Source: Caballeronia cordobensis (GTDB lineage Bacteria; Pseudomonadota; Gammaproteobacteria; Burkholderiales; Burkholderiaceae). Taken from it: a DNA stretch of 64,000 nt. Positions 1 to 64,000 of the stretch are shown here, piece by piece (the stretch's first letter is position 1; each line of letters opens with the position of its first letter). Location: positions 558,001 through 622,000 of the forward strand of contig NZ_FCNY02000001.1 in assembly GCF_001544575.2 (NCBI RefSeq), in the 5' to 3' direction. A model generated the notes under the pieces. It worked only from the letters and a program-made list of their open reading frames with translations, was not told where the DNA came from and did no database searches. The translations under genes and the position numbers were made by a program.

Positions 1-367
1 CCAGCAGTAACAGCACGGGATAAGGCACGGCGCGGTGCACTAGCTCGGCCAGGCGAGTCGCGTTGGCGGGCCTCTTCGCTGCGCCTCTACCGTCGCCTTG
101 CGCGGGATGACGAGCAGTAATGCTCAACACCGCCACCTCCAAATATTCGCGCTCATTGTCGCGATATTCGGCCACGCCTACCGTATTCGGTTTCAACGCT
201 GCGACCCATTGAACTTCCTCAATAGTGTCGTTAATAAGACGCTTGTCGGCACTGGTCGGTGCACCATTCTCAATCAGCATCTTCTTCGGGACACGTTGGT
301 TCACGCGGCAACTTACCGGCAACGCCAACGCCGAAATCAGCAAGCTTGTGAGCGCCTGCCCTGTCAT
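1..367 (-). CDS. DUF4391 domain protein (3' end outside window)
   Basis: The reading frame starts with an ATG at 367 that overlaps the stop of the upstream helicase gene in an ATGA junction, and it stays open to the left edge (about 122 residues visible). The N-terminal region contains VNQRVPKKMLIENG, then SADKRLINDTIEEVQW and ALKPNTVGV, the pattern of the DUF4391 family as I know it. Members are commonly encoded beside SNF2-type helicases and DNA methyltransferases in restriction-like operons, but no biochemical function is established. The four-base overlap indicates translational coupling with the helicase. The C-terminal part and any methyltransferase or endonuclease partner lie outside the window. 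Confidence 0.8.
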   Translation of the reverse strand, partial: MTGQALTSLLISALALPVSCRVNQRVPKKMLIENGAPTSADKRLINDTIEEVQWVAALKPNTVGVAEYRDNEREYLEVAVLSITARHPAQGDGRGAAKRPANATRLAELVHRAVPYPVLLLL

Positions 368-3300
368 GTAGTTGACTCTGGCAAAATTACGAGGAAGGCG
401 GCCACCTCAAAATCATTGGTACCGGCAAACTCGCCTCTCATCGCATGGGTGCCACCGGGAGAAAACAGGCTAGCCACGGCGCGCTCTTCGTTTTTGCCCA
501 CCACGGACGCTACTGCGGCGGCCAGTAGCTTCTGCGTGTGCCGCATGTCCTCGCCCTGCCGGGTGTTCTTGTCGAATTTGCCGCAAGCTCCGTCGTCAGG
601 AAGCTCACGCCCGAGCGCTAGGCGCTTGAGCCTATCCAGAATGCGCTTCGCCTGGGGATAGGGCAATAGCACGGCGCCGTCATCGCCAACGTGGGCCAAG
701 TAGATCGGTGCTAAAGGGTAGTCCGATTGGTGGCCCTTGGCGGCGACAGCACCCTCAGCGCGCAGGCAGAAGATTATGCCCGGAGCGATGTCCGCATCAA
801 TGCTGGTGGTCACGGCATAGGTGCCAAGTGGTAGGGTGTCAAGCTGGCCGGGATGCTCCTTGAGGTATTGCGCCAAGTCGATGCGGAAGTCGGTCAAAGT
901 CAGATCTGTAATGGACACGCCGTTGCTCAGGTCTTCCATATCAATGACCGTATCCTGCAGCTTGAGCAACTGCTTACGCCGATACTCCAAGTCGTTCATC
1001 GGGTTGCCCGACTGTTGCTCGATGAGGTTTTCTTCACCAGTGGCCGAGACATCCAGCAGCACCATGCGCCCACTGACGCGCTGCTCCAAGCCAATGTATT
1101 CCTCGAGCTCCATGTTGGGCCAAAAGTTCACGAGCTGAATGTTCTGATTAGGCGATCCGATGCGATCAATGCGTCCGAACCTTTGGATGATCCGTACGGG
1201 ATTCCAATGGATGTCGTAGTTCACTAGCCAATCGCAGTCCTGCAGGTTCTGCCCCTCGGAAATGCAGTCGGTGGCGATAAGCAGATCGATTTCGCCCTCG
1301 TCTTCCATATCGGCCGGCCTCTCCTTGGCGCGCGGCGCAAACGCCGAAAGCACGCTGCTCATGCTCTTGCGCAGGCCGGACAAAGTGGTCTGAATACCTG
1401 CACCGCCAGTGACCAAGCCAACGTCGATGCCAAGCACGCTTTTGGCCCACGGCGCCAGGTCGGCGTACAGATATTGCGCAGTGTCCGCAAACGCGGTGAA
1501 GACGATGATTTTGCGATTGCCGGCGTTGATGGGTCGGCTGCATTTCTGCTCAATCATGTCCCGCAGTTTTGCCAGCTTGGCGTCGCGCGCCGTGTCCACC
1601 TGTTGGGCAGCGGCCAACAACGTGGCCAGGCGGTTGTGATCCTCTATGAGATCTTGCTTCCATCGGATCAGATCTACGTCGCTTAGCAATACCTTGACCT
1701 TTCGCCCAACCAATAGGGACTCAAAAGCGGGGTCGTCGACGTCCACGTCGGCGATGTCGATTTCCTCGATGTCTTCGTCGTGATTTCCGATGTGAGCCAA
1801 CACTGCTTCCACGTCTTTGAGCTGTCGCTGAAGCGTCAGCGAAAACGAAGACACGGCACTCTCCATGCGCTTGAGAACATTGACCCGCAGCAGGTGGATC
1901 AGGCTCTCTTCGCGGTCAGCTTGGCGGAAGAAGCTCTCGCCGCCCCTGATTTCAGTGCTGTATTTGGCGTCATAGGCCGCTTGCTTGTGAGGCAATACAT
2001 AGCGCAGCGGCGCGTAGCTGGCCAGGTTCAGACGCCGGATTTCGAGGTTAATGTCCTTGATGGCGTGGAACTGGCCCGCCAAGTCCACGTCGGCCTTGAT
2101 GTTAATTGGAGGCAGACGATCCGGGAACTTGCCGGTCTCTGTCGTACCGTAATACTTTTCGACGTGCCGACGCGATCGCGCAATGGTCAAGTGGTCCAGT
2201 AGGGTAAAGTAGTCGAAGCCCAGCATTTCGACCAAGTGGGCCGGCGTGCGCTCGTCCTCGTCCATGTCCAGCCACCGGTTAAACTGGGTTTGCGCCCGGC
2301 GAGTGGTCTGCTCGATGCTGTCGATGCCATGCTCCGCCATCGCAGTGTCGTCGCCCTCAGTGACAAAGGCGATCTGATTCTTCAGGTCGGCTAAGCGATT
2401 GTTCACAGGCGTTGCCGACAACATGAGTACGCGCGTTTTGACGCCCTCTTTGACGATCTTGCGCATGAGCCGGTCGTACCGGGTCTCGGTGCCTTGGCGT
2501 GGGGACTTCTTGTTGCGAAAGTTATGACTCTCGTCGATGACTACGAGGTCGTAGTTGCCCCAGTTTACGTGGGTCAGATCGATGTCACCGGAGCTGCCGC
2601 TGTCACGCGACAGGTCGGTGTGGTTCAGCACGTCGTAATTGAACCGGTCAGCCGCTAGAGCGTTCCGTTTGTCGTTGGCCTTGTAGAGCGTCCAGTTATC
2701 GCGCAGACGCTTGGGCGCTAGCACTAGCACGCGGTCGTTACGCAGCTCGTGATACTTGATGACAGCCAAGGCCTCGAACGTTTTTCCTAGACCCACGCTA
2801 TCCGCGATGATGCAGCCGCCGAAGCGGGCCAGCTTGTCGATAGCACCGACGACGCCATCGCGCTGAAACTTAAACAGCTTCTTCCAGACGACGGTGTTGC
2901 GGATTCCGGTGGCCGACTTGACGATTCGCTCCTCGTCCATCTCGTCGCCCCGATCCCTGAACAGGTGATTTAGGATCGCGGCATATATCGTAAAAGCCGC
3001 GCGGTGCCGGCCCATGTCTTGGAGGACCTCGATTAAGGCTGGCCGGCTGTCGGGCTGCGCCTGCAGCGAGGCCCACTGCTGGTCAAGCCATCGAGCTAGC
3101 TGAGCCGCCTCGTCAGGCGACTCGGAAGCCTGAATCAAGTTCAGCGGGTTGCCGGGCGTCAGGCCCAAGCCCTCTGTGCTGAACGCGAACGAACCCAACA
3201 CCGCTTGGTCGGCAGTGCCGTTTGGCGCGCGCATGACCGCAGCGCCCTGCGGCACCCGACTGTGTGCCCGGCGCAACTCTACCTTGCCGGCTAGCCATTG

Positions 3301-3561
3301 TGCACACTGATTGGCCAGCCAGCGTGATTGCAGCCGATTGCGCGCTGCGCGGTCACCCTCGTCGCCAAGGAAATTGAGCTGGTCATTGACGGAAGGCAGG
3401 ATGAGCTGCACGCTACCCAGCTTGGCCAACGCGTCGCGCAGCTCGGAAAACGCAAACAACGAAAACGACGGCGTGACGCAGCCAAGCATATGCCCCGGCT
3501 CTAGGTGTGGGCGCATTAAGTCGATGACGCGGTCTGAACCACTGTTATTTATGAGTTTCAC
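364..3561 (-). CDS. SNF2-family helicase with N-terminal PLD-like domain
   Basis: A 1065-residue protein starting at GTG. The first ~190 residues resemble a phospholipase-D-like region (LGSFAFSTEGLGL near 122-134), but I see no intact HKD catalytic motif, so it may be a structural or binding version. The helicase core follows: Walker A DSVGLGKT near 254-261, the DEAH-like box VVIDESHNF near 340-348, and in the second lobe IATDCISEGQNLQ and IIQRFGRIDRIG, the SNF2 motifs V and VI. A translocase acting on DNA is expected. Overlap with the DUF4391 gene and position in an island suggest part of a restriction-like defence operon; this role is inferred. Confidence 0.85.
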   Translation of the reverse strand: MKLINNSGSDRVIDLMRPHLEPGHMLGCVTPSFSLFAFSELRDALAKLGSVQLILPSVNDQLNFLGDEGDRAARNRLQSRWLANQCAQWLAGKVELRRAHSRVPQGAAVMRAPNGTADQAVLGSFAFSTEGLGLTPGNPLNLIQASESPDEAAQLARWLDQQWASLQAQPDSRPALIEVLQDMGRHRAAFTIYAAILNHLFRDRGDEMDEERIVKSATGIRNTVVWKKLFKFQRDGVVGAIDKLARFGGCIIADSVGLGKTFEALAVIKYHELRNDRVLVLAPKRLRDNWTLYKANDKRNALAADRFNYDVLNHTDLSRDSGSSGDIDLTHVNWGNYDLVVIDESHNFRNKKSPRQGTETRYDRLMRKIVKEGVKTRVLMLSATPVNNRLADLKNQIAFVTEGDDTAMAEHGIDSIEQTTRRAQTQFNRWLDMDEDERTPAHLVEMLGFDYFTLLDHLTIARSRRHVEKYYGTTETGKFPDRLPPINIKADVDLAGQFHAIKDINLEIRRLNLASYAPLRYVLPHKQAAYDAKYSTEIRGGESFFRQADREESLIHLLRVNVLKRMESAVSSFSLTLQRQLKDVEAVLAHIGNHDEDIEEIDIADVDVDDPAFESLLVGRKVKVLLSDVDLIRWKQDLIEDHNRLATLLAAAQQVDTARDAKLAKLRDMIEQKCSRPINAGNRKIIVFTAFADTAQYLYADLAPWAKSVLGIDVGLVTGGAGIQTTLSGLRKSMSSVLSAFAPRAKERPADMEDEGEIDLLIATDCISEGQNLQDCDWLVNYDIHWNPVRIIQRFGRIDRIGSPNQNIQLVNFWPNMELEEYIGLEQRVSGRMVLLDVSATGEENLIEQQSGNPMNDLEYRRKQLLKLQDTVIDMEDLSNGVSITDLTLTDFRIDLAQYLKEHPGQLDTLPLGTYAVTTSIDADIAPGIIFCLRAEGAVAAKGHQSDYPLAPIYLAHVGDDGAVLLPYPQAKRILDRLKRLALGRELPDDGACGKFDKNTRQGEDMRHTQKLLAAAVASVVGKNEERAVASLFSPGGTHAMRGEFAGTNDFEVAAFLVILPESTT

Positions 3562-3646
3562 GGCTTCAGATCACCTGCTGACGTTCTATTCTGTTCATGA
3601 GACATCTTGCCGGTGAGGCCTCGCCGCGCTCGCACTCGTGTAGGCG

Positions 3647-4219
3647 CTAAACAGCTGCGCCCTGGATGCGGGGTGCCACCTTATAGATGGTTGTGCGCGA
3701 GACCTTGTAGCGCTCCGCGATTTGACCGACAGGAATTGTCGGGTCAGACATCAGGCGCTTTATCTCCCTAATTTGTCGCGCATCCAGCTTCGGCTTGCGT
3801 CCACCGGCACGACCTCGCGCACGCGCGGCGTTCAAGCCCGCACGTGTGCGCTCCCGGATCAGGTTGCGCTCGAACTCTGCCAACGCCGCGAACACATGGA
3901 AGACCAGCTTCCCCGCCGCACTGGAGGTTTCGACCTTTTCGGTGATGCTTTCGAAGCCGACCCCCTTCTCTGCTAATCCAGCAACTATGCGCACAAGGTC
4001 GGGCAGACTTCGGCCAAGCCGGTGCAGCCGCCACACCACGAGCGTATCGCCGGCCCGCAGCGCTTTAAGACAATGGTCGAGTTCCTGCTGAACAGCGGCC
4101 GTGCCGCTGGCCTTTTCTTCGTAGATGGAAGCAACCCCCGACGAGCATAGTGCGTCGCGCTGCAGGTCTAAGTTTTGGTCATCTGTCGAAACGCGGGCGT
4201 AGCCGATCCGTTGATTCAT
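3647..4219 (-). CDS. Serine resolvase/invertase
   Basis: A 190-residue small serine recombinase. The N-terminal catalytic domain begins MNQRIGYARVSTDDQN with the nucleophilic serine near position 11, followed by VVWRLHRLGRS, the conserved arginine region, and FAALAEFERNLIRERT leading into the long E helix. The C-terminus (about 140-190) is a helix-turn-helix with IAERYKVSRTTIYK. Proteins of this type resolve Tn3-like cointegrates or invert DNA segments. No Tn3 transposase is visible nearby, so it may be a stray or island-borne recombinase. Length and motif order look intact. It is separated by 85 bases from the upstream end of the helicase gene. Confidence 0.9.
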   Translation of the reverse strand: MNQRIGYARVSTDDQNLDLQRDALCSSGVASIYEEKASGTAAVQQELDHCLKALRAGDTLVVWRLHRLGRSLPDLVRIVAGLAEKGVGFESITEKVETSSAAGKLVFHVFAALAEFERNLIRERTRAGLNAARARGRAGGRKPKLDARQIREIKRLMSDPTIPVGQIAERYKVSRTTIYKVAPRIQGAAV

Positions 4220-4675
4220 TGACAGTTGCCGGACGTTGAATAATTGATGGGAATTTTAACAGACGAATGGGCTGTAACGAGGCGACCCGACGATAGCTCG
4301 GCCGTGTTCAGAAAGCCACCGTTTTCTTGGCTAGCACTCGATACTTGCGCTTTCAGGCGTGCCTGTTATAACCAGCGGGAAGTAGACCAGCTCAAGGGCA
4401 CGAAGGCGTACGTGTGCTCGGTAAGGCCGGCGCGGCCGACTTGTGCTCACCAGCTTGCTGCGCTTCGCGTATGTTGCGGTCCAGCCGCCGGACCTCCTCC
4501 TCTAGCGTGTCAATCTGACCGAGGGATGTACGCGTCACCGGCTGGGACCGCCCGCCGTCGGGCGGATTCGGCCATACGCCGCTGGTTGCAGGCGTCGTCG
4601 GTCGAACGTTCAGGCGTCGGCTTCGCCCCCGTAACGGCCCATCCGATTGATAGAGCCGTCGCAGTTCCGTTGTCA
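4220..4675. other. Stretch without a convincing gene
   Basis: Long frames exist on the plus strand but their translation shows no recognisable family and a biased Arg/Pro/Ala composition. On the minus strand around 4420-4520 a short frame reads LGQIDTLEEEVRRLDRN, which looks like a coiled-coil fragment of a decayed gene. Nothing else is supported. Confidence 0.4.
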
Positions 4676-4846
4676 GATTTCAGAAACGAACGGTCGCCGC
4701 GTGGCCAACCCGCGAGGTGCGGGAGCCGAACCCGACCAGCGGGCGCACGCTCCAATATCGACGAGGCCAGCATCCCTAATCAGCGACAGGTGATAGTGGA
4801 TCTGCGCAATGTCCCCCTCAAGCTGCACTTCTTGGAAGTCTGGAGC
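4676..4846 (-). pseudogene. Remnant resembling DUF2513 protein
   Basis: On the minus strand a short open stretch without a start codon (a TGA lies directly upstream) reads VQLEGDIAQIHYHLSLIRDA followed by GLVDIGACARW. The pattern of I-YHL-L--AGL resembles the winged-helix core of DUF2513 proteins that are common in mobile DNA. It ends at a stop after about 55 codons, far shorter than the ~120 residue family. I read it as a decayed fragment. The family call is from memory of the pattern and is weak. Confidence 0.35.
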
Positions 4847-4860
4847 TCACAGCCACGCTA

Positions 4861-5469
4861 TCAGCTCCTACTTTTGTCCCCGCTCAGCTTTTTTCTCGAC
4901 TTCTTGACTGCAACTTTCTTTTCTGCCGAAGAAGAGTCCGCTACCTGAGCGGGCATCGTCGCGTTAGGTTCCAGCAGAGCCAAGCGTCGCTCTTCATCTT
5001 TCTCTGCATCGGACAACGCCGACTTTCGGAAATCAGCGCTCGGAAGCTGCAACATGCCATGTGAACTCCGTGCACTGGTCGTCGAGAGCATCTCCCGAAT
5101 CGCACCGTACAGCATCGGATAAGCGGAATAACGCACAGCCTTGAATCGATCGACACCATGCATTTCGCTGCCCAAATATGTCAGATAGGCGATCACTTCT
5201 ACATCAAACTCATATGGGAGAGTCTTCTTCTCTTGATCCTTTTCCAAGGCGGTCATAGAAAAAACGACTTGGAAATGACGCGGATCCGCTGCCTCCTCGT
5301 CAGGAAAATTGACCCGCGTCCGACGAACGAAGTTAACTCCAGAGAAATTGAAATTAATTTGTGGATAAGCACAGTTCGCTTCTTCCGAACCGGGATCGTA
5401 TTTGGGATTTGCCGCGACATGAATTTTGGTGAATTCAAGCCGATCAAGTGAAAGCGAAGCGGGTTTCAT
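4861..5469 (-). CDS. SecB-like chaperone of a TAC module
   Basis: Homologous in pattern to export chaperone SecB and to the SecB-like chaperones of toxin-antitoxin-chaperone systems: the start MKPASLSLDRLEFTKIHVAA, then YPQINFNFSGVNFVRRTRVN, then FDVEVIAYLTYLG, and a C-terminal helix region containing PMLYGAIREML. A Lys/Ser-rich tail follows. I chose the ATG at 5469, which has GAG seven bases upstream and lies 17 bases after the antitoxin stop; an upstream ATG at 5523 would overlap the antitoxin gene. In known TAC systems (Mycobacterium Rv1955-Rv1957) such a chaperone folds and protects the antitoxin. The same role is inferred here from gene order. Confidence 0.85.
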   Translation of the reverse strand: MKPASLSLDRLEFTKIHVAANPKYDPGSEEANCAYPQINFNFSGVNFVRRTRVNFPDEEAADPRHFQVVFSMTALEKDQEKKTLPYEFDVEVIAYLTYLGSEMHGVDRFKAVRYSAYPMLYGAIREMLSTTSARSSHGMLQLPSADFRKSALSDAEKDEERRLALLEPNATMPAQVADSSSAEKKVAVKKSRKKLSGDKSRS

Positions 5470-5485
5470 ATTAAACTCGGCACGT

Positions 5486-5971
5486 TCAACCAAACGCAAC
5501 ACGGGTTTCATCCTGCGTATCACCCGTTTCTTGGTGTACGCGATGACGCTCAGCCTGCTTCCATCGTGGTACCAGTCTAATCACGTTATCGGGAGATTGG
5601 AAGAATTCGATTCCGTCACTACCCCCACTTCCTTCAGCACCGATCGTCATCAACTCTCCGTCGCCCTCGCGCGTTTCCCCTCCATCGCCCGCCGCAACAG
5701 TGCCGGAATTTCCAATGGAAATGAAAAGCTCCGTTTCGACGGCATCAGCAAGCATATAAAGCGTGTCAAGAGTCACATTGCCCCGACCCTTCAAAATTCG
5801 AGAAATATTGGCTTCGGACACGCAAAGCCGCTCCGCAATATCGACATTCTTCAAATTTTTGTTTCGCATGGCGGTTTTCAGCTGAAGCATGGGATCGAGT
5901 TTACGTACAGCGCCCCAGATCGCGGCCTTTTCCTTAATTTCCGCAGCAAATTCCGCATTGCTCTTCGCCAT
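5486..5971 (-). CDS. HigA-like XRE antitoxin with long C-terminal tail
   Basis: About 161 residues. An XRE-type helix-turn-helix occupies roughly residues 30-82 (NVDIAERLCVSEANISRILK, then LDTLYMLADAV). The C-terminal half is a glycine/glutamate-rich linker followed by IEFFQSPDNVIRLVPRWKQ, a hydrophobic patch that would fit the chaperone-addiction (ChAD) segment known from TAC antitoxins. The ATG at 5971 is preferred because GAGGTGA lies five bases upstream; a GTG nine bases earlier is also possible. It follows the toxin gene by about a dozen bases and precedes the SecB-like gene, giving the toxin-antitoxin-chaperone order. It probably represses its own promoter. Confidence 0.85.
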   Translation of the reverse strand: MAKSNAEFAAEIKEKAAIWGAVRKLDPMLQLKTAMRNKNLKNVDIAERLCVSEANISRILKGRGNVTLDTLYMLADAVETELFISIGNSGTVAAGDGGETREGDGELMTIGAEGSGGSDGIEFFQSPDNVIRLVPRWKQAERHRVHQETGDTQDETRVAFG

Positions 5972-5983
5972 TTTACTCACCTC

Positions 5984-6505
5984 TCAAATAAACTTAATTT
6001 CCGCCAAACCAGTGATCAACTCTTTGATCTCTCGTGTACATGGCGTCTTTACCTCATTTGGCGTATTTTGATCTTTTTTATGATATGCCATTAGCAGGAA
6101 AATTATCTTAATGTCACCAGAACTAACTGGATAAAAGTAAATCCTATCCTTATTCTGATACTTTATTTCCCAAAGATTTACGGTCTTGGATTGAAACTTA
6201 AAATCATGTGCGACCTTGACATTTACCGGCGTATCTTCCTTCAAGGTTTTCTGATAATGATCGACCTGAACGGCATGAAATAATGCACGCACCATCACCA
6301 AGTAATTAGACTTCTTCTCCGCCGAGTCGACAAAATCCTTAACGGTTTTCGAAAAACGACTGGCCGTGTAATCACCCGCACCACAAATAAGGGCGACATC
6401 CCACCGCTGCTTCGCCGCCGTCGGCTGGAGACCTGGCAGGTTGATAGCCGGGTCTCCAATCAGGCCAATCAGCTCTTTTAGGGTCAGTTTGCGTGCTCGA
6501 ATCAT
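5984..6505 (-). CDS. HigB/RelE-like toxin of the TAC operon
   Basis: A 173-residue protein, longer than a usual HigB (about 100-125). The C-terminal half has the RelE/HigB signature order: VNLWEIKYQNKDRIYFYPV strands, then IKIIFLLMAYHKKDQNTPNE, the loop with KKDQNTP that is typical before the last helix. Such toxins cleave mRNA on the ribosome. The first ~70 residues are not typical of HigB. Toxin-first order matches higBA operons, and the next genes are an XRE antitoxin and a SecB-like chaperone. The start ATG has GGGG about five bases upstream. Enzyme activity is inferred only. Confidence 0.75.
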   Translation of the reverse strand: MIRARKLTLKELIGLIGDPAINLPGLQPTAAKQRWDVALICGAGDYTASRFSKTVKDFVDSAEKKSNYLVMVRALFHAVQVDHYQKTLKEDTPVNVKVAHDFKFQSKTVNLWEIKYQNKDRIYFYPVSSGDIKIIFLLMAYHKKDQNTPNEVKTPCTREIKELITGLAEIKFI

Positions 6506-6512
6506 AGCCCCG

Positions 6513-6537
6513 AACTTAACTTATAAATTAACTTTCC
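6513..6537 (-). promoter_or_regulatory. Candidate promoter/operator of the TAC operon
   Basis: Directly upstream of the toxin start the minus strand carries two copies of AAGTTAA separated by five bases (plus-strand TTAACTT at 6516-6522 and 6528-6534). The sequence is AT-rich inside a GC-rich genome and includes TTTATAA, which could be the -10 element. HigA-type antitoxins bind such repeats to autoregulate. Binding is inferred. Confidence 0.45.
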
Positions 6538-7485
6538 GCAACGCCGATGTGCGGGGTAGACATCAAATTTCAACCCCAAGCCGTGCTTCTCTTGGTGCCG
6601 AAAATAGCTGATGTCGCTCTTGGCAGGCCTGGCGCCGCTTTGTAACAAGATCTTACATCAAACACCGGATCGCTCCCCAAATGCTGGTCGATGCAGAGTT
6701 CACTTGGAGTCAAGAAAGCGCTCAACGTCCCGAAACCTCACGGTTGCCCATTCTGAACGCGAGCCTCGGCTATGCAGCGCCCGCCCGCGCCCCGCCGCGT
6801 GCGCCGCGGGCGGTCATCGTGCGTCGCGATAGCACGAGACACGCTGGCCGCGAAGGAAGTCGAATTCTCGTTGCCCAAAGCCAAGGCAAGTTCACTCTGG
6901 TGAAGATGGTGGCGTGGACTGGCGCACCATTAGCCAGCGATTCAGCAACTGACGTTTGTCTTTGCGGACATCACGATCGAACTCCTGTTGTGGAACGAGG
7001 CGGATTGCCTCATTCGCCAACATACGGAACTGCAAACCTGGCCCCTCTTCACGCCAAGGTCTGACCGTACCCGTATGCCCCGAGTTGTTTAGGTCCTACG
7101 GCCGCCTATGGGCACCGGCCGGCCCTGAGAAATCACGACTCGAGCGTCGCCGCAATTTGGCGAGAGACAGTCGAGCTATCGGACGTCTTGCAGATCGTGT
7201 GAACCAACAGCGGTTTGTAGATCGTGCTACTGATTCGACCGTTCATGACGCGTAGGGAGCGCGCGCCCGATATGTAACCGTCAATCTCTTAACGTTTAGT
7301 GGCATCAAGGATCATTTTTCTTATAACCAAGTTTTCCAGCTTTGCGACGATAGGGGATGAATTGTCTACGTGTTGTTTCAGATGCAAGCCCTCATTGTAG
7401 ATAACGCCTAATAGAAATGCGACTTCGGGAATGTGTGTGCCGATAGACACCGCGAAATCGAGTTTTTTCCGCGTTCCGTTTGTGT
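6538..7485. other. Gene-poor stretch with possible decayed coding
   Basis: No frame in this stretch resembles a known family over its length. Short minus-strand segments look protein-like, for example LQFRMLANEAIRLVPQQEFD followed by a run of charged residues near 6960-7040, and a 37-codon frame starting MNGRISSTIYKPLLVHTICK near 7250-7140, but they are interrupted by stops and frame changes. It is best read as debris of earlier genes between the TAC operon and the ATPase. Confidence 0.4.
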
Positions 7486-9034
7486 CTAAAAATCTTTGCC
7501 CGGATTCAGGGTCGCTAATCTTCTCATATAAAATTCTTCTATTTTTACTCTAACGTAGCAGCAGACCGCAAATGGATCATATTTTTCCTCACCCTTACTA
7601 TATTTTCCCCATTCCTCGGCAATGAAAGCGTGAAATTTAACCGATTTCCCCAAAGTCTCTTTTAAACCGAGGGCTGCGAATTCTTTTTGGAGGTCTATTG
7701 ACGATGGATCGAAGTGAAGGTGGTGTCTTTCAACGCCAGCCTTGATTGAAATGTTGCCACGATGAATAATTAATTTCTTTAAATGCTCGTTTATAACTGG
7801 CGCCCGTTTGTCGACGAAATATATCTTTTGATCTTGGAACGCGTGATTCTTAAAATAAACCGGATTCAAGTGCGTAAAAATGAGCGGGTAGATCCGCTTT
7901 TCAGCCGTTTTCATGTCATCGATAAGATTCGATATGTAATACTGAACAGCCGTGAGATTCCCGTCATCGAGATAATCAAAAACTTCGTCAACTATGATGA
8001 CGCAATCGCGCTTACGTATTTTGCCCTTGATCCGCTGAATCATTGCCGCGAATGTCAGTGAATCACGTTGACCATTTGAAATATGGAGCGCGTTAGGAAA
8101 TTCAACAATCAACATACCCTTGCGCTCTTTCGGTTTAATTTTCTTCCACGTCGTATCGAAGGAGGAAATGAGTTGTTTGTACGCTTCTTTGTCACGCACG
8201 TATTGAGCATACACGCATGCGGCCTGAAAACGTTTTGGATCTTTTCCATAAAGAGTACATAGCTGATATGCAGCAAATAAACTGTCCACGCGCTCCTTTA
8301 TCTCCGGAACATGCTGCATGACGATATCAGCAATTCGGCTTAAGCACGATATTTCATTGAGCCTGTTTTCACAGTTTACTTTGATCCAATCACGAATTCC
8401 ATTTGCGTCCCCGTTCTGGATATTAATTTCGCTTGCAATCACTCCCCATTTATCTTGGATTCTGGCGCCAGAGAATTTGTTCAGCGTCGCGTACTCATTG
8501 GAAAGTGCATCGATTGCGGCGGCGTTATTCAATATGCAATCAATCCCCTCAAGAAATTTTCCATTCTTCCCGAATGCCTTGCGAGTTTCCGCGATCCCAT
8601 AAACAAAATGCACAGCTGCTGGAATTTTATCGACGAGGACCACCTCATTTATTTTTAACGAGGCCGACGCAGTCGTGAATCCACTTACGTTGTTCTTCAC
8701 GGCTTTAGCTTGTAGCCGGCTGTTGATCACATATACGTCGAGGACTTTTGAAATTTCATTCTTCGCCTCATCCGCCGTCAAAACGCAGATTTGGCCATCT
8801 TCGCTCTTCAGCTCAATGGTCAGTATCGGTTTATTGGCTTTGTTGCCCTCATGAAGAGGGTCGTCGTCTAACTTCAGCCTCGCTTGGTTTAAGCTCGCGA
8901 ACGCTGCCGTTATAGAGCTTTTCCCGAAACCGTTTGGTGCAACTAATAGCGACGGCTTGTTTGGCAGGATTTCCGCCGATATTAAGTTCTTTAGCGCCTT
9001 TTACATTTTCGACTTTTATGCGACGGATGGTCAT
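7486..9034 (-). pseudogene. ABC/SMC-type ATPase, frameshifted near its start
   Basis: The coding region reads MTIRRIKVENVK from an ATG at 9034, then changes frame near 8990-8998 to continue ALKNLISAEILPNKPSLLVA and the Walker A motif APNGFGKSS. From there it is open to 7486. The ABC-like signature NGQRDSLTFA and Walker B VIIVDEVFDYLDD follow in the second half, so head-domain motifs are complete (about 515 residues if repaired). One extra G in AAAGGCG would explain the break. AAA/SMC-like ATPases of this kind act with nucleases or other effectors in defence islands. It lies between the TIR-like gene and the TAC operon on the same strand, and is AT-richer than flanking core DNA. It may be a true pseudogene or a sequencing error. 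Confidence 0.75.
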
Positions 9035-9039
9035 TTGTA

Positions 9040-9207
9040 TTATCCGAATTGGTATCTTTGGGCATGCAAGGTTCTCCAAATCCCCGAACTAGCCGAGCGC
9101 TGCCTGTTGAATGAACGCAACAATACCGGGTCGGTACCCGCGCGCTCGCCGGCCAAAATGACCAGAGGCGGCGCACCGATGCCATTGAGCGTGGTGGGCA
9201 GGTTCAT
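9040..9207 (-). CDS. Possible 55-residue ORF coupled to the TIR-like gene
   Basis: An ATG overlaps the TIR-like gene's stop in an ATGA junction and opens a 55-codon frame (MNLPTTLNGIGAPPLVILAG...QRYQFG) that ends just before the ATPase start. I recognise no family. The overlap suggests either a real small coupled gene or the truncated start of a gene lost when the ATPase segment was joined here. Confidence 0.3.
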   Translation of the reverse strand: MNLPTTLNGIGAPPLVILAGERAGTDPVLLRSFNRQRSASSGIWRTLHAQRYQFG

Positions 9208-10064
9208 AGCCGCATGACTTTGTTCCAGTCAACCTCATGGCCGGCCGCTTGAAGTTCACGTCCCAAGGCCTGTTTCCAGCCACCGCTGTCATCCATCTTT
9301 TCCCAGACTACACCGGCAAAGTCACTGGGAATTTCCAGCGTCCCGCGCTTGAGCGCACACACCCTTTCCCTCCCGAGACGCCCAATGAAATAGCCCAATT
9401 CAAGGAGGACATTCTGCCTGGCTCGCGGCTCGGGTTCGCTCCCCTTCGCGCATCCAGCATCGTCGGGCGTCAGCAGCACCACGGCGAAATGCACATCGCC
9501 GTGCGCCTCAATCTTTTCGATCACCGTGCGCCCTTGATTGGCCTGTTCGTGCAGGATGACTGGCTCGAAGTCAATTCTTTCGAGGAAGCGGGCGACAGTT
9601 TCGCGCGCAGCTCCGTCGTGTCCATGAACGACAAATACCCGTCGCGACAGCGGCGCCTTCCGTGACTTATCCTCAGTAGGAGCATATTCGACGTCAGCGA
9701 GCTCGGCCTGCATTGACGTTCTTGCTGACTGTAGAAGTCCGATAGCTCGGTCTACGTTCTCGCCCACTTCTTCCCTAAGTCGCACCTCTAAATCACTATG
9801 CTTGGCGAAAAAGCCCGGCCGCGGCGCAGGCACGTACAAACTTCCAGCAGCCTGGAAGTGCGTGTAGCGCGAAGTGTTGTAACCAAAGCATCTCTCAAGC
9901 GTGTCGCGGATCCCCGCCTGCAAAGCAACGAGCGCGAACCTGTTGTTGTCGGAGTACGTCCTGACGTCGAAGGCGCGCAACTCAGCTATGTGTCCGTCGA
10001 GCTCGCGGATACGCCGTTCGATCTGAGCAGGCAACAGAGTAGAAGGCGCAGCAGTCGTGCTCAT
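9204..10064 (-). CDS. TIR-like (PF10137/Cap12-type) domain protein
   Basis: About 286 residues. The C-terminal half matches the predicted nucleotide-binding TIR-like family found in CBASS Cap12 and related defence effectors: RRVFVVHGHDGAARE (strand A and the BB-loop side), FEPVILHEQANQGRTVIEKI, HFAVVLLTPDD, and RARQNVLLELGYFIGRLGRE with the conserved Glu. The N-terminal ~140 residues are a helical region of unknown role. In characterised relatives the TIR domain hydrolyses NAD+ after sensing a signal. No nucleotide cyclase is visible next to it. The ATG at 10064 (GGA upstream) is chosen; ATGs at 10076 and 10097 are alternatives. A perfect palindrome lies just upstream. Confidence 0.8.
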   Translation of the reverse strand: MSTTAAPSTLLPAQIERRIRELDGHIAELRAFDVRTYSDNNRFALVALQAGIRDTLERCFGYNTSRYTHFQAAGSLYVPAPRPGFFAKHSDLEVRLREEVGENVDRAIGLLQSARTSMQAELADVEYAPTEDKSRKAPLSRRVFVVHGHDGAARETVARFLERIDFEPVILHEQANQGRTVIEKIEAHGDVHFAVVLLTPDDAGCAKGSEPEPRARQNVLLELGYFIGRLGRERVCALKRGTLEIPSDFAGVVWEKMDDSGGWKQALGRELQAAGHEVDWNKVMRL

Positions 10065-10135
10065 TCGATAGTCCATTCTTAATTCGATAAAGGACATTCT
10101 CACATATAGGTGCAACGCTCATCGAGCATTCGGCG

Positions 10136-10156
10136 TGTGCGCACGACGTGCGCACA
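10136..10156. promoter_or_regulatory. Perfect palindrome upstream of the TIR-like gene
   Basis: TGTGCGCAC, then GAC, then GTGCGCACA: two perfect 9-base arms around three bases, 40-90 bases upstream of the possible start codons of the TIR-like gene. Its size and place suit an operator for a dimeric regulator. No regulator gene is adjacent, so the binding protein is unknown. Confidence 0.5.
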
Positions 10157-10307
10157 ATACCCCGGTCTCAAAACAGAGAACTATAGAGACAGCGTGTTTG
10201 AAACAGATAATGAGGTTGACGCGCCCACCCACTGTCAGGGCGGACCTAAGGGCCTCAGCCCCGCTCCGATGCATCGGGTTTGGGCGCTCGGAGACAGCCA
10301 TTAGAAT

Positions 10308-10697
10308 TCATTCTGCCTTCGATAACCTTTCGATTCGAACGTTTGACTCATCAATGAAAGCCAAGGCATCGTCCAAAGCATCGTTAGCTGCTTTTGTAGA
10401 TTTCGCAACGCTCTCAAGTAGGTCGAGTAAATCAGGCGGCAGGGGGTCGTTGAAGTCATCGCGAACATCAAGACTGGAGACGAATTGCTCTCCGTGCTCC
10501 ACGGAAAATCTTACAAGCTCCCGGTGCCCGTCCGGATATTTCTTAATGCAGAGTCCGATAGGGGAATCCGCATCGCGGTAGTAAATCGCCCTTCCTGCGT
10601 CAAGATGCTCGCGCGCTGCACGGCCATCGTCGGATTGCAGAAGACGAATCCACTCGTCCGTATCATCTGGCAGACCTTTGAATTGGTCGTCTTTCAC
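10308..10697 (-). CDS. Small protein with YPDG-RELV motif
   Basis: A 129-residue hypothetical protein with a GTG start behind a strong GGAGGTG ribosome binding site nine bases upstream. The middle reads LCIKKYPDGHRELVRF, shared with the small protein encoded at 11839-12147 (ILKVYPDGRRELVTF) together with a preceding AGRAIYY/AGQPAYV segment. The C-terminal ~50 residues are helical and acidic. No signal peptide or membrane segment. I do not recognise a named family. The shared motif suggests two members of a small island-borne family. Confidence 0.6.
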   Translation of the reverse strand: MKDDQFKGLPDDTDEWIRLLQSDDGRAAREHLDAGRAIYYRDADSPIGLCIKKYPDGHRELVRFSVEHGEQFVSSLDVRDDFNDPLPPDLLDLLESVAKSTKAANDALDDALAFIDESNVRIERLSKAE

Positions 10698-10947
10698 AGT
10701 AGGTCCACCTCCGAGGCTGAATGAAGTTTAGCTGCTAAATCTGCCGAGTTCGCCAGCTTCTTCGCATCGGCCGTAGGTCGTTAGCGGTGCGTTCATGATA
10801 TTAGCTTAAGGGCAGTGCGCTGTTCGACTAGCGAAGGATTAGCCTTTGAATCGCGACTGTCGTCGCAAGCTGTCGCCAGGTTTGAGCACCAAAGCACTGG
10901 GAATATTAGCGCTGAGCTGCAAGGGGGCCTGTAAGACTCTGAAAGAG

Positions 10948-11256
10948 CTATACCGCTTCAGGACGACCTTTGTTGCTGTGTCGCTTTCGAATTTTTCGGT
11001 CCAGCTTCCTTACTTGTTTCTCAAGCTCCTCAATCTTTGCGAGATAGGGCCTGAGCTCGTCCATGATACGATCCTCCCGTTCCCGGAGTTGCTTGACCAT
11101 GAATGCGTAGTCTCGCTCGTACTTTTGACGAGCCACCCACGTTTCCGACCACGCACGATTAAGCTCTTCGCTGTCCTTCCTCAGCTTCCGCAATTCGCGT
11201 ATCGCCGTCTTCAGTTGCGCATCTTCTGCCAGTTCAGCAGCTAGTTCCGGGTTCAT
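10948..11256 (-). CDS. Coiled-coil hypothetical protein
   Basis: About 102 residues from an ATG with GAGG seven bases upstream. Nearly the whole chain is charged and heptad-like (LKTAIRELRKLRKDSEELNR, later IEELEKQVRKLDRKIRKRH), predicting one long coiled coil with a basic C-terminus. No catalytic motif is visible. It could be a DNA- or partner-binding accessory protein. A longer GTG/TTG-started version to 11313 is possible. Function unknown. Confidence 0.5.
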   Translation of the reverse strand: MNPELAAELAEDAQLKTAIRELRKLRKDSEELNRAWSETWVARQKYERDYAFMVKQLREREDRIMDELRPYLAKIEELEKQVRKLDRKIRKRHSNKGRPEAV

Positions 11257-11838
11257 GTCAGGCCTCGCTTGCGCACGGTCCACTGGCACATCGCTTCGAT
11301 TACAGCTCCGCACAAACTCGCCGTTCTAAGTCTGCGGGATTGAATAAATCGCGCGCCCCCGTACTGTCAATGAACGGAGCTGACGGCCTTACGCGCCATT
11401 GCCGTTGATGCCATCGCACGCAGATTCAGGGCCTCTTGCACAATCTCAAGCCGCGAGGCACGGCTTCGAGGCCCTTACGGGACCGGCATGAGCCTCCAAA
11501 GCCCCAAAACAACCGCGCCTTGATGTTGTAGATTCGAGCCGTGCGAAAAATCGTGCCGCCGCCTCTACGTTGACAGTACGGGGGCGGGGTTAGTTGCTAT
11601 AGGCTCCACTCCTGTGGGGCCCGTCTTCTCCTTGTCGATACGCCGATTCGAAGCGGAGATGAACGACAGGCGTCGTCTACAGCGTCCTTCTGGACGGACG
11701 CAGCAATCAAGGAACGCGCTCACGCTTTTCCCGCTCCACCATCGATCACCCTTCGTTATTAATCCAGCTCGCCGCTCGGCAGAGGGGTGGGGTTCTCAAC
11801 CCCTCCCCTCTACCGAGGAGCTTATTTCTTTCGGGCCG
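11257..11838. other. Stretch without a convincing gene
   Basis: No supported coding region. The stretch contains the inverted-repeat-bounded segment at 11354-11586 and, at 11784-11820, a short hairpin (GGGTTCTCAACCC type) upstream-facing to the next gene's 3' end. Long frames here are antisense shadows. Confidence 0.4.
11354..11586. repeat. Short element bounded by 17-bp inverted repeats
   Basis: CGCCCCCGTACTGTCAA at 11354-11370 is repeated as its exact reverse complement at 11570-11586, enclosing about 200 bases with no convincing gene. The arms resemble terminal inverted repeats of an insertion sequence, and the size suits a MITE or the relic of a larger element after internal deletion. 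I see no clear target-site duplication. An alternative is a large cruciform-forming regulatory or recombination site. Confidence 0.5.
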
Positions 11839-12147
11839 TCAACCTCCGTCCGCCGCGTCCGGCGGTCTCCCGAGACGGGGCTTGACGGAATAGCGCCGCG
11901 GTCCCTTATAGCTCGGCAAAACCGCTATCAAATGCTCGCCTTGCAGGTCAAATGTCACCAGCTCCCGTCGACCGTCCGGATACACCTTCAAAATTCCATC
12001 CATACCTTCCGGAGCCGACACATACGCCGGTTGACCGGCTGCTAAGACCGCTTCAAACGGCCGCTCACGCAGAATGGCTCTAATGTCCAGCTCGAACGGG
12101 CGCGGCTTCCGCGTCGAACGTGCCGCTTTGCGACCTGACCAGCCCAT
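11839..12147 (-). CDS. Small protein with YPDG-RELV motif, downstream of HTH gene
   Basis: About 102 residues, starting at an ATG that overlaps the stop of the HTH gene (TGATG), so the two are translationally coupled. The centre reads AGQPAYVSAPEGMDGILKVY then PDGRRELVTFDLQGEH, matching the protein encoded at 10308-10697. The C-terminus is basic (RRYSVKPRLGRPP). No known family recognised. Coupling to an AlpA-like regulator suggests a mobile-element accessory gene. Confidence 0.55.
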   Translation of the reverse strand: MGWSGRKAARSTRKPRPFELDIRAILRERPFEAVLAAGQPAYVSAPEGMDGILKVYPDGRRELVTFDLQGEHLIAVLPSYKGPRRYSVKPRLGRPPDAADGG

Positions 12148-12413
12148 CACACCGAGGTCCCAAGCGCCGACACATCAAATCCAACAACCTCGACCTCCGA
12201 CACTGCATCGGCGACGTGCAGGCCAATCCACCTTTCTACATCTTCCGCTCGCCAAAGAAGGCGTTTCGTATTGGGAAGTCGGCAGATTGGCGGAAGAGAC
12301 TGGGGATTTCGCGTCGCATCGCTACGGATGCTGGCGACAGACTTTTGTAGATGCTCGGCGAGTTGATCGACCGTAAGTAGCGCTTGCATGGACATGGCTG
12401 TTTTTTGCGCCAT
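12147..12413 (-). CDS. AlpA-like helix-turn-helix protein
   Basis: About 88 residues from an ATG at 12413 (a TTG at 12458 would add 15 residues). The pattern LLTVDQLAEHLQKSVASIRS, then LPPICRLPNTKRLLWRAEDV followed by ERWI is the MerR/AlpA-type winged HTH used by excisionases and island regulators. It probably binds DNA near the island end; the tRNA attachment region is about 240 bases upstream. Its coupling with the next small gene points to one transcript. Excisionase versus regulator cannot be told from sequence. Confidence 0.65.
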   Translation of the reverse strand: MAQKTAMSMQALLTVDQLAEHLQKSVASIRSDATRNPQSLPPICRLPNTKRLLWRAEDVERWIGLHVADAVSEVEVVGFDVSALGTSV

Positions 12414-12599
12414 GTCACATTTGTGCACACAGCGGCGTTGGTTGGCTGATGTATGCAAGGTTGACTTTAAGCATCTTTAAAGTCTCGGTAGAAAAGCGAA
12501 GTGTTTTCTACCAGTGAGCGGTGGGCGGTGGGCTCTTGCGCTACCACTCGACGCCACAAATCTGCCACATCGCGTGTGCATAAAGGTGCGATAGAAAGC

Positions 12600-12639
12600 G
12601 AAACAACGCACTACATCGCAAGACGTAGTGCGTTGTTTC
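12600..12639. terminator. 15-bp perfect hairpin beyond the tRNA 3' end
   Basis: GAAACAACGCACTAC and its exact reverse complement flank a 10-base loop. On the tRNA's strand it begins 13 bases after the CCA end and could terminate the tRNA transcript, though no strong U tract follows. It also marks the junction between the island and core DNA, so it could instead belong to the integration site. Confidence 0.5.
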
Positions 12640-12652
12640 TAAAGCAAATTCG

Positions 12653-12728
<76 letters not shown>

Positions 12729-12784
12729 AACGAACCAAAATTGTACCACAGCAAAATCGCCATCAGCGCAAGCTGCCCATCCCG

Positions 12785-13129
12785 TCACTTCTGCGGCGCC
12801 CCCGCCAGAACCCACGCGACCACAGTCCTGATATCCGCATCGTTCATTCTGGGATGCGAGGGCATCGGAATCGGCCCCCACACGCCCGCGCCGCCGTTCT
12901 TCACCTTCTTTTCGAGCTGCGCGCTTGCCTGCGGCTGTCCCTTGTACTTCTCCGCGATCTGTTGAAACGACGGCCCCACGAGCTTGCGATCGATCGCGTG
13001 ACAGCCCATGCACGCATTGCCCCGCGCGATCGCCATCGCGTTGGCGGAAGAAACCGGCTGCTCCGCCGCGCCCGCGCCAAACGACGCGGCGACCACCGCC
13101 GCGCCCAACATTACACGCAACACGCTCAT
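12785..13129 (-). CDS. Class I c-type cytochrome
   Basis: A 114-residue periplasmic cytochrome c. Residues 1-22 form a signal peptide ending GAGA. The haem-binding CMGCH is at 40-44, and Met89 in PIPMPSH is the likely sixth ligand. Size and motif spacing fit the cytochrome c-551/c-552 group, soluble electron carriers to terminal oxidases or reductases. The start ATG overlaps the stop of the BON lipoprotein gene upstream, so the two are co-transcribed. The specific redox partner is not evident. Confidence 0.92.
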   Translation of the reverse strand: MSVLRVMLGAAVVAASFGAGAAEQPVSSANAMAIARGNACMGCHAIDRKLVGPSFQQIAEKYKGQPQASAQLEKKVKNGGAGVWGPIPMPSHPRMNDADIRTVVAWVLAGAPQK

Positions 13130-13929
13130 TTCGCCGCCGGAGCCGGAGCGGGATTGCCCGGATGCACATCCGAATTCTTCACCGGCGCGGGCGACTGCGT
13201 GTCCAGCGGACGCGAGCTCACGCCCGAATCAGGCACCGTGCCGACCGTCGCTTCGGCCGGCGCGCTCGCCGCCGAGACCGCGCTCGCATCGGATGCGGCC
13301 GCCGCCTCGAGCGCCTGCGCCTCTTCCGGCTTGATGTACTGGAAGACCTTCACGACCTGCTCGACGCCCGGCACGCGCGCGGCGACATCGGCGCCATGCG
13401 CGCCTTCATCCTGCGTGACGAGTCCCATCAGATAGACGACGCCGCGTTCGCACACCACCTTGTAGTAGTTCGCGCGCAAGTCCTTCTCGCCGACCATCGC
13501 GGTCTTCACGCGGCCTTCGAGGTACGAGTCGTTCGCGCGCGACGAAATCGAGCTCGCACCCTGGATCGCCAGTTCATTGACGATGCTGCCCACGTTGTTG
13601 ATGTCGCGCACGACCGCTTCGGCCTTCTGCTTCGACGCGTCATCGGGGACTTCGCCGGTCAGCAGCACGCGCCGGTTGAAGACGGTCACGTTGACATGCG
13701 CCGTATCGGGCAGATTCTCGTTGATGCGCGAAGTCGCCTTGATCTGGATCTCGCGGTCTTCCGTCTGCGCGCCGAGCGTGCGGCGATCCGTGGCGATCAA
13801 CGTGCCGCCGGCCGCCGCGCCGACGACCGCGAGCGCGCAGCCCTGCAACGTCAATGCGACTCCCGACAACAGGCTCACCACCAGCGTGGCCTGGGCTAGC
13901 GTCGCCTTGACGCGTGTCTTGTTCGTCAA
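13126..13929 (-). CDS. BON-domain outer-membrane lipoprotein (DolP/YraP-like)
   Basis: A 267-residue lipoprotein: signal peptide with lipobox LQGC (Cys31), then two BON domains (about 60-125, with VNVTVFNRRVLLTGEVPDD, and about 130-205, with CERGVVYLMGLVTQDE). The last ~60 residues are Ala/Ser/Pro-rich and probably disordered. DolP-type proteins support outer-membrane integrity in the periplasm. The gene follows diaA by about 20 bases and overlaps the cytochrome gene, the same order (yraN, diaA, dolP) seen in E. coli yraNOP. Confidence 0.92.
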   Translation of the reverse strand: MTNKTRVKATLAQATLVVSLLSGVALTLQGCALAVVGAAAGGTLIATDRRTLGAQTEDREIQIKATSRINENLPDTAHVNVTVFNRRVLLTGEVPDDASKQKAEAVVRDINNVGSIVNELAIQGASSISSRANDSYLEGRVKTAMVGEKDLRANYYKVVCERGVVYLMGLVTQDEGAHGADVAARVPGVEQVVKVFQYIKPEEAQALEAAAASDASAVSAASAPAEATVGTVPDSGVSSRPLDTQSPAPVKNSDVHPGNPAPAPAAK

Positions 13930-13950
13930 CTCCGTTCCCCCTTTTCAGTT

Positions 13951-14589
<639 letters not shown>

Positions 14590-14643
14590 TCAAGGCGCCG
14601 GTTGTTGCGCAGTTTACCGCATGCATCACGCGGCGAACCGCGC

Positions 14644-14997
14644 TCATGCCTCGTCGGCGCGAAACGCATCGCGCAGCCACGCGATACGGCCGGCATCGAA
14701 CGCGACGATATCGAAGCGGCAGGCCGGCAACGCGCCGCGCCATGTCGCGAGGAAATGCTGCGCGGCATGCACGAGGCGGGCGCGCTTCCTTGCATCGACG
14801 CTCGCGGCGGCATTCGCATAGCGCCCGCCCTTTCTCGCGCGCACTTCGACGAACACGAGCGCGCCGCATTCGTCGAGCATGACGAGATCGATCTCGCCGC
14901 CGCGGCACGTCACGTTGCGCGCGACGAAGCGCATGCGTTGCCGCCGCAAAAAGTCGAGCGCATGCGTCTCGAAAACATCGCCGAGCGATTTGGACAA
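14644..14997 (-). CDS. YraN family (UPF0102) putative endonuclease
   Basis: About 117 residues. A TTG start at 14997 is chosen because GGAGGA lies six bases upstream and the protein then begins [19 protein letters not shown] as in the family; the open frame continues far upstream only as an antisense shadow of rsm[21 protein letters not shown] carries the Holliday-junction-resolvase-like nuclease core (GEIDL... FVEV). No biochemical role is firmly established. It is divergent from rsmI across about 90 bases, as is typical. Confidence 0.88.
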
Positions 14998-15087
14998 GGT
15001 TCCTCCATAAAAGTTGTCGGCGCGCGGCCGCGATGGCACGCGGCAAGCGCGTGGCAAAATGACGACCTTTCCCTCCACGCCGCGCTC

Positions 15088-15978
15088 ATGCTTCAGATCT
15101 CCGACCTCGCCGCCGGGCAGCACTATCCGACGGGCGCGCTCTACGTCGTCGCCACGCCGATCGGCAACACGGCGGACATCACCGTGCGCGCGCTGCATGT
15201 GCTCGGACTCGTGGATCGCATCGCCGCCGAGGACACGCGCAACACGGCGCAACTGCTCGCGCGTTACGGCATCTCGAAGCCGTCGATTGCCGTGCACGAG
15301 CACAACGAACGCAGCGCGGCCGAACGCGTGATCGCGCATCTGAAGAACGGCGAGCGCATCGCGTGCGTGTCGGACGCGGGCACGCCCGGCATATCCGATC
15401 CCGGCGCGCGTCTGGTCGATGCCGTGCGCGAGGCGGGCTTGCCCGTCATTCCGCTGCCGGGCGCGAGCGCGCTCACGACGGCCCTGAGCGCGGCGGGCGC
15501 GTGGGTCGCGGAATTTTCGTTCGTCGGCTTTCTGCCGACCAAGTCGAAGCAGCGCGCCACGCAGTTGCGCACGCTCGCCGATAATCCGATGGCACTCGTC
15601 TTCTACGAGGCGCCGCATCGCATCGTGGAAACGACGCGTGCGCTCGGCGAGGCTTTCGGCGGCGAACGGCAGTTGCTGATCGCGCGCGAGTTGACGAAGT
15701 TACATGAGAGCCTGCATCGCTGCACCCTGGCCGAAGGGCCAGCGTGGCTCGAAGCCGATACCAATCGCCAGCGCGGAGAATTCGTTCTGGTCGTGCAAGG
15801 CGCGCCTGAAGCGCAGGATGCCGACGACGCGCACGACGCGCTGCTCACCACGCTGCTGGAAGAGTTGTCGGTGAAGAGCGCGGCACGCATTGCCGCCACG
15901 TTGACGGGCGCGCCGCGCAATGCGCTCTATGAACGCGCGCTGAAACTCGCGAAGCGCGACGATACGGCAGAAGAATAG
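15088..15978 (+). CDS. rsmI: 16S rRNA 2'-O-ribose C1402 methyltransferase
   Basis: A 296-residue tetrapyrrole-methylase-fold enzyme. [20 protein letters not shown] near the N-terminus, then [40 protein letters not shown], and [15 protein letters not shown] are the RsmI hallmarks. It methylates C1402 of 16S rRNA with SAM, acting with RsmH for decoding accuracy. The ATG at 15088 aligns with family starts; the frame is open further upstream without a better ribosome site. Divergent from the yraN gene. Confidence 0.95.
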
Positions 15979-15981
15979 AAA

Positions 15982-16005
15982 ACGGGCCGTCGCGAGACGG
16001 CCCGT
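15982..16005. terminator. Hairpin between rsmI and rlpA
   Basis: ACGGGCCGTC and GACGGCCCGT pair as a perfect 10-bp stem with a GCGA loop four bases after the rsmI stop. It lies between two convergent genes and can serve both strands. There is no long U tract, so efficiency is uncertain. Confidence 0.55.
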
Positions 16006-16037
16006 CATGGCACTACCGGATCCGGTACGGCGAAAGA

Positions 16038-16643
16038 TCAGTTCACGCTGTCGTCGGCGAGCGCCTGAGCCTGCTCTTCACGCGCTGCACGCGCTTCCTG
16101 CTGCGTGAGACCTTCGATCTTCACCTTCTGCGTGCCGGCGCCGCGCATGCCGAGCACGGCCGCCGCAGCGTAGGACAAGTCGATCACTCGGCCGCGCACA
16201 TAAGGACCGCGGTCGTTGATCTTCACCACCACGGTCTTGTGGTTGGCTTCGTTGGTCACGCGCACCCACGACGCGAGCGGCAGCGTGCGGTGGGCCGCGG
16301 TCATCGCGTTCATGTTGAACTTCTCGCCGCTCGCGGTCTTGCGACCGTGGAACATGCGGCCGTACCACGAGGCCTTGCCCTTCTGCTCGAAGCTGCCTGC
16401 GTCCGGGCCGGTGGTGATCGGCTCGGCGTTCGCGAGCGACGGAGCCGGGCTGGGCTTGTCGGCGGGCAGCGCGGACAAGTGCGAATCGAAGGCGAGCGGC
16501 GCCGTCGAGCGGGCACCGACCGTGCTGAGGGAGTTCGTTGTCTGAGGATTGGATGCGACATCGCCCGAACCCGGCGCGGCGCAACCCGCCAGCACGCCAA
16601 CTGCTAGCAGGCTCCCGACATGTCGAATAAATCGAGCATTCAT
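16038..16643 (-). CDS. rlpA: RlpA-like septal ring lipoprotein
   Basis: A 201-residue lipoprotein with lipobox LAGC (Cys21). The double-psi beta-barrel domain spans about 85-170: GKASWYGRMFHGRKTASGEK, then TAAHRTLPLASWVRV and VKINDRGPYVRGRVIDLSYA. Proteins of this type bind or cleave denuded peptidoglycan at the septum. It lacks the SPOR domain of longer RlpA proteins, so septal targeting may differ. Convergent with rsmI. Confidence 0.88.
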   Translation of the reverse strand: MNARFIRHVGSLLAVGVLAGCAAPGSGDVASNPQTTNSLSTVGARSTAPLAFDSHLSALPADKPSPAPSLANAEPITTGPDAGSFEQKGKASWYGRMFHGRKTASGEKFNMNAMTAAHRTLPLASWVRVTNEANHKTVVVKINDRGPYVRGRVIDLSYAAAAVLGMRGAGTQKVKIEGLTQQEARAAREEQAQALADDSVN

Positions 16644-17309
16644 AGACGTGTATCAACGATAAAGGAGCGGCCGCGCTGCGCCGGTTAGGCGCGCACAAGG
16701 CTGCTCAAGGCTTCTCCGCGCAATGCAGAACGCCGCTCGGTCAAGCGAACGGCGAACTGTGCTCGGATGCGGCGTACTCGTGCCGCAAACGCCCGGTTAT
16801 TGTTCACGTCTGGCGCAACCTGTCCCCGGCAGCCTGACCAGACCCCACATGCCGCCATCGAACATGGCATCACATTCGTGCGCTATAACAACTTGGTTGA
16901 GCGCAGGAACGGCGGCGTAGGCCCCATCCGGCGTGACGGCAGCTAAGGCCATCTCACAGACGCGCGGCGTCTGGCCGGACAAGACGTGTGCACCTACTGA
17001 TGGTGCTTGAGTTGCAATTGCGAGGCTTTTGGCCCCCAACAGCGTACTGACGGCGGTTGTAAAAACGCACTAACGTTTCAGCAGTCGCCTAGTGACGGCA
17101 TGGTTAACTCCATGCACAAGTAGTGCCATTATACAAAAAAAGCGGGGTTTGGCTCGCCGGACTGTGCAATCTGTCATTGATTTTCGCTATGAACGTAAGA
17201 ATTGCCGGATTTCTTGAGGTTTTGCACGCTGATGTCGCCCTCGTCGCGGGTTTCCCCGCACCGGTACAATGAACGTTTTTACAGCCCGACTTGTACCGCC
17301 GACAGTCAT
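16644..17309. other. Long intergenic region with a possible minus-strand transcript
   Basis: No recognised gene. On the minus strand a run of T residues is followed by TATAAT (plus 17128-17133), a good -10 element, then a short frame ATG...TGA (MELTMPSLGDC) near 17110-17075 and an unassigned 80-codon frame at 17039-16797. No known RNA family is recognisable. A -35 hexamer at proper spacing is not obvious. Confidence 0.4.
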
Positions 17310-17954
17310 ATGAAAGTCATTCTCGTTCCCGTGACGCCTTTTCAGCAGAACTGCTCCATCGTGATCTGCGAAGCGTCGAAGCGCGCCGCGATCGTGGACC
17401 CGGGCGGCGACATCGACCGGATCATCGCCGAGGTCGACCGGCACGGCGTGACTGTCGAAAAGATTCTTCTGACGCATGGTCATCTCGACCACTGCGGCGG
17501 CGCGAAGGCGCTCGCGGCTCATTACGGCATACAAATAGAAGGACCGCATCGCGAAGACGCGTTCTGGATCGACCAGTTGCCCGCGCAGACTCAGCGCTTC
17601 GGTTTTTCGAACGCGGAGGCCTTCACGCCGGAACGCTGGCTCGCGGACGGCGACACCGTGCAGTTCGGCAACGAGTCGATGGAAGTGTATTTCTGCCCCG
17701 GACACACGCCCGGTCATGTCGTGTTCTTCAGCCGCGAGCACAGGCTCGCGTTCGTGGGCGACGTGCTGTTCGCCGGTTCGATCGGGCGCACCGATTTTCC
17801 GCGCGGCAATCACGCCGAACTCATCCGCTCGATCCGCGAAAAGCTCTGGCCGCTCGGCGACGATGTCACGTTCGTGCCGGGTCACGGCCCGGCATCGACG
17901 TTCGGGGAAGAACGGCGCAGCAATGCGTACGTGCGTGACGGAGTGAGCGCATGA
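17310..17954 (+). CDS. MBL-fold hydrolase (YcbL/glyoxalase II-like)
   Basis: A 214-residue single-domain metallo-beta-lactamase-fold hydrolase. [16 protein letters not shown] holds the HxHxDH metal site, [11 protein letters not shown] and [19 protein letters not shown] the next ligands, and [15 protein letters not shown] the last His. It lacks the C-terminal substrate domain of classical glyoxalase II, as in YcbL. The likely role is thioester hydrolysis. Start ATG at 17310 matches family N-termini ([15 protein letters not shown]). It overlaps the next gene by four bases. Confidence 0.9.
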
Positions 17955-18589
17955 CCGCCAATGCCACCGCGGTTCCCGAAATCTACGTCAGCACGGACGT
18001 CGAAGCGGACGGTCCGATTCCCGGCCCGCATTCGATGCTGAGCTTCGCCTCGGCCGCGTACACGGCCGACAAGCAGCTCATCGGCACGTTCTCCGCGAAT
18101 CTCGAAACGCTCGAAGGCGCGGCGCCGCATCCAGTTCAGGCCGCGTGGTGGAAAACGCAGCCCGATGCGTGGGCGGCTTGCCGCAAGGATCTGCAGAAGC
18201 CGGAAGTCGCGCTGCCCGCCTATGTGGAATGGGTGGAGGCGTTGCCGGGCAAGCCGGTGTTCGTCGCCTATCCGGCGGGCTTCGACTTCACCTATATGTT
18301 CTGGTACATGATGCGTTTCGCCGAGCGCTGCCCGTTCTCGTGGTCGGCGCTCGACATCAAGACGCTCGCCTTCGCGATGACCGGCCTGCCGTACCGAAAG
18401 GCGATCAAGCCGCGCTTGCCGAAACATTGGTTCGATGAACTGCCGCACACGCACGTCGCGCTCGACGACGCCATCGAGCAGGGCGCGCTATTCTGCAACA
18501 TGCTTGCGGAGCTACGGGCGTCGCAGGCAGCGCTGGCGCGGCCATCGGACGAACCGAACGACGGCACTGAAGGTAAAACCGCGCCATGA
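17951..18589 (+). CDS. DnaQ-like 3'-5' exonuclease
   Basis: A 212-residue protein of the DEDDh exonuclease fold. The ExoI motif is [11 protein letters not shown] near residues 12-22, the middle motif lies around [17 protein letters not shown], and ExoIII is [11 protein letters not shown] near 165. It probably degrades single-stranded RNA or DNA from the 3' end. The ATGA overlap with the hydrolase gene indicates a two-gene operon. The C-terminal tail is unstructured. Substrate not identifiable from sequence. Confidence 0.85.
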
Positions 18590-18693
18590 GGCCAGCGAGT
18601 TAGGGAAACTCCCTCAGTGCGGGCGCATTGCATTGCGTTTCTTTTCCGACGCCTCTACCATTAGAGTCAAATCGCGACCGAACGGAGGCGCAG

Positions 18694-19152
18694 TTGACTC
18701 TCGATACATTCTCACAAAAAATCCTGCGTCTTCTGCAACTGGACGCGCGGCGCTCCGTTCAGGAAATCTCCGACCAGGTCGGCTTGTCGAGCACCCCGTG
18801 CTGGCGCCGCATCAAGGACATGGAGCAGTCGGGCGTCATTCAGCGCTATACCGCGCTGCTCGATCGCGAAAAGCTCGGCCTTCACGTCTGCGCGCTTGCG
18901 CATATCCATCTGACCCGGCACACGGAAGGCGGCGTCGAGCAATTCGAACGCGAAATTGCCACCTGCCCGGAAGTCACCGAGTGCTACAGCACGACCGGCG
19001 AGTCCGATTACATCCTCAAGATCGTCGCGCCGGATATCAAAGCGTACGACGCGTTCCTGCACGATCGCATTTTCAAGATTCCCGCGGTCGCGCAGGTTCG
19101 AACGAGCGTCGTGCTCCGCGAGATCAAATTCGATACGCAACTGCCGCTCTGA
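18694..19152 (+). CDS. Lrp/AsnC family regulator
   Basis: A 152-residue protein with an N-terminal winged HTH (QKILRLLQLDARRSVQEISD then VGLSSTPCWRRIKDMEQSGV) and a C-terminal RAM domain (CPEVTECYSTTGESDYILKI). The TTG start at 18694 is chosen because GGAGG lies eight bases before it and it gives the usual family N-terminus. Such proteins sense amino acids and form octamers. No adjacent target transporter is obvious; the next gene is convergent. Confidence 0.92.
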   Translation: MTLDTFSQKILRLLQLDARRSVQEISDQVGLSSTPCWRRIKDMEQSGVIQRYTALLDREKLGLHVCALAHIHLTRHTEGGVEQFEREIATCPEVTECYSTTGESDYILKIVAPDIKAYDAFLHDRIFKIPAVAQVRTSVVLREIKFDTQLPL

Positions 19153-19161
19153 CGCGACGCT

Positions 19162-20349
19162 TCAGCGCGGCAGATCGATTGTGCGTTTCGGTGTCGTGGC
19201 CGGCGCGAACCGGAGGGCCTGCGCGACGCGAATCTCGCGCGCGCCGATCTGCCGTTTGAGCGCGTCGAAGTCGATCGCCTTCAGGCGGATGGCCGTATCC
19301 ATCGTGCTCGATGCCGCTAACACGACATCGACGCTAAAGCCGCTGCCAAGGTAATGCAGGTTCAACGCTTCGACCGGCAGCCCTTGCTGCGCGAATGCGG
19401 CGCTCACGGCCTCGGTCACGGCAGAACGCTGCGGAAAGTTGCCGGGCTGCGGATTGAGCGCATCGCTTTCCGGATCGACGTGAATGAGCGCATCGATGAC
19501 GCGTGAGTCCGTCAGCAGGTTCGCGCGCGCCGATTCGGCAATGTAATGCCCCTCGGAAACCGTAATGAGCGGGTCGACCAGAACATGCGCGTCGACGATG
19601 GCCAGATCGCCCATCTTGCGCGTACGGAAGTCGTGAACCTCGCGCACGCCGGGCGTCTTCGACAGGATGCCGCGCAAATCTTGCGCCGTCGCTTCGTCGA
19701 GCGCCCTGTCGGAGAGATCCTGTAAAGCGTCCCACGCGAACGTCCATCCCATCTTGCCGATGAGAAAACCCACGACGGCGGCAGCAATCGGATCGAGAAT
19801 TCGGAATCCCGCCAAACTGCCGATAATCCCGAGCGCGACCACGAGCGAAGACGCCGCGTCCGACCGCGCATGCCACGCGTTCGCGACCAGCAAAGCGGAG
19901 CGAATGCGTTCGGCGGCGCGAAGCATATAGCGAAAGAGCGCCTCCTTCGAAACGAGCACGATTATCGCGACCGCGAGCGCACCCGCCTTTACGGGCGGAA
20001 TATCCTGAAGGTTGACGATGCGCGTTCCGGCGCGCCATAGCATTCCAACGCCGACCGCGATCAACAATCCGCCGAGGAATAACGAGGCGACCGTTTCGTA
20101 CCGGTTATGCCCGTAGTTATGATCGACGTCGGGTTTGGCCGATGCCCGCCGATTGGCAACGAGAACGATAAAATCGGAGACGATGTCCGCCAGCGAATGA
20201 ATGCCGTCGGCCAGCAATGCCTGAGAGTGTGCGACAAAGCCGACCACGAGCTGCGCCGTGGCAAGCCCGCTATTTAAGGCAATGCTCGTCCAGGTGGTTC
20301 GCCGCGCCACGTGCTGTTTTTCGGAAATGCCTGTAGTCGAAAGCGGCAT
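19162..20349 (-). CDS. Cation diffusion facilitator (CDF) transporter
   Basis: About 395 residues with six transmembrane helices. Metal-site motifs are HSLADIVSDF after DGI in TM2 and WHARSDAASS in TM5, matching the HxxxD pattern of zinc/iron/manganese exporters, plus the cytoplasmic HNYGHNRYE. The C-terminal cytoplasmic domain (about 210-300) has the ferredoxin-like VREVHDFRTRKMGDLAIVDA. It exports divalent metal in exchange for protons. The start at 20349 (MPLSTTG) is preferred; an ATG at 20379 is possible. Confidence 0.9.
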   Translation of the reverse strand: MPLSTTGISEKQHVARRTTWTSIALNSGLATAQLVVGFVAHSQALLADGIHSLADIVSDFIVLVANRRASAKPDVDHNYGHNRYETVASLFLGGLLIAVGVGMLWRAGTRIVNLQDIPPVKAGALAVAIIVLVSKEALFRYMLRAAERIRSALLVANAWHARSDAASSLVVALGIIGSLAGFRILDPIAAAVVGFLIGKMGWTFAWDALQDLSDRALDEATAQDLRGILSKTPGVREVHDFRTRKMGDLAIVDAHVLVDPLITVSEGHYIAESARANLLTDSRVIDALIHVDPESDALNPQPGNFPQRSAVTEAVSAAFAQQGLPVEALNLHYLGSGFSVDVVLAASSTMDTAIRLKAIDFDALKRQIGAREIRVAQALRFAPATTPKRTIDLPR

Positions 20350-20491
20350 GTAATTTACCCGAACCGTCCTTTCCCTCATCTTATCAGCGGTGTGCCCCTG
20401 CGCTTTCGAGGGTTCGAGCCAATCTTTTAAAATTTAGCTACTTAACTCCGCCCGAACGCTCTAGGCGATACGAAATACGGCCGCCACAACG

Positions 20492-20520
20492 AAAAAGCCG
20501 CGTCTTGAAACGCGGCCTTT
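20492..20520 (-). terminator. Terminator of the H-NS-like gene
   Basis: On the minus strand GCCGCGT and ACGCGGC form a 7-bp GC-rich stem with a short loop followed by TTTTTCG. It lies about 22 bases after the stop codon of the H-NS-like gene. Confidence 0.75.
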
Positions 20521-20542
20521 GAATGCTGGGTACGGCGAGGAA

Positions 20543-20848
20543 TTACTTGCCGATCAGAAAATTGTCCCGATCTTGACCAGCAATCCATTTCGGCGGCTTA
20601 CCGCGGCCCGACCAGGTGCTGCCGCTTTCCGGGTCACGGTATTTCGGCGCTACGCCCGCCCGGCTGCTGCGTGCCGCCTTCGCGCCTTTTGCGCCCCGGC
20701 CGCCAGCCAGTTCCTGAAGCGTAATGCCATAATCCGCCATTTTCTGCTTGATCTCATTAAGCACTTCGGCGTATTCGCGCGACTTCGCTTCTTCAATCTG
20801 ACGTTCGAGAGACTCGCGTTGTGCGAGGAGTTCCTTGTATGAAGGCAT
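20543..20848 (-). CDS. H-NS family histone-like nucleoid protein
   Basis: A 101-residue protein of the short beta-proteobacterial H-NS type. The N-terminal coiled coil (about 4-45: LLAQRESLERQIEEAKSREY) mediates oligomerisation, the middle is a basic Ala/Gly/Lys linker, and the C-terminal DNA-binding motif reads YRDPESGSTWSGRGKPPKWI. It should silence AT-rich, horizontally acquired DNA such as the 4.9-9.0 kb island segment. Single gene with its own terminator. Confidence 0.93.
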   Translation of the reverse strand: MPSYKELLAQRESLERQIEEAKSREYAEVLNEIKQKMADYGITLQELAGGRGAKGAKAARSSRAGVAPKYRDPESGSTWSGRGKPPKWIAGQDRDNFLIGK

Positions 20849-21207
20849 GGCAATTCCCTAAGTGGTGTGCTGACTCGCGAATCGGTACGCTCGCTTTCAA
20901 TTATCAGTATAGCCTCGGACTGGGACGGAGATTAACACAGTTCTTATAATCGCTGCGTGCGCAAATTGCCGTCCAATAAAAGTTTAGTATCTTTCTTCGT
21001 AACAATTGCCGAAAAATCCGAAGTTTGGGGCCGCCGTCGTTCGAATGTAAAAAATGGCAATGAGGCGATCCGCACACTGCGTGATGGCATCGGATGAAAA
21101 CACGGCAATATGACGCGCCCCGAACGTTTCATGGGATGGCAACTTGGCCGTCATTTCATTTTCGGAATCGGTCCGAGCGAGGTTGATTCGGACCGCAACG
21201 CGCTAAA
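20849..21207. other. Intergenic stretch, no gene seen
   Basis: AT-richer DNA upstream of the H-NS-like gene, likely holding its promoter. A 62-codon minus-strand frame (20944-21132) has no family resemblance or ribosome site and is not supported. Confidence 0.5.
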
Positions 21208-21888
21208 TCACTGACCGGAAGCGTCCATTTGCTGCGCGATAAAGCCGATTAGCGCAGCCCTCAATTCTTCGGCCGTGTGTTTCGGGTAATCGAATGTAAA
21301 ACGATTGCGCACACTTCCCGAGAGCCAATCGCAGCCATATCGGTCCATCCCCAATAATCGGAGATTCTCCGGGCGGCCCGGATAAGCGTCGAATTCCGCG
21401 CAAAGCGACATTTCTTGCGCTGCCGAAAGCGGCTCCAGCGAGTCGAGTTCCTCGCCGGACAGCCAGCCCATTGCGCCGAATCCGCCGATATAGCGCATGC
21501 GCTCGACCGACATCACCCAGAAGGAGAAATCGCCGAGTTGCAGATAGCGCTCGGCGTCCGGGTGATAGCGCAAATAGCGGCGCGCGAGTTCGGCGCGCGC
21601 GTCGGGCGCGGCGGGCGCGAAACTGCCGAGCATGGTCAGGCGTTGTCCTTCCAGCACGCCGCCATCCGCCGCATGCGCGACGAGAAAGCCGGCGCGCGCA
21701 TCGGCGTGGAGATTGCGCGTGTGCTCGGCGAGATGGCTGATGAGCAGCATCGGCACATGGCGCGCGGTCGGCGCGAACGGCAGCGCCGTCGGATACGGAA
21801 AGCCATGCGGCTCGCGCGAATGCGTGGCGAGCGTTCCCTCGGACACGCGATGCAGCAGGTGAAGCGGCGCTTGCGACGGAATGTTCAT
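21208..21888 (-). CDS. HugZ/pyridoxamine-oxidase-like FMN-binding protein
   Basis: A 226-residue protein with a split-barrel flavin-binding fold: LLHRVSEGTLATHSREPHGF, then PMLLISHLAEHTRNLHADAR and LTMLGSFAPAAPDARAELAR, followed by the C-terminal DUF2470-like region (FDYPKHTAEELRAALIGFI). HugZ-family members include haem-degrading enzymes. Whether this one degrades haem is not shown. It is divergent from the MFS gene at 22047. Start ATG is conventional. Confidence 0.85.
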   Translation of the reverse strand: MNIPSQAPLHLLHRVSEGTLATHSREPHGFPYPTALPFAPTARHVPMLLISHLAEHTRNLHADARAGFLVAHAADGGVLEGQRLTMLGSFAPAAPDARAELARRYLRYHPDAERYLQLGDFSFWVMSVERMRYIGGFGAMGWLSGEELDSLEPLSAAQEMSLCAEFDAYPGRPENLRLLGMDRYGCDWLSGSVRNRFTFDYPKHTAEELRAALIGFIAQQMDASGQ

Positions 21889-22046
21889 CCGGGCCTCGTG
21901 CGGTCATCGATCGTCGGACGATGTTAATGCAGCGCCTGCGAGCGTGTCGCCTGGCCGTTCGATAGAATCGAAAGCCTTCGCGTCCGACGGCATCATCCAC
22001 GGCCGCCCTTGTTTTCCACGCAATCTTTCCGACGACGGTTTCTTTC

Positions 22047-23273
22047 GTGTCCGACTCGACCACCGCTTCCTCTGCCGCCCACGACGCCAATCCGACGCTC
22101 GCGCTGCATCGCAGCCTTCCGCGCGCCACGCGCGCCCGCGCCCGCTACGCAACGATGGCGGTGTTCTTCATCGCGGGCATGATGTACGCGTCGTGGGGCG
22201 TGCACGTTCCGACCGTGCGCGACAAGTTCGCGCTGAGTCCGGGCATGCTCTCCTTTGCGCTGCTCGCGGTCGCGGGCGGCTCGATCTTCGCCATGCTGAC
22301 CACTGGATCGTGGATCGCGCGCGCCGGCACGCGCGCCGCATGCATGGCGGGCGGCACCACGATGATGCTCTGCGGCGCGCTGATTCTCGTGACGCCTTAT
22401 TACTGGATGCTGCTCGTCGTGCTCGCGATCTTCGGCTTCGGCATGGCGACCCTCGATGTCGCGATGAACGCCGAAGCGAGCGCGGTCGAACAGGCGCTCG
22501 GCCTGCCGATCATGTCGTCGCTGCACGGCATGTTCAGCATCGGCGGCATGGCGGGCGCGGCCGCGGGCGGCGCGCTGCTCGCGCACGGGCTCGCGCCGGC
22601 CGCGCATCTCGCGCTCGCATCGGGCGTGGCCTTGCTGGTCCTGCTCGTATCGATGCCCGCGGTGCTGCCGCACGTGCCGCATCACGACGAGCACGCGAAG
22701 GCGTCGTCGTCGAACCGATGGCGCTCGGGCGCATTGTGGGCGCTCGGCGGACTCGCGCTCGTCGCGCTGATCGCGGAAGGCGCCATGTACGACTGGGCCA
22801 CCGTCTACATGCGCGATGTCGTCGAGGCCACGCCTTCGGTGTCGAGCGCGGCTTACGCAGCGTTCTCGGGCGGCATGGCGGCCGGGCGTTTCGGCGGCGA
22901 CGCGGTACGCGCGCGTTTCGGCGCGCCGCAATTGATTTTCGGCAGCGCGGGCCTCGCCTTCGTCGGCATGGTGATGGCGCTCGTGCTGCCAAACGTGATC
23001 GTCACGATGACGGGCTTCACGCTGATGGGCCTGGGTCTCGCGAACATGATGCCGGTGCTGTTCGCGGCGGCGGCGCGCGTCGAAGGCGTGACCGCGGCCG
23101 AAGGGCTCGCGCAGGTCGCGGGCCTTGCGTACTTCGGCCTGTTGTTCGGGCCGGTGCTGATCGGCGGCGTCGCACAGATCAGCAATCTGCCGATCGGCCT
23201 GTGCGTCGTCGCCGCGTGCTGCGCGATCATCACCGTCATCGGCCCGCGCATTCTCAGACGCCTGAAGATATAA
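22047..23273 (+). CDS. MFS transporter (YbjJ-like)
   Basis: A 408-residue major facilitator with about 12 hydrophobic segments. The first reads YATMAVFFIAGMMYASWGVH followed by VPTVRDKFALSPG, the pattern of the YbjJ-type group. A basic cytoplasmic loop lies near residue 210 (HVPHHDEHAKASSSNR). Start is GTG. Substrate unknown. It ends at a strong bidirectional terminator shared with the convergent binding-protein gene. Confidence 0.88.
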   Translation: MSDSTTASSAAHDANPTLALHRSLPRATRARARYATMAVFFIAGMMYASWGVHVPTVRDKFALSPGMLSFALLAVAGGSIFAMLTTGSWIARAGTRAACMAGGTTMMLCGALILVTPYYWMLLVVLAIFGFGMATLDVAMNAEASAVEQALGLPIMSSLHGMFSIGGMAGAAAGGALLAHGLAPAAHLALASGVALLVLLVSMPAVLPHVPHHDEHAKASSSNRWRSGALWALGGLALVALIAEGAMYDWATVYMRDVVEATPSVSSAAYAAFSGGMAAGRFGGDAVRARFGAPQLIFGSAGLAFVGMVMALVLPNVIVTMTGFTLMGLGLANMMPVLFAAAARVEGVTAAEGLAQVAGLAYFGLLFGPVLIGGVAQISNLPIGLCVVAACCAIITVIGPRILRRLKI

Positions 23274-23310
23274 AAAAAGCGCGCGGGCCTTTCGGCGCCG
23301 CGCGCTTTTC
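23272..23310. terminator. Bidirectional terminator
   Basis: AAAAAAAGCGCGCGG and CCGCGCGCTTTTCT flank an 11-base loop. The A and T tracts on both sides let it act on both convergent genes. Confidence 0.85.
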
Positions 23311-23325
23311 TCGAGCCGCGAAAAA

Positions 23326-24471
23326 TTACATCTTCACGACGTCGAGCAGCGTCTTCTTGCCCTTCTTGTAGTCGTACAGCGAGATCACGCCGTGCTTCAG
23401 GTCGCCCTTCGAATCGAAGGTCGTCTGGCCGATCACGCCCTTGTAGTCCGTGTTCGGCATCGCGGCGAGAATCTTGGCCGGATCGACCGAGTTCGCGCGC
23501 TTCATCGCGTCGACGATGATGTACACGGCGTCATACGTGAACGGCGCGTAGATCTGGATCGGCTGGCCGAAACGCTTCTGGAACTTGGCCGCGAAAGCCT
23601 GGCCGCCTTCCATCTTCTCGAGCGCCATGCCCGCTTCCGAGCACACGATGTTGTCGGTCGCGTCGCCGGCGAGATCCGCCAGCTTTTCCGTGCAGACGCC
23701 GTCGCCTGCCAGGACCTTCGCGCGCAGGCCGAGCTGCTTGGCTTGCTTGGCGAACGGGCCGCCGGTCGCATCCATGCCGCCGTACATCACGGCGTCGGGG
23801 TTTTCGCCCTTGATCTTCGTCAGAATCGCGCGGAAGTCGACAGCCTTGTCGTTCGTCGCGTCATGCGAGATCACCTTCAGGCCGAGCGACTTGGCGGTCT
23901 TCTCGAACTCGTTCGCGAGACCCTGGCCGTAAGCGGTCGAGTCGTCGACGACGGCGACCGTCTTCACCTTCAGTTGCTTCGCCGCGTAGTTGGCGAGCGC
24001 CGGGCCTTGCTGCGCATCGGTCGCGACGACGCGGTACGTCGTCTTGAAGCCTTGCTGCGTGTAAGCCGGGTTCGTTGCCGACGGGGAAATCTGCACGATG
24101 CCCGCATCGCTGTAGATCTTCGATGCCGGGATCGACGTGCCCGAGTTCAGGTGGCCGACGACCGCCACGACCTTGTCGTCGACGAGCTTCTGCGCGACCT
24201 GCGTAGCGGTACGCGGGTCAGCCGCGTCGTCTTGCGGGTCGAGCACCAGCGTGATCTTCTCGCCGCCGACCGTGAGACCCTTCGCGTTGATTTCTTCGAC
24301 TGCGAGCCGCGCGCCGTTTTCGTTATCCTTGCCCAGGTGAGCAATACCGCCGGTCAGCGGAGCGACGTGACCGATCCTGACCGTCTGGTCGGCTGCTGCG
24401 GACGTTGCCAACGTAGCGAACAGCACGGCTGCGGCGCTGATCGGCAACAGTTTGTGAAGCTTGGTGTTCAT
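23326..24471 (-). CDS. Branched-chain amino-acid ABC transporter binding protein
   Basis: About 381 residues. A Sec signal peptide (ISAAAVLFATLATSAAA) precedes the periplasmic binding fold: VRIGHVAPLTGGIAHLGKDN, AVVGHLNSGTSIPASKIYSD, YRVVATDAQQGPALANYA, DSTAYGQGLANEFEKTAK. This is the LivJ/LivK type that delivers branched-chain or related amino acids to an ABC permease. No permease genes are adjacent, so it works with a system encoded elsewhere. The ATG at 24471 has GGAG eight bases upstream. Confidence 0.92.
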   Translation of the reverse strand: MNTKLHKLLPISAAAVLFATLATSAAADQTVRIGHVAPLTGGIAHLGKDNENGARLAVEEINAKGLTVGGEKITLVLDPQDDAADPRTATQVAQKLVDDKVVAVVGHLNSGTSIPASKIYSDAGIVQISPSATNPAYTQQGFKTTYRVVATDAQQGPALANYAAKQLKVKTVAVVDDSTAYGQGLANEFEKTAKSLGLKVISHDATNDKAVDFRAILTKIKGENPDAVMYGGMDATGGPFAKQAKQLGLRAKVLAGDGVCTEKLADLAGDATDNIVCSEAGMALEKMEGGQAFAAKFQKRFGQPIQIYAPFTYDAVYIIVDAMKRANSVDPAKILAAMPNTDYKGVIGQTTFDSKGDLKHGVISLYDYKKGKKTLLDVVKM

Positions 24472-25011
24472 GTAAGTCTCCAGTTTCGGTCCCAAAAACA
24501 ACGTAATCGCCCTGTGCCCCGTCTTTCATCACGATCGCTCAGTCCCGTGGACGACCACGCCGGATGCATCGTCATGCACTTGGCAAGTCCTTCCGGCAGG
24601 CCATTTGTGACGGCCGCCATCCGCACTGCGCGCAAGTGTAGGGTTGTCAAATTAATTTAGGGAAGCTTTTTAAGATACTGGTGTCACTACCGATTAACGG
24701 CCAGTTGTGATACGCCGCCGTTTGTGGTGGCGTTTCCTGCGAAGACGCCCTGTACATGCGGGTTTCCGCGACATTGGCGCGCAAAGGTTTGGGCGTCATT
24801 CAAGTTCGCCGGGCGCGCGCCGATAATCTCTGCCCGCCGGCATCATTAAGCTGTCTTTTTAATGCCGTTTTAGCGCGTGTTTAGATCCACTGCTCTAAAA
24901 TGCCGCCGCGCGTCAAAGCGCGTGCCTGACGCCGCGCGGGCGTTCAGGGCGACTGAAAGGGAAAGCTGGCACACTCCATCGCCTCACTCTCTCATCGACA
25001 AGGAGTTCGAC
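24472..25011. other. Divergent intergenic region
   Basis: Holds the divergent promoters of the binding-protein and dienelactone-hydrolase genes. I see no further gene or recognised RNA. Confidence 0.5.
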
Positions 25012-25716
25012 GTGACCGTATCCGTGACTTCCCGCTGGATCGACATTCCCGCCGACGGCGGCAGCTTCCAGGGCTATCTCGCGCTGCCCAAGACGGGCAG
25101 CGGCCCCGCCGTCATCATCCTGCAGGAGATCTTCGGCGTGAACAGCCACATCCGCAGCGTCGCCGATCAATACGCCGCCGATGGCTACGTCGCGCTCGCG
25201 CCGGACGTTTTCTGGCGCACGCAGCCGCGCGTCGAGCTGGGCTACGAAGGCGCGGATCGTCAGAAGGCGATGGAGCTGCTGCAAAAGACCGATGCGAATA
25301 CCGCGGTCGCGGATGTCGGCGCGGCGGCCAAAGCGTTGCGCGCGCTGCCCGAAGTGACGGGCAAGGTCGCGGCGATCGGCTATTGCTTCGGTGGCCGTCT
25401 CGCGTATCTCGCGGCGGCGCAGGGTTCGGTGGATCTCGCGGTGGCGTACTACGGCGGCGGCATTCAGAATTCGCTCGACCAGGCCGATCAGGTCAAGGTG
25501 CCGATGCAGTTTCACTACGGCGAACTCGACGCGCACATTCCCGCCGAAGCGGTGGACGCCGTGCGCCAGAAGTTCGCGGGCCGCCAGGATTCAGCGCTCC
25601 ACGTGTACCCGGCGGCTGATCACGGCTTCAACTGCGGCGATCGCGCGTCGTACAACGCGAAGGCGTCGGCGCTCGCGCACGGGCGCACGCTGACCTTCCT
25701 CGGCGAGCATCTGTAA
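25012..25716 (+). CDS. Dienelactone hydrolase family protein
   Basis: A 234-residue alpha/beta hydrolase. The nucleophile is Cys in IGYCFGGRLAY, the acid is Asp in YGELDAHIP, and the base is His in AADHGFNC, giving the Cys-Asp-His triad of dienelactone hydrolases, which open lactone rings in aromatic degradation. AVIILQEIFGVNSHIRSVAD near the N-terminus fits the family. The GTG start at 25012 has AAGGAG upstream; the frame extends to 24877 without support. Not located in an aromatic degradation cluster. Confidence 0.9.
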   Translation: MTVSVTSRWIDIPADGGSFQGYLALPKTGSGPAVIILQEIFGVNSHIRSVADQYAADGYVALAPDVFWRTQPRVELGYEGADRQKAMELLQKTDANTAVADVGAAAKALRALPEVTGKVAAIGYCFGGRLAYLAAAQGSVDLAVAYYGGGIQNSLDQADQVKVPMQFHYGELDAHIPAEAVDAVRQKFAGRQDSALHVYPAADHGFNCGDRASYNAKASALAHGRTLTFLGEHL

Positions 25717-25756
25717 AAGAGTCTGCCTGATCGGGCGCGCCTGAACGGCGCGCTCG

Positions 25757-25939
25757 TCATATCAGCGCGGGCAGTCCTTCCACGAGCAGAAATGCGGCGA
25801 GCACGCCCAACAGCGCGCCGAATACGCGCAGCACGTTGTTCTTGAAATGCGTCGCGCAAGGAATGGCCCCGAGAAATAGCGCGCCAGCCAGCGCCATCGG
25901 GATGATCAGAATGAAGTCGCCGATCGTGAAGTACGTCAT
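25757..25939 (-). CDS. Small two-helix membrane protein
   Basis: A 60-residue protein with two hydrophobic segments (FILIIPMALAGALFLGAI and VFGALLGVLAAFLLVEGLP) separated by a short polar loop with a Cys-Ala-Thr-His. No named family. Its clean start and stop and separate location support a real gene. Function unknown. Confidence 0.6.
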   Translation of the reverse strand: MTYFTIGDFILIIPMALAGALFLGAIPCATHFKNNVLRVFGALLGVLAAFLLVEGLPALI

Positions 25940-26165
25940 AGTGCGTCTCCCATCGTCCTGCTTCTGGCTTTTCGATCGTCGCGCGATAAACGCCCGCCTC
26001 GACGATTCGAGTATAGGCCGCTCCTCGGGCGGCGTCGGCGCGACTTAGTGCGCTGGAAGACCGACGCGGCCGGCCAAAGCCTTGCGGAACAATGGCTTAT
26101 ATGCGTCCGTTTTTAAGCGGACACGGTAAACCCTTAGATTTGTCGTATTTCAAACCGCTTTCGTT

Positions 26166-27428
26166 TTACGCGGCCGCAGCGCGTTCGCGCCGGTTCAGAT
26201 AAACCGCGCCGGCAAGTCCGATCAACAACAGCACGCCGATCAGTCCGGCGACGCCCGTCCATCCGAACGCGGTCCAGAAATGTCCGCCGTAGGCGCCGAT
26301 GAGGCTCGATCCAAGGTAATACGCGAGCAGATAGAGCCCGGCCGCCTGTCCTTTCGCCTGCGCGGCGAGCCGCCCGACCCAGCTGCTAGCGACGGCATGC
26401 GCGGCGAAGAAGCCGAACGTCAGACAGGCGATGCCCGCGATGATCAAAGTCAACATGCTCGATAAGGTGAGCGCGACGCCGAGCATCATCAGGATGAGAC
26501 TCGCGATCAGCACGCGGCCGCGCCCGAAGACATCGGCCATCTTGCCGGACCACGGCGACGCGACCACGCCCGTCAGATAAACCGTGAAGATCGCGCCAAT
26601 CTGCGTCTGATTCAGTCGAAACGGCGCGCCGAGCAGCCGGTAGCCGACATAGTTATAGAGCGTGACGAAACTGCCCATCAGCACGAAGCCGAGCAGAAAC
26701 AGGAACGGCAAGCCGCCGTGCCGCAGATGACCCGCGAGCGAGCGCCGATGATGCGCGAATCCCACGCCGCGGCGCGGCTGGAAGCGGCGCGAGGGCGGCA
26801 GCAGCGAGCGGAAAGCGAGCGTGGCCAGCAGACCCAGCACGCCGATTCCGCCGATCGCGATGCGCCAGCCGAACAGATCCGCGAGCACGCCGCTGATCAC
26901 GCGCCCCGCCATGCCGCCGATGGCCGTTCCGCCGACATACAGGCCCATCGCGAGGCCGAGGCCATCGGGATGCACTTCCTCCGCGAGATAGGCCATCGCG
27001 ACCGCGGGCACGCCGCCGAGCGCGAAGCCTTCGAGCGCGCGCACGACGAGCAGCGCGTGCCAGTCCGGCAGCACGGCGGCGACGACCGTCAGCAGCGACG
27101 ACGCGAGCAGCGAAAGCGTCATCAACCGATGACGGCTCCAGCTTTCCGACATGAATCCCGCGATGAAAATGGCGATCGCGAGCGCCGCCGTGCTCACCGA
27201 CACCGAAAGCGCGCTCACGGCCGGACTCACGCCGAACGCCTGGGTGAACTCCGGCAAGAGCGGCTGCACGCAATACAGCAGCGAGAACGTCGCGTAACCG
27301 GCGAACAGCAGCGCAAGCGACGCGCGCCAGTAAGCGCGCGAACCGCGTTCGAGATACGGCGCGGCGTTCGCGACGGGATTCGCGCCGTTGCCGGATGGCG
27401 GGCGCTGCGGTGCCGGTGATGCGTTCAC
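26166..27428 (-). CDS. MFS transporter (YnfM-like)
   Basis: A 420-residue major facilitator of about 12 helices; the first two are followed by LPEFTQAFGVSPAVSALSVS, the pattern of the YnfM/arabinose-efflux-like group. GRVISGVLADLFGWRIAIGG carries the typical loop motif. Likely an exporter, substrate unknown. The last residues are Arg-rich. Upstream lies a 320-base divergent region shared with the 70-residue gene at 27751. Confidence 0.88.
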   Translation of the reverse strand: MNASPAPQRPPSGNGANPVANAAPYLERGSRAYWRASLALLFAGYATFSLLYCVQPLLPEFTQAFGVSPAVSALSVSVSTAALAIAIFIAGFMSESWSRHRLMTLSLLASSLLTVVAAVLPDWHALLVVRALEGFALGGVPAVAMAYLAEEVHPDGLGLAMGLYVGGTAIGGMAGRVISGVLADLFGWRIAIGGIGVLGLLATLAFRSLLPPSRRFQPRRGVGFAHHRRSLAGHLRHGGLPFLFLLGFVLMGSFVTLYNYVGYRLLGAPFRLNQTQIGAIFTVYLTGVVASPWSGKMADVFGRGRVLIASLILMMLGVALTLSSMLTLIIAGIACLTFGFFAAHAVASSWVGRLAAQAKGQAAGLYLLAYYLGSSLIGAYGGHFWTAFGWTGVAGLIGVLLLIGLAGAVYLNRRERAAAA

Positions 27429-27750
27429 GTTTGAAGTATTCTCTGAAAAATCCTCGACGATACGCCGATCCTAAGGGTTTTGCCTGATACGGCGGCCGTT
27501 GTTCGTTGTCGATCACCCCATAATTACTGCTGGCCGTCTGCGATCGACAACACAAGGCGGCGATTGGCATCGCGCCGACGCGACGCGTTGCGTTAAAGTG
27601 GTAGCACAACCGTTCATGAAACGGCCTATGTCGCGCTTGCCGCAACGAACGCGGCGCACAGTCTGGTGCACGAGCCGTGAAAAGCCTGTGCTTGGTGAAA
27701 ACATTTGACCGGCGCCTTATCCTCAGCCGGCGCTGAAACGGGGATTCATC
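27429..27750. other. Divergent intergenic region
   Basis: About 320 bases between two divergent genes. Promoter sequences are expected, but I cannot pick out confident hexamers, and I see no RNA gene. Confidence 0.4.
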
Positions 27751-27963
27751 ATGCAAATCGGTTCGATTGTCCGCTCAGTGCATATTGCCGTGCCTCAGGG
27801 CGCGCGCGGCATCGTCATGCGCATTCTCGGCGATATGGCGATGGTCGCCTGGTACGCGGGCGAGCCCGGCGTCACCCAACTGCTCAATACGGAGCCGTTT
27901 TTTCTCGAAGACCTGATCGATACCGGCGATGTCGTGCGCCCGTCGAATACGGTCGTTCATTGA
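27751..27963 (+). CDS. Conserved small hypothetical protein
   Basis: A 70-residue protein (MQIGSIVRSVHIAVPQGARG...) with alternating hydrophobic residues that suggest a small beta-barrel, and no membrane segment or signal. It starts at an ATG preceded by GGGGAT and ends 90 bases before the SrkA gene. I do not recognise a named domain. Confidence 0.65.
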   Translation: MQIGSIVRSVHIAVPQGARGIVMRILGDMAMVAWYAGEPGVTQLLNTEPFFLEDLIDTGDVVRPSNTVVH

Positions 27964-28053
27964 GCAAGCGCAGCGCCACGCGGGCGCATTCGTCGCATCG
28001 AACGCACTGAGCGCGCCGATGCCAACCGCGCGAAGGCGCGGCACAATGCCGGG

Positions 28054-29094
28054 ATGAACTCGAACCATCCTGATCCCCAGGGCGCGCCCCTTCCCGACGA
28101 CGGCGACGCGCCGCCCTTCTCCGGTCTCACGCCCGAGCGCGTGCTCGACGCAGTGGATCGCGTGCTGATGCCTGCCGGCGCGCGCACCGATGGCCGCCTG
28201 CTGCCGCTCAACAGTTACGAGAACCGCGTCTATCAGGTGGGCGTCGAAGATGGCCCGCCGGTCGTCGCGAAGTTTTATCGTCCGAAACGCTGGTCGAATG
28301 CGGCGATCCTCGAAGAGCATGCATTCGTCGCGAGTCTGGTCGCGCGCGAGATCCCGGCGGTCCCGGCACGCACCTTGGAAGGCCAGACGCTGCATGAATT
28401 CGACGGCTTTCGCTTTTCCGTCTTCGAGCGGCGAGGCGGCCGCGCGCCCGATCTCGACCGCAGCGACACGCTCGAATGGCTCGGGCGCTTCATCGGGCGG
28501 ATTCACGCGGTGGGCGCGATCGAGCCGTATCGCGAGCGGCCGACACTCGACATCGACACCTTCGGCCGCGAACCGCGCGAGTTTCTGCTGGCGCACGGCT
28601 TCGTTCCAGGCGATGTGCGCGAGGCGTGGGACACCGTCGTGTCGATGGCGCTCGACGGCGTCGCGCAATGCTTCGAGCGCGCCGGCGACGTGCGGCATCT
28701 GCGTTTGCACGGCGACTGCCATCCGAGCAACGTGCTGTGGACCGACGCCGGCCCGCATTTCGTCGATTTCGACGACAGCCGCATGGGCCCGGCTATTCAG
28801 GATCTATGGCTGCTGCTGCCGGCCGGACGCGCGGACGCATCGCGCGCGCTCGCGGATCTGCTCGCCGGCTACGAAGACTTCTGCGAGTTCGATCCGCGCG
28901 AACTGCATCTGATCGAAGCATTGCGCACGCTGCGGCTGATTCACTACTCGGCGTGGCTCGCGCGCCGCTGGAACGATCCCGCGTTTCCCGCGGCGTTTCC
29001 GTGGTTCAACACGCAGCGCTATTGGGAAGACCGCATCCTCGAATTGCGCGAGCAGGTGGGCGCGATGCAGGAAGGCCCGCTCTGGGCCGTCTGA
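28054..29094 (+). CDS. srkA: Stress response kinase A (YihE family)
   Basis: A 346-residue eukaryotic-like kinase of the choline/aminoglycoside kinase fold. PVVAKFYRPKRWS holds the ATP-binding lysine, LHGDCHPSNVLW the catalytic loop, and VDFDDSRMGPAIQDLW the metal-binding DFD. Known SrkA/YihE phosphorylates Ser/Thr and protects against envelope and oxidative stress. In enterobacteria it is cotranscribed with dsbA; here no dsbA is adjacent. Confidence 0.92.
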   Translation: MNSNHPDPQGAPLPDDGDAPPFSGLTPERVLDAVDRVLMPAGARTDGRLLPLNSYENRVYQVGVEDGPPVVAKFYRPKRWSNAAILEEHAFVASLVAREIPAVPARTLEGQTLHEFDGFRFSVFERRGGRAPDLDRSDTLEWLGRFIGRIHAVGAIEPYRERPTLDIDTFGREPREFLLAHGFVPGDVREAWDTVVSMALDGVAQCFERAGDVRHLRLHGDCHPSNVLWTDAGPHFVDFDDSRMGPAIQDLWLLLPAGRADASRALADLLAGYEDFCEFDPRELHLIEALRTLRLIHYSAWLARRWNDPAFPAAFPWFNTQRYWEDRILELREQVGAMQEGPLWAV

Positions 29095-29160
29095 AATTTT
29101 TCGTGACATTCACGCACTGTTAGGCAATCGCAAAGCATTGAAAAGCTTGACTGCGCGTGC

Positions 29161-29179
29161 AATGATAACGATTCTCATT
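29161..29179 (+). promoter_or_regulatory. Fur-box-like sequence
   Basis: AATGATAACGATTCTCATT closely resembles the 19-bp Fur consensus and lies about 90 bases before the PepSY-type gene at 29271. Iron repression by Fur is inferred. A second such site lies at 32296-32314. Confidence 0.75.
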
Positions 29180-29270
29180 TGCCCGCCCATCGTCGATCGC
29201 CGCGTCTGAATCGCGTGAATGCCGATCGCGGCGCGGCTTTGCCTGCCAATGCCCGAATTCGGAGAGACGC

Positions 29271-29999
29271 GTGAACGCGCCTGAAACACTCAATCCGCAG
29301 CCGACCGCGACGAGCGGCTCGACGCACTATCGTCCGCACGGGCGCCTCATCGACGATGCCGAGCAGATCGTCCGCAAGAACCGCTCGCGCCGCTCGACCT
29401 TTCTGAAGTGGCTGCGCAAGGTGCATGGCTGGATCGGTTTGTGGGGCGCGCTGCTCGGCCTGCTGTTCGGCGCGACGGGCTTTTTGCTGAATCACCGCGC
29501 ACCGCCCCTGCGCATTTCGACGGGCGAGCCGCAGGTGGCGCAAATGCAGATGCCTTTGCCGGCCGAAGGCTTCAAGACGCCGCGCGACATGGGCAACTGG
29601 CTCAAGAAAGAATTGAAGCTCGACGGCAATCTCGGCCGCGCGCGCCGCGAGCCGGCGCATCCGGTCGGCTGGGGCGACAAGAGCACGATGCAGCCGGAGC
29701 AATGGTCGGTCATGGTGGCGTCGCCTGGCGGCAGCGTGCAGGCCGAGTACTGGGTCGGCAACAACTTCGTTTCGGTGAAACGCACAGAAAACACCTTCCT
29801 CGCGATGATGACCAACCTGCACAAGGGCGTCGGCCTGAGCGTGGGATGGGTGCTGCTCATCGATACTTTCGCGGGCAGTATCATCCTGCTGTCGCTGACG
29901 GGCGTGCTGCTGTGGACGGAACTGAACAAGCGGCGCACGGCGGGCGTGGTGATCGTGGCGGCGTCGCTGGTTGCGGCGATTGCTTGCGGGTTGATGTGA
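29271..29999 (+). CDS. PepSY-associated membrane protein, probably iron-regulated
   Basis: A 242-residue protein from a GTG behind GGAGAG. After a cytoplasmic N-terminus, LRKVHGWIGLWGALLGLLFG is the first transmembrane helix, a periplasmic domain follows, and two more helices close the protein (GWVLLIDTFAGSIILLSLTG, then VVIVAASLVAAIACGLM). This is the PepSY-associated TM family, found with TonB-dependent siderophore uptake and ferric reduction. The upstream Fur-like box supports this. No receptor gene is adjacent. Confidence 0.85.
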   Translation: MNAPETLNPQPTATSGSTHYRPHGRLIDDAEQIVRKNRSRRSTFLKWLRKVHGWIGLWGALLGLLFGATGFLLNHRAPPLRISTGEPQVAQMQMPLPAEGFKTPRDMGNWLKKELKLDGNLGRARREPAHPVGWGDKSTMQPEQWSVMVASPGGSVQAEYWVGNNFVSVKRTENTFLAMMTNLHKGVGLSVGWVLLIDTFAGSIILLSLTGVLLWTELNKRRTAGVVIVAASLVAAIACGLM

Positions 30000-30007
30000 C
30001 GCTCGCA

Positions 30008-30037
30008 GACCATTTTGATGACCTCATCAAAATGGTC
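30008..30037. repeat. Duplicate copy of the dinD internal palindrome
   Basis: A 30-base near-palindrome with 14-base arms (GACCATTTTGATGA and its complement) sits 13 bases beyond the dinD stop. It matches 29 of 30 bases of a segment inside dinD at 30695-30724. Read on the minus strand it would encode DHFDEVIKMV. Confidence 0.8.
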
Positions 30038-30049
30038 TCGAAGGGCCGC

Positions 30050-30916
30050 CTAATCGGCCTTCTCGCTCGCCCTGTTTTTGCCAGCCAACCGCTTTTGGGC
30101 GCGCTCGATCTGCTGGATGCTCGTGTTCGGCGTGGGTAGCGCTTCCGGCATCATTCCGCCCAGTTCGCGGATGGTGTCGCGGACTTTCCTGCCGACATCG
30201 AAGTGGGTCTGATTGGCCATCTGCTTTCCGCTGACGCCGTCGCGGCGAAGCTTGTCCTCGGTCTGCGTCGCGCGGAACAGGTTGGCAGCAAGTTCGATGC
30301 TTCCCATGTGGTCGAGTATCTTCTGGCTCTTCCTCAGACGCTTTCTGGCGTGAAGATCCTTATTGCTCAAACCACCATACAGCCCCTTGTAACCATGATC
30401 CTGGAAGACGGCGTAATCGACGGTGGTCGTTACGCCAGCAACGCGCGCCGCCGCGCTCAGCGCCTTGTTGTGACGCATGAGTTCGCCGCGAAGCATCAGA
30501 CGTTGCTGGTCCTCGGACAAGCCACCGAAAGTCTTTTTGTCGTGTAATTCCTGACGACGCGTCTGTATGGCGAAATAGGTTTGTCCGTTTGCGATCACGG
30601 GCTTCGATGGGTCGCCATTCTGAACGATCAGATAGCACGCGTAGCGGGAGAGCCGGTAGTCCGAGACCGGGCGGTTCGCACCGGAACCCACGGAGACCAT
30701 TTTGATGACTTCATCAAAATGGTCCTGCGGCTTGTGGCCAGACCGCTCACACGAGATCTTGGCTTTTTCGATCACCTGCAGAAAGTTGCGCCAGTGTGGA
30801 TACGACAGCGCTGGGGCGAGCTCGCGCGCGAGCCAGAAGTCGTCTTCGCCGTTTGTTTGCTTGATACTTTCGAAAGTCAGGTGACGCGCTTCATCGCTGG
30901 AAATACTGTTCGACAT
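30050..30916 (-). CDS. dinD: DNA damage-inducible protein D
   Basis: A 288-residue DinD. It shows DDFWLARELAPALSYPHWRN, DHFDEVIKMVSVGSGANRPV, DYRLSRYACYLIVQNGDPSK and IANGQTYFAIQTRRQELHDK, all strongly conserved in the family; the N-terminus is related to BRO-N/KilA-type domains. In E. coli dinD is SOS-induced and the protein influences RecA filaments. The gene stands alone between two Fur-box-linked membrane genes, possibly a transferred cassette. An internal palindrome (30695-30724) recurs past the stop. Confidence 0.93.
   Translation of the reverse strand: MSNSISSDEARHLTFESIKQTNGEDDFWLARELAPALSYPHWRNFLQVIEKAKISCERSGHKPQDHFDEVIKMVSVGSGANRPVSDYRLSRYACYLIVQNGDPSKPVIANGQTYFAIQTRRQELHDKKTFGGLSEDQQRLMLRGELMRHNKALSAAARVAGVTTTVDYAVFQDHGYKGLYGGLSNKDLHARKRLRKSQKILDHMGSIELAANLFRATQTEDKLRRDGVSGKQMANQTHFDVGRKVRDTIRELGGMMPEALPTPNTSIQQIERAQKRLAGKNRASEKAD
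30695..30724. repeat. Internal palindrome of dinD
   Basis: 14-base arms around CT; on the coding strand it encodes DHFDEVIKMV. Only one centre base differs from the copy at 30008-30037, about 690 bases away in the same orientation. Confidence 0.8.
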
Positions 30917-31027
30917 CTGTGCCTCTTGCGGTGACGTGACTGAAGTCCCGAACGCGCCTCACTGGCGCGCTCGCCGGATCGATCAATCTATCGACCAACA
31001 GGAGCACGGACATCTCGTCCGAATGGC

Positions 31028-32236
31028 CTACTTCCGCCCCCTCCCCGGGTTATGCCGCGTCATCCACAAATAAAGCCCGCTGCCCAGCACGACGATCGTC
31101 AGCACATCAAACGCCGCCCAGAAGATCTTGAGCGGCATGCCACCGAAATCGCCAAAATGCAGCGGCTGCGAGCCGAGCAGCACTTTCAGATACCACGGCA
31201 GTTCGCGTGAATCCGTGACCGCGCCCGTCGATGCGTCCACGAGCACGGGCCGCATGATGCGCGTCGTGAGAATACCGTCGCCGCGCATCCAGACGGCATA
31301 GTGATGCGGGCTCGCGAAGCGCGTGCCGGGAAACGCGACGAACGACGGAATCATCGCCGGCGCGACGCCCTGCGCGGTCTTCACGGCGTCGTCGATGGAC
31401 GCTCGCACCGTCACCGGCGGCTGGCCGCGGTACGGCGCGACCATCTGCGCGAGCTGATCGTTGCGCCACGCTTCGAGCATCAGATCGGCGAGCGTGTTGA
31501 TCGAACCCGTTGCGCCGACAAGCAGCGCCCACGCGAGCGTCAGCATGCCGATGGCGTTATGCCAGTCGAGCCACACGATGCGCCGCTTCTTCTTCAGGCG
31601 CACACGTCCGAGCCCGACCTTTCGCCAGAACGGCAGATACACGACGATGCCCGACACGATCGCCGCCAGAAACACGACGCCAATCGCGCCCAGAAAGAGC
31701 TTGCCGAAGAGTCCGGCGAACATGTCGACATGCAGCTTCAGCAGCACGAACTTGAGCGAGCCCTTGCCCGGCGGCATGCCGAGCGGCTGCGCCGTGCGGG
31801 CGTCGACGGTCGTGCTGAGCGTATCGTCGGGCGGCGTATCGGCGCGCGGCGCGGTCACGACGATCGGCAGAAGCGGCTCGTCCGGCTCCCAGATCATGTA
31901 CTGCGGCACGTGGCCGGCATGTTCCTTCAACGCGGCCTGCAAGACGACGTCGTAACTCGCGCGTGCGCCGGCCTGCGATGCGGGCAGCGCGGGCGCTTCG
32001 ATCGCATCGCCGGTCAGGATATCGAGTTCGTGGCCGAACACGAGCGGCAAGCCCGTCAGACAAAGCAGCAGCATGAACGCCGTGCAGACGAGACTCGTCC
32101 AGCGATGCACGATCGACCACACGCGCAGCGCGCACTGGCTCATGTGACGTCGATTCGCGCGCTCAGGGGCGTCGGTCGGCGAGCCGGCGCGTGCGGCTGC
32201 GCGCCGGCCCTCGCCGGTCAGAAACTTGCCGGACAT
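31028..32236 (-). CDS. PepSY-domain membrane protein (ferric reductase-like)
   Basis: A 402-residue protein with four or five helices: WTSLVCTAFMLLLCLTGLPL near 47-66, a large periplasmic region, LGAIGVVFLAAIVSGIVVYL, WHNAIGMLTLAWALLVGATG, and a final helix VLTIVVLGSGLYLWM. Histidines next to helices (HRW, LHVDMFAG, DWHN, LHFGDFGG) fit a haem- or iron-handling PepSY TM protein. A Fur-like box upstream supports iron control. The first ~30 residues may not be translated if an internal start is used. Confidence 0.85.
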   Translation of the reverse strand: MSGKFLTGEGRRAAARAGSPTDAPERANRRHMSQCALRVWSIVHRWTSLVCTAFMLLLCLTGLPLVFGHELDILTGDAIEAPALPASQAGARASYDVVLQAALKEHAGHVPQYMIWEPDEPLLPIVVTAPRADTPPDDTLSTTVDARTAQPLGMPPGKGSLKFVLLKLHVDMFAGLFGKLFLGAIGVVFLAAIVSGIVVYLPFWRKVGLGRVRLKKKRRIVWLDWHNAIGMLTLAWALLVGATGSINTLADLMLEAWRNDQLAQMVAPYRGQPPVTVRASIDDAVKTAQGVAPAMIPSFVAFPGTRFASPHHYAVWMRGDGILTTRIMRPVLVDASTGAVTDSRELPWYLKVLLGSQPLHFGDFGGMPLKIFWAAFDVLTIVVLGSGLYLWMTRHNPGRGRK

Positions 32237-32295
32237 TCGATGATGAGTTGAACAGAAGGAAACGGGCTTCGCGTCAGCCGCTGCTGCGGCCGCGC

Positions 32296-32314
32296 AAATG
32301 AGAACGATTATTAT
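32296..32314 (-). promoter_or_regulatory. Fur-box-like sequence
   Basis: AAATGAGAACGATTATTAT (reverse complement ATAATAATCGTTCTCATTT) lies about 60 bases upstream of the PepSY gene and matches the Fur consensus well. Confidence 0.75.
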
Positions 32315-32374
32315 ATAGCCGTGCCGCGCGCACGAACGGCATTCAGTCAGGTTTTTGTAATATTGAGATGCCGC

Positions 32375-33394
32375 TCACACGCCGCACACTTCGCCCTTCC
32401 CGGCAATTTCCCGCGCCGCTTTCGCGCCTTCGACCTGCAACAGTTCGGGCAGCGACACGCCGTTCTTCGCCGCCGTCACTTCCGCGAGAATCGACACGGC
32501 GATTTCCGGCGGCGTCCTGCTGCCGATGAAAATACCCACCGGGCCATGCAGCCGCGCGAGTTCGGCGTCGCTGAGATCGAACTCTTTCAGACGCTCGCGC
32601 CGCGCCGCGTTGTTGCGCCGCGAACCGAGCGCGCCGACATAGAACGCAGGCGTCTTGAGGGCTTCCATCAGCGCGAGATCGTCGAGCTTCGGATCGTGCG
32701 TGAGCGCGATCACGGCACAGCGCTCGTCGAGCTTCATGTCCATGACGGTGTCGTCGGGCATGGTGCGCACGATCGTCGTGCCCGGCACGTCCCACTCTTC
32801 CGTGTATTCCTCGCGCGGATCGCAGACCGTCACCTGATAATCCAGCCCGACCGCGATGCTGCACAGATAACGCGACAACTGCCCCGCGCCGATCACCAGC
32901 ATGCGATAGCGCGGGCCGTGAATGGTGAGAAGCCGGTCGTCGTCGAAGAGCACGCCGTCGGTGGCACGCGCCGGTTCGAGGCGCACGGCGCCCGTCGCCA
33001 TGTCGAGCGTGCGCGCGACGAGCCGGCCGCTTTCGACCGCCGCGCACAGATCGGCGATGCCGCTCGCGGCCGTCAACGGCTCCAGCACGAGCTGGATCGT
33101 GCCGCCGCACGGCAAGCCGAACCGATGCGCTTCTTCCGCGCTGATGCCGTACTTCACCGCTTCGGGCATCGTCTGCTCGATGCCGCGTTGTCGCACGCGC
33201 TCGATCAGATCGTCTTCGATGCAACCGCCCGACACCGAGCCAACCACATGCCCGTCGTCGCGCACGGCGAGCATCGCGCCTTCGGGCCGCGGCGACGAGC
33301 CCCACGTCTTCACCACCGTCACGAGCAGCACGCGTTTGCCCTCTTCGAGCCATCGCGCGCTGTTCTTCAGGACTTCGAGATCCACGCTGTCCAT
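32375..33394 (-). CDS. XdhC/CoxI family molybdenum cofactor maturation protein
   Basis: A 339-residue protein with an N-terminal XdhC/CoxI domain (VLLVTVVKTWGSSPRPEGAM, GSVSGGCIEDDLIE) and a C-terminal Rossmann domain (RMLVIGAGQLSRYLCSIAVG, then CDPREEYTEEW). Such proteins bind and insert sulphurated molybdenum cofactor into xanthine-dehydrogenase-family enzymes. It is last in the cox-type operon and overlaps coxG by 28 bases. The mature enzyme partner is the CoxSLM complex encoded upstream. Confidence 0.9.
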   Translation of the reverse strand: MDSVDLEVLKNSARWLEEGKRVLLVTVVKTWGSSPRPEGAMLAVRDDGHVVGSVSGGCIEDDLIERVRQRGIEQTMPEAVKYGISAEEAHRFGLPCGGTIQLVLEPLTAASGIADLCAAVESGRLVARTLDMATGAVRLEPARATDGVLFDDDRLLTIHGPRYRMLVIGAGQLSRYLCSIAVGLDYQVTVCDPREEYTEEWDVPGTTIVRTMPDDTVMDMKLDERCAVIALTHDPKLDDLALMEALKTPAFYVGALGSRRNNAARRERLKEFDLSDAELARLHGPVGIFIGSRTPPEIAVSILAEVTAAKNGVSLPELLQVEGAKAAREIAGKGEVCGV

Positions 33395-33915
33395 GATTTC
33401 TTTCCTTTCTCTTCCTTCTCGCCGCCGTTTTCATCGGCCGGCGAGTCCTGCGATTCCGGCGCGGCCTCACCGCCTTGCAACTGCGCGCTGAACCGCTTGA
33501 AAAATTCTCCCGCAATCTTACGCGCTGCGCCGTCGACGAGCCGCGAGCCGATTTGCGCGAGCTTGCCGCCCACCTGCGCATTCGCGCTGTAGCTGAGCTT
33601 CGTCGTGTCGGCTTCGTCGCCCGGTTCGAGGTTGACGGTCGCGCTGCCCTTGCTGAAGCCCGCCGCGCCGCCCTGCCCTTCGAACACGATCGTATACGTA
33701 TGCGGCGCATCGATATTGGTGAGCTCCATTCTGCCCTTGAAGCGCGCCTTCACCGGGCCGACCGCCGCCGTCATCGCGACGTTGTACGCGTTCTCGCCGT
33801 CCGCGTCGATGCTGTCGCAGCCGGGAATGCAGGCTTTCAGGATCGACGTGTCGTTGAGCGCTTCCCACGCGCGCGCCTGCGGCACCGGCAAGGTATGCGT
33901 TTCGGTCAGTTCCAT
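33367..33915 (-). CDS. coxG: CoxG-like SRPBCC protein
   Basis: A 182-residue SRPBCC-fold protein: VPQARAWEALNDTSILKACI then PGCDSIDADGENAYNV, and VGPVKARFKGRMELTNIDAP, the CoxG pattern. A C-terminal acidic/Lys linker ends with SWTAWISKS. In Afipia (Oligotropha) CoxG is thought to recruit the enzyme to the membrane. Overlaps both neighbours, indicating tight operon coupling. Confidence 0.9.
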   Translation of the reverse strand: MELTETHTLPVPQARAWEALNDTSILKACIPGCDSIDADGENAYNVAMTAAVGPVKARFKGRMELTNIDAPHTYTIVFEGQGGAAGFSKGSATVNLEPGDEADTTKLSYSANAQVGGKLAQIGSRLVDGAARKIAGEFFKRFSAQLQGGEAAPESQDSPADENGGEKEEKGKKSWTAWISKS

Positions 33916-35090
33916 CTGATGTCTCCTGTGTGCCGTGACAGCGCGGCCAGTTCCGGCCCGACGGCGGAAAGGCTGTCGAGGTTATGCGCCGCGAGCATCG
34001 CATCGACGTGCGGCAGGATCGCCCGCACGCCTCGCGCGCGCGGCGTGAAATCGGCGAAGCGCAACAGCGGGTTGAGCCATACGAGCCGATGCGCGAACCG
34101 CCTGAGCCTTTGCATTTCCGCATCGAGCACGTCGATGGCTTCGTGATCCAGACCGTCGGTGACGAGCAGCACCGTCGCCCGGCCGCTGAGCACGCGGCGC
34201 GCCCAGCGCCGGTTGAACTCCGCGAGCGCCGCGCCGATGCGCGTGCCGCCCGACCAGTCCGCCACGTTTTGCCCGAGCGCGGCGATCGCGACATCGGGAT
34301 CGCGTTCGCGCAAGGCGCGCGTCGCGTTGGTGAGGCGCGTGCCGAACAGAAACACTTGCAAGCGCTCGCGCGACTGCAACAAGGCATGGCAGAAATACAG
34401 CACGGCGCGCGAATAGGCGCTCATCGATCCGGAGATGTCGAGCAGGAGCACGAGCGGCGGTCTGCGCTCCACGGCCGCGCGGTATTTCCACACGGTCCAG
34501 TCGCCGCCGGAGCGCACGGCGTGGCGCGCGCTCGCCTTGATATCGGCGTGCGTGCCGCGCGATGCGGCCTTCAGTCTGCGCGTCGGCTCGGTGGCGAGCG
34601 GCAGGCGATGCGCGCGAATCTGATGCCGCAGCGTGCGCCATTCGTCGGCGGAGAGCGTATCGAAATCGCGATGGCTCAGGCGTTCCTGCGCGCTGAACGT
34701 GATGCGCGCGTGCGCCTCTTCCGGCTTCGATTCCGCAGCCGGCGCCTGCGATTGCGCGGCGCGCGCCGCCAGTGCATCGGCGAGACGGTTGTTGCGTTTG
34801 GGCGGCGGCATGCCGTTCGTCACTTTCGGCAGCAGCAGCGCGCGCAGCTTGCCTTCCCAGTCGGGATCGCGCCAGAAGAGATCGAAGGCGGCGTCGAAGA
34901 TCTCGCGCTCGTCGCTCGCGTGCACGAGGAGGCAGGCGAGCGCCGCGCGGACATCGTCGCGGCGGTTCAGGTCGATGTAACCGAGCGCGTCGAGCGCATC
35001 GACCGCATGCGCCGGCGACATGCCGAGCCCCGCGCCGCGCAGGAGCCGCACGAAATGCACGACGTTGCGGGCGAACGGTTCCATCGTCAT
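33906..35090 (-). CDS. coxE: CoxE-like VWA domain protein
   Basis: A 394-residue protein. The C-terminal half is a von Willebrand A domain with MIDAS motif LLLDISGSMSAYSR and TDGLDHEAID. The N-terminal half is the usual helical CoxE region. It partners with the MoxR-type ATPase to mature the metal site. The ATG at 35090 overlaps the ATPase stop (ATGA); the open frame above 35090 is antisense/shadow. Fifth gene of the operon. Confidence 0.92.
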   Translation of the reverse strand: MTMEPFARNVVHFVRLLRGAGLGMSPAHAVDALDALGYIDLNRRDDVRAALACLLVHASDEREIFDAAFDLFWRDPDWEGKLRALLLPKVTNGMPPPKRNNRLADALAARAAQSQAPAAESKPEEAHARITFSAQERLSHRDFDTLSADEWRTLRHQIRAHRLPLATEPTRRLKAASRGTHADIKASARHAVRSGGDWTVWKYRAAVERRPPLVLLLDISGSMSAYSRAVLYFCHALLQSRERLQVFLFGTRLTNATRALRERDPDVAIAALGQNVADWSGGTRIGAALAEFNRRWARRVLSGRATVLLVTDGLDHEAIDVLDAEMQRLRRFAHRLVWLNPLLRFADFTPRARGVRAILPHVDAMLAAHNLDSLSAVGPELAALSRHTGDIRWN

Positions 35091-35980
35091 GGCGCGGTGG
35101 AAAGACACTGCGCGAGCGTGTCCGCGTCCATGCGCGCGAGGTCGTCCTGATACTTGAGCAGCACACCGAGCGTGTCCCGCACCGATTGCGGATCGAGCTC
35201 CGACACCGACAGCGCCGCCAGCGCGCGGCACCAGTCGATCGTCTCCGCGACGCCCGGCGCCTTGAACAGATCCAGCGTGCGCAGCCGATGCACGAACGCG
35301 ACCGCCCTCGCCTGCAGCGCGCTGCCCGCTTCCGGCGCGCGGGCCGCGACGATCGCCAGTTCGACATCGCGCTCGGGATAGCCGATCCACTGATAAAGAC
35401 AGCGCCGCTTCAGCGCGTCGTGCACTTCGCGCGTGCGGTTCGACGTCATCACGACGAGCGGCGGCGTCTTCGCGCGCACCGTGCCGTACTCCGGAATCGA
35501 CACCTGAAAGTCGGAGAGCAGTTCGAGCAGGAACGCTTCGAACGGCTCGTCGGCGCGATCGATTTCGTCGATCAGCAAGACGCGGCGCGCATCGGGATTC
35601 GCGGCATCGGGCAGCAACGCCTGAAGCAGCGGACGCTTGAGCAGAAACTCGCCGCGATACAGCGAGTCGTTCGACGGTCTTTCGCCCGATGCCTCCGCGA
35701 GCCGCAACGCCATGATCTGCCGCGGATAATCCCATTCGTACAGCGCGCTCGCGGTATCCAGCCCTTCGTAGCATTGCAGGCGCAGGAGCGTGGTGCCGCA
35801 CAGGCCCGCCGCCGCCTTCGCCAGCTCGGTCTTGCCGACGCCGGGCTCGCCTTCGAGAAAGAGGGGCCGCTGCATCTTCAGCGCGAGAAAAAGCGCTGTT
35901 GCGAGCTCGCGATTGGCGAAGTACTGCTGCTCGCGCAAGCGCGCGAGCGTCTCGTCGATGGAAGCGGGCTCGCCCTGCAT
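35087..35980 (-). CDS. coxD: CoxD-like MoxR AAA+ ATPase
   Basis: A 297-residue AAA+ ATPase: Walker A GEPGVGKTELAK, Walker B LLIDEIDRADEPFEAFLLE, sensor 1 PLVVMTSNRTREVHDAL and the arginine-rich ALKRRCLYQWI. In CO dehydrogenase maturation CoxD helps build the Cu-S-Mo site, acting with CoxE. The ATG at 35980 follows coxM by five bases. The frame is open further upstream within coxM, without support. Confidence 0.92.
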   Translation of the reverse strand: MQGEPASIDETLARLREQQYFANRELATALFLALKMQRPLFLEGEPGVGKTELAKAAAGLCGTTLLRLQCYEGLDTASALYEWDYPRQIMALRLAEASGERPSNDSLYRGEFLLKRPLLQALLPDAANPDARRVLLIDEIDRADEPFEAFLLELLSDFQVSIPEYGTVRAKTPPLVVMTSNRTREVHDALKRRCLYQWIGYPERDVELAIVAARAPEAGSALQARAVAFVHRLRTLDLFKAPGVAETIDWCRALAALSVSELDPQSVRDTLGVLLKYQDDLARMDADTLAQCLSTAP

Positions 35981-35985
35981 CGCGG

Positions 35986-36786
35986 TCAGAACGACATCGC
36001 GCGCTCGATCGCGCGGCCCGCGAGCACCGGAATCAGGTGCGCGCGATACGCGGCGCTCGCGTGCATGTCGTCGTTGAGCGTGTCGGGCGCGATCTTCACG
36101 CTGCGCGCCGACGCCACCGAAAAGTCCTTCGACAGCGCCGCTTCCAGCTCGGCCGCACGAAACACCGACGACGCCGCCCCCGTCACGGCGACGCGCACGC
36201 CGTCCTTGAACTTCGCGACGAACACGCCGACGAGCGCGAAATGCGATGCGGGATTGCGAAACTTCTCGTAGCCCGCGCGCTCCGCGAGCGGAAACTCGAC
36301 GGCGGTGATGAGTTCGTCGGGTTCGAGCGCGGTCTGATACATATCGATGAAGAAATCGTCCGCGGCGATGCGCCTTCTGTCCGTCACGACGGTCGCGTTC
36401 AGCGCGAGCACGGCGGACGGATAGCACGCCGCGGGATCGTCGTTGGCGAGCGAACCGCCGATCGTCCCGCGCTCGCGAACCTGCATGTCGCCGATGCGGC
36501 TCGCCAGATCCGCGAGGCCCGGCAGCGCTTTCTTCACCTCCGCGTTCGACGCGACTTGCGCATGACACATCGCGCCGCCGATCGTGAGCTTGTCGCCATC
36601 GAGCGCGATGTTTTTCATCGACGCGATGCGCGTCACGTCCACCAGCGCCGAAGGTTGCGCGAGGCGCAGGCGCATGGTCGGCAAGAGGCTCTGGCCGCCC
36701 GCGAGGAATTTGGCGTCGCCGTTGGCGCTCAAGGCTGCGACCGCCGCTTTCGCTTCGTCCGCTTTCTGAAAATCGAATGAGTACAT
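35986..36786 (-). CDS. coxM: CoxM-like FAD-binding subunit
   Basis: A 266-residue FAD-binding PCMH-type subunit. FLAGGQSLLPTMRLRLAQPS and RGTIGGSLANDDPAACYPSA are the two flavin-binding segments of the CoxM/CutM family. It passes electrons from the [2Fe-2S] subunit to the acceptor. Order S-L-M matches form II clusters. Ends six bases before the ATPase start. Confidence 0.93.
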   Translation of the reverse strand: MYSFDFQKADEAKAAVAALSANGDAKFLAGGQSLLPTMRLRLAQPSALVDVTRIASMKNIALDGDKLTIGGAMCHAQVASNAEVKKALPGLADLASRIGDMQVRERGTIGGSLANDDPAACYPSAVLALNATVVTDRRRIAADDFFIDMYQTALEPDELITAVEFPLAERAGYEKFRNPASHFALVGVFVAKFKDGVRVAVTGAASSVFRAAELEAALSKDFSVASARSVKIAPDTLNDDMHASAAYRAHLIPVLAGRAIERAMSF

Positions 36787-36804
36787 GGTGTCGGTCTCCC
36801 TGTC

Positions 36805-39186
36805 TCAGGCGTGCTGAGCGTTCTGCATCGCGGTCCAGACGCGGTGCGGCGTCGCGGGCATCTGCAAGTCCTTCACGCCGAGCGGCGCGAGCGCATCGAG
36901 AATCGCGTTGATGACGGCGGGCGGCGAGCCGATCGCACCCGCTTCGCCGCAGCCTTTCACGCCGAGCGGATTGTGCGTGCATGGCGTGCCCTTCGCGGTT
37001 TCCACCGTGAAGCTCGGCAGATCGATCGCGTGCGGCATCGCGTAATCCATGAACGAGCCGGAGAGCAGCTGGCCGGTGCTGTCGTCGTAGACGCAGCGCT
37101 CCAGCATCGCCTGGCCGATGCCCTGTCCCAGCCCGCCATGCACCTGTCCTTCGACGATCATCGGATTGATCACGTTGCCGAAATCGTCGACCGCCGTGAA
37201 CTTCTGGATGCGCGTCTCGCCCGTGTCCTGATCCACTTCGACTTCGCACACGTACGCGCCCGACGGATACGTGAAGTTGGCCGGGTCGTAGAACGCGTTT
37301 TCGTTAAGGCCCGGCTCCATCTGGTCGAGCGGGAAGTTGTGCGGCACATACGCGGCGAGCGAGACATCGACAAACGACTTCGTGCGGTCCGTGCCTTTCA
37401 CGCGAAACACGCCGTTCGTGAACTCGATGTCTTCCGCCGCGGCTTCCAGCAGATGCGCGGCGATTTTCTTGGCCTTGGCTTCGACCTTGTCGAGCGCCTT
37501 CATGATCGCCGAACCGCCGACCGAGATCGAGCGCGATCCATACGTGCCCATGCCGAACGGAATGCGCCCCGTATCGCCGTGAATGATTTCGACGTTATCG
37601 ATCGAGATGCCGAGCCGGTCCGCGACCACTTGCGCGAAGGTCGTCTCGTGGCCTTGCCCGTGGCTATGCGAGCCGGTGAACACCGTCACGGAGCCGGTCG
37701 GATGCACGCGCACCTCGCCCGCTTCGAAGAGGCCCGCGCGCGCGCCGAGCGCCCCCGCCACGTTCGACGGCGCGAGCCCGCACGCCTCGATGTAGCACGA
37801 GTAGCCGATGCCTCTGAGTTTTCCTTTCTGCTTCGATTCTTCCTTGCGTGCGGCGAAGCCTTTTATGTCGGCGAGTTCCAGCGCGCGATTCAGGATCGTG
37901 TCGTAGTCGCCGGTGTCGTACGTGAGCCCGACGGGCGTCGCATACGGAAACGAGCGGATGAAGTTGCGGCGGCGCAGTTCGACCGGATCGATGTTCATCT
38001 CGCGCGCCGCCGTTTCCACGAGACGCTCGACCACGTAAGTCGCTTCGGGACGTCCCGCGCCGCGATAGGCATCGACGGGCACGGTGTTCGTGAACACGGC
38101 TTTCACTTCGGCGTAGATTGCGGGCGTCGCGTACTGGCCGGCGAGCAGCGTCGCGTAGAGCACGGTCGGAATCGACGAGGCGAAGGTCGAGAGATACGCG
38201 CCCATGTTCGCCGTCGTATGCACGCGCATGCCGAGGAACTTGCCGTCCTTGTCGAGCGCGAGTTCGGCTTTCGTGACGTGATCGCGGCCATGGGCGTCGG
38301 AGAGAAATGCTTCCGAACGCTCGGCCGTCCACTTGATCGGCCGTCCGACTTTCTTCGATGCCCACGTGAGCGCCACGTCTTCCGCGTACAGAAAGATCTT
38401 CGAGCCGAAGCCGCCGCCCACGTCCGGCGCGATCACGCGCAGCTTCGATTCCGGCAGCGACAGCACGAACGCCGCCATCAGCAGGCGCTCGACGTGCGGA
38501 TTCTGGTTCGCCACGTAGACGGTGTAGCTGTCGTCGTGCTTCGAAAAGCTCGCGTTCACGGCGCGCGGCTCGATCGCGTTCGGCACCATGCGCTGATTGA
38601 CGATATCGAGCGTCGTGACGTGCGCGGCCTGCGCGAACGCGGCGTCGGCCGCGGCCTTGTCGCCGTGGCCCCAGTTGAAGCAGACATTGTTCGGCACGCT
38701 GTCGTGCACGAGCGGGCGGCCGGCGTCGGCTGCGGTGCCCGTATCGACGGTTGCGGGCAGCTCGTCGTAGTCGATTTCGATCAGCTCGACGGCGTCCTTC
38801 GCTTCCTTCACCGATTCCGCGACGACGAGCGCCACCTGATCGCCCACGTGCAGCACCTTCTCATGCGCGATGACGGGATGCGGCGGCTCGTGCATCGGCG
38901 TGCCGTCGATGCTGTGGATCAGCCAGCCGCACGGCAGGCCGCCGACGTTCTCGCCCGCGAGATCCTTGCCGGTGAAAATGCCGATCACGCCGGGCGACTT
39001 CATCGCCGCTTCGGTGTCGATACGTTTGATCTTCGCGTGCGCGTGCGGCGAGCGCAGGAAGACGCCGTAGCTTTGCTGCGGCAGGACGACATCGTCGGTG
39101 TACTGGCCCGCGCCCGTCAGGAAGCGATAGTCTTCCTTGCGCTTGACGCCGGCGCCAATCAGTTTCTGTTGCTCAGGGGCATTCAT
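36805..39186 (-). CDS. coxL: Molybdopterin-binding large subunit, form II CoxL-like
   Basis: A 793-residue large subunit of the xanthine dehydrogenase family. It has [20 protein letters not shown] at the start, [20 protein letters not shown], the active-site loop [35 protein letters not shown] and, near the end, [20 protein letters not shown] with the catalytic Glu. The loop AYRGAGR marks form II; form I CO dehydrogenase carries AYRCSFR with the Cu-binding Cys. The true substrate is therefore unknown. The ATG at 39186 has GGAG upstream. Confidence 0.93.
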
Positions 39187-39287
39187 CGCGGTCTCCATTG
39201 CGCCCAGCGTTGGCGCTTTAGCGCCTTACTCTGGGCCCACGCAGAGCGACAAGGCGCAATTCATCATAAGAAGTGATGCGCGTGGAT

Positions 39288-39764
<477 letters not shown>

Positions 39765-39956
39765 TTCACTGTCTCCTGATGAGGACGAACCAGCTTCACG
39801 CCGATGCACCTGCCTTTACTGCCGCGTGAGCGTTCAGCTGGGTTGGGTGTTATGTGTTTGTGGCAATGAGTAAAACACAAATCGGAAGGCCTCGCTATCC
39901 GTCGAACGCCCGTCCCAAATTTATCCGTCCGCGCCGCGCGGCGTGCCCCGCAAAGC

Positions 39957-39985
39957 AAAACGCCGCCTTTCGGGCGGCGCTTTCG
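39957..39985 (-). terminator. Terminator of the permease gene
   Basis: GCGCCGCCC and GGCGGCG(T) form a GC stem with a GAAA-type loop on the minus strand, followed by TTTTGCTTT, 26 bases after the permease stop. Confidence 0.7.
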
Positions 39986-40010
39986 CGTGGTTTGCGTGAG
40001 GGCGAGACGC

Positions 40011-41453
40011 TCAGTGCGTCACGGCTTCGCGCTTTTCGGCGGCGGCGCGGGGCGCTTCGAGCGGCGCGCGCCCGAGCACCGAATTGCGGCGCGAGTACAT
40101 GAAATAGATCGCGAGGCCGATCACGAGCCACACCGCGAATGCGATCCACGTCATTGCCTGGAGGTTCATCATCAGGAACAGGCACGACGCCACCGCGAGA
40201 ACCGGCACGACGGGCACGCCCGGGCAGCGGAACGCGCGCGGCAGGTCCGGATGCGTGCGGCGCAGGATCAGCACGGCGATGGACACCATCGAGAACGCGG
40301 CGAGCGTGCCGATGTTGATCAGCTCGGCGAGCACGTTGAGCGGCACGAGCGCGCCGATCAGCCCGAAGAAGATGCCGACGAGCCAGGTCGTGAAAAACGG
40401 CGTCGAGAAGCGCGGATGCACCTTCGAAAGCCGCGCGGGCAAGAGGCCGTCGCGCGACATCGCATAGATGATGCGCGTCTGGCCGTAGCTCATCACGAGA
40501 ATCACGGTCAGCATGCCGAGCACCGCGCCGAGATCGATGAAGCCCGCGACCCAGTTCTGCCCCGCCACTTGCAGCGCGAACGACACCGGATGCGGATTGT
40601 TCGCGAACTGCGCCGACGGCACGATGCCCGTGACGACCGCCGCCACCGCCACATACAGCACCGCGCACACCGCGAGCGACGAGATGATGCCGATGGGCAG
40701 ATCGCGCTTCGGATTCTTGACTTCCTCGGCGGCGGACGACACCGAATCGAAGCCGATGAAGGCGAAGAACATCACGGCCGCCGCGCCGAACACGCCCGAC
40801 CAGCCGTGGGGCATGAACGGATGCCAGTTGGCCGGCTTCACGTGGAATACGCCCACCGCGATCACGAGCACCACGATCGTCACCTTGATCGCGACCATGA
40901 TGTTGTTCAGGCGCGTGGACTCCTTCACGCCGACCGACAGCAGCCAGGTAATGGCCATCATCACGAGGAAGGCGGGCAGATTGAAGAACGTGGCCTGACC
41001 GGGCAGCGCGCCGGGCGCGGCCGTGAGCGCGGTCGGCAACGACACGCCGAAGCCCGCCAGGAGCGATTGCAGATAGCCCGACCAGCCGACCGACACGGCG
41101 GAGGTCGCGAGCCCGTATTCGAGCATCAGGTCCCAGCCGATGATCCACGCGGCAAGCTCGCCGAGCGTGGCGTACGAATACGTATAGATGGAGCCTGCGA
41201 CGGGAATCGTCGATGAAAACTCGGCGTAGGCGAGCGCCGCGAAGCAGCACGCGATCGCCGCGACGATGAACGACACCATGAGCGCCGGGCCGGCCTGTAC
41301 GGCGCCGGTGCCGGTCAGCACGAAAATGCCGGTGCCGATGATGGCGCCGATTCCGAGGAACGTCAGATCCAGGGCGCCGAGCGTCTTTTTGAGCGACGTG
41401 CTGTGCGCGCCGGCCAGCATGTGCTCGATGTTTTTCTTGCGGAACAACGACAT
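40011..41453 (-). CDS. APC-family amino acid permease
   Basis: A 480-residue permease with about 12-13 helices. TLGALDLTFLGIGAIIGTGI followed by FVLTGTGAVQAGPAL is the first TM pair of the cationic amino acid transporter group (YfnA-like), and FFAFIGFDSVSSAAEEVKNP the TM6 signature. It imports amino acids by proton symport. The ATG at 41453 has GGAGAC eight bases upstream and gives the usual N-terminus (MSLFRKKNIEHML); the frame extends to 41555 without a ribosome site. Confidence 0.92.
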   Translation of the reverse strand: MSLFRKKNIEHMLAGAHSTSLKKTLGALDLTFLGIGAIIGTGIFVLTGTGAVQAGPALMVSFIVAAIACCFAALAYAEFSSTIPVAGSIYTYSYATLGELAAWIIGWDLMLEYGLATSAVSVGWSGYLQSLLAGFGVSLPTALTAAPGALPGQATFFNLPAFLVMMAITWLLSVGVKESTRLNNIMVAIKVTIVVLVIAVGVFHVKPANWHPFMPHGWSGVFGAAAVMFFAFIGFDSVSSAAEEVKNPKRDLPIGIISSLAVCAVLYVAVAAVVTGIVPSAQFANNPHPVSFALQVAGQNWVAGFIDLGAVLGMLTVILVMSYGQTRIIYAMSRDGLLPARLSKVHPRFSTPFFTTWLVGIFFGLIGALVPLNVLAELINIGTLAAFSMVSIAVLILRRTHPDLPRAFRCPGVPVVPVLAVASCLFLMMNLQAMTWIAFAVWLVIGLAIYFMYSRRNSVLGRAPLEAPRAAAEKREAVTH

Positions 41454-41587
41454 TGCGATGAGTCTCCTTCTGGCGCGCGCGGGCGCCCCTGCTACGGGAA
41501 AACCCGACATTTTATCGGAGACTCGGATGTTGCCCATGATCCGGGCATGCAACACAGAATGGCGATGCTTTGTGACAAAGCACTCTT

Positions 41588-41611
41588 TTTTATCTTGTGC
41601 AAGATAAAAAT
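41588..41611. terminator. AT-rich bidirectional hairpin
   Basis: TTTTTATCTTG and CAAGATAAAAA pair perfectly (11 bp) around TG, just beyond the response regulator stop. The T tract on either side allows action on both strands. Confidence 0.7.
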
Positions 41612-41612
41612 A

Positions 41613-42266
41613 TCAACCGGCGATAGCGGGATTCATATCAACCAGACGGTTGCTCATCACGTAGAACGTAAGCTCTGCGTTGTTCGCGAGCTTCATCTTG
41701 TCCAGCAACCGCGCGCGATAAACACTTACCGTTTTAACTGAAAGAGATAAAGCTAGCGCGATGTCGGTCAGCCGTTTTCCGGATGCGAGCATGCAGAGCG
41801 TCTGATATTCGCGGTCCGAGAGCTTCTCGTGCGGCAGGCGGTCGCTGTCGAGCGACACGTAGGTCGCGAGCGCTTCCGCCATTTCCGGGCTCACGTATTT
41901 GCGGCCCGCCGCGACCTGCTGGATCGCGCCGATCATGAGCGCCGGGTCCGCCGTCTTCGACAAATAGCCCGACGCGCCCGCCTTCAGTGCGCGCACGGCG
42001 TACTGATCTTCGCGATACATCGAAAACATCAGGACGGGCAGCCGCGGCGCTTCGCGCTTGATGCGCTTCAGCAAATCGATGCCGTTGACGTCAGGCAGCG
42101 AAATATCGAGCATCGCGACGTCGTGCGGATGGCGCGTGGCCAGCGCGATGGCCTGCACGCCGTTTTCGGCCTCCGACACTTCCGACGCGACGCCGCGTTC
42201 CCGCAACAATTGCGCGACACCGCGGCGCACGATGGCGTGATCGTCGGCGAGCAGGATCTTGAGCAT
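41613..42266 (-). CDS. LuxR-type response regulator
   Basis: A 217-residue NarL/FixJ-type regulator. Receiver domain 1-118 with ILLADDHAIVRRGVAQLL, phospho-acceptor Asp in VAMLDISLPDVNGIDLL and KAGASGYLSKTAD; LuxR HTH about 145-205 with LSDREYQTLCMLASGKRLTD and SLSVKTVSVYRARLL. It starts 12 bases after the histidine kinase gene, forming a two-component operon. Targets not evident. Confidence 0.93.
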   Translation of the reverse strand: MLKILLADDHAIVRRGVAQLLRERGVASEVSEAENGVQAIALATRHPHDVAMLDISLPDVNGIDLLKRIKREAPRLPVLMFSMYREDQYAVRALKAGASGYLSKTADPALMIGAIQQVAAGRKYVSPEMAEALATYVSLDSDRLPHEKLSDREYQTLCMLASGKRLTDIALALSLSVKTVSVYRARLLDKMKLANNAELTFYVMSNRLVDMNPAIAG

Positions 42267-42277
42267 CGCGGGCGGCC

Positions 42278-43153
42278 TCAGGCGTTGACGACGCTGAGCG
42301 CGAAGAGGCCAGGACGCGCCGCCGCCCACGGCAGACGCGCGCGCACGCTGGTCCCGGCGGGCTTCGCCCCGGCGACGCGCAAGTTGCCGCCGAGCGCCTC
42401 GCAGCGCGCGCGCATGCCGGCAAGCCCGAAGCGCCCGCTCTTTCGGCGCGCCGCCGCGCTGATGCCGACGCCGTCGTCCTCGACGATGAGCGTCACCGCC
42501 TGTGCGTCCACGGATACCGCCACGCTTGCGCGCGCCGCCTGCGCATGGCGTGCGACGTTGCCGAGCGCTTCCTGCATCACGCGAAAGAGCGCGAGCGACA
42601 TGTCGTGCGACAGGCGGCCGAGGCGCGCATCGTCCGGGCAGGCGAAATCGACGGCAATCGCCGTGCGCGCGCCGAAGCTTCCGATCCAGTCGGCGAGCGT
42701 CGCGGCGAAGCTCGTATCGAAGGCCGGCGTCTGCAGCCCTTCGACGATGCGATGACTCGTCTCGCAGACCTCCGCGAGCGCCGCGCGCGCCTGATGCAGC
42801 GCGTCGCCGAGCGCAGGCGGCGCGTCGGCCGGCAGCCAGTGTTCGGCACGCGCGAGCGCGAGATTCGCGACGGTGAGCGCGGTGCCGGTGTTGTCGTGGA
42901 GATCCTGCGCGAGCGACTGGCGGGCGCGCTCTTCCGTCGCGGCGAGCAGCGCGGCGAGTTCCTGCACGCGGGCGGTCAGGCGCTGAATCTGTCGATCGCC
43001 CTTGAGCTTGGCGTCGATCAGCGCGGAATAAGGCGAAACGAACGGCGCGCCGGAACAGTCCGGCGCCGGTGACGGAACGCCGCGCAACGAGGCGCGGCGA
43101 TTCAGGCTCTGATGCGCGCTCTCATCGAGCGTGATAGTGGCCGACGGATTCAT
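42278..43153 (-). CDS. Soluble sensor histidine kinase (HisKA_3 type)
   Basis: A 291-residue NarX-type kinase core with no transmembrane or PAS domain. A coiled coil (RQIQRLTARVQELAALLAAT) leads to the H-box SLAQDLHDNTGTALT (phospho-His near 86) and the ATPase domain with EDDGVGISAAARRK and GRFGLAGMRARCEALGG. How it senses a signal is not clear; it may need a partner. It directly precedes the response regulator gene. Confidence 0.92.
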   Translation of the reverse strand: MNPSATITLDESAHQSLNRRASLRGVPSPAPDCSGAPFVSPYSALIDAKLKGDRQIQRLTARVQELAALLAATEERARQSLAQDLHDNTGTALTVANLALARAEHWLPADAPPALGDALHQARAALAEVCETSHRIVEGLQTPAFDTSFAATLADWIGSFGARTAIAVDFACPDDARLGRLSHDMSLALFRVMQEALGNVARHAQAARASVAVSVDAQAVTLIVEDDGVGISAAARRKSGRFGLAGMRARCEALGGNLRVAGAKPAGTSVRARLPWAAARPGLFALSVVNA

Positions 43154-43443
43154 TCACACTCCTCGCTTTGAGCGCACCCTCAGCTACGTCCTCGGGCGTT
43201 CTCACGAGCGGCGTAACCAAATTTACACTCTGTAACATCGAAGACGGATTACGCACGCAAGCGCGCCGTCTCAGCGTGGATGAATCATATCTCAAAAATA
43301 TTATAAATCTATGTCTAGCAAGGGCGCGGCGCTCGAACTTCATGTTCTTTGCCAAGTTCGACGCACATAATGCGTAGGAAAAACACCTACTGACGAGACG
43401 AGATTTGTAACAGTGCCGCTCGCGCCGCCGCCTTTTTGAGGCG
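43154..43443. other. Intergenic promoter region
   Basis: An AT-richer stretch upstream of the kinase gene, presumably with its promoter. A frame over 43122-43499 overlaps the kinase start and shows no family resemblance. Confidence 0.4.
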
Positions 43444-43473
43444 AAAAAAAACCGGAGCGCGAAGCTCCGGTTC
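43444..43473 (-). terminator. Terminator of fpr
   Basis: ACCGGAGC and GCTCCGGT pair around GCGAA; on the minus strand an eight-T tract follows. It lies about 27 bases past the fpr stop. Confidence 0.9.
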
Positions 43474-43499
43474 GTGCAAACGCAGCGCTGAACGATCAA

Positions 43500-44270
43500 T
43501 CAGCCGACGAATGCCTTTTCCACGACATAGTGGCCAGGATGGTTGTTGCTGCCTTCCTTGAAACCCATCGTGTCGAGCAGTTCGCGGGTGTCTCGCAGCA
43601 TGTGCGGGCTGCCGCAAAGCATCACGCGGTCGTTTTCGACCGAGAACGGCTCCACGGCGAGGTCCGCGAACAGCTTCTTGGTCTCGATCAGATCGGTGAT
43701 GCGGCCGCGGTTCGCGAATTCCTCGCGCGTCACGGTCGGGTAGTACACGAGCTTCTCGGACACGATCTCGCCAAGGTGCTCATGCGCCGGCAAGTGCTCG
43801 GTGATGAAGTCCTTGTAAGCGAGTTCATCGACGAAACGGCACGTATGCGTCAGCACGATCTTCTCGTAGCGGTCGTAGACGTCCGGGTCCTTGATGATCG
43901 ACATGAAGGGCGCGAGTCCCGTGCCGGTCGAGAGCAGCCACAGCGTCTTGCCGGGCAGCAGATTGTCGGCGACCAGCGTGCCCGTGGGCTTCTTGCCGAT
44001 CAGCACGGAATCGCCCACCTTCAGGTGTTGCAGACGCGAGGTCAGCGGGCCGTCGGGAACCTTGATGCTCAGGAATTCGAGATGCTCTTCGTAGTTCGCG
44101 CTCGCGAGGCTGTATGCGCGCAGAAGCGGCTTGCCCTCGACTTCGAGCCCCACCATCGTGAACTGGCCGTTCTCAAAGCGGAACGAGGCGTCGCGGGTGC
44201 AGGTGAAACTGAAAAGCGTGTCGGTCCAGTGATGGACGCTCAGAACGGTTTGAGAATTAAGGTTGCTCAT
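43500..44270 (-). CDS. fpr: Ferredoxin-NADP+ reductase
   Basis: A 256-residue FNR of the bacterial (Azotobacter/Pseudomonas) type. FAD contacts are in LLRAYSLASANYEEHLEFLS and DGPLTSRLQHLKVGDSVLIG; the NADP site is LWLLSTGTGLAPFMSIIKDP and VMLCGSPHMLRDTRELLD. C-terminal GHYVVEKAFVG fits the family. It equilibrates NADPH with ferredoxin or flavodoxin, often in oxidative stress defence. Single gene. Confidence 0.95.
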   Translation of the reverse strand: MSNLNSQTVLSVHHWTDTLFSFTCTRDASFRFENGQFTMVGLEVEGKPLLRAYSLASANYEEHLEFLSIKVPDGPLTSRLQHLKVGDSVLIGKKPTGTLVADNLLPGKTLWLLSTGTGLAPFMSIIKDPDVYDRYEKIVLTHTCRFVDELAYKDFITEHLPAHEHLGEIVSEKLVYYPTVTREEFANRGRITDLIETKKLFADLAVEPFSVENDRVMLCGSPHMLRDTRELLDTMGFKEGSNNHPGHYVVEKAFVG

Positions 44271-44687
44271 GGCTTCTTGAACTGTGCTTTAACTGTGCAA
44301 AAGCGGTGACACTCCGACGCCCGGCGCCGAAAAGTGCGCTTCCGGGAGCGCCGCACTACGCGAAGAGGACGATCGATCGATGATGACCGCGAGTTCGTTC
44401 GGAAACAGCGCGAAGACCGCGCATCACGCGCGCCCTGCGTTCGCCTCGCAGAAAACGAGACGGCCCGGCTGGTGCAATCGGCTATTTTAACCCGATAGTC
44501 GTTTCGAGGTCCGAACGTCGATAGGGCGGCAAAGGCGCGCACGCCGGCCTCGTGGGCGAACGTGCGTGCTGAGAAAATGCGTTCCGGCGGGCTGCAAGGG
44601 TCGGCAACCGGATCGGCGCGAAGCGTCTCGCTGCCGAAAAGCCGCCGAATTCGCATGATAGCAACGGATGCTTCGCCTATCCGGAAA
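44271..44687. other. Intergenic stretch, no gene seen
   Basis: About 420 bases upstream of fpr. Frames here are shadows with Arg-rich composition. No RNA family recognised. Confidence 0.4.
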
Positions 44688-44718
44688 GTCCCTTGCCGCT
44701 GAAAGGACGGCAAGGGAC
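44688..44718 (-). terminator. Hairpin after the aldo-keto reductase gene
   Basis: GTCCCTTGCCG and CGGCAAGGGAC pair as a perfect 11-bp stem with a 9-base loop, then TTTCC on the minus strand, nine bases past the stop. Confidence 0.65.
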
Positions 44719-44726
44719 GGCGCGCG

Positions 44727-45770
44727 TCAGATGCGCTGATCCGTGGACGGCTTCTCCCACAGGTTGATGCCGCCTTCCTGCGCGTGCTGATCGATTTCCG
44801 CGAGTTCTTCCTGCGTGAAATCGAGATTCTTCAGTGCGGCGACGTTCTCCGCGACCTGCTCCGCCCGGCTCGCGCCGATCAGCACCGAGGTCACGCGGCC
44901 GCCGCGCAACGCCCACGCGAGCGCCATCTGCGCGAGACTTTGGCCGCGTTTCTGCGCCAGTTCGTTGAGCTTGCGCACATGCGCAAGGTTCGCGTCGCTC
45001 AGATGTTCCGCCTTCAGCGAGCCGCCGCCGGGCTTGTTCACGCGCGCGTCCTGCGGCACGCCGTTCAGGTACTTGTTCGTCAGAAGGCCTTGCGCGAGCG
45101 GCGTGAACGCGATGCTGCCCGCGCCGATCTCGTCGAGCGTGTCGAGCAGTTCGCTCTCGATCCAGCGGTTCAGCATGTTGTACGACGGCTGATGGATCAG
45201 CAGCGGCACTTTGTGTTCGGCGAGCAGCTTGGCCATTTCGCGCGTCTTGGCCGCCGAATACGACGAAATGCCCACGTACAGCGCCTTGCCCGAATGCACG
45301 GCGGTCGCGAGCGCGCCGGCGGTTTCTTCGAGCGGCGTATCGGCGTCGAAGCGATGCGAATAGAAGATGTCGACGTAATCGAGCCCCATGCGTTTCAGGC
45401 TCTGATCGAGGCTCGCAAGCACGTATTTGCGCGAGCCGCCGCCCTGACCGTACGGGCCGGGCCACATGTCCCAGCCGGCCTTCGACGAAATCAACAATTC
45501 ATCGCGATACGGACGGAAATCGTCCTTGAAGATGCGGCCGAAGTTGGTCTCGGCGCTGCCATAGGGCGGCCCGTAGTTGTTGGCCAAGTCGAAATGCGTG
45601 ACGCCGAGGTCGAACGCGGTGCGCAAGATGTCGCGTTGCGTGGAGATCGGCGTGCTATCGCCGAAGTTGTGCCACAAACCGAGCGACAACGCGGGCAGCT
45701 TCAACCCGCTTTTGCCGCACGTGCGGTATTGCATCTGCGAGTAACGCTCGGACGCTGCTTCGTAAGCCAT
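44727..45770 (-). CDS. Aldo-keto reductase (L-glyceraldehyde 3-phosphate reductase-like)
   Basis: A 347-residue (beta/alpha)8 NADPH-dependent reductase. Catalytic residues are in THFDLANNYGPPYGSAETNF (Asp, Tyr), ELLISSKAGWDMWPGPYG (Lys) and DIFYSHRFDADTPLEE (His). The segment WPGPYGQGGGSRKYVLASLD is typical of the YghZ/Gpr group that reduces L-glyceraldehyde 3-phosphate and methylglyoxal. The ATG at 45770 has AGAGGA eight bases upstream; the long frame above is a shadow of the mscS gene. Confidence 0.92.
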   Translation of the reverse strand: MAYEAASERYSQMQYRTCGKSGLKLPALSLGLWHNFGDSTPISTQRDILRTAFDLGVTHFDLANNYGPPYGSAETNFGRIFKDDFRPYRDELLISSKAGWDMWPGPYGQGGGSRKYVLASLDQSLKRMGLDYVDIFYSHRFDADTPLEETAGALATAVHSGKALYVGISSYSAAKTREMAKLLAEHKVPLLIHQPSYNMLNRWIESELLDTLDEIGAGSIAFTPLAQGLLTNKYLNGVPQDARVNKPGGGSLKAEHLSDANLAHVRKLNELAQKRGQSLAQMALAWALRGGRVTSVLIGASRAEQVAENVAALKNLDFTQEELAEIDQHAQEGGINLWEKPSTDQRI

Positions 45771-46001
45771 GACGGATTTCCTCTGCGGATTTGCGGACTT
45801 GATGGGACTCAATGGGACTGGATGAGACTCGCGGCAGGCGTGAGGCGGCCTGCCAAGGGCGTCAATGGTAAGCCAATCGGGGCTGAGCGCGCACGGCGCG
45901 CTCCGCCGTCCCGTTATTCGGCACTGGCCGATCGGCCAGCACGGGGAACGATCGCGCCCGAACTCGGACCAATGCAAATTCCGCATGAAGGAGCTTGACC
46001 G

Positions 46002-46799
46002 ATGGACCCGATCGACAGACTGCGCCCCGCCTACGATTCCTTTACCGCGATTGCCGTGACCTACGGCATCGACATCCTGCTGGCGATTCTGATTCTCGCG
46101 ATCGGCTGGTGGATCTCGAACGCCGTCGCGAACGCGCTGCGCCGCACGCTCGGGCGCACCAACGTGGACGCGACGCTCACGCCGGTGCTCGCCAGTCTCG
46201 CGCTGTGGGCGATTCGCGTCGTCGCGATCGTCGCGGCGCTCGGCAAATTCGGCATCGCCGCGGCCAGCATTCTGACCGTGCTCGGCGCGGCGGGCCTCGC
46301 TATCGGTCTCGCGCTGCAAGGCACGCTGCAGAACATCGCCGCCGGTTTGATGCTGTTGCTGCTGCGGCCGTTTCGCGTCGGCGATTACATCGAAGGCGTG
46401 GGCACGACGGCGGGCACGGTCAACGAGATCGGCCTTTTCACGACGCGTCTCACGAAGGCCGACGGCATCATCATGTACGTGCCGAACAGCCTCATCTGGG
46501 CGAACGCGATCACCAATTACAGCGCGAACGACCGCCGGCGCGTCGTCATCAATTTTCAGGCGCAGCATGGTTTGGGCGTCGAACAGGTGCTCGGCGAATT
46601 GCGCAGGCTGATGAGCGAAGATCCGCGCATCACGCAGGACGGACCGTCCGCGCCGTGGGTCGCCGTGACCGATTACACCGACACCGGCGTCAAGTACAAC
46701 CTCGGCGCATGGACGAGCCGGAGCGATCATCAGCACGTAATGGCCGATCTGTTGCGCAAGATCCAGCCCTACACGCGCGAGCAGGCGCGCGCCGCGTGA
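46002..46799 (+). CDS. mscS: MscS-type mechanosensitive channel
   Basis: A 265-residue small-conductance mechanosensitive channel. Three hydrophobic helices (ILLAILILAIGWWISNAVAN; LASLALWAIRVVAIVAALGK; the pore helix LGAAGLAIGLALQGTLQNIA) are followed by the beta domain RPFRVGDYIEGVGTTAGTVN and VPNSLIWANAITNYSANDRR. It opens under membrane tension to release solutes on osmotic downshock. Length matches E. coli MscS (286). Confidence 0.93.
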   Translation: MDPIDRLRPAYDSFTAIAVTYGIDILLAILILAIGWWISNAVANALRRTLGRTNVDATLTPVLASLALWAIRVVAIVAALGKFGIAAASILTVLGAAGLAIGLALQGTLQNIAAGLMLLLLRPFRVGDYIEGVGTTAGTVNEIGLFTTRLTKADGIIMYVPNSLIWANAITNYSANDRRRVVINFQAQHGLGVEQVLGELRRLMSEDPRITQDGPSAPWVAVTDYTDTGVKYNLGAWTSRSDHQHVMADLLRKIQPYTREQARAA

Positions 46800-46857
46800 C
46801 TGGACGCGCGGGCGCAGACCGAATAATCTGACGCCCCATTTCCGACGAGACCACGAT

Positions 46858-47061
46858 ATGACCCGAGCGATTTCCGTTGCGCTGCTTGTCGGCGGCATCG
46901 TGCTGCTGTACTTCGGCGGCACGTCGTTTCATTCGCTCTCCAACGACGTCGCGCGCTTTTTCACCGGCTCGCCCACGAACAAGACCATCTGGCTGATCGC
47001 GGGCGGCATCGTCGCGTCGCTCGCGGGACTGATCGGTCTCGCGATTCCCTCGAAGCGCTGA
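46858..47061 (+). CDS. DUF3185 small membrane protein
   Basis: A 67-residue protein with two helices (AISVALLVGGIVLLYFGG and IWLIAGGIVASLAGLIGLAI) and between them HSLSNDVARFFTGSPTNK, the pattern of DUF3185. It follows mscS by about 60 bases in the same direction. Function unknown. Confidence 0.85.
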   Translation: MTRAISVALLVGGIVLLYFGGTSFHSLSNDVARFFTGSPTNKTIWLIAGGIVASLAGLIGLAIPSKR

Positions 47062-47064
47062 AGC

Positions 47065-47841
47065 CTACGCGAGCGGCACTTCCGGTTTCGACGCCGAGCG
47101 CGTGCCCGGTAGCGCCGCGTTGCTCGCTCCGCGATACGTGAAGACGAGCGAGAACTTCACCTGATCGGTGAGGTTCTTGCCGGCGGAGTGCAGCGTGTTG
47201 CAATGGAAGAACACGACGTCGCCCGCTTCCAGTTCGGGCGATACCGCCGTGCGGATCAGCGCGGCGTTCTCGGGCAGGTCCGAACGGAAGAATTTGGCGG
47301 CGTCGAAACGATCCGACGTGAACGGCAGCTTGTGCGACGCGGGCACGAACCACAGCGCGCCGTTGTCCACCGTCTCGTTGCCGAGCGCGAGCCACGCGGA
47401 GACGAGGTCGTCGCGCTCGAACGCCCAGTACCGCACGTCGCGATGCCAGCCGGTCAGACTGCCGTAGGCCGGATGCTTCGTCATCATGCAGTTGTGATGC
47501 GCGCGCGACAGATACGGCGCTTCGCCGAAGTACAGCTCCATCCAGCCGCGCACCTCGGGCGAGGTCGCGAACTCCGCGAAGAGCGGATGCCGCGCATACG
47601 CGTCGAGCAGACGGCGCACAGTATGGCCGCCGGGCGCCTCCTTCGAGTCCGGCGCGCCAGGATATTTCAGATCGGCTTCGAACTCCACCGGCGCCGCGGC
47701 CTCGGCAAGCTGCTGGCGGGCCACTTCGCGCATCGCGTCGCGCCGCTCCTTCGGAACCAGCCCTTTCACGATCACGTAGCCTTTTTCGCGCAGTTCGTGA
47801 ACCTGATCTTTTTTCGATTTGAGCGTGTTTTGATCTGACAT
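47065..47841 (-). CDS. Phytanoyl-CoA dioxygenase (PhyH) family protein
   Basis: A 258-residue Fe(II)/2-oxoglutarate oxygenase. The metal triad is His-x-Asp in LTGWHRDVRYWAFERDD and His in VVFFHCNTLHSAGKNLTDQ, with an Arg in VFTYRGASN for 2-oxoglutarate. ALWFVPASHKLPF is typical of the family. The ATG at 47841 has GAGGAA upstream; 49 codons further upstream lack support. Substrate unknown. Convergent with the DUF3185 gene. Confidence 0.88.
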   Translation of the reverse strand: MSDQNTLKSKKDQVHELREKGYVIVKGLVPKERRDAMREVARQQLAEAAAPVEFEADLKYPGAPDSKEAPGGHTVRRLLDAYARHPLFAEFATSPEVRGWMELYFGEAPYLSRAHHNCMMTKHPAYGSLTGWHRDVRYWAFERDDLVSAWLALGNETVDNGALWFVPASHKLPFTSDRFDAAKFFRSDLPENAALIRTAVSPELEAGDVVFFHCNTLHSAGKNLTDQVKFSLVFTYRGASNAALPGTRSASKPEVPLA

Positions 47842-48153
47842 TTCAGTTCCTCGTCGGCGGCTTTCGAATGAACTCATGCCGGCGACGCTATATCCGGAAT
47901 TGGGGCGAATACGTGAATTGTAAATCCGATATCGCGCAAAGGCCCGCACGGCAACGCTTCGCCGATTATTTATCAGCATCCGCTTCATAAAACGGCAGGG
48001 AAAACGCGGACTTACCCCGGTAATGATGCTTGTGTAAATTGGCCGCGACAGTTCGGTGCAACTTGCTGAATCACTTCGAATCGAATGCCTTGATCGCTAT
48101 TTTTGAGACGACTATCGTCGAGTTTGCATCCACGCAACCGACCTCCCGCTGAC
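47842..48153. other. Divergent intergenic region
   Basis: About 310 bases upstream of the PhyH gene, moderately AT-rich; probably promoter DNA. No RNA or further gene recognised. Confidence 0.4.
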
Positions 48154-48504
48154 ATGAACCACCGAATCGCTATCGGCCTTACCCGCGCCGCTGCACGCGC
48201 GGCGCGTCCTGCCCGCCGCGGCATGATCCGCGCGCTGCGCCATCATTCCGCGCGTACGCAGGCGCTCACCGAGCAATTGAAGAACGTGCATCCGGTCGAC
48301 GGCATCCGGTCGTGGTTCCGCGGTTTCTTCTTCAACCTGCGCGTGCGCACGGCTTCGCGCCGCGTGTCGCTGCAGGCGCTGCTGCGCCGTCCGATGCAGT
48401 TGCGCGCGCCCGCGCCCAAGCCGAAATCCGCCGCGCTGACGAGCCGCCGCCCGCGCCGCCTGTCGACGAGCAGCGCCGGCTGGTACGCCTTCGCCGCGCG
48501 CTAA
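48154..48504 (+). CDS. Small very basic hypothetical protein
   Basis: About 116 residues from an ATG at 48154, unusually rich in Arg and Ala (ARAARPARRGMIRALRHHSA). A hydrophobic-aromatic patch SWFRGFFFNLRVRT lies in the middle. No ribosome site is clear. I recognise no family. The coding direction is opposite to both neighbours, and the gene overlaps the end of the next gene by four bases, so it may be a real nucleic-acid-binding protein or a shadow. Confidence 0.35.
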   Translation: MNHRIAIGLTRAAARAARPARRGMIRALRHHSARTQALTEQLKNVHPVDGIRSWFRGFFFNLRVRTASRRVSLQALLRRPMQLRAPAPKPKSAALTSRRPRRLSTSSAGWYAFAAR

Positions 48505-49580
48505 TCGAGCGTCGGATAATCGGTATAGCCGTGCTCGCCTCCGCCGTTGAGCGTGGACGGATCGGCTTCGGCGAGCGCCGCGTTCGATCTCAGCCGCTCC
48601 ACTAAATCCGGATTTGCGATGAACGCGCGGCCGAATGATACGGCATCGGCGTCGCCGCGTTCTATTCGCGCATTTGCTTCCTCCGCCGTGCCGCCCTCTC
48701 CCGACGCGACGATCGCGCTATCGCATGCATCGCGCAGGGCGTGGCGCAGCGCGTCGTCGGCATCCGCGAGATCCACGTAGGCAATGCCGATGCGCTTCAG
48801 TTCGCCCGCCAGATACGCTGACGACGCCAGCGCTTCGGCATCTTCGATATCCGCGCCGGTGAACGACGGCGACAGCCGAATGCCGGTGCGATGCGCGCCG
48901 ATCACGCCCGCCACCGCCTCCAGCACGTCGACCACAATCCTCATGCGGTTCTCGACGCTGCCGCCGTACGCGTCGGTGCGCCGGTTCGAGCCGGTCGCGA
49001 TGAACTGATGCAGCAGCCCGCCGTTCGCGGCGTCGATTTCGATCAGGTCGAAATCCGCGCGCACGGCGCGATGCGCGGCATCGACGAACTCAAGCAGGAC
49101 ATGCGCGATTTCGCCGGTTTCGAGCGCGCGCGGGTCGTCGGCGTCGATGAAACCGTGCGTGCCGTCGTCCAGCATCACGAGCACCTGCGCGTGTCGCGCG
49201 CGGATCGCGGACGGCGCGACGGGCGGCGAGCCGTCGTCGCGCAAGCGCCGGTGCGACAGGCGTCCCGCATGCGACAACAGCGCCGCGATGCGCCCGTGCC
49301 GCGCATGCACCGCACCGACGACGCTCTTCCAGCCCGCCGCCTGTGCGTCGGAATGGATGCCCGGCGCGGCCCAGCCGCCCTGACCTTGCCGCGAAACGTG
49401 CGCGGGCTCGGCCACGATCAGCCCGGCGCTCGCGCGCTGCGCATAGTAATGAGCGTTCATTTCGACGGGCACGTCGCCGGGTTGCGACGCGCGATGGCGC
49501 GCGAGCGGCGCCATCACGACGCGGTTGCGCAGTTCGAGATTGCAGATAGTGACGGGAGAAAGGAGCGTGTCGTACGACAT
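48501..49580 (-). CDS. Old Yellow Enzyme-type reductase with altered active site
   Basis: A 359-residue TIM-barrel ene-reductase: NLELRNRVVMAPLARHRASQ, VAEPAHVSRQGQGGWAAPGI, LLSHAGRLSHRRL, NRRTDAYGGSVENRMRIVVD and DADAVSFGRAFIANPDLVER (FMN phosphate loop). The substrate-binding signature, normally HxANGYL, reads DAANGGL here, so both the active-site His and the Tyr proton donor are replaced. Flavin binding looks intact but typical enone reduction may be altered. ATG at 49580; the frame beyond is a metK shadow. Confidence 0.88.
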   Translation of the reverse strand: MSYDTLLSPVTICNLELRNRVVMAPLARHRASQPGDVPVEMNAHYYAQRASAGLIVAEPAHVSRQGQGGWAAPGIHSDAQAAGWKSVVGAVHARHGRIAALLSHAGRLSHRRLRDDGSPPVAPSAIRARHAQVLVMLDDGTHGFIDADDPRALETGEIAHVLLEFVDAAHRAVRADFDLIEIDAANGGLLHQFIATGSNRRTDAYGGSVENRMRIVVDVLEAVAGVIGAHRTGIRLSPSFTGADIEDAEALASSAYLAGELKRIGIAYVDLADADDALRHALRDACDSAIVASGEGGTAEEANARIERGDADAVSFGRAFIANPDLVERLRSNAALAEADPSTLNGGGEHGYTDYPTLD

Positions 49581-49649
49581 GGCGGCTCCGCGCGATCGGT
49601 TGTGCCGATGCCCTATGCCGCAAGAAATGCGCCGCAAAAAATGCGCCGC

Positions 49650-49685
49650 AAAAAAAAACGGCAAGCGCGCGGCTTGCCGTTTTTC
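49650..49685. terminator. Bidirectional terminator after metK
   Basis: AACGGCAAGC and GCTTGCCGTT pair with A tracts before and T tracts after. On the minus strand it ends metK transcription ahead of the reductase gene. Confidence 0.88.
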
Positions 49686-49707
49686 TGATTGGCGACGAAC
49701 GTCGGCG

Positions 49708-50895
49708 TTAAGCGACGCTCGCGACCGGTTCCGTACCAGCCGCTTCCGCCAGGACAAGCGCCTTGTCGGTGGCTTCCCACGAGAATTCCGGCTCTTCGCG
49801 GCCAAAGTGGCCATACGCTGCCGTCTTTTCGTAGATCGGACGCAGCAGGTCGAGCATCTGAATGATGCCCTTCGGACGCAGATCGAAATGTTCGAGCACG
49901 AGCTTCGTGATCTCGGCATCCGACACGCGGCCCGTGCCGAACGTGTTGACCATCACGGAAGTCGGGCGCGCCACGCCGATAGCATACGAAACCTGGATCA
50001 GCGCACGCGAGGCGAGCCCCGCCGCGACGATGTTCTTCGCGACATAACGGCCAGCGTAGGCCGCCGAGCGGTCGACCTTCGACGGATCCTTGCCCGAGAA
50101 CGCGCCGCCGCCGTGCGGAGCCGCGCCGCCATACGTATCGACGATGATCTTGCGGCCCGTCAGACCGCAGTCGCCCTGCGGACCGCCAATGACGAAGCGG
50201 CCCGTCGGGTTCACCAGGAACTTGATGTCGCCCTTGATGAGATCCTTCGGCAGCGTCGGCTTGATGACTTCTTCGATCACCGCTTCGCGCAGTTGCGGCA
50301 GGTCGATATCCGGCGAATGCTGCGTGGAGAGCACGACCGTGTCGATCGAGTGCGCCTTGCCATCGACGTAACGCACCGTGACTTGCGACTTCGCGTCCGG
50401 GCGCAGCCACGGCAGACGGCCGTCGCGGCGCAGGTTCGCCTGGCGCTCGACGAGGCGGTGCGAAAGGTGGATCGGCAGCGGCATCAGCTCGGGCGTTTCA
50501 TCGCACGCGTAGCCGAACATCAGGCCCTGGTCGCCCGCGCCCTGATCGAGGTTGTCGTCATGCGCCTTGTTCACGCCTTGCGCGATATCCGGTGATTGCT
50601 TGTCGTAAGCGACGAGCACCGCGCAGCCGCGGTAATCGATGCCGAAGTCGGTGTTGTCGTAGCCGATGCGCTTGATGGTGTCGCGCGCGATCTGGATGTA
50701 ATCGACATTGGCCGTGGTCGTGATTTCGCCCGCGAGCACGACGAGACCGGTGTTGCAGAGCGTTTCCGCCGCGACGCGCGAATATTTGTCCTGCGACAGA
50801 ATGGCGTCGAGGATGGCGTCGGAGACTTGATCGGCGACCTTGTCCGGGTGGCCTTCGGAAACAGATTCGGAGGTAAAGAGATAGTCGTTCTTCAC
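49708..50895 (-). CDS. metK: S-adenosylmethionine synthetase
   Basis: A 395-residue Met[21 protein letters not shown] (ATP-binding), [36 protein letters not shown] and [20 protein letters not shown] (P-loop-like) are all intact. It makes SAM from methionine and ATP. The start is GTG, directly after TGGAGTCTGAAGC, whose GGAG is the ribosome site and part of a perfect hairpin in the leader. Divergent from lpxL. Confidence 0.97.
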
Positions 50896-50959
50896 GCTTC
50901 AGACTCCAGTTGGTTACGGTTTTTATTCACGTAGCCGACTTCGTTTGGAGTCTGAAGCG
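50895..50959 (-). promoter_or_regulatory. metK leader hairpin covering the ribosome binding site
   Basis: CGCTTCAGACTCCA and TGGAGTCTGAAGCG pair as a perfect 14-bp stem with a 37-base loop. The 3' arm holds the GGAG ribosome site and touches the GTG start, so folding would block translation. A -10-like TATAAT lies at 51053-51058. I do not recognise a known SAM or SAH riboswitch core. Confidence 0.6.
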
Positions 50960-51138
50960 GCGACGCTTTAGCGGATACCTTCTCCGGTTGGCAGCTTCGT
51001 GCTGCCGGCCGGCTTCGCCCCGCAAGTTGTCCATTAACTCGGCGAAGGTTCTATTATACCGGCTTCCCTGAATTTCACAGAATCGACCCTTTTGGCTTAT
51101 CTGGTCCCGCATCGTTCATCCGCACGCCGGAGCCGCTC

Positions 51139-52023
51139 ATGCTAGGGCGCATCGGCATCGCGCTCGCCATCGGCTTTCTCAAGTTCCTGGCGCTCATTCC
51201 GTATGGCATCACCGCCCGTTTCGGCGACGGCCTCGGCTGGCTGCTCTATCAGATTCCGAGCCGCCGCAAGCGCATCGTGCATACGAATCTGAAACTGTGC
51301 TTCCCCGAGTGGAGCGACGAAAAGCGCGAGGACATCGCGCAGAAGCACTTCCGCCACGCGATCCGCAGTTACGTGGAGCGCAGCGTGCAATGGTTCGGCT
51401 CGGCGAAAAAGCTTGAAAAGCTGATCCAGCTGGACAGCGCTGTCGATCTCTCCGATCCCGATCTGCCGCCCACGCTCTTTCTCGGATTTCACTTCGTCGG
51501 CATCGAAGCGGGCTCGATCTTTCTCAATTACTCGCTGCACCGGCAGTGCGGCTCGCTGTATCAGCCGTTTTCGAATCCGCAGATCGAAGAACTCGCGAAG
51601 ACGCAGCGCGCCCGCTTCGGCGCCGACATGGCGAGCCGCGCCGACAGCGCGCGCATCGTGCTGCGCTGGCTGCGCGACCGCAAGCCGGTGATGCTCGGCG
51701 CGGACATGGATTACGGCATGCGCAACTCCACGTTCGTGCCGTTCTTTGGCATTCCCACCTGCACGCTGACGGCCGTCGGCCGGCTCGCGAAAACGGGCAA
51801 GGCGCAGCTCGTGCCGTTCATCGGCGAGGTGCTGCCGAACTACAAGGGGTATCGGCTGAAGATTTTCGAGCCGTGGGAGAACTACCCCACCGGCGACGAC
51901 GAAGCCGATGCGCGCCGCATGAACGCGTTTCTCGAAGAGCAGATTCCGCACATGCCGGAGCAATACTATTGGGTTCACAAGCGCTTCAAGACGCGGCCGC
52001 CCGGCGAGCCGGGGTTTTATTGA
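51139..52023 (+). CDS. lpxL: Lipid A acyltransferase (LpxL/HtrB family)
   Basis: A 294-residue inner-membrane lysophospholipid acyltransferase. An N-terminal hydrophobic segment ([20 protein letters not shown]) anchors it; the HX4E motif is HFVGIE in [36 protein letters not shown] closes the protein as in the family. It transfers a secondary acyl chain to Kdo2-lipid A. Upstream of dapF. Confidence 0.92.
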
Positions 52024-52084
52024 GGCCCGATCGACGCGCAAGCGGCGCGAAATCCCGCGCCGCAGGTCACATACAATAGCGGCC

Positions 52085-52957
52085 ATGAAACTCAAATTCA
52101 CCAAGATGCAAGGCGCGGGCAACGACTTCGTCGTGCTCGACGGCTACTCGCAGGCGCTCGATCTCAGCGCGGAACAGGTGCGCGCGCTCGCGAACCGTCA
52201 TTTCGGCGTCGGCGCGGATCAACTGCTGCTCGTGGAAAAGCCGACGATCGAAGGCGTCGACTTCAAATACCGCATCTTCAATTGCGATGGCGGCGAGGTC
52301 GAGCACTGCGGCAACGGCGCGCGCTGCTTCGTGAAGTTCGTGCGCGATCGCGGTCTGACAAACGCGTCGAGCGTGCGCGTGCAGGTGCAAAACGGCGTCA
52401 TCACGCTGTCGGTGCAGGAGAACGGCGAAGTCGTCGTCGACATGAGCACGCCGGTGTTCGATCCGCCGCACGTCCCGTTCGACGCGCAAGCACTCGAAGG
52501 GCGTCGCCAAGGCCACGACACGCTCTGGCCGCTCGACGTGAGCGCAGAGACGCGCTGGATTTCGGCCGTCTCGATGGGCAATCCGCACGCCGTGCAGACC
52601 GTCGAAGACGTGGAAGCGTATCCGGTGCTGACCGAAGGTCCGCTGATCGAGCGTCACGCGCGCTTTCCGAAGCGCGTGAACGCGGGTTTCATGCAGATCG
52701 TCGATCGTCAGACGGTCAAGCTGCGCGTCTACGAGCGCGGCGCGGGCGAAACGCTCGCGTGCGGCACGGGCGCGTGCGCGGCGGTGGCCGCGGGCATCCG
52801 CCGCGGTCTGCTCGATTCGCCCGTGCGCGTTCATACGCACGGCGGCACGCTCACGATTTCCTGGGACGGCGCGCGCGACGAATCCGCCGCGCTTTTCATG
52901 GCCGGCCCCGCCGCGACCGTGTTCGAAGGCGAAATCGAGCTCGATCGCATCGTTTAA
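52085..52957 (+). CDS. dapF: Diaminopimelate epimerase
   Basis: A 290-residue DapF. The two catalytic cysteines are in [17 protein letters not shown] and [29 protein letters not shown] begins the N-terminal domain. It converts LL- to meso-diaminopimelate for lysine and peptidoglycan. Followed 16 bases later by the DUF484 gene, as in many proteobacteria. Confidence 0.97.
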
Positions 52958-52973
52958 ACGCAACCACGTCATC

Positions 52974-53693
52974 ATGAATCCACGCGAAGTCGCCGACTAC
53001 CTGCTCGACAACCCCGATTTCTTCGCCGAGCACGCGGAGCTGCTCGGCGCCATCCGGCTCTCGAATCCGCACGGCAAGGCGGCCGTGTCGCTGCAAGAGC
53101 GTCAGATGGAAATGCTGCGCGACAAGAACAAGCAGCTCGAACGCCGTCTCGCCGAACTGCTGCGCTACGGCCACGAAAACGACAGCATCTCGTCCAAGTT
53201 CAACCGCTGGACCGTGCGCGTGATCGCGCAGCGCGATCCGTACGCGCTGCCCGCGACGATCAGCAAAGGCCTGTGCGAAGTCTTCGACGTGCCGCATGCC
53301 GCGCTGCGCGTGTGGGATATCGACGAAGCGTATCGGCAGGCGGATTTCGCGCGTCAGGTCGGCGAGGAAGTGCGCATTTTCACGAGCAGCCTCGCCGCGC
53401 CGTATTGCGGCGTGAACACGGGCTTCGCGGCCGCGCAATGGCTGGGCGCCGCGAACTCGGCATCGGCGACGGTCGCGCCGAGCGATGGTCCGTCGGACAT
53501 CGATCGCAAGGTCGAGTCCGTTTCGCTGATCGCGCTGCGCGACCCGCAGGCCGGCCCGGATGCGCCGAGCTTCGGCCTGCTCGTGATGGGCTCGCCCGAT
53601 CCGCGCCGCTTTCACGACGGCATGGCGACCGACTTCCTCACGCAGATCGGCGCGCTCGCGAGCGCGGCGCTGTCGCGCCTGCTGCCGCACTGA
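52974..53693 (+). CDS. DUF484 family protein
   Basis: A 239-residue protein: VADYLLDNPDFFAEHAELLG, then ALRLSNPHGKAAVSLQERQM-type helices (coiled coil), a GAF-like domain (about 85-230) with QIGALASAALSRLLPH at the end. The family is almost always encoded between dapF and xerC, as here. Its function is not established. The stop overlaps the spacer of two bases before xerC. Confidence 0.9.
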   Translation: MNPREVADYLLDNPDFFAEHAELLGAIRLSNPHGKAAVSLQERQMEMLRDKNKQLERRLAELLRYGHENDSISSKFNRWTVRVIAQRDPYALPATISKGLCEVFDVPHAALRVWDIDEAYRQADFARQVGEEVRIFTSSLAAPYCGVNTGFAAAQWLGAANSASATVAPSDGPSDIDRKVESVSLIALRDPQAGPDAPSFGLLVMGSPDPRRFHDGMATDFLTQIGALASAALSRLLPH

Positions 53694-53695
53694 AC

Positions 53696-54637
53696 ATGAA
53701 CGCCGCCGCCGACGCCCCGAAGGTAGTGCCCTCCGCGGATGCGATCGCCGACTATCTCGCGATGCTGGAGCATCAGCGGCATCTGTCGGAGCATACGCTG
53801 CGCGGCTACACGCACGAACTCAGCGAACTGCGCGCGCTCGCGAAAGACCGTCCGCTCGAAACGCTGACCGCGACGGATATTCGCGGCGCGGTCGTGCGCG
53901 CGCACGCGGCGGGGTTGTCGTCGCGCTCGATCGCGCATCGGCTGTCGGCATGGCGCGCGTTTTATCGATGGCTCGCCGAGCGCATCGAGTTGCCGGCGAA
54001 TCCGGTCGCGACGGTGCGCGCGCCCAAGCGCGAGAAGACATTGCCGAAGGCGCTTTCCGTCGATCACGCGCAACAACTGATGGACGCGCCGCGCGCCGAT
54101 ACGACCGAAGGGCTGCGCGATCAGGCGATCCTCGAACTGTTCTATTCGTCGGGCTTGCGGCTCGCGGAACTGGTAAGCCTCGACGTTCGCCATTTCGAGA
54201 AATCGGTCAGCTGGCTCGATATCGAGAACGCCGAAGTTCACGTTCGCGGCAAAGGCAGCCGCGAGCGCAAGGTTCCGGTCGGCAGCAAGGCGATCGACGC
54301 ATTGCGCGCGTGGATCGCGGTGCGCGGCGAGTTCGTCAAGCTCGACGCCCAGGCGCTTTTCCTCTCGGTGCGCGGCAACCGCATGTCGCCCGGCGTGGTG
54401 CGCGAGCGCGTGAAACGGCTCGCGCTGCTGGCGGGCATTCCGTCGAACGTGCATCCCCACGTGCTGCGCCATTCGTTCGCCACGCACGTGCTGCAATCGA
54501 GCGGCGATCTGCGTGCGGTGCAGGAACTGCTCGGCCACGCGAGCATCACGGCCACGCAGGTGTACACCTCGCTCGATTTTCAACATCTCGCCCGCGTCTA
54601 CGATGCGGCGCACCCGCGCGCGAAAAAGCGCGATTAA
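53696..54637 (+). CDS. xerC: Tyrosine recombinase XerC
   Basis: A 313-residue recombinase. N-terminal SAM-like domain (LAMLEHQRHLSEHTLRGYTH), catalytic domain with Arg in YSSGLRLAELVSLDV, HPHVLRHSFATHVL (His, Arg), LGHASITATQVYT (His and nucleophilic Tyr). XerC with XerD resolves chromosome dimers at dif. ATG at 53696 chosen; the frame upstream is inside the DUF484 gene. Confidence 0.95.
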   Translation: MNAAADAPKVVPSADAIADYLAMLEHQRHLSEHTLRGYTHELSELRALAKDRPLETLTATDIRGAVVRAHAAGLSSRSIAHRLSAWRAFYRWLAERIELPANPVATVRAPKREKTLPKALSVDHAQQLMDAPRADTTEGLRDQAILELFYSSGLRLAELVSLDVRHFEKSVSWLDIENAEVHVRGKGSRERKVPVGSKAIDALRAWIAVRGEFVKLDAQALFLSVRGNRMSPGVVRERVKRLALLAGIPSNVHPHVLRHSFATHVLQSSGDLRAVQELLGHASITATQVYTSLDFQHLARVYDAAHPRAKKRD

Positions 54638-54688
54638 CTTGCGCGAGCGCCGTTTTCGGTCTGTCGTCGGCGCCGCTTCCGGATTGCA

Positions 54689-55888
54689 ATGAACACCATC
54701 ACGCTCAAACCGGCGAAGGACAAGTCGCTCGTTCGCCGCCATCCGTGGATTTACGCCAACGCCATCGCGCGCATCGACGGCGATCCCGCAGCGGGCGCGA
54801 CCGTCGTCGTGCGCGCCGCCGATGGGCGCTTTCTCGCGCGCGCCTCGTACAGTCCGCACTCGCAGATTCGCGCGCGCGTCTGGTCGTTCGACGAAGCCGA
54901 GCCGATCGATCACGCGTTCTTCAAGCGGCGCGTGCAGCGCGCGGTCGCGCACCGGCAGACGATGGTGAAAGGCACCGGCGCCACGCGTCTCGTCTTCGGC
55001 GAGGCGGACGGCCTGCCCGGCCTGATCGTCGATTACTACGTCGCGGACGACGGCACGCACGCGCAACTCGTCTGCCAGTTCATGGCGACGGGCGTCGAAG
55101 CGTGGAAAGAGGCCATCGTGCAGGCGCTGATTGCCGCGACCGGCTGCCCGAACGTCTACGAGCGCTCGGATGTCTCGATCCGCCAGAAGGAAGGCCTCGA
55201 ACAGACGACGGGCGTGCTCGCGGGCGACGCGCCGCCCGAGACGTTCATCGTGGACGAATGCGGCGTGCGGCATCACGTCGATGTGAGAAACGGCCACAAG
55301 ACGGGCTTTTACGTCGATCAGCGCGACAACCGCGTGCTCGTCGCGCAGTACGCCGCCGGCCGCGACGTGCTGAACTGCTTCTGCTACACGGGCGGTTTTT
55401 CGCTCGCCGCGTTGAAAGGCGGCGCGACGCGCGTCGTGTCCGTGGATTCGTCCGGCGATGCGCTCGCGCTCGCGCGCGAGAACGTCAAGGCGAACGGTTT
55501 CGACGCGGACAAAGCCGACTGGCTCGACGCCGATGCCTTCAAGACGCTGCGCCGCCTCTACGACGAAGGCCAGCGCTTCGACCTGATCGTGCTCGATCCG
55601 CCGAAGTTCGCGCCGTCGAAGGAAACCGTCGATCGCGCCGCGCGGGCGTACAAGGACATCAATCTGAGCGGTTTCAAGCTGCTGCGTCCGGGCGGGCTGC
55701 TCTTCACGTATTCGTGCTCAGGCGCGATCGATGCGGATCTGTTCCAGAAGATCGTCGCGGGCGCGGCGGCGGACGCGCGCGTCGATGCGCGGATTCTCAA
55801 GCGCCTCGGCGCGGGCGTCGATCATCCGCTGCTGACGGCGTTTCCGGAAGGCGAATACCTGAAAGGGCTGCTGTTGCAAATCGCGTGA
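54689..55888 (+). CDS. rlmI: 23S rRNA m5C1962 methyltransferase-like (RlmI)
   Basis: A 399-residue protein: N-terminal PUA domain (KDKSLVRRHPWIYANAIARI), a middle domain, and a Rossmann methyltransferase with KTGFYVDQRDNRVLVAQYA, LNCFCYTGGFSLAALKGGA and LIVLDPPKFAPSKETVDRA. The motif order matches RlmI, which methylates C1962 in 23S rRNA. In the same direction as the cobW gene. Confidence 0.92.
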   Translation: MNTITLKPAKDKSLVRRHPWIYANAIARIDGDPAAGATVVVRAADGRFLARASYSPHSQIRARVWSFDEAEPIDHAFFKRRVQRAVAHRQTMVKGTGATRLVFGEADGLPGLIVDYYVADDGTHAQLVCQFMATGVEAWKEAIVQALIAATGCPNVYERSDVSIRQKEGLEQTTGVLAGDAPPETFIVDECGVRHHVDVRNGHKTGFYVDQRDNRVLVAQYAAGRDVLNCFCYTGGFSLAALKGGATRVVSVDSSGDALALARENVKANGFDADKADWLDADAFKTLRRLYDEGQRFDLIVLDPPKFAPSKETVDRAARAYKDINLSGFKLLRPGGLLFTYSCSGAIDADLFQKIVAGAAADARVDARILKRLGAGVDHPLLTAFPEGEYLKGLLLQIA

Positions 55889-55996
55889 CCGGCCCAAAGT
55901 ACGCGGAATTCCCGCGCGAACGGCGCGAGCGGCACCGGCTTGACAAATATGTTTCAATAATCGATTCAGCGCACAGACAAGGACACAGGCGACACC

Positions 55997-57073
55997 ATGA
56001 TTCCCGTAACCATCCTGACCGGCTTTCTGGGCAGCGGCAAGACCACGCTGCTCAAGCGCATCCTGAACGAGCAGCACGGCATGAAGATCGCCGTGATCGA
56101 GAACGAGTTCGGCGAAGAGAACATCGACAACGAAATCCTCGTGCAGGAAACGAACGAGCAGATCATCCAGATGAGCAACGGCTGCATCTGCTGCACGATC
56201 CGCGGCGATCTGGCGCGCGCGCTCGAAGACCTCGCGAACCGCAACAAAGCGGGCACGCTCCAGTTCGACCGCGTGGTGATCGAAACGACCGGTCTCGCGA
56301 ATCCGGGCCCGGTCGCGCAGACGTTTTTCATGGACAACACCGTCGCTGACGAATTCCTGCTCGACGCGATCATCACCCTGGTCGACGCGAAACACGCCGA
56401 TTCGCAACTGGATCAGCACGAAGTCGTGCAACGTCAGGTCGGTTTCGCGGACCGCCTGTTCGTCACGAAGTCCGATCTCGTTTCCGCCGACGAACTCGAC
56501 GCGCTCAAGCATCGCCTGCTGCACATGAACCCGCGCGCGGCGATCAAGGTCGTGAATTTCGGCGATGCGGACATCAAGGAAATCTTCGATCTGCGCGGTT
56601 TCAACCTGAATTCGAAGCTCGAGATCGATCCGGATTTCCTCGCGGAAGACGATCACGATCACGACCATGCGCATGGCCACGACCATGAGCACGACCACGA
56701 TCATTCGACCTGCGGCCACGATCACAGTCATGATCACGAGCACGGACATCACCATCATCACGCGCATCACGACGACAAGATCAAGTCGTTCGTGTACCGC
56801 AGCGACAAGCCGTTCGATCCGAACCGCCTCGAAGATTTCCTCGGCGGCATTCTGCAGATCTATGGCGAGCGCCTCTTGCGCTACAAGGGCGTGCTTTACA
56901 TGAAGGGCGTCGATCGCAAGGTCGTGTTCCAGGGCGTGCATCAGATGATGGGCAGCGACCTGGCCGGCAAATGGATGCCGATCGAGAAGAAGAACAGCAA
57001 GATGGTGTTCATCGGCATCGAGCTGCCGAAAGACCTGATCACCGACGGACTCGACGCCTGCCTCGTGAAGTAA
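55997..57073 (+). CDS. CobW/COG0523 GTP-binding metal chaperone
   Basis: A 358-residue G3E GTPase: Walker A ILTGFLGSGKTTLLKRI, metal motif NGCICCTIRGDL (CxCC), Walker B-like VIETTGLANPGPVAQTF and guanine motif TKSD. A His-rich linker at about 218-257 alternates His with Asp/Glu and likely binds zinc or nickel. The C-terminal CobW_C domain follows. It may deliver metal under zinc limitation; the degenerate-finger dksA is adjacent. Confidence 0.93.
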   Translation: MIPVTILTGFLGSGKTTLLKRILNEQHGMKIAVIENEFGEENIDNEILVQETNEQIIQMSNGCICCTIRGDLARALEDLANRNKAGTLQFDRVVIETTGLANPGPVAQTFFMDNTVADEFLLDAIITLVDAKHADSQLDQHEVVQRQVGFADRLFVTKSDLVSADELDALKHRLLHMNPRAAIKVVNFGDADIKEIFDLRGFNLNSKLEIDPDFLAEDDHDHDHAHGHDHEHDHDHSTCGHDHSHDHEHGHHHHHAHHDDKIKSFVYRSDKPFDPNRLEDFLGGILQIYGERLLRYKGVLYMKGVDRKVVFQGVHQMMGSDLAGKWMPIEKKNSKMVFIGIELPKDLITDGLDACLVK

Positions 57074-57640
57074 ATCCGGCACGCATCTCGCTTGAATTGT
57101 GCGACTCGCGCGGGAGCAAAGTCGCACGCAGGAACAAAACGCCGCCGCGAGTCGTTCGTGCGCGGCGTTTTTCACGATCGGACTTTCGATGCGCGTATGT
57201 AGCCGCGCCCACGAACCGACATCGCTTTTTGCACGTCCAGGCGTTATATTTTTGAAATTCCGGCGCGAATTGACAGGGTTTTCCGTGGGTTTCGTCGGAA
57301 ATTGCGGTTCAGTTACAATACAGCCCCACTGGAGAAGGGCAGTTCCGCTGATGGCGCGTCTTCGGGCTCGTCCGCGGGATGTTTAGGAGAAGGGATGTCC
57401 CGTCGGGACGATGCCTCGATTTGCCGGGGGAAGGCAAATCAAGTCAAAGCACCGGGGCCGGAATTCCAGGGCCATGCGAAAACCGCCTGGGCCTGTCCGG
57501 AGCATCATCCAATATCGGTTTCCAGAGGAGTTCGGCCCCGCATCGGCGTGTCGCGCAGCACCGCGTACCGATGCGCTGCATGCGGGTAACGCAAGTGCGG
57601 GCGTTGCGAAGACATCGCCCTACATTGAAGAAGCAAGCAG
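57074..57640. other. Long leader region of dksA
   Basis: About 567 bases. It begins with the cobW terminator hairpin (57137-57174, AACGCCGC...GCGGCGTTTTTC). Downstream lie small hairpins such as GTCCCG-T-CGGGAC near 57398-57410 and TTGCC-GGGGGAA-GGCAA near 57420-57436. No frame looks coding; frames over 57302-57644 are shadows. A long structured 5' UTR is likely. Confidence 0.45.
57137..57174 (+). terminator. Terminator of the cobW gene
   Basis: AAAACGCCGC and GCGGCGTTTTT pair around a 14-base loop, with a T tract after the stem, about 65 bases past the cobW stop. Confidence 0.75.
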
Positions 57641-58057
57641 ATGACAACGAAACTCTTGACCGAAGCCGAAATCCTGAAGATGAGCGAGAAGGACTACATG
57701 AACGAGGATCAACTCGCCTTCTTCAAGAACCGGCTCGAACAGTTGCAAGCGGACATTCTGAAGAATGCCGGCCAGACGACCGAAAATCTGCGGGAAACGG
57801 TGATCGTGCCGGACCCGGCGGATCGCGCGACCATCGAGGAAGAGCACGCACTGGAACTGCGCACGCGCGACCGCGAGCGCAAGCTTCTGAAGAAGGTGCA
57901 GCAGTCTCTCGCGCGCATCGAGTCCGGCGACTACGGCTGGTGCGAAGAGACCGGCGAACCGATCGGCATTCCGCGCCTGCTCGCGCGCCCGACGGCCACG
58001 CTCTCGCTCGAAGCTCAGGAACGCCGCGAACTGCGTCAGAAGCTGTTCGGCGACTGA
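57641..58057 (+). CDS. dksA: RNA polymerase-binding transcription factor DksA
   Basis: A 138-residue DksA. The coiled coil (LAFFKNRLEQLQADILKNAG... HALELRTRDRERKLLKKVQQ) carries the tip DPADRAT that contacts the RNA polymerase active site. The C-terminal globular domain YGWCEETGEPIGIPRLLARP retains only one of the four zinc-finger cysteines, so it should not need zinc. It works with ppGpp in the stringent response. Same orientation as cobW. Confidence 0.95.
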   Translation: MTTKLLTEAEILKMSEKDYMNEDQLAFFKNRLEQLQADILKNAGQTTENLRETVIVPDPADRATIEEEHALELRTRDRERKLLKKVQQSLARIESGDYGWCEETGEPIGIPRLLARPTATLSLEAQERRELRQKLFGD

Positions 58058-58420
58058 TCTCGCCGCCGGCCGGCGTCGTGCGGGATCGCCCGCCACGGGG
58101 AAGACGCCGCCGCAAAAAGCTGCGCGAAGGCAGTCGCATCAAGGGAAAGGCACACATCGACGTGTGCCTTTTTGCTTTTCTGGCGTGTTTTTCGTGGGCC
58201 TCGGGCGAAGCATCGGCGGCCTACGCCTTGATAAATCTTCCATCGCCCTAAAATGAGCCGGACGCGCCCCGCAAAAGCATCAATGCGGCGGGCGCGAGCG
58301 CGGCGCCGTCCGCCCGAAGCCTTAGGCCGGGCGGAACCCCGCGCCGTGCACTCCATCGAATTCTCGACTGCGCGGCGGACTTTCATCGCCACGCATCGTC
58401 TGTTTATCCAAGGAACGCAC
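58058..58420. other. dksA-hslV intergenic region
   Basis: Contains the dksA terminator and presumably the hslV promoter; hslVU is a heat-shock operon in related bacteria. I cannot assign sigma-32 hexamers with confidence. No further gene seen. Confidence 0.4.
58146..58173 (+). terminator. Terminator of dksA
   Basis: AAAGGCACAC and GTGTGCCTTT pair around ATCGAC, followed by TTGCTTTT, about 90 bases past the stop. Confidence 0.85.
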
Positions 58421-58957
58421 ATGGAACAATTTCACGGCACGACCATCGTCTCCGTGCGCCGCGACGGCAAAGTCGCGCTGGGCGGCGATGGTCAGGTGAC
58501 GCTCGGCAACATCGTCATGAAAGGGGGCGCGAAGAAAGTGCGCCGCATCTATGGCGGCAAGGTGCTGGTCGGCTTCGCGGGCGGCACCGCCGACGCGTTC
58601 TCGCTGCTCGACCGCTTCGAGGCGAAACTCGAAAAGCATCAGGGCAACCTGACGCGCGCCGCCGTCGAACTGGCGAAGGACTGGCGCACGGACCGCATGC
58701 TGCGCCGGCTCGAAGCCATGCTGATCACGGCGGACAAGGACACGACGCTCGTCATCACCGGCAACGGCGACGTGCTCGATCCCGAACACGGCATCGCCGC
58801 GATCGGCTCGGGCGGCGCGTATGCGCAGGCAGCGGCGCAGGCGCTCATCGAGAACACCGACCTCGCTCCGCGCGATATCGTCGAAAAGGCGCTCACCATC
58901 GCCGGCGACATGTGCATCTACACGAACCACAATCGCGTCATCGAGACGATCGAGTAA
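58421..58957 (+). CDS. hslV: ATP-dependent protease peptidase subunit HslV
   Basis: A 178-residue N-terminal nucleophile peptidase. After processing of MEQFHG the catalytic Thr begins [20 protein letters not shown], with Lys in [13 protein letters not shown]. It forms the dodecameric proteolytic chamber used with HslU. The ATG at 58421 has AAGGAA upstream; earlier codons in the frame are unsupported. Ends 12 bases before hslU. Confidence 0.96.
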
Positions 58958-58969
58958 AGGAACCCAGCG

Positions 58970-60313
58970 ATGACCACCATGACTCCCTCCGAAATCGTCT
59001 CCGAACTGGACAAGCACATCATCGGCCAGGGCCGCGCGAAAAAGGCCGTGGCTGTCGCGCTGCGCAACCGCTGGCGCCGTCAGCAGGTCGCCGAGCCGCT
59101 GCGCCAGGAAATCACGCCGAAGAACATTCTGATGATCGGGCCGACGGGCGTCGGCAAGACCGAGATCGCGCGGCGTCTCGCGAAGCTCGCGGACGCGCCG
59201 TTCATCAAGATCGAAGCCACGAAGTTCACGGAAGTCGGCTATGTGGGCCGCGATGTCGACAGCATCGTGCGCGATCTGATCGAAATTTCGGTCAAGCAGA
59301 CGCGCGAATCCGAGATGAAGAAGGTGCGCACGAAGGCGGAAGACCGCGCCGAGGACCGCATTCTCGATATCCTGCTGCCGACGGCGCGGCCGGTCGGCTT
59401 CAGCGCATCGTCCGACAGCGTGCCGGCTGAAGGCGACAACGCGACGCGCCAGACCTTCCGCAAGCGTCTGCGCGAAGGCGCGCTCGACGACAAGGAAATC
59501 GAGCTCGACGTGGAAATGCCGCAGGCCGGCATGGACATCATGGGGCCGCCGGGCATGGAAGACATGACCGAGCAGATTCGCTCGATGTTCGCGAATATCG
59601 GCGGCGGCAAGAAGACGCGCCGCAAGGTGAAGGTCAAGGAAGCGCTCAAGCTGCTCACCGACGAAGAAGCCGGCAAGATGCTCAACGACGAAGAGGTCAA
59701 GAGCCGCGCGGTGCAGAACGTGGAGCAAAACGGCATCGTGTTCCTGGACGAGATCGACAAGATCGCGTCGCGCAGCGAAACCGGCGGGGCCGAAGTGTCG
59801 CGCGCGGGCGTGCAGCGCGACCTGCTGCCGCTCGTCGAAGGCACGACCATCAACACGAAATACGGGATGATCAAGACCGATCACATCCTGTTCATCGCGA
59901 GCGGCGCGTTTCATCTCGCCAAGCCGAGCGATCTGATTCCCGAACTGCAAGGGCGTTTCCCGATTCGCGTGGAACTGGATTCGCTGTCGGTCGAGGACTT
60001 CGAAGCGATCCTGAATGCGACCGACGCAAGCCTCGTCAAGCAGTACAAGGCGCTGCTCGCGACGGAAGGCGTCGATCTGGATTTCGCGCAGGACGGCATC
60101 CGGCGTCTGGCGGAAGTCGCGTACTCGGTCAACGAAAAGACCGAGAACATCGGCGCGCGGCGCTTGTACACGGTGATCGAAAAGCTGCTGGAGGAAGTGT
60201 CGTTCGCGGCGGGCAATCATGCGGGCCAGCCGGTGCGCATCGACGCGGCGTACGTGGACCGCGCGCTCGGCGAAGTGGCGCAGGACGAAGATCTGTCCCG
60301 CTACGTGCTGTAA
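58970..60313 (+). CDS. hslU: ATP-dependent protease ATPase subunit HslU
   Basis: A 447-residue AAA+ unfoldase: Walker [21 protein letters not shown], the [20 protein letters not shown] segment with the GYVG pore loop, Walker [13 protein letters not shown], sensor/arginine finger [12 protein letters not shown]. The C-terminus EDLSRYVL is the tail that docks into HslV. The pair degrades misfolded proteins in the cytoplasm. Confidence 0.97.
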
Positions 60314-60637
60314 CGGCATCGGCAGCGTGCACACGGAACCGGGCGTCGCCGCCCGGTTTTTTTACGCCCTCGCGTTTCGTACAGGCGAAAAAAAGCCCGC
60401 CTAGGTGGGCGGGCTGAATCCATATCAGGAGGAGACATGGAGGAGACAGTTCCAACTATACACAGGCGCTTGATGCGACGCAATAGAAATTTTAGTAAAA
60501 ACCCCTATAGCGTCGAGGTGTGGTATCTGCGCGTCACTTTTCGGATTTTGCCTAGCGATGACACCGCAAGAATCGGCGCGTAACCTCGATAGCGCGGCTC
60601 TACAGTGGTCCCGTACCCACGAGCCATCGAGGTCGTC
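60314..60637. other. hslU-ada intergenic region
   Basis: Holds two hairpins: the hslU terminator at 60338-60363 and a second at about 60386-60410 (AGCCCGCC...GGGCGGGCT) with its T tract on the minus strand. No gene or RNA family recognised. Confidence 0.5.
60338..60363 (+). terminator. Terminator of hslU
   Basis: ACCGGGCG and CGCCCGGT pair around a short TCGC loop, with seven T residues after the stem, 25 bases past the stop. Confidence 0.9.
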
Positions 60638-61720
60638 ATGAAAACCGCATTGAACCCCACTTTCGCTTCCGACGAAGGCCGCTGGCAGGCCGTCCAGGAC
60701 CGCGACCCGCGCGCCGACGGCGCCTTCTTCTTCGCCGTGCGCACGACCGGCGTGTTCTGCCGGCCATCGTGCGCGTCGCGGGCGCCGCGCCGCGAGAACG
60801 TCGAATTCTTTGCGACGACCGATGCCGCCGAGCACGCCGGTTATCGCCCGTGCAAACGCTGCCAGCCGACGAGCCTGCCGCGCGAGCTCGCCATCGTCGA
60901 GCGCGCCTGCAAGGTGCTCGACGCCGATCCGCAACAACGCATGACGCTCGCGCAGTTGAGCGAAGCCGTCCACGTGAGCCCGTTTCATCTGCAACGGCTG
61001 TTCTCGCGGATCGTCGGCATTTCGCCGCGGCAGTATCAGGCGGCGCAGCGCGCGGGCGTGCTGCGCGACGCGTTGCAGCGCGGCCGCGATGTCACGCGCG
61101 CGACGCACGACGCCGGATTCGGCTCGCCGTCGCGCATGTACGAAGCGGTGCCCGCCGAGCTTGGCATGACGCCGTCCGAGTACAAGCGCGGGGGCGCGGG
61201 CCTCACGGTGCGCTACGCCACCGCCGATACCCCGCTCGGCGCCGTGCTCGTCGCTGCGACGGACAAAGGCGTGTGCAAGATCGCGTTCGGCGACGAAGCG
61301 CCCGCGCTCGTCGAGCAGCTTGCCGCCGATTTCGCGCAAGCCAGGCGCGTCGAGGACGCCGCGAGCATGGAGCCGTTCATCGCGCAGGTTCGCGCGTATC
61401 TGCAAGGCACGCGCGAGCGCGTCGACTTGCCGCTCGACATCGGCGCGACCGCGTTTCAGCGGCGCGTGTGGGACGCGTTGCGGCGCATCCCGTACGGTCA
61501 GACGCGCAGTTACACGGAGATTGCCGAGTCGCTCGGCTCGCCGCGCGCGGTGCGGGCGGTCGCGAATGCGTGCGCATCGAATCCGGTCGCGCTCGCGATT
61601 CCGTGTCATCGCGTGATTGGCAAGGACGGTGCGATCGCGGGTTATCGCTGGGGCGCGCCGCGCAAGGAAGTGCTGCTCGAAACGGAGCGCGCGCACCGCG
61701 AATCCGACAAGGTTGCCTGA
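60638..61720 (+). CDS. ada: Ada bifunctional regulator and O6-methylguanine-DNA methyltransferase
   Basis: A 360-residue full-length Ada. N-terminal zinc domain with TTGVFCRPSCASR and GYRPCKRCQPTS (four Cys, one the phosphotriester acceptor), AraC-type HTH with LSEAVHVSPFHLQRLFSRIV, and the C-terminal methyltransferase with active-site NPVALAIPCHRVIGKDG. It repairs alkylated DNA and, once methylated, activates its own regulon. ATG at 60638 matches family N-termini. Confidence 0.95.
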   Translation: MKTALNPTFASDEGRWQAVQDRDPRADGAFFFAVRTTGVFCRPSCASRAPRRENVEFFATTDAAEHAGYRPCKRCQPTSLPRELAIVERACKVLDADPQQRMTLAQLSEAVHVSPFHLQRLFSRIVGISPRQYQAAQRAGVLRDALQRGRDVTRATHDAGFGSPSRMYEAVPAELGMTPSEYKRGGAGLTVRYATADTPLGAVLVAATDKGVCKIAFGDEAPALVEQLAADFAQARRVEDAASMEPFIAQVRAYLQGTRERVDLPLDIGATAFQRRVWDALRRIPYGQTRSYTEIAESLGSPRAVRAVANACASNPVALAIPCHRVIGKDGAIAGYRWGAPRKEVLLETERAHRESDKVA

Positions 61721-61927
61721 CGCCCGAACGCTCGCCGTCATCGCGACGCGCGAGCGCTTCCCATCCCTCGCGAGCCGTTCACAGCGGCTCCGGCAAATCT
61801 CCTGAAAAGCCCGCAAACCCTTGCTGTTTCTGGGTGCAAGCGCGCCTGACACCGAAATGTTAAAGTGCCCGCTACCCTAAAAATACGACCGCGCGCACGC
61901 CGCTCGCGCTCCTCGCAGAACGCTTCA

Positions 61928-63547
61928 ATGTCAAACAAGAATCCCGCACACCCCAAGGCCGGCGCATTCGAGCGCAGGCTTGCCGCGCTCGCGTCGGGCC
62001 CGCACGCCGACGCGTTGCGCCACGGCTTGCGCGGCATCGAAAAAGAAAGCCTGCGCGTGACGCCGCACGGCAAGCTCGCGATGACGCCGCATCCGCGCGC
62101 GTTCGGATCGGCGCTGACGCATCCGCTCATCACGACCGATTACTCCGAGGCGCTCGTCGAGCTCATCACGCCGGCCGAATCGGATGTCGCGGTGACGCTC
62201 GATTCGCTCGATACGCTGCATCGTTTCGCGTACGCGCACATGGGCGACGAGTTGCTCTGGAATAACTCGATGCCCAATTCGCTGCCGCCGGAGGACGAAA
62301 TTCCGTTCGGCTATTACGGCACGTCGAACATCGGCACGCTGAAGACGGTGTACCGGCGCGGGCTCGCGCTGCGTTATGGCCGCACGATGCAATGCATCGC
62401 CGGCATCCACTACAACTATTCGCTCAACGAAGCGGTGTGGCGCGCGTGGCAGGCGCTCGACAACACGAGCACGCTGTCGGCGCAGGACTTCCAGTCGGAA
62501 CGCTACTTCGCGCTGATCCGCAATTTCCGCCGCACGAGTTGGCTGCTGATGTATCTGTTCGGCGCGTCGCCGGCGCTGAACAAGCGCTTTGTCGAAGGCA
62601 AGGCGCATCATCTCGAATCGTTCGACGCCGACACGTTCTATCTGCCGCACGCGACCAGCCTGCGCATGAGCGATCTCGGCTACACGAACAATCCGGCGCA
62701 GGCGGACCTGCTGCCGAGCTACGACGACCTCGACGCCTATCTCGACGTGCTCGCCAAAGCGGTGAGCCAGCCTTACGCGCCCTACGAAGCCATCGGCACG
62801 CAGCGCGACGGCGAGTGGGTGCAGATCAACACCAACGTCCTGCAGATCGAAAACGAGTTCTACTCGACGATCCGTCCGAAGCGCATCACGCACTCGGGCG
62901 AACGTCCGCTGCATGCGCTGGCCGAGCGCGGCGTGCAGTACATCGAAGTGCGCTGCCTCGACATCGATCCGTTCGTGCCGACCGGCATTTCGCTCGAAAC
63001 CGCGCGCTTTCTCGATGCGTATCTGCTGTATTGCGCACTCGAAGACAGCCCGCTCTTGCCGCGCGAGGCGAGCATCGAGGCGAATGGCAATTTCAGCGCG
63101 GTGGCGAAGGAAGGACGCAAACCGGGTCTTGCGCTTCAGCGCGACGGCGCGAGCGTGCCGATGCGGCAATGGGCCGAAGAACTCTTCGATGCCATCGCGC
63201 CCGTCGCGAAGACGCTCGATGCACTCCACGGCCACGACGACCACTCGCGCGCGCTCGCAGCGCTGCGGCCGCGCATCGCGGATGCGTCGCTCACGCCGTC
63301 GGCCCGCGTGCTTCAAATCATGCGCGAGCAGCACCAGTCTTTCGACGACTTCGCGCTCGAACTCAGCACGCGTCACGCGGAAGACTTTCGCGCGCGTCCG
63401 CTTTCCGTGGACGAAGAGCGCGCGATGGAAGAGCTCGCCGCGAAATCGCTCGTCGAGCAGACGGTGGTCGAAAGCCGCGACACCGAAACCTTCGATGCCT
63501 TCGTTGCCGCTTATCAGGTCTACAAACTGAACGCCGCGAGCGCCTGA
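61928..63547 (+). CDS. gshA: Glutamate-cysteine ligase
   Basis: A 539-residue enzyme of the proteobacterial GshA type. [20 protein letters not shown] near 34-53 and the ATP/substrate region [45 protein letters not shown], then [20 protein letters not shown] are hallmarks. It makes gamma-glutamylcysteine, the first step to glutathione. ATG at 61928 follows family starts. Confidence 0.96.
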
Positions 63548-63681
63548 CGCAGATTTTTCCGCGCTCGCGGTTTTCGCGAACGGCAAGTTTTTCCGGTTGT
63601 GCAACAGTGGGAAACGCACCGCAACATCATCGGCTGAGTGAGGTCAAAATGTTGCCGAGTTTTTCGACGATCGGGGGAGCA

Positions 63682-64000
63682 ATGATTAAGAAGTTCTTCG
63701 GCGCGGCCGCGCTGGGGGCCGCGTCGCTCGCAGTGTTGAGCGGCTGCGCGGTGCAGGACCAGGTCAGCAGCACGACGATGGAACAGGCCACCGCGCCGCT
63801 CACGTGCATGAGCAAGGCCGAATGCGACGCCTGGTGGGCGCGCGCGCAAGTCTGGGTGACGAACCACTCGGAGTACAAGCTCCAGACCATCACGGATTCG
63901 ATCATCCAGACGGCGGGACCGTCGAGCGGCAAGCGCGCGCTCGCGTATCAGATCACGAAGACGCCGACCAACGAAGGCACCGCGACCATCGGCTTCGCGG
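63682..64000 (+). CDS. Lipoprotein, 3' end outside window
   Basis: An ATG behind GGGGGAGC opens a frame MIKKFFGAAALGAASLAVLS then GCAVQDQ, a signal peptide with lipobox LSGC (Cys22). The visible mature part contains LTCMSKAECDAWWARAQVWV and SEYKLQTITDSIIQTAGPSS, and runs off the right edge (106 residues visible). I do not recognise the family with certainty; it is probably an outer-membrane or periplasmic anchored protein. Confidence 0.8.
   Translation, partial: MIKKFFGAAALGAASLAVLSGCAVQDQVSSTTMEQATAPLTCMSKAECDAWWARAQVWVTNHSEYKLQTITDSIIQTAGPSSGKRALAYQITKTPTNEGTATIGFA

Follow-up and report, generated by a model that had tools for sequence, protein, structure and literature searches.

A three-gene operon in a tRNA-integrated element

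The window is the whole 64,000-nucleotide stretch of Caballeronia cordobensis DNA that we analysed. A sequence-only reading had described an operon of toxin, XRE antitoxin and SecB-like chaperone in a defence island. The three open reading frames (ORFs) were found where expected on the minus strand, in the order toxin, antitoxin, SecB-like chaperone. Features are listed below, with the basis of each in brackets.

364..3561, minus: Snf2-type helicase of the same element, match to C3a139 'HKD+Snf2' (PADLOC)
4861..5469, minus: SecB-like chaperone gene, 202 aa from ATG 5469, Lys-rich C-terminal extension (relatives, profiles, tree)
5486..5980, minus: antitoxin gene, 164 aa, XRE/HTH_3 core at residues 34–81 and C-terminal tail of about 72 aa (HTH_3 match)
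5540..5596, minus: candidate ChAD segment, antitoxin residues 129–147, SPDNVIRLVPRWKQAERHR (simple score, ChAD rules)
5984..6505, minus: toxin gene, 173 aa, diverged RelE/HigB (Gp49, PF05973)-like (Gp49 match, profile tests, alignment)
6506..6545, minus: candidate promoter/operator block upstream of the toxin (conserved in G974 and P. heleia)
6516..6522, minus: AAGTTAA repeat, copy beside the toxin start (sequence)
6528..6534, minus: AAGTTAA repeat, distal copy, 12 bp away (sequence)
9204..10115, minus: TIR protein of the same element, CAP12/Pycsar-type TIR domain PF10137, candidate PDC-S35 (Pfam, PADLOC)
12647..12697, no strand: copy of the attachment site, overlapping the 3' part of tRNA-Ala(CGC) (51-bp repeat)

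Operon order is conserved in Paraburkholderia heleia, with protein identities of 90–94% (toxin 92%, antitoxin 90%, chaperone 92% over 220 aa and 94% over 202 aa). It is also conserved in a relative, G974 (toxin 76%, antitoxin 67%, chaperone 77%). Because the three genes keep the same order in both, the operon is more than a chance arrangement. Toxin, DNA-binding antitoxin and SecB-like chaperone stay together in all three genomes found with the operon. Both relatives share operon and promoter with the window, and their flanks are unrelated to the window's. Homology spans only window positions 4849–6704 in a 10.7-kb P. heleia locus and 4973–6576 in a 14-kb G974 stretch, ending in each case at operon and promoter. 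The operon is under purifying selection; dN/dS between window and P. heleia, by two methods, was 0.08 and 0.14 for the toxin, 0.19 and 0.22 for the antitoxin, and 0.13 and 0.19 for the chaperone. HigB-HigA-SecB operons are also present in other genomes and one viral contig.

The tRNA-Ala(CGC) gene lies at 12653–12728, minus strand. The attachment-site copy over its 3' part is repeated (51/51) at contig position 551254–551304, left of the window. Hence, this repeat pair defines a 19.4-kb element holding the operon. The element carries an integrase, type III restriction-modification, the Snf2 helicase and the TIR protein, which supports the defence-island setting proposed earlier. In G974 an 8.2-kb tRNA-Gly element with 24-bp repeats carries the operon. 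Distribution of the operon is patchy, and G+C is low (0.43–0.51, compared with 0.64 for window positions 14001–64000).

The upstream block is identical at 39/40 bases in P. heleia and 37/40 in G974. Since the operon overall is only 72% identical where the block matches 37/40, the AAGTTAA block is a good operator candidate. Both copies of the direct repeat, already suggested as an operator, are present inside this conserved block. No sigma-70 match was found at the candidate operator.

Toxin and antitoxin

No curated toxin model reached its cut-off for the window toxin in scans of Pfam and NCBIfam models. Gp49 (PF05973) was the sole Pfam match up to E=1 for the window toxin (E=0.033, 14.7 bits) and that of P. 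heleia (E=0.014, 15.9 bits). It also matched the G974 toxin, over overlapping stretches (E=0.037, 14.5 bits). All three scores are below the cut-off of 23.9. We built a profile from 24 Gp49 proteins and four TAC HigBs; 26 of 34 listed Gp49 matches were entered and two came out empty. With this profile the three toxins scored 9.5–11.7 bits, above 900 shuffles, and other window ORFs of at least 100 aa reached 6.7 bits at best. The database row 'orf-0_19160' (10.6 bits) corresponds to the open frame of the window toxin itself and did not count as a decoy. A profile of seven TAC HigB toxins ranked the window and P. heleia toxins 1 and 2, with a margin over shuffles of only 0.6–0.8 bits, and the G974 toxin 9. 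In an alignment with seven other TAC HigBs, H100, R121 and K143 of the toxin fall in invariant columns. So the HigB-like toxin of the sequence-only reading was recovered, with basic residues in register and a signal over chance, clearly by the 28-row Gp49 profile and narrowly by the seven-toxin profile; it was not ranked above shuffles by a four-sequence TAC-HigB profile and did not pass the Gp49 cut-off. We take this as weak, controlled evidence that the toxin may be RelE/HigB (Gp49)-like.

An MqsR profile ranked the toxins only 180 (window), 256 (P. heleia) and 25 (G974), and we reject an MqsR-type toxin on this result. Comparison with TAC HigB by hhalign was not significant (P=0.061), and is uninformative with a 3-row profile. 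The AlphaFold model was poor (pLDDT 41, from a two-row alignment of window and P. heleia). Foldseek listed HigB2 first for this model (E=0.13); Foldseek rows from the poor AlphaFold models were not counted as evidence. The RelE fold, for which structure prediction had been named as the check, was hence not refuted, and the profiles support it weakly. Scans of viral contigs, and tblastn searches of phages and plasmids, gave no toxin match. A match in genome G350 (53 residues at 35% within an open frame of 407 aa) was regarded as a chance hit.

The toxin had been said to carry about 70 extra N-terminal residues. We reject this because part of that stretch aligns with the first strand and two helices of other HigBs. 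The alignment suggests instead an insertion of about 22 residues relative to most other TAC HigBs.

The antitoxin is of XRE type, as first read; HTH_3 (PF01381) scored 32.3 bits against a cut-off of 23. The HigA model TIGR02607 stayed below its cut-off of 47.7 (21.2 bits, E=1.9e-4). The gene starts with GTG, and an in-frame ATG lies at 5971. We scored the tail using rules for ChAD segments from PMC5105189 (part of the text). Ten antitoxins were covered; L037, L041 and MqsA antitoxins were left out, and the tail start of L040 was set too early. By our simple score, the best aromatic/basic 13-mer of the window antitoxin is residues 135–147, rank 1 of 152. This overlaps and runs past the tail stretch quoted earlier. 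Hence, a candidate chaperone-addiction segment is retained, and the description of the tail as simply hydrophobic is not, because the best 13-mer is aromatic/basic. Between window and G974 the tail is identical at 30/72 positions and the antitoxin core at 79/90. The G974 tail lacks the Trp, and its best 13-mer ranks only 9 of 150.

Kinship of the SecB-like chaperone

As listed, the chaperone ORF encodes 220 aa and is open from GTG 5523, inside the antitoxin gene. ATG 5469 is the likelier start because homologues begin at the equivalent position. Alone, the chaperone had no Pfam, NCBIfam, PADLOC or PDB match, and a PF02556 search of its own genome (E<=1) did not list it. Its closest plasmid relatives, found by tblastn, belong to MqsRA-SecB TAC modules of Candidatus Thiodictyon syntrophicum pTs485 and a Cupriavidus taiwanensis plasmid (28–33%; individually 32.5%, E=2e-11, and 27.6%, E=7e-10). 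Both are annotated 'protein-export chaperone SecB' and lie directly downstream of MqsA antitoxins. These modules differ from the operon in their antitoxin, which is MqsA (PF15731 over cut-off); their toxin ORFs match no toxin model and owe the name MqsR to their position only. Against PF02556 the two relatives scored 24.0 and 23.8 bits (cut-off 26), the Cupriavidus protein being represented by L003, an identical copy. For comparison, 33 TAC chaperones are reported missing from PF02556 (PMC4257090, part of the text).

A six-row profile of the window clade and three MqsRA-type chaperones placed 8/9 housekeeping SecBs above all 900 shuffles, the window genome's own SecB at rank 14 only. Because a three-row chaperone profile lifted only 2/9 above shuffles, the link to SecB rests on intermediates. 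A ten-row profile, in which one row (L038) is itself a PF02556 match, found the PDB SecB 1fx3 (E=3.3e-5) and also SecBs of other genomes. The three-row profile found no SecB in the PDB. With hhalign, chaperone and housekeeping SecB did not match significantly (P=0.083, an uninformative 3-row comparison). The AlphaFold model was poor (pLDDT 44, from the two-row alignment of window and P. heleia), and Foldseek gave no SecB among the 50 matches listed for it. A chaperone search of phages found none; chaperone alignment A1 matched one viral contig. Hence, the SecB profile check failed as a direct PF02556 match and succeeded through relatives, which points to homology with SecB.

In the tree, all nine housekeeping SecBs, including the window genome's own, fall together and are split from the chaperone by a branch with 100/100 support. 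On this result we reject a housekeeping SecB identity, which agrees with the earlier expectation that the protein would not group with export SecB; placing the chaperone clade next to housekeeping SecB is not rejected by the AU test (p-AU 0.17). The chaperone thus appears distinct from housekeeping SecB, a label based on PF02556 and neighbours, not function. It groups with chaperones of MqsRA modules (support 84/78). A single clade of HigBA-module chaperones is rejected (p-AU 0.0033), as is a tree uniting the window clade with MqsRA chaperones only (p-AU 0.033). Briefly, the tree used 24 chaperones. Left out were L041, L042, L007, L004 (identical to L003), L084, L086, L087, L089, L091–L093, L095–L097, L099 and L100. 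L083 was trimmed by 27 N-terminal residues, its start being uncertain, and L037, which has no full toxin gene, was labelled by its antitoxin.

Proposed role and alternatives

The gene order, the homologues, the chaperone kin annotated as SecB beside MqsA and the tree apart from housekeeping SecB all agree with the toxin-antitoxin-chaperone (TAC) operon first proposed. Very probably, this is a tripartite TAC operon belonging to the HigB-HigA-SecB (HigBAC) type, with tRNA-integrated mobile elements as its carriers. In the mechanism that we propose, the XRE antitoxin would bind the conserved AAGTTAA block and repress the operon. Its aggregation-prone C-terminal tail would be held by the dedicated SecB-like chaperone, so that the antitoxin can reach its folded state and neutralise a toxin that would be an mRNA interferase of the RelE/HigB type. 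The chaperone could be drawn off by misfolded proteins or, as happens in E. coli HigBAC and CmdTAC, by a structural protein of a phage. The antitoxin would then be lost and the toxin would cut mRNA, so that growth stops and infection is aborted. The role of this HigBAC-type system is probably abortive-infection defence.

Known systems bear on this reading. HigBAC of E. coli C496, likened here by description only, has a toxin of the RelE superfamily, an antitoxin and a SecB-like chaperone (HigC), is triggered by the lambda major tail protein, and makes abortive infection plausible (PMC11980606, part of the text). It differs in host group, and the window toxin and chaperone are below Pfam cut-offs. 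HigB1-HigA1-SecB(TA) of M. tuberculosis (Rv1955-Rv1957) shares the gene order, and its HigA1 has a C-terminal Trp/basic segment, WHRLSSYR, comparable to RLVPRWKQAERHR in the window (PMC5105189 and PMC6377645, parts of the texts). The M. tuberculosis tail has two similar stretches, whereas the window antitoxin has one clear candidate segment; in addition, the window chaperone and its three-row profile lack a match to solved SecB structures. CmdTAC shares the TAC logic, with the chaperone as phage sensor; its toxin is an mRNA ADP-ribosyltransferase (PMC11618068, part of the text), a family not matched by the window toxin.

The operon could instead be an addiction (stability) cassette of the mobile element, not phage defence. 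Loss of the element would deplete antitoxin and chaperone and poison the cell. This is possible, if somewhat doubtful; carriage by two different tRNA-integrated elements (tRNA-Ala in the window, tRNA-Gly in G974), the low G+C and the patchy distribution speak for it. However, the type III restriction-modification pair, Snf2 helicase and TIR protein go beyond what stability needs, and stability and defence roles can coexist. We consider it unlikely that the HigA-type antitoxin and SecB chaperone serve a toxin of some fold other than RelE/HigB, such as an MqsR-like protein or an unrelated enzyme. Such a toxin would fit with the sub-threshold scores of curated models, the poor AlphaFold model, the failed four-sequence HigB profile, chaperone relatives adjoining MqsA, and the best Pfam match of the G974 toxin, a P-loop kinase model (E=0.0034, below cut-off). 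Against this, Gp49 matches all three toxins, if below its cut-off, and shuffles score lower than the toxins of the window and P. heleia with the Gp49 and seven-toxin HigB profiles, but not with the MqsR profile. The helix-helix-four strands-helix order of the weak model also fits RelE topology (PMC11980606, part of the text).

A diverged export chaperone that just happens to adjoin a two-gene toxin-antitoxin pair is a very improbable identity for the SecB-like protein. The window genome has its own housekeeping SecB, 16 bp separate the antitoxin stop from the likely chaperone start, and the chaperone gene accompanies the pair wherever the operon was found (three genomes). Positions that we take to be D20 and E24 of E. 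coli SecB, placed on the alignment by presumed numbering, read K15 and A19 in the window chaperone. In E. coli SecB these are SecA-contact residues (PMC4257090, part of the text). The export reading draws on the AU result (p=0.17) and on overexpressed TAC chaperones substituting for E. coli SecB (PMC5105189, part of the text). A more specific version of the HigBAC-type reading is speculative and, taken as a whole, rather unlikely. It combines a chaperone-exchange lineage (MqsRA-group SecB with HigBA-type toxin-antitoxin), a new BECR-toxin subfamily (insertion of about 22 N-terminal residues, below toxin-model cut-offs) and a tail-chaperone pair retuned to sense Burkholderiaceae phages.

The operon is a diverged, additional member of the TAC systems. 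Because toxin and chaperone score below Pfam cut-offs, annotation by those models alone would miss such a TAC. The operon shows that a TAC module, as a self-contained cassette, moves between tRNA-integrated Burkholderiaceae elements. In one case, the window element, further defence genes accompany the cassette. Should an exchange of chaperones between HigBA and MqsRA modules be confirmed, the operon would provide a natural test of how addiction tail and chaperone co-evolve.

Operon layout and the predicted toxin-antitoxin pair

The sequence-only reading had placed genes for a toxin, an XRE antitoxin and a SecB-like chaperone in the order of toxin-antitoxin-chaperone (TAC) systems. This order is present in the window, and recurs in Paraburkholderia heleia and in genome G974, a relative with the same operon.

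Features of the operon and its surroundings
6506-6545, upstream of the toxin gene: conserved block, sharing 39/40 bases with P. heleia and 37/40 with G974
6505-5984, minus strand: toxin ORF, 173 aa, first in transcription order
5980-5486, minus strand: antitoxin ORF, 164 aa, second in transcription order
5469 (ATG) or 5523 (GTG) to 4861, minus strand: chaperone ORF, third in transcription order
12653-12728: tRNA-Ala(CGC), 3' part repeated in the contig left of the window

The toxin and antitoxin genes are 3 bp apart. With the ATG start at 5469, 16 bp separate antitoxin and chaperone; the GTG start at 5523 gives a longer ORF that overlaps the antitoxin gene. Chaperone homologues start at the equivalent of ATG 5469, and the G974 ORF starts five codons upstream of that point, directly 3' of the antitoxin stop. 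The AAGTTAA repeats proposed upstream as a candidate operator are there: two copies, 12 bp apart, lie inside the conserved block. The whole operon is 72% identical to G974, against 37/40 positions in the block and 45/60 when the block is extended upstream. A consensus scan of the block found no sigma-70 site. We consider it very probable that the operon is a TAC. Among the papers listed by a literature search that leaves out most subscription journals, none deals with it by title or abstract start.

Pfam Gp49 matched the three toxin copies below its cut-off (E=0.033, 0.014 and 0.037), as did a P-loop kinase model for the G974 toxin (E=0.0034). A profile built from 24 Gp49 proteins and four TAC HigBs gave the three toxins 11.7, 10.8 and 9.5 bits, more than any of 900 shuffles or of the remaining 261 window ORFs with at least 100 aa (best 6.7). 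A seven-sequence TAC-HigB profile placed them 1st, 2nd and 9th among 903, at 8.1, 7.9 and 4.4 bits where the best shuffle had 7.3, and a four-sequence version did not rank the toxins above shuffles. An MqsR profile placed them at ranks 180, 256 and 25. Residues H100, R121 and K143 are invariant in a 10-row alignment. The AlphaFold model has a pLDDT of 41; its main part runs helix-helix-four strands-helix, an order that fits the topology of RelE as described in PMC11980606. Foldseek with this pLDDT-41 model returned HigB2 in its first row (E=0.13, not significant). The toxin is predicted, with good confidence, to be of RelE/HigB type. Its supposed 70 or so extra N-terminal residues did not hold up. 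Alignment with seven other TAC HigBs (135-161 aa) shows, behind residue 7, a roughly 22-residue insertion that is shorter relative to two of these HigBs; there are loop insertions as well.

Residues 34-81 of the antitoxin match HTH_3 over cut-off. Compared with G974, residues 1-90 are identical at 79/90 positions and the tail at 30/72. Such a conserved core with a variable tail is the pattern described for TAC antitoxins (PMC5105189). The top aromatic/basic 13-mer of the tail, RLVPRWKQAERHR (135-147), ranked first of 152 in the antitoxin by a simple scoring scheme made for this analysis. Of ten HigA-type TAC antitoxins scored, nine carry one or more Trp in the tail; the exception is G974. Addiction of the tail to the chaperone is predicted and likely.

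Relationship of the chaperone to SecB

By itself, the window chaperone matched no family, and a PF02556 search of the window genome found the housekeeping SecB and not this protein. The SecB-like label stands through MqsRA-type relatives but not by direct PF02556 match. The best plasmid relatives, directly 3' of MqsA antitoxin genes, are annotated 'protein-export chaperone SecB'; their PF02556 scores were 24.0 and 23.8 bits, under the cut-off of 26 (the Cupriavidus protein was scanned as its identical copy, L003). A 10-chaperone profile, including one row (L038) with a PF02556 match of its own, reached solved SecB 1fx3 at E=3.3e-5. It matched in 23 of 398 genomes of the phylum, including TAC chaperones (loci L080-L083) and solitary SecBs. 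A three-row profile of the window clade placed only 2/9 housekeeping SecBs above 900 shuffles. This rose to 8/9 when three MqsRA-type chaperones were added, and was 9/9 for those three alone. Hence, the homology to SecB runs through MqsRA-type intermediates. In alignments, K15 and A19 of the window chaperone would correspond to the SecA-contact residues of E. coli SecB, D20 and E24 (PMC4257090).

A tree built from 24 chaperones has the nine housekeeping SecBs as one side of a 100/100 branch. The window clade sits with the TAC chaperones; three of MqsRA type and two more of HigBA type share its group (84/78). Grouping with housekeeping SecB, which would have spoken against the sequence-only reading, is thus not seen in this tree, although an AU test did not reject constraining the window clade to the housekeeping SecBs (p=0.17). 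Constraint to MqsRA chaperones only gave p=0.033, and all HigBA chaperones as a single clade p=0.0033. Together, tree and tests indicate that chaperones do not follow toxin-antitoxin family. Published work describes several separate TAC chaperone communities (PMC4257090) and pairing of TAC chaperones with HigA, MqsA and HicB antitoxins (PMC5105189).

Distribution and integrated elements

The P. heleia chaperone (locus L005) is 92% identical over 220 aa and 94% over 202, and is preceded by the toxin (92%) and antitoxin (90%). Identities to G974 are 76% (toxin), 67% (antitoxin) and 77% (chaperone). DNA homology covers window 4849-6704 against the 10.7-kb P. heleia locus (89.7%) and 4973-6576 against 14 kb of G974 (72.1%). 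Beyond these spans, window 1-14000 gave no further DNA homology to either at E<=1e-5. Against P. heleia, dN/dS is low in all three genes; against G974, synonymous sites are near saturation. The operon is rare. Counting the window's own genome, the chaperone occurs in 4/200 family genomes (two of them sharing one identical MqsRA-type locus), the antitoxin in 3/299, and the toxin in 2/399 genomes of the order, the second a short doubtful match. A toxin profile matched in 2/144 genomes of the genus of P. heleia.

Window 12647-12697, at the tRNA-Ala 3' end, is repeated 51/51 at contig 551254-551304 (11255-11305 of L103, which includes DNA left of the window), 19.4 kb off. A second repeat (39/39) lies at contig 542599-542637 (L103 2600-2638). 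These repeats suggest two adjoining integrated elements. Directly inside the nearer repeat is an integrase gene. After it come, in order, a type III restriction-modification pair, a Snf2 helicase, a resolvase and the TAC operon; beyond this there is an uncharacterised ORF, then a TIR protein and small ORFs. The type III pair (L103 12603-17556) is left of the window in the same element. The 1065-aa helicase (364-3561) matches PADLOC C3a139 (HKD+Snf2), and DrmD more weakly. The 431-aa ORF between operon and TIR gene (7486-8781) has weak matches only (DUF2959, RecF, Mad3/Mad8) and may belong to another defence system.

Part of the tRNA-Ala is repeated on the same contig in at least 5/40 other genomes of the genus (G124, G139, G591, G593 and G1045; 46-85 bp, at least 90% match, roughly 11-31 kb off), suggesting that integration here is recurrent. 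The G974 operon is bounded, within 8.2 kb, by a tRNA-Gly on one side and a 24-bp copy of that tRNA's end on the other. This stretch has a serine recombinase and, adjoining the tRNA, an integrase-like gene (Phage_integrase 22.7 bits, cut-off 27.1; DUF6538 over cut-off). Two ORFs with no Pfam match (L102 9602-10543 and L103 7148-8059, each about 300 aa) lie near serine recombinases of similar sequence in the tRNA elements of both genomes, and are possibly genes of a single element family.

TAC loci elsewhere and possible roles

A 45-kb IMG/VR viral contig (L048) has a HigB-HigA-SecB operon at 1-1464, its chaperone 28% identical to the window chaperone over 57-165. It also has ORFs that we take to resemble phage lysis genes; this TAC is probably carried by a prophage. 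On Thiodictyon plasmid pTs485 (L006 4991-10025), the gene directly 3' of an MqsA-SecB TAC has the annotation DISARM helicase DrmA, another case of a TAC adjoining a defence gene. At L037 1110-1788, antitoxin and chaperone are in overlapping frames and the toxin gene is seemingly missing or shortened (86-aa ORF), a possible decayed TAC.

Published triggers are the lambda major tail protein for HigBAC of E. coli C496 (PMC11980606) and a capsid protein for CmdTAC (PMC11618068). By analogy with these two systems, we lean slightly towards an anti-phage role for the operon. Its role may instead be stability of the element that carries it, and the two roles could coexist.
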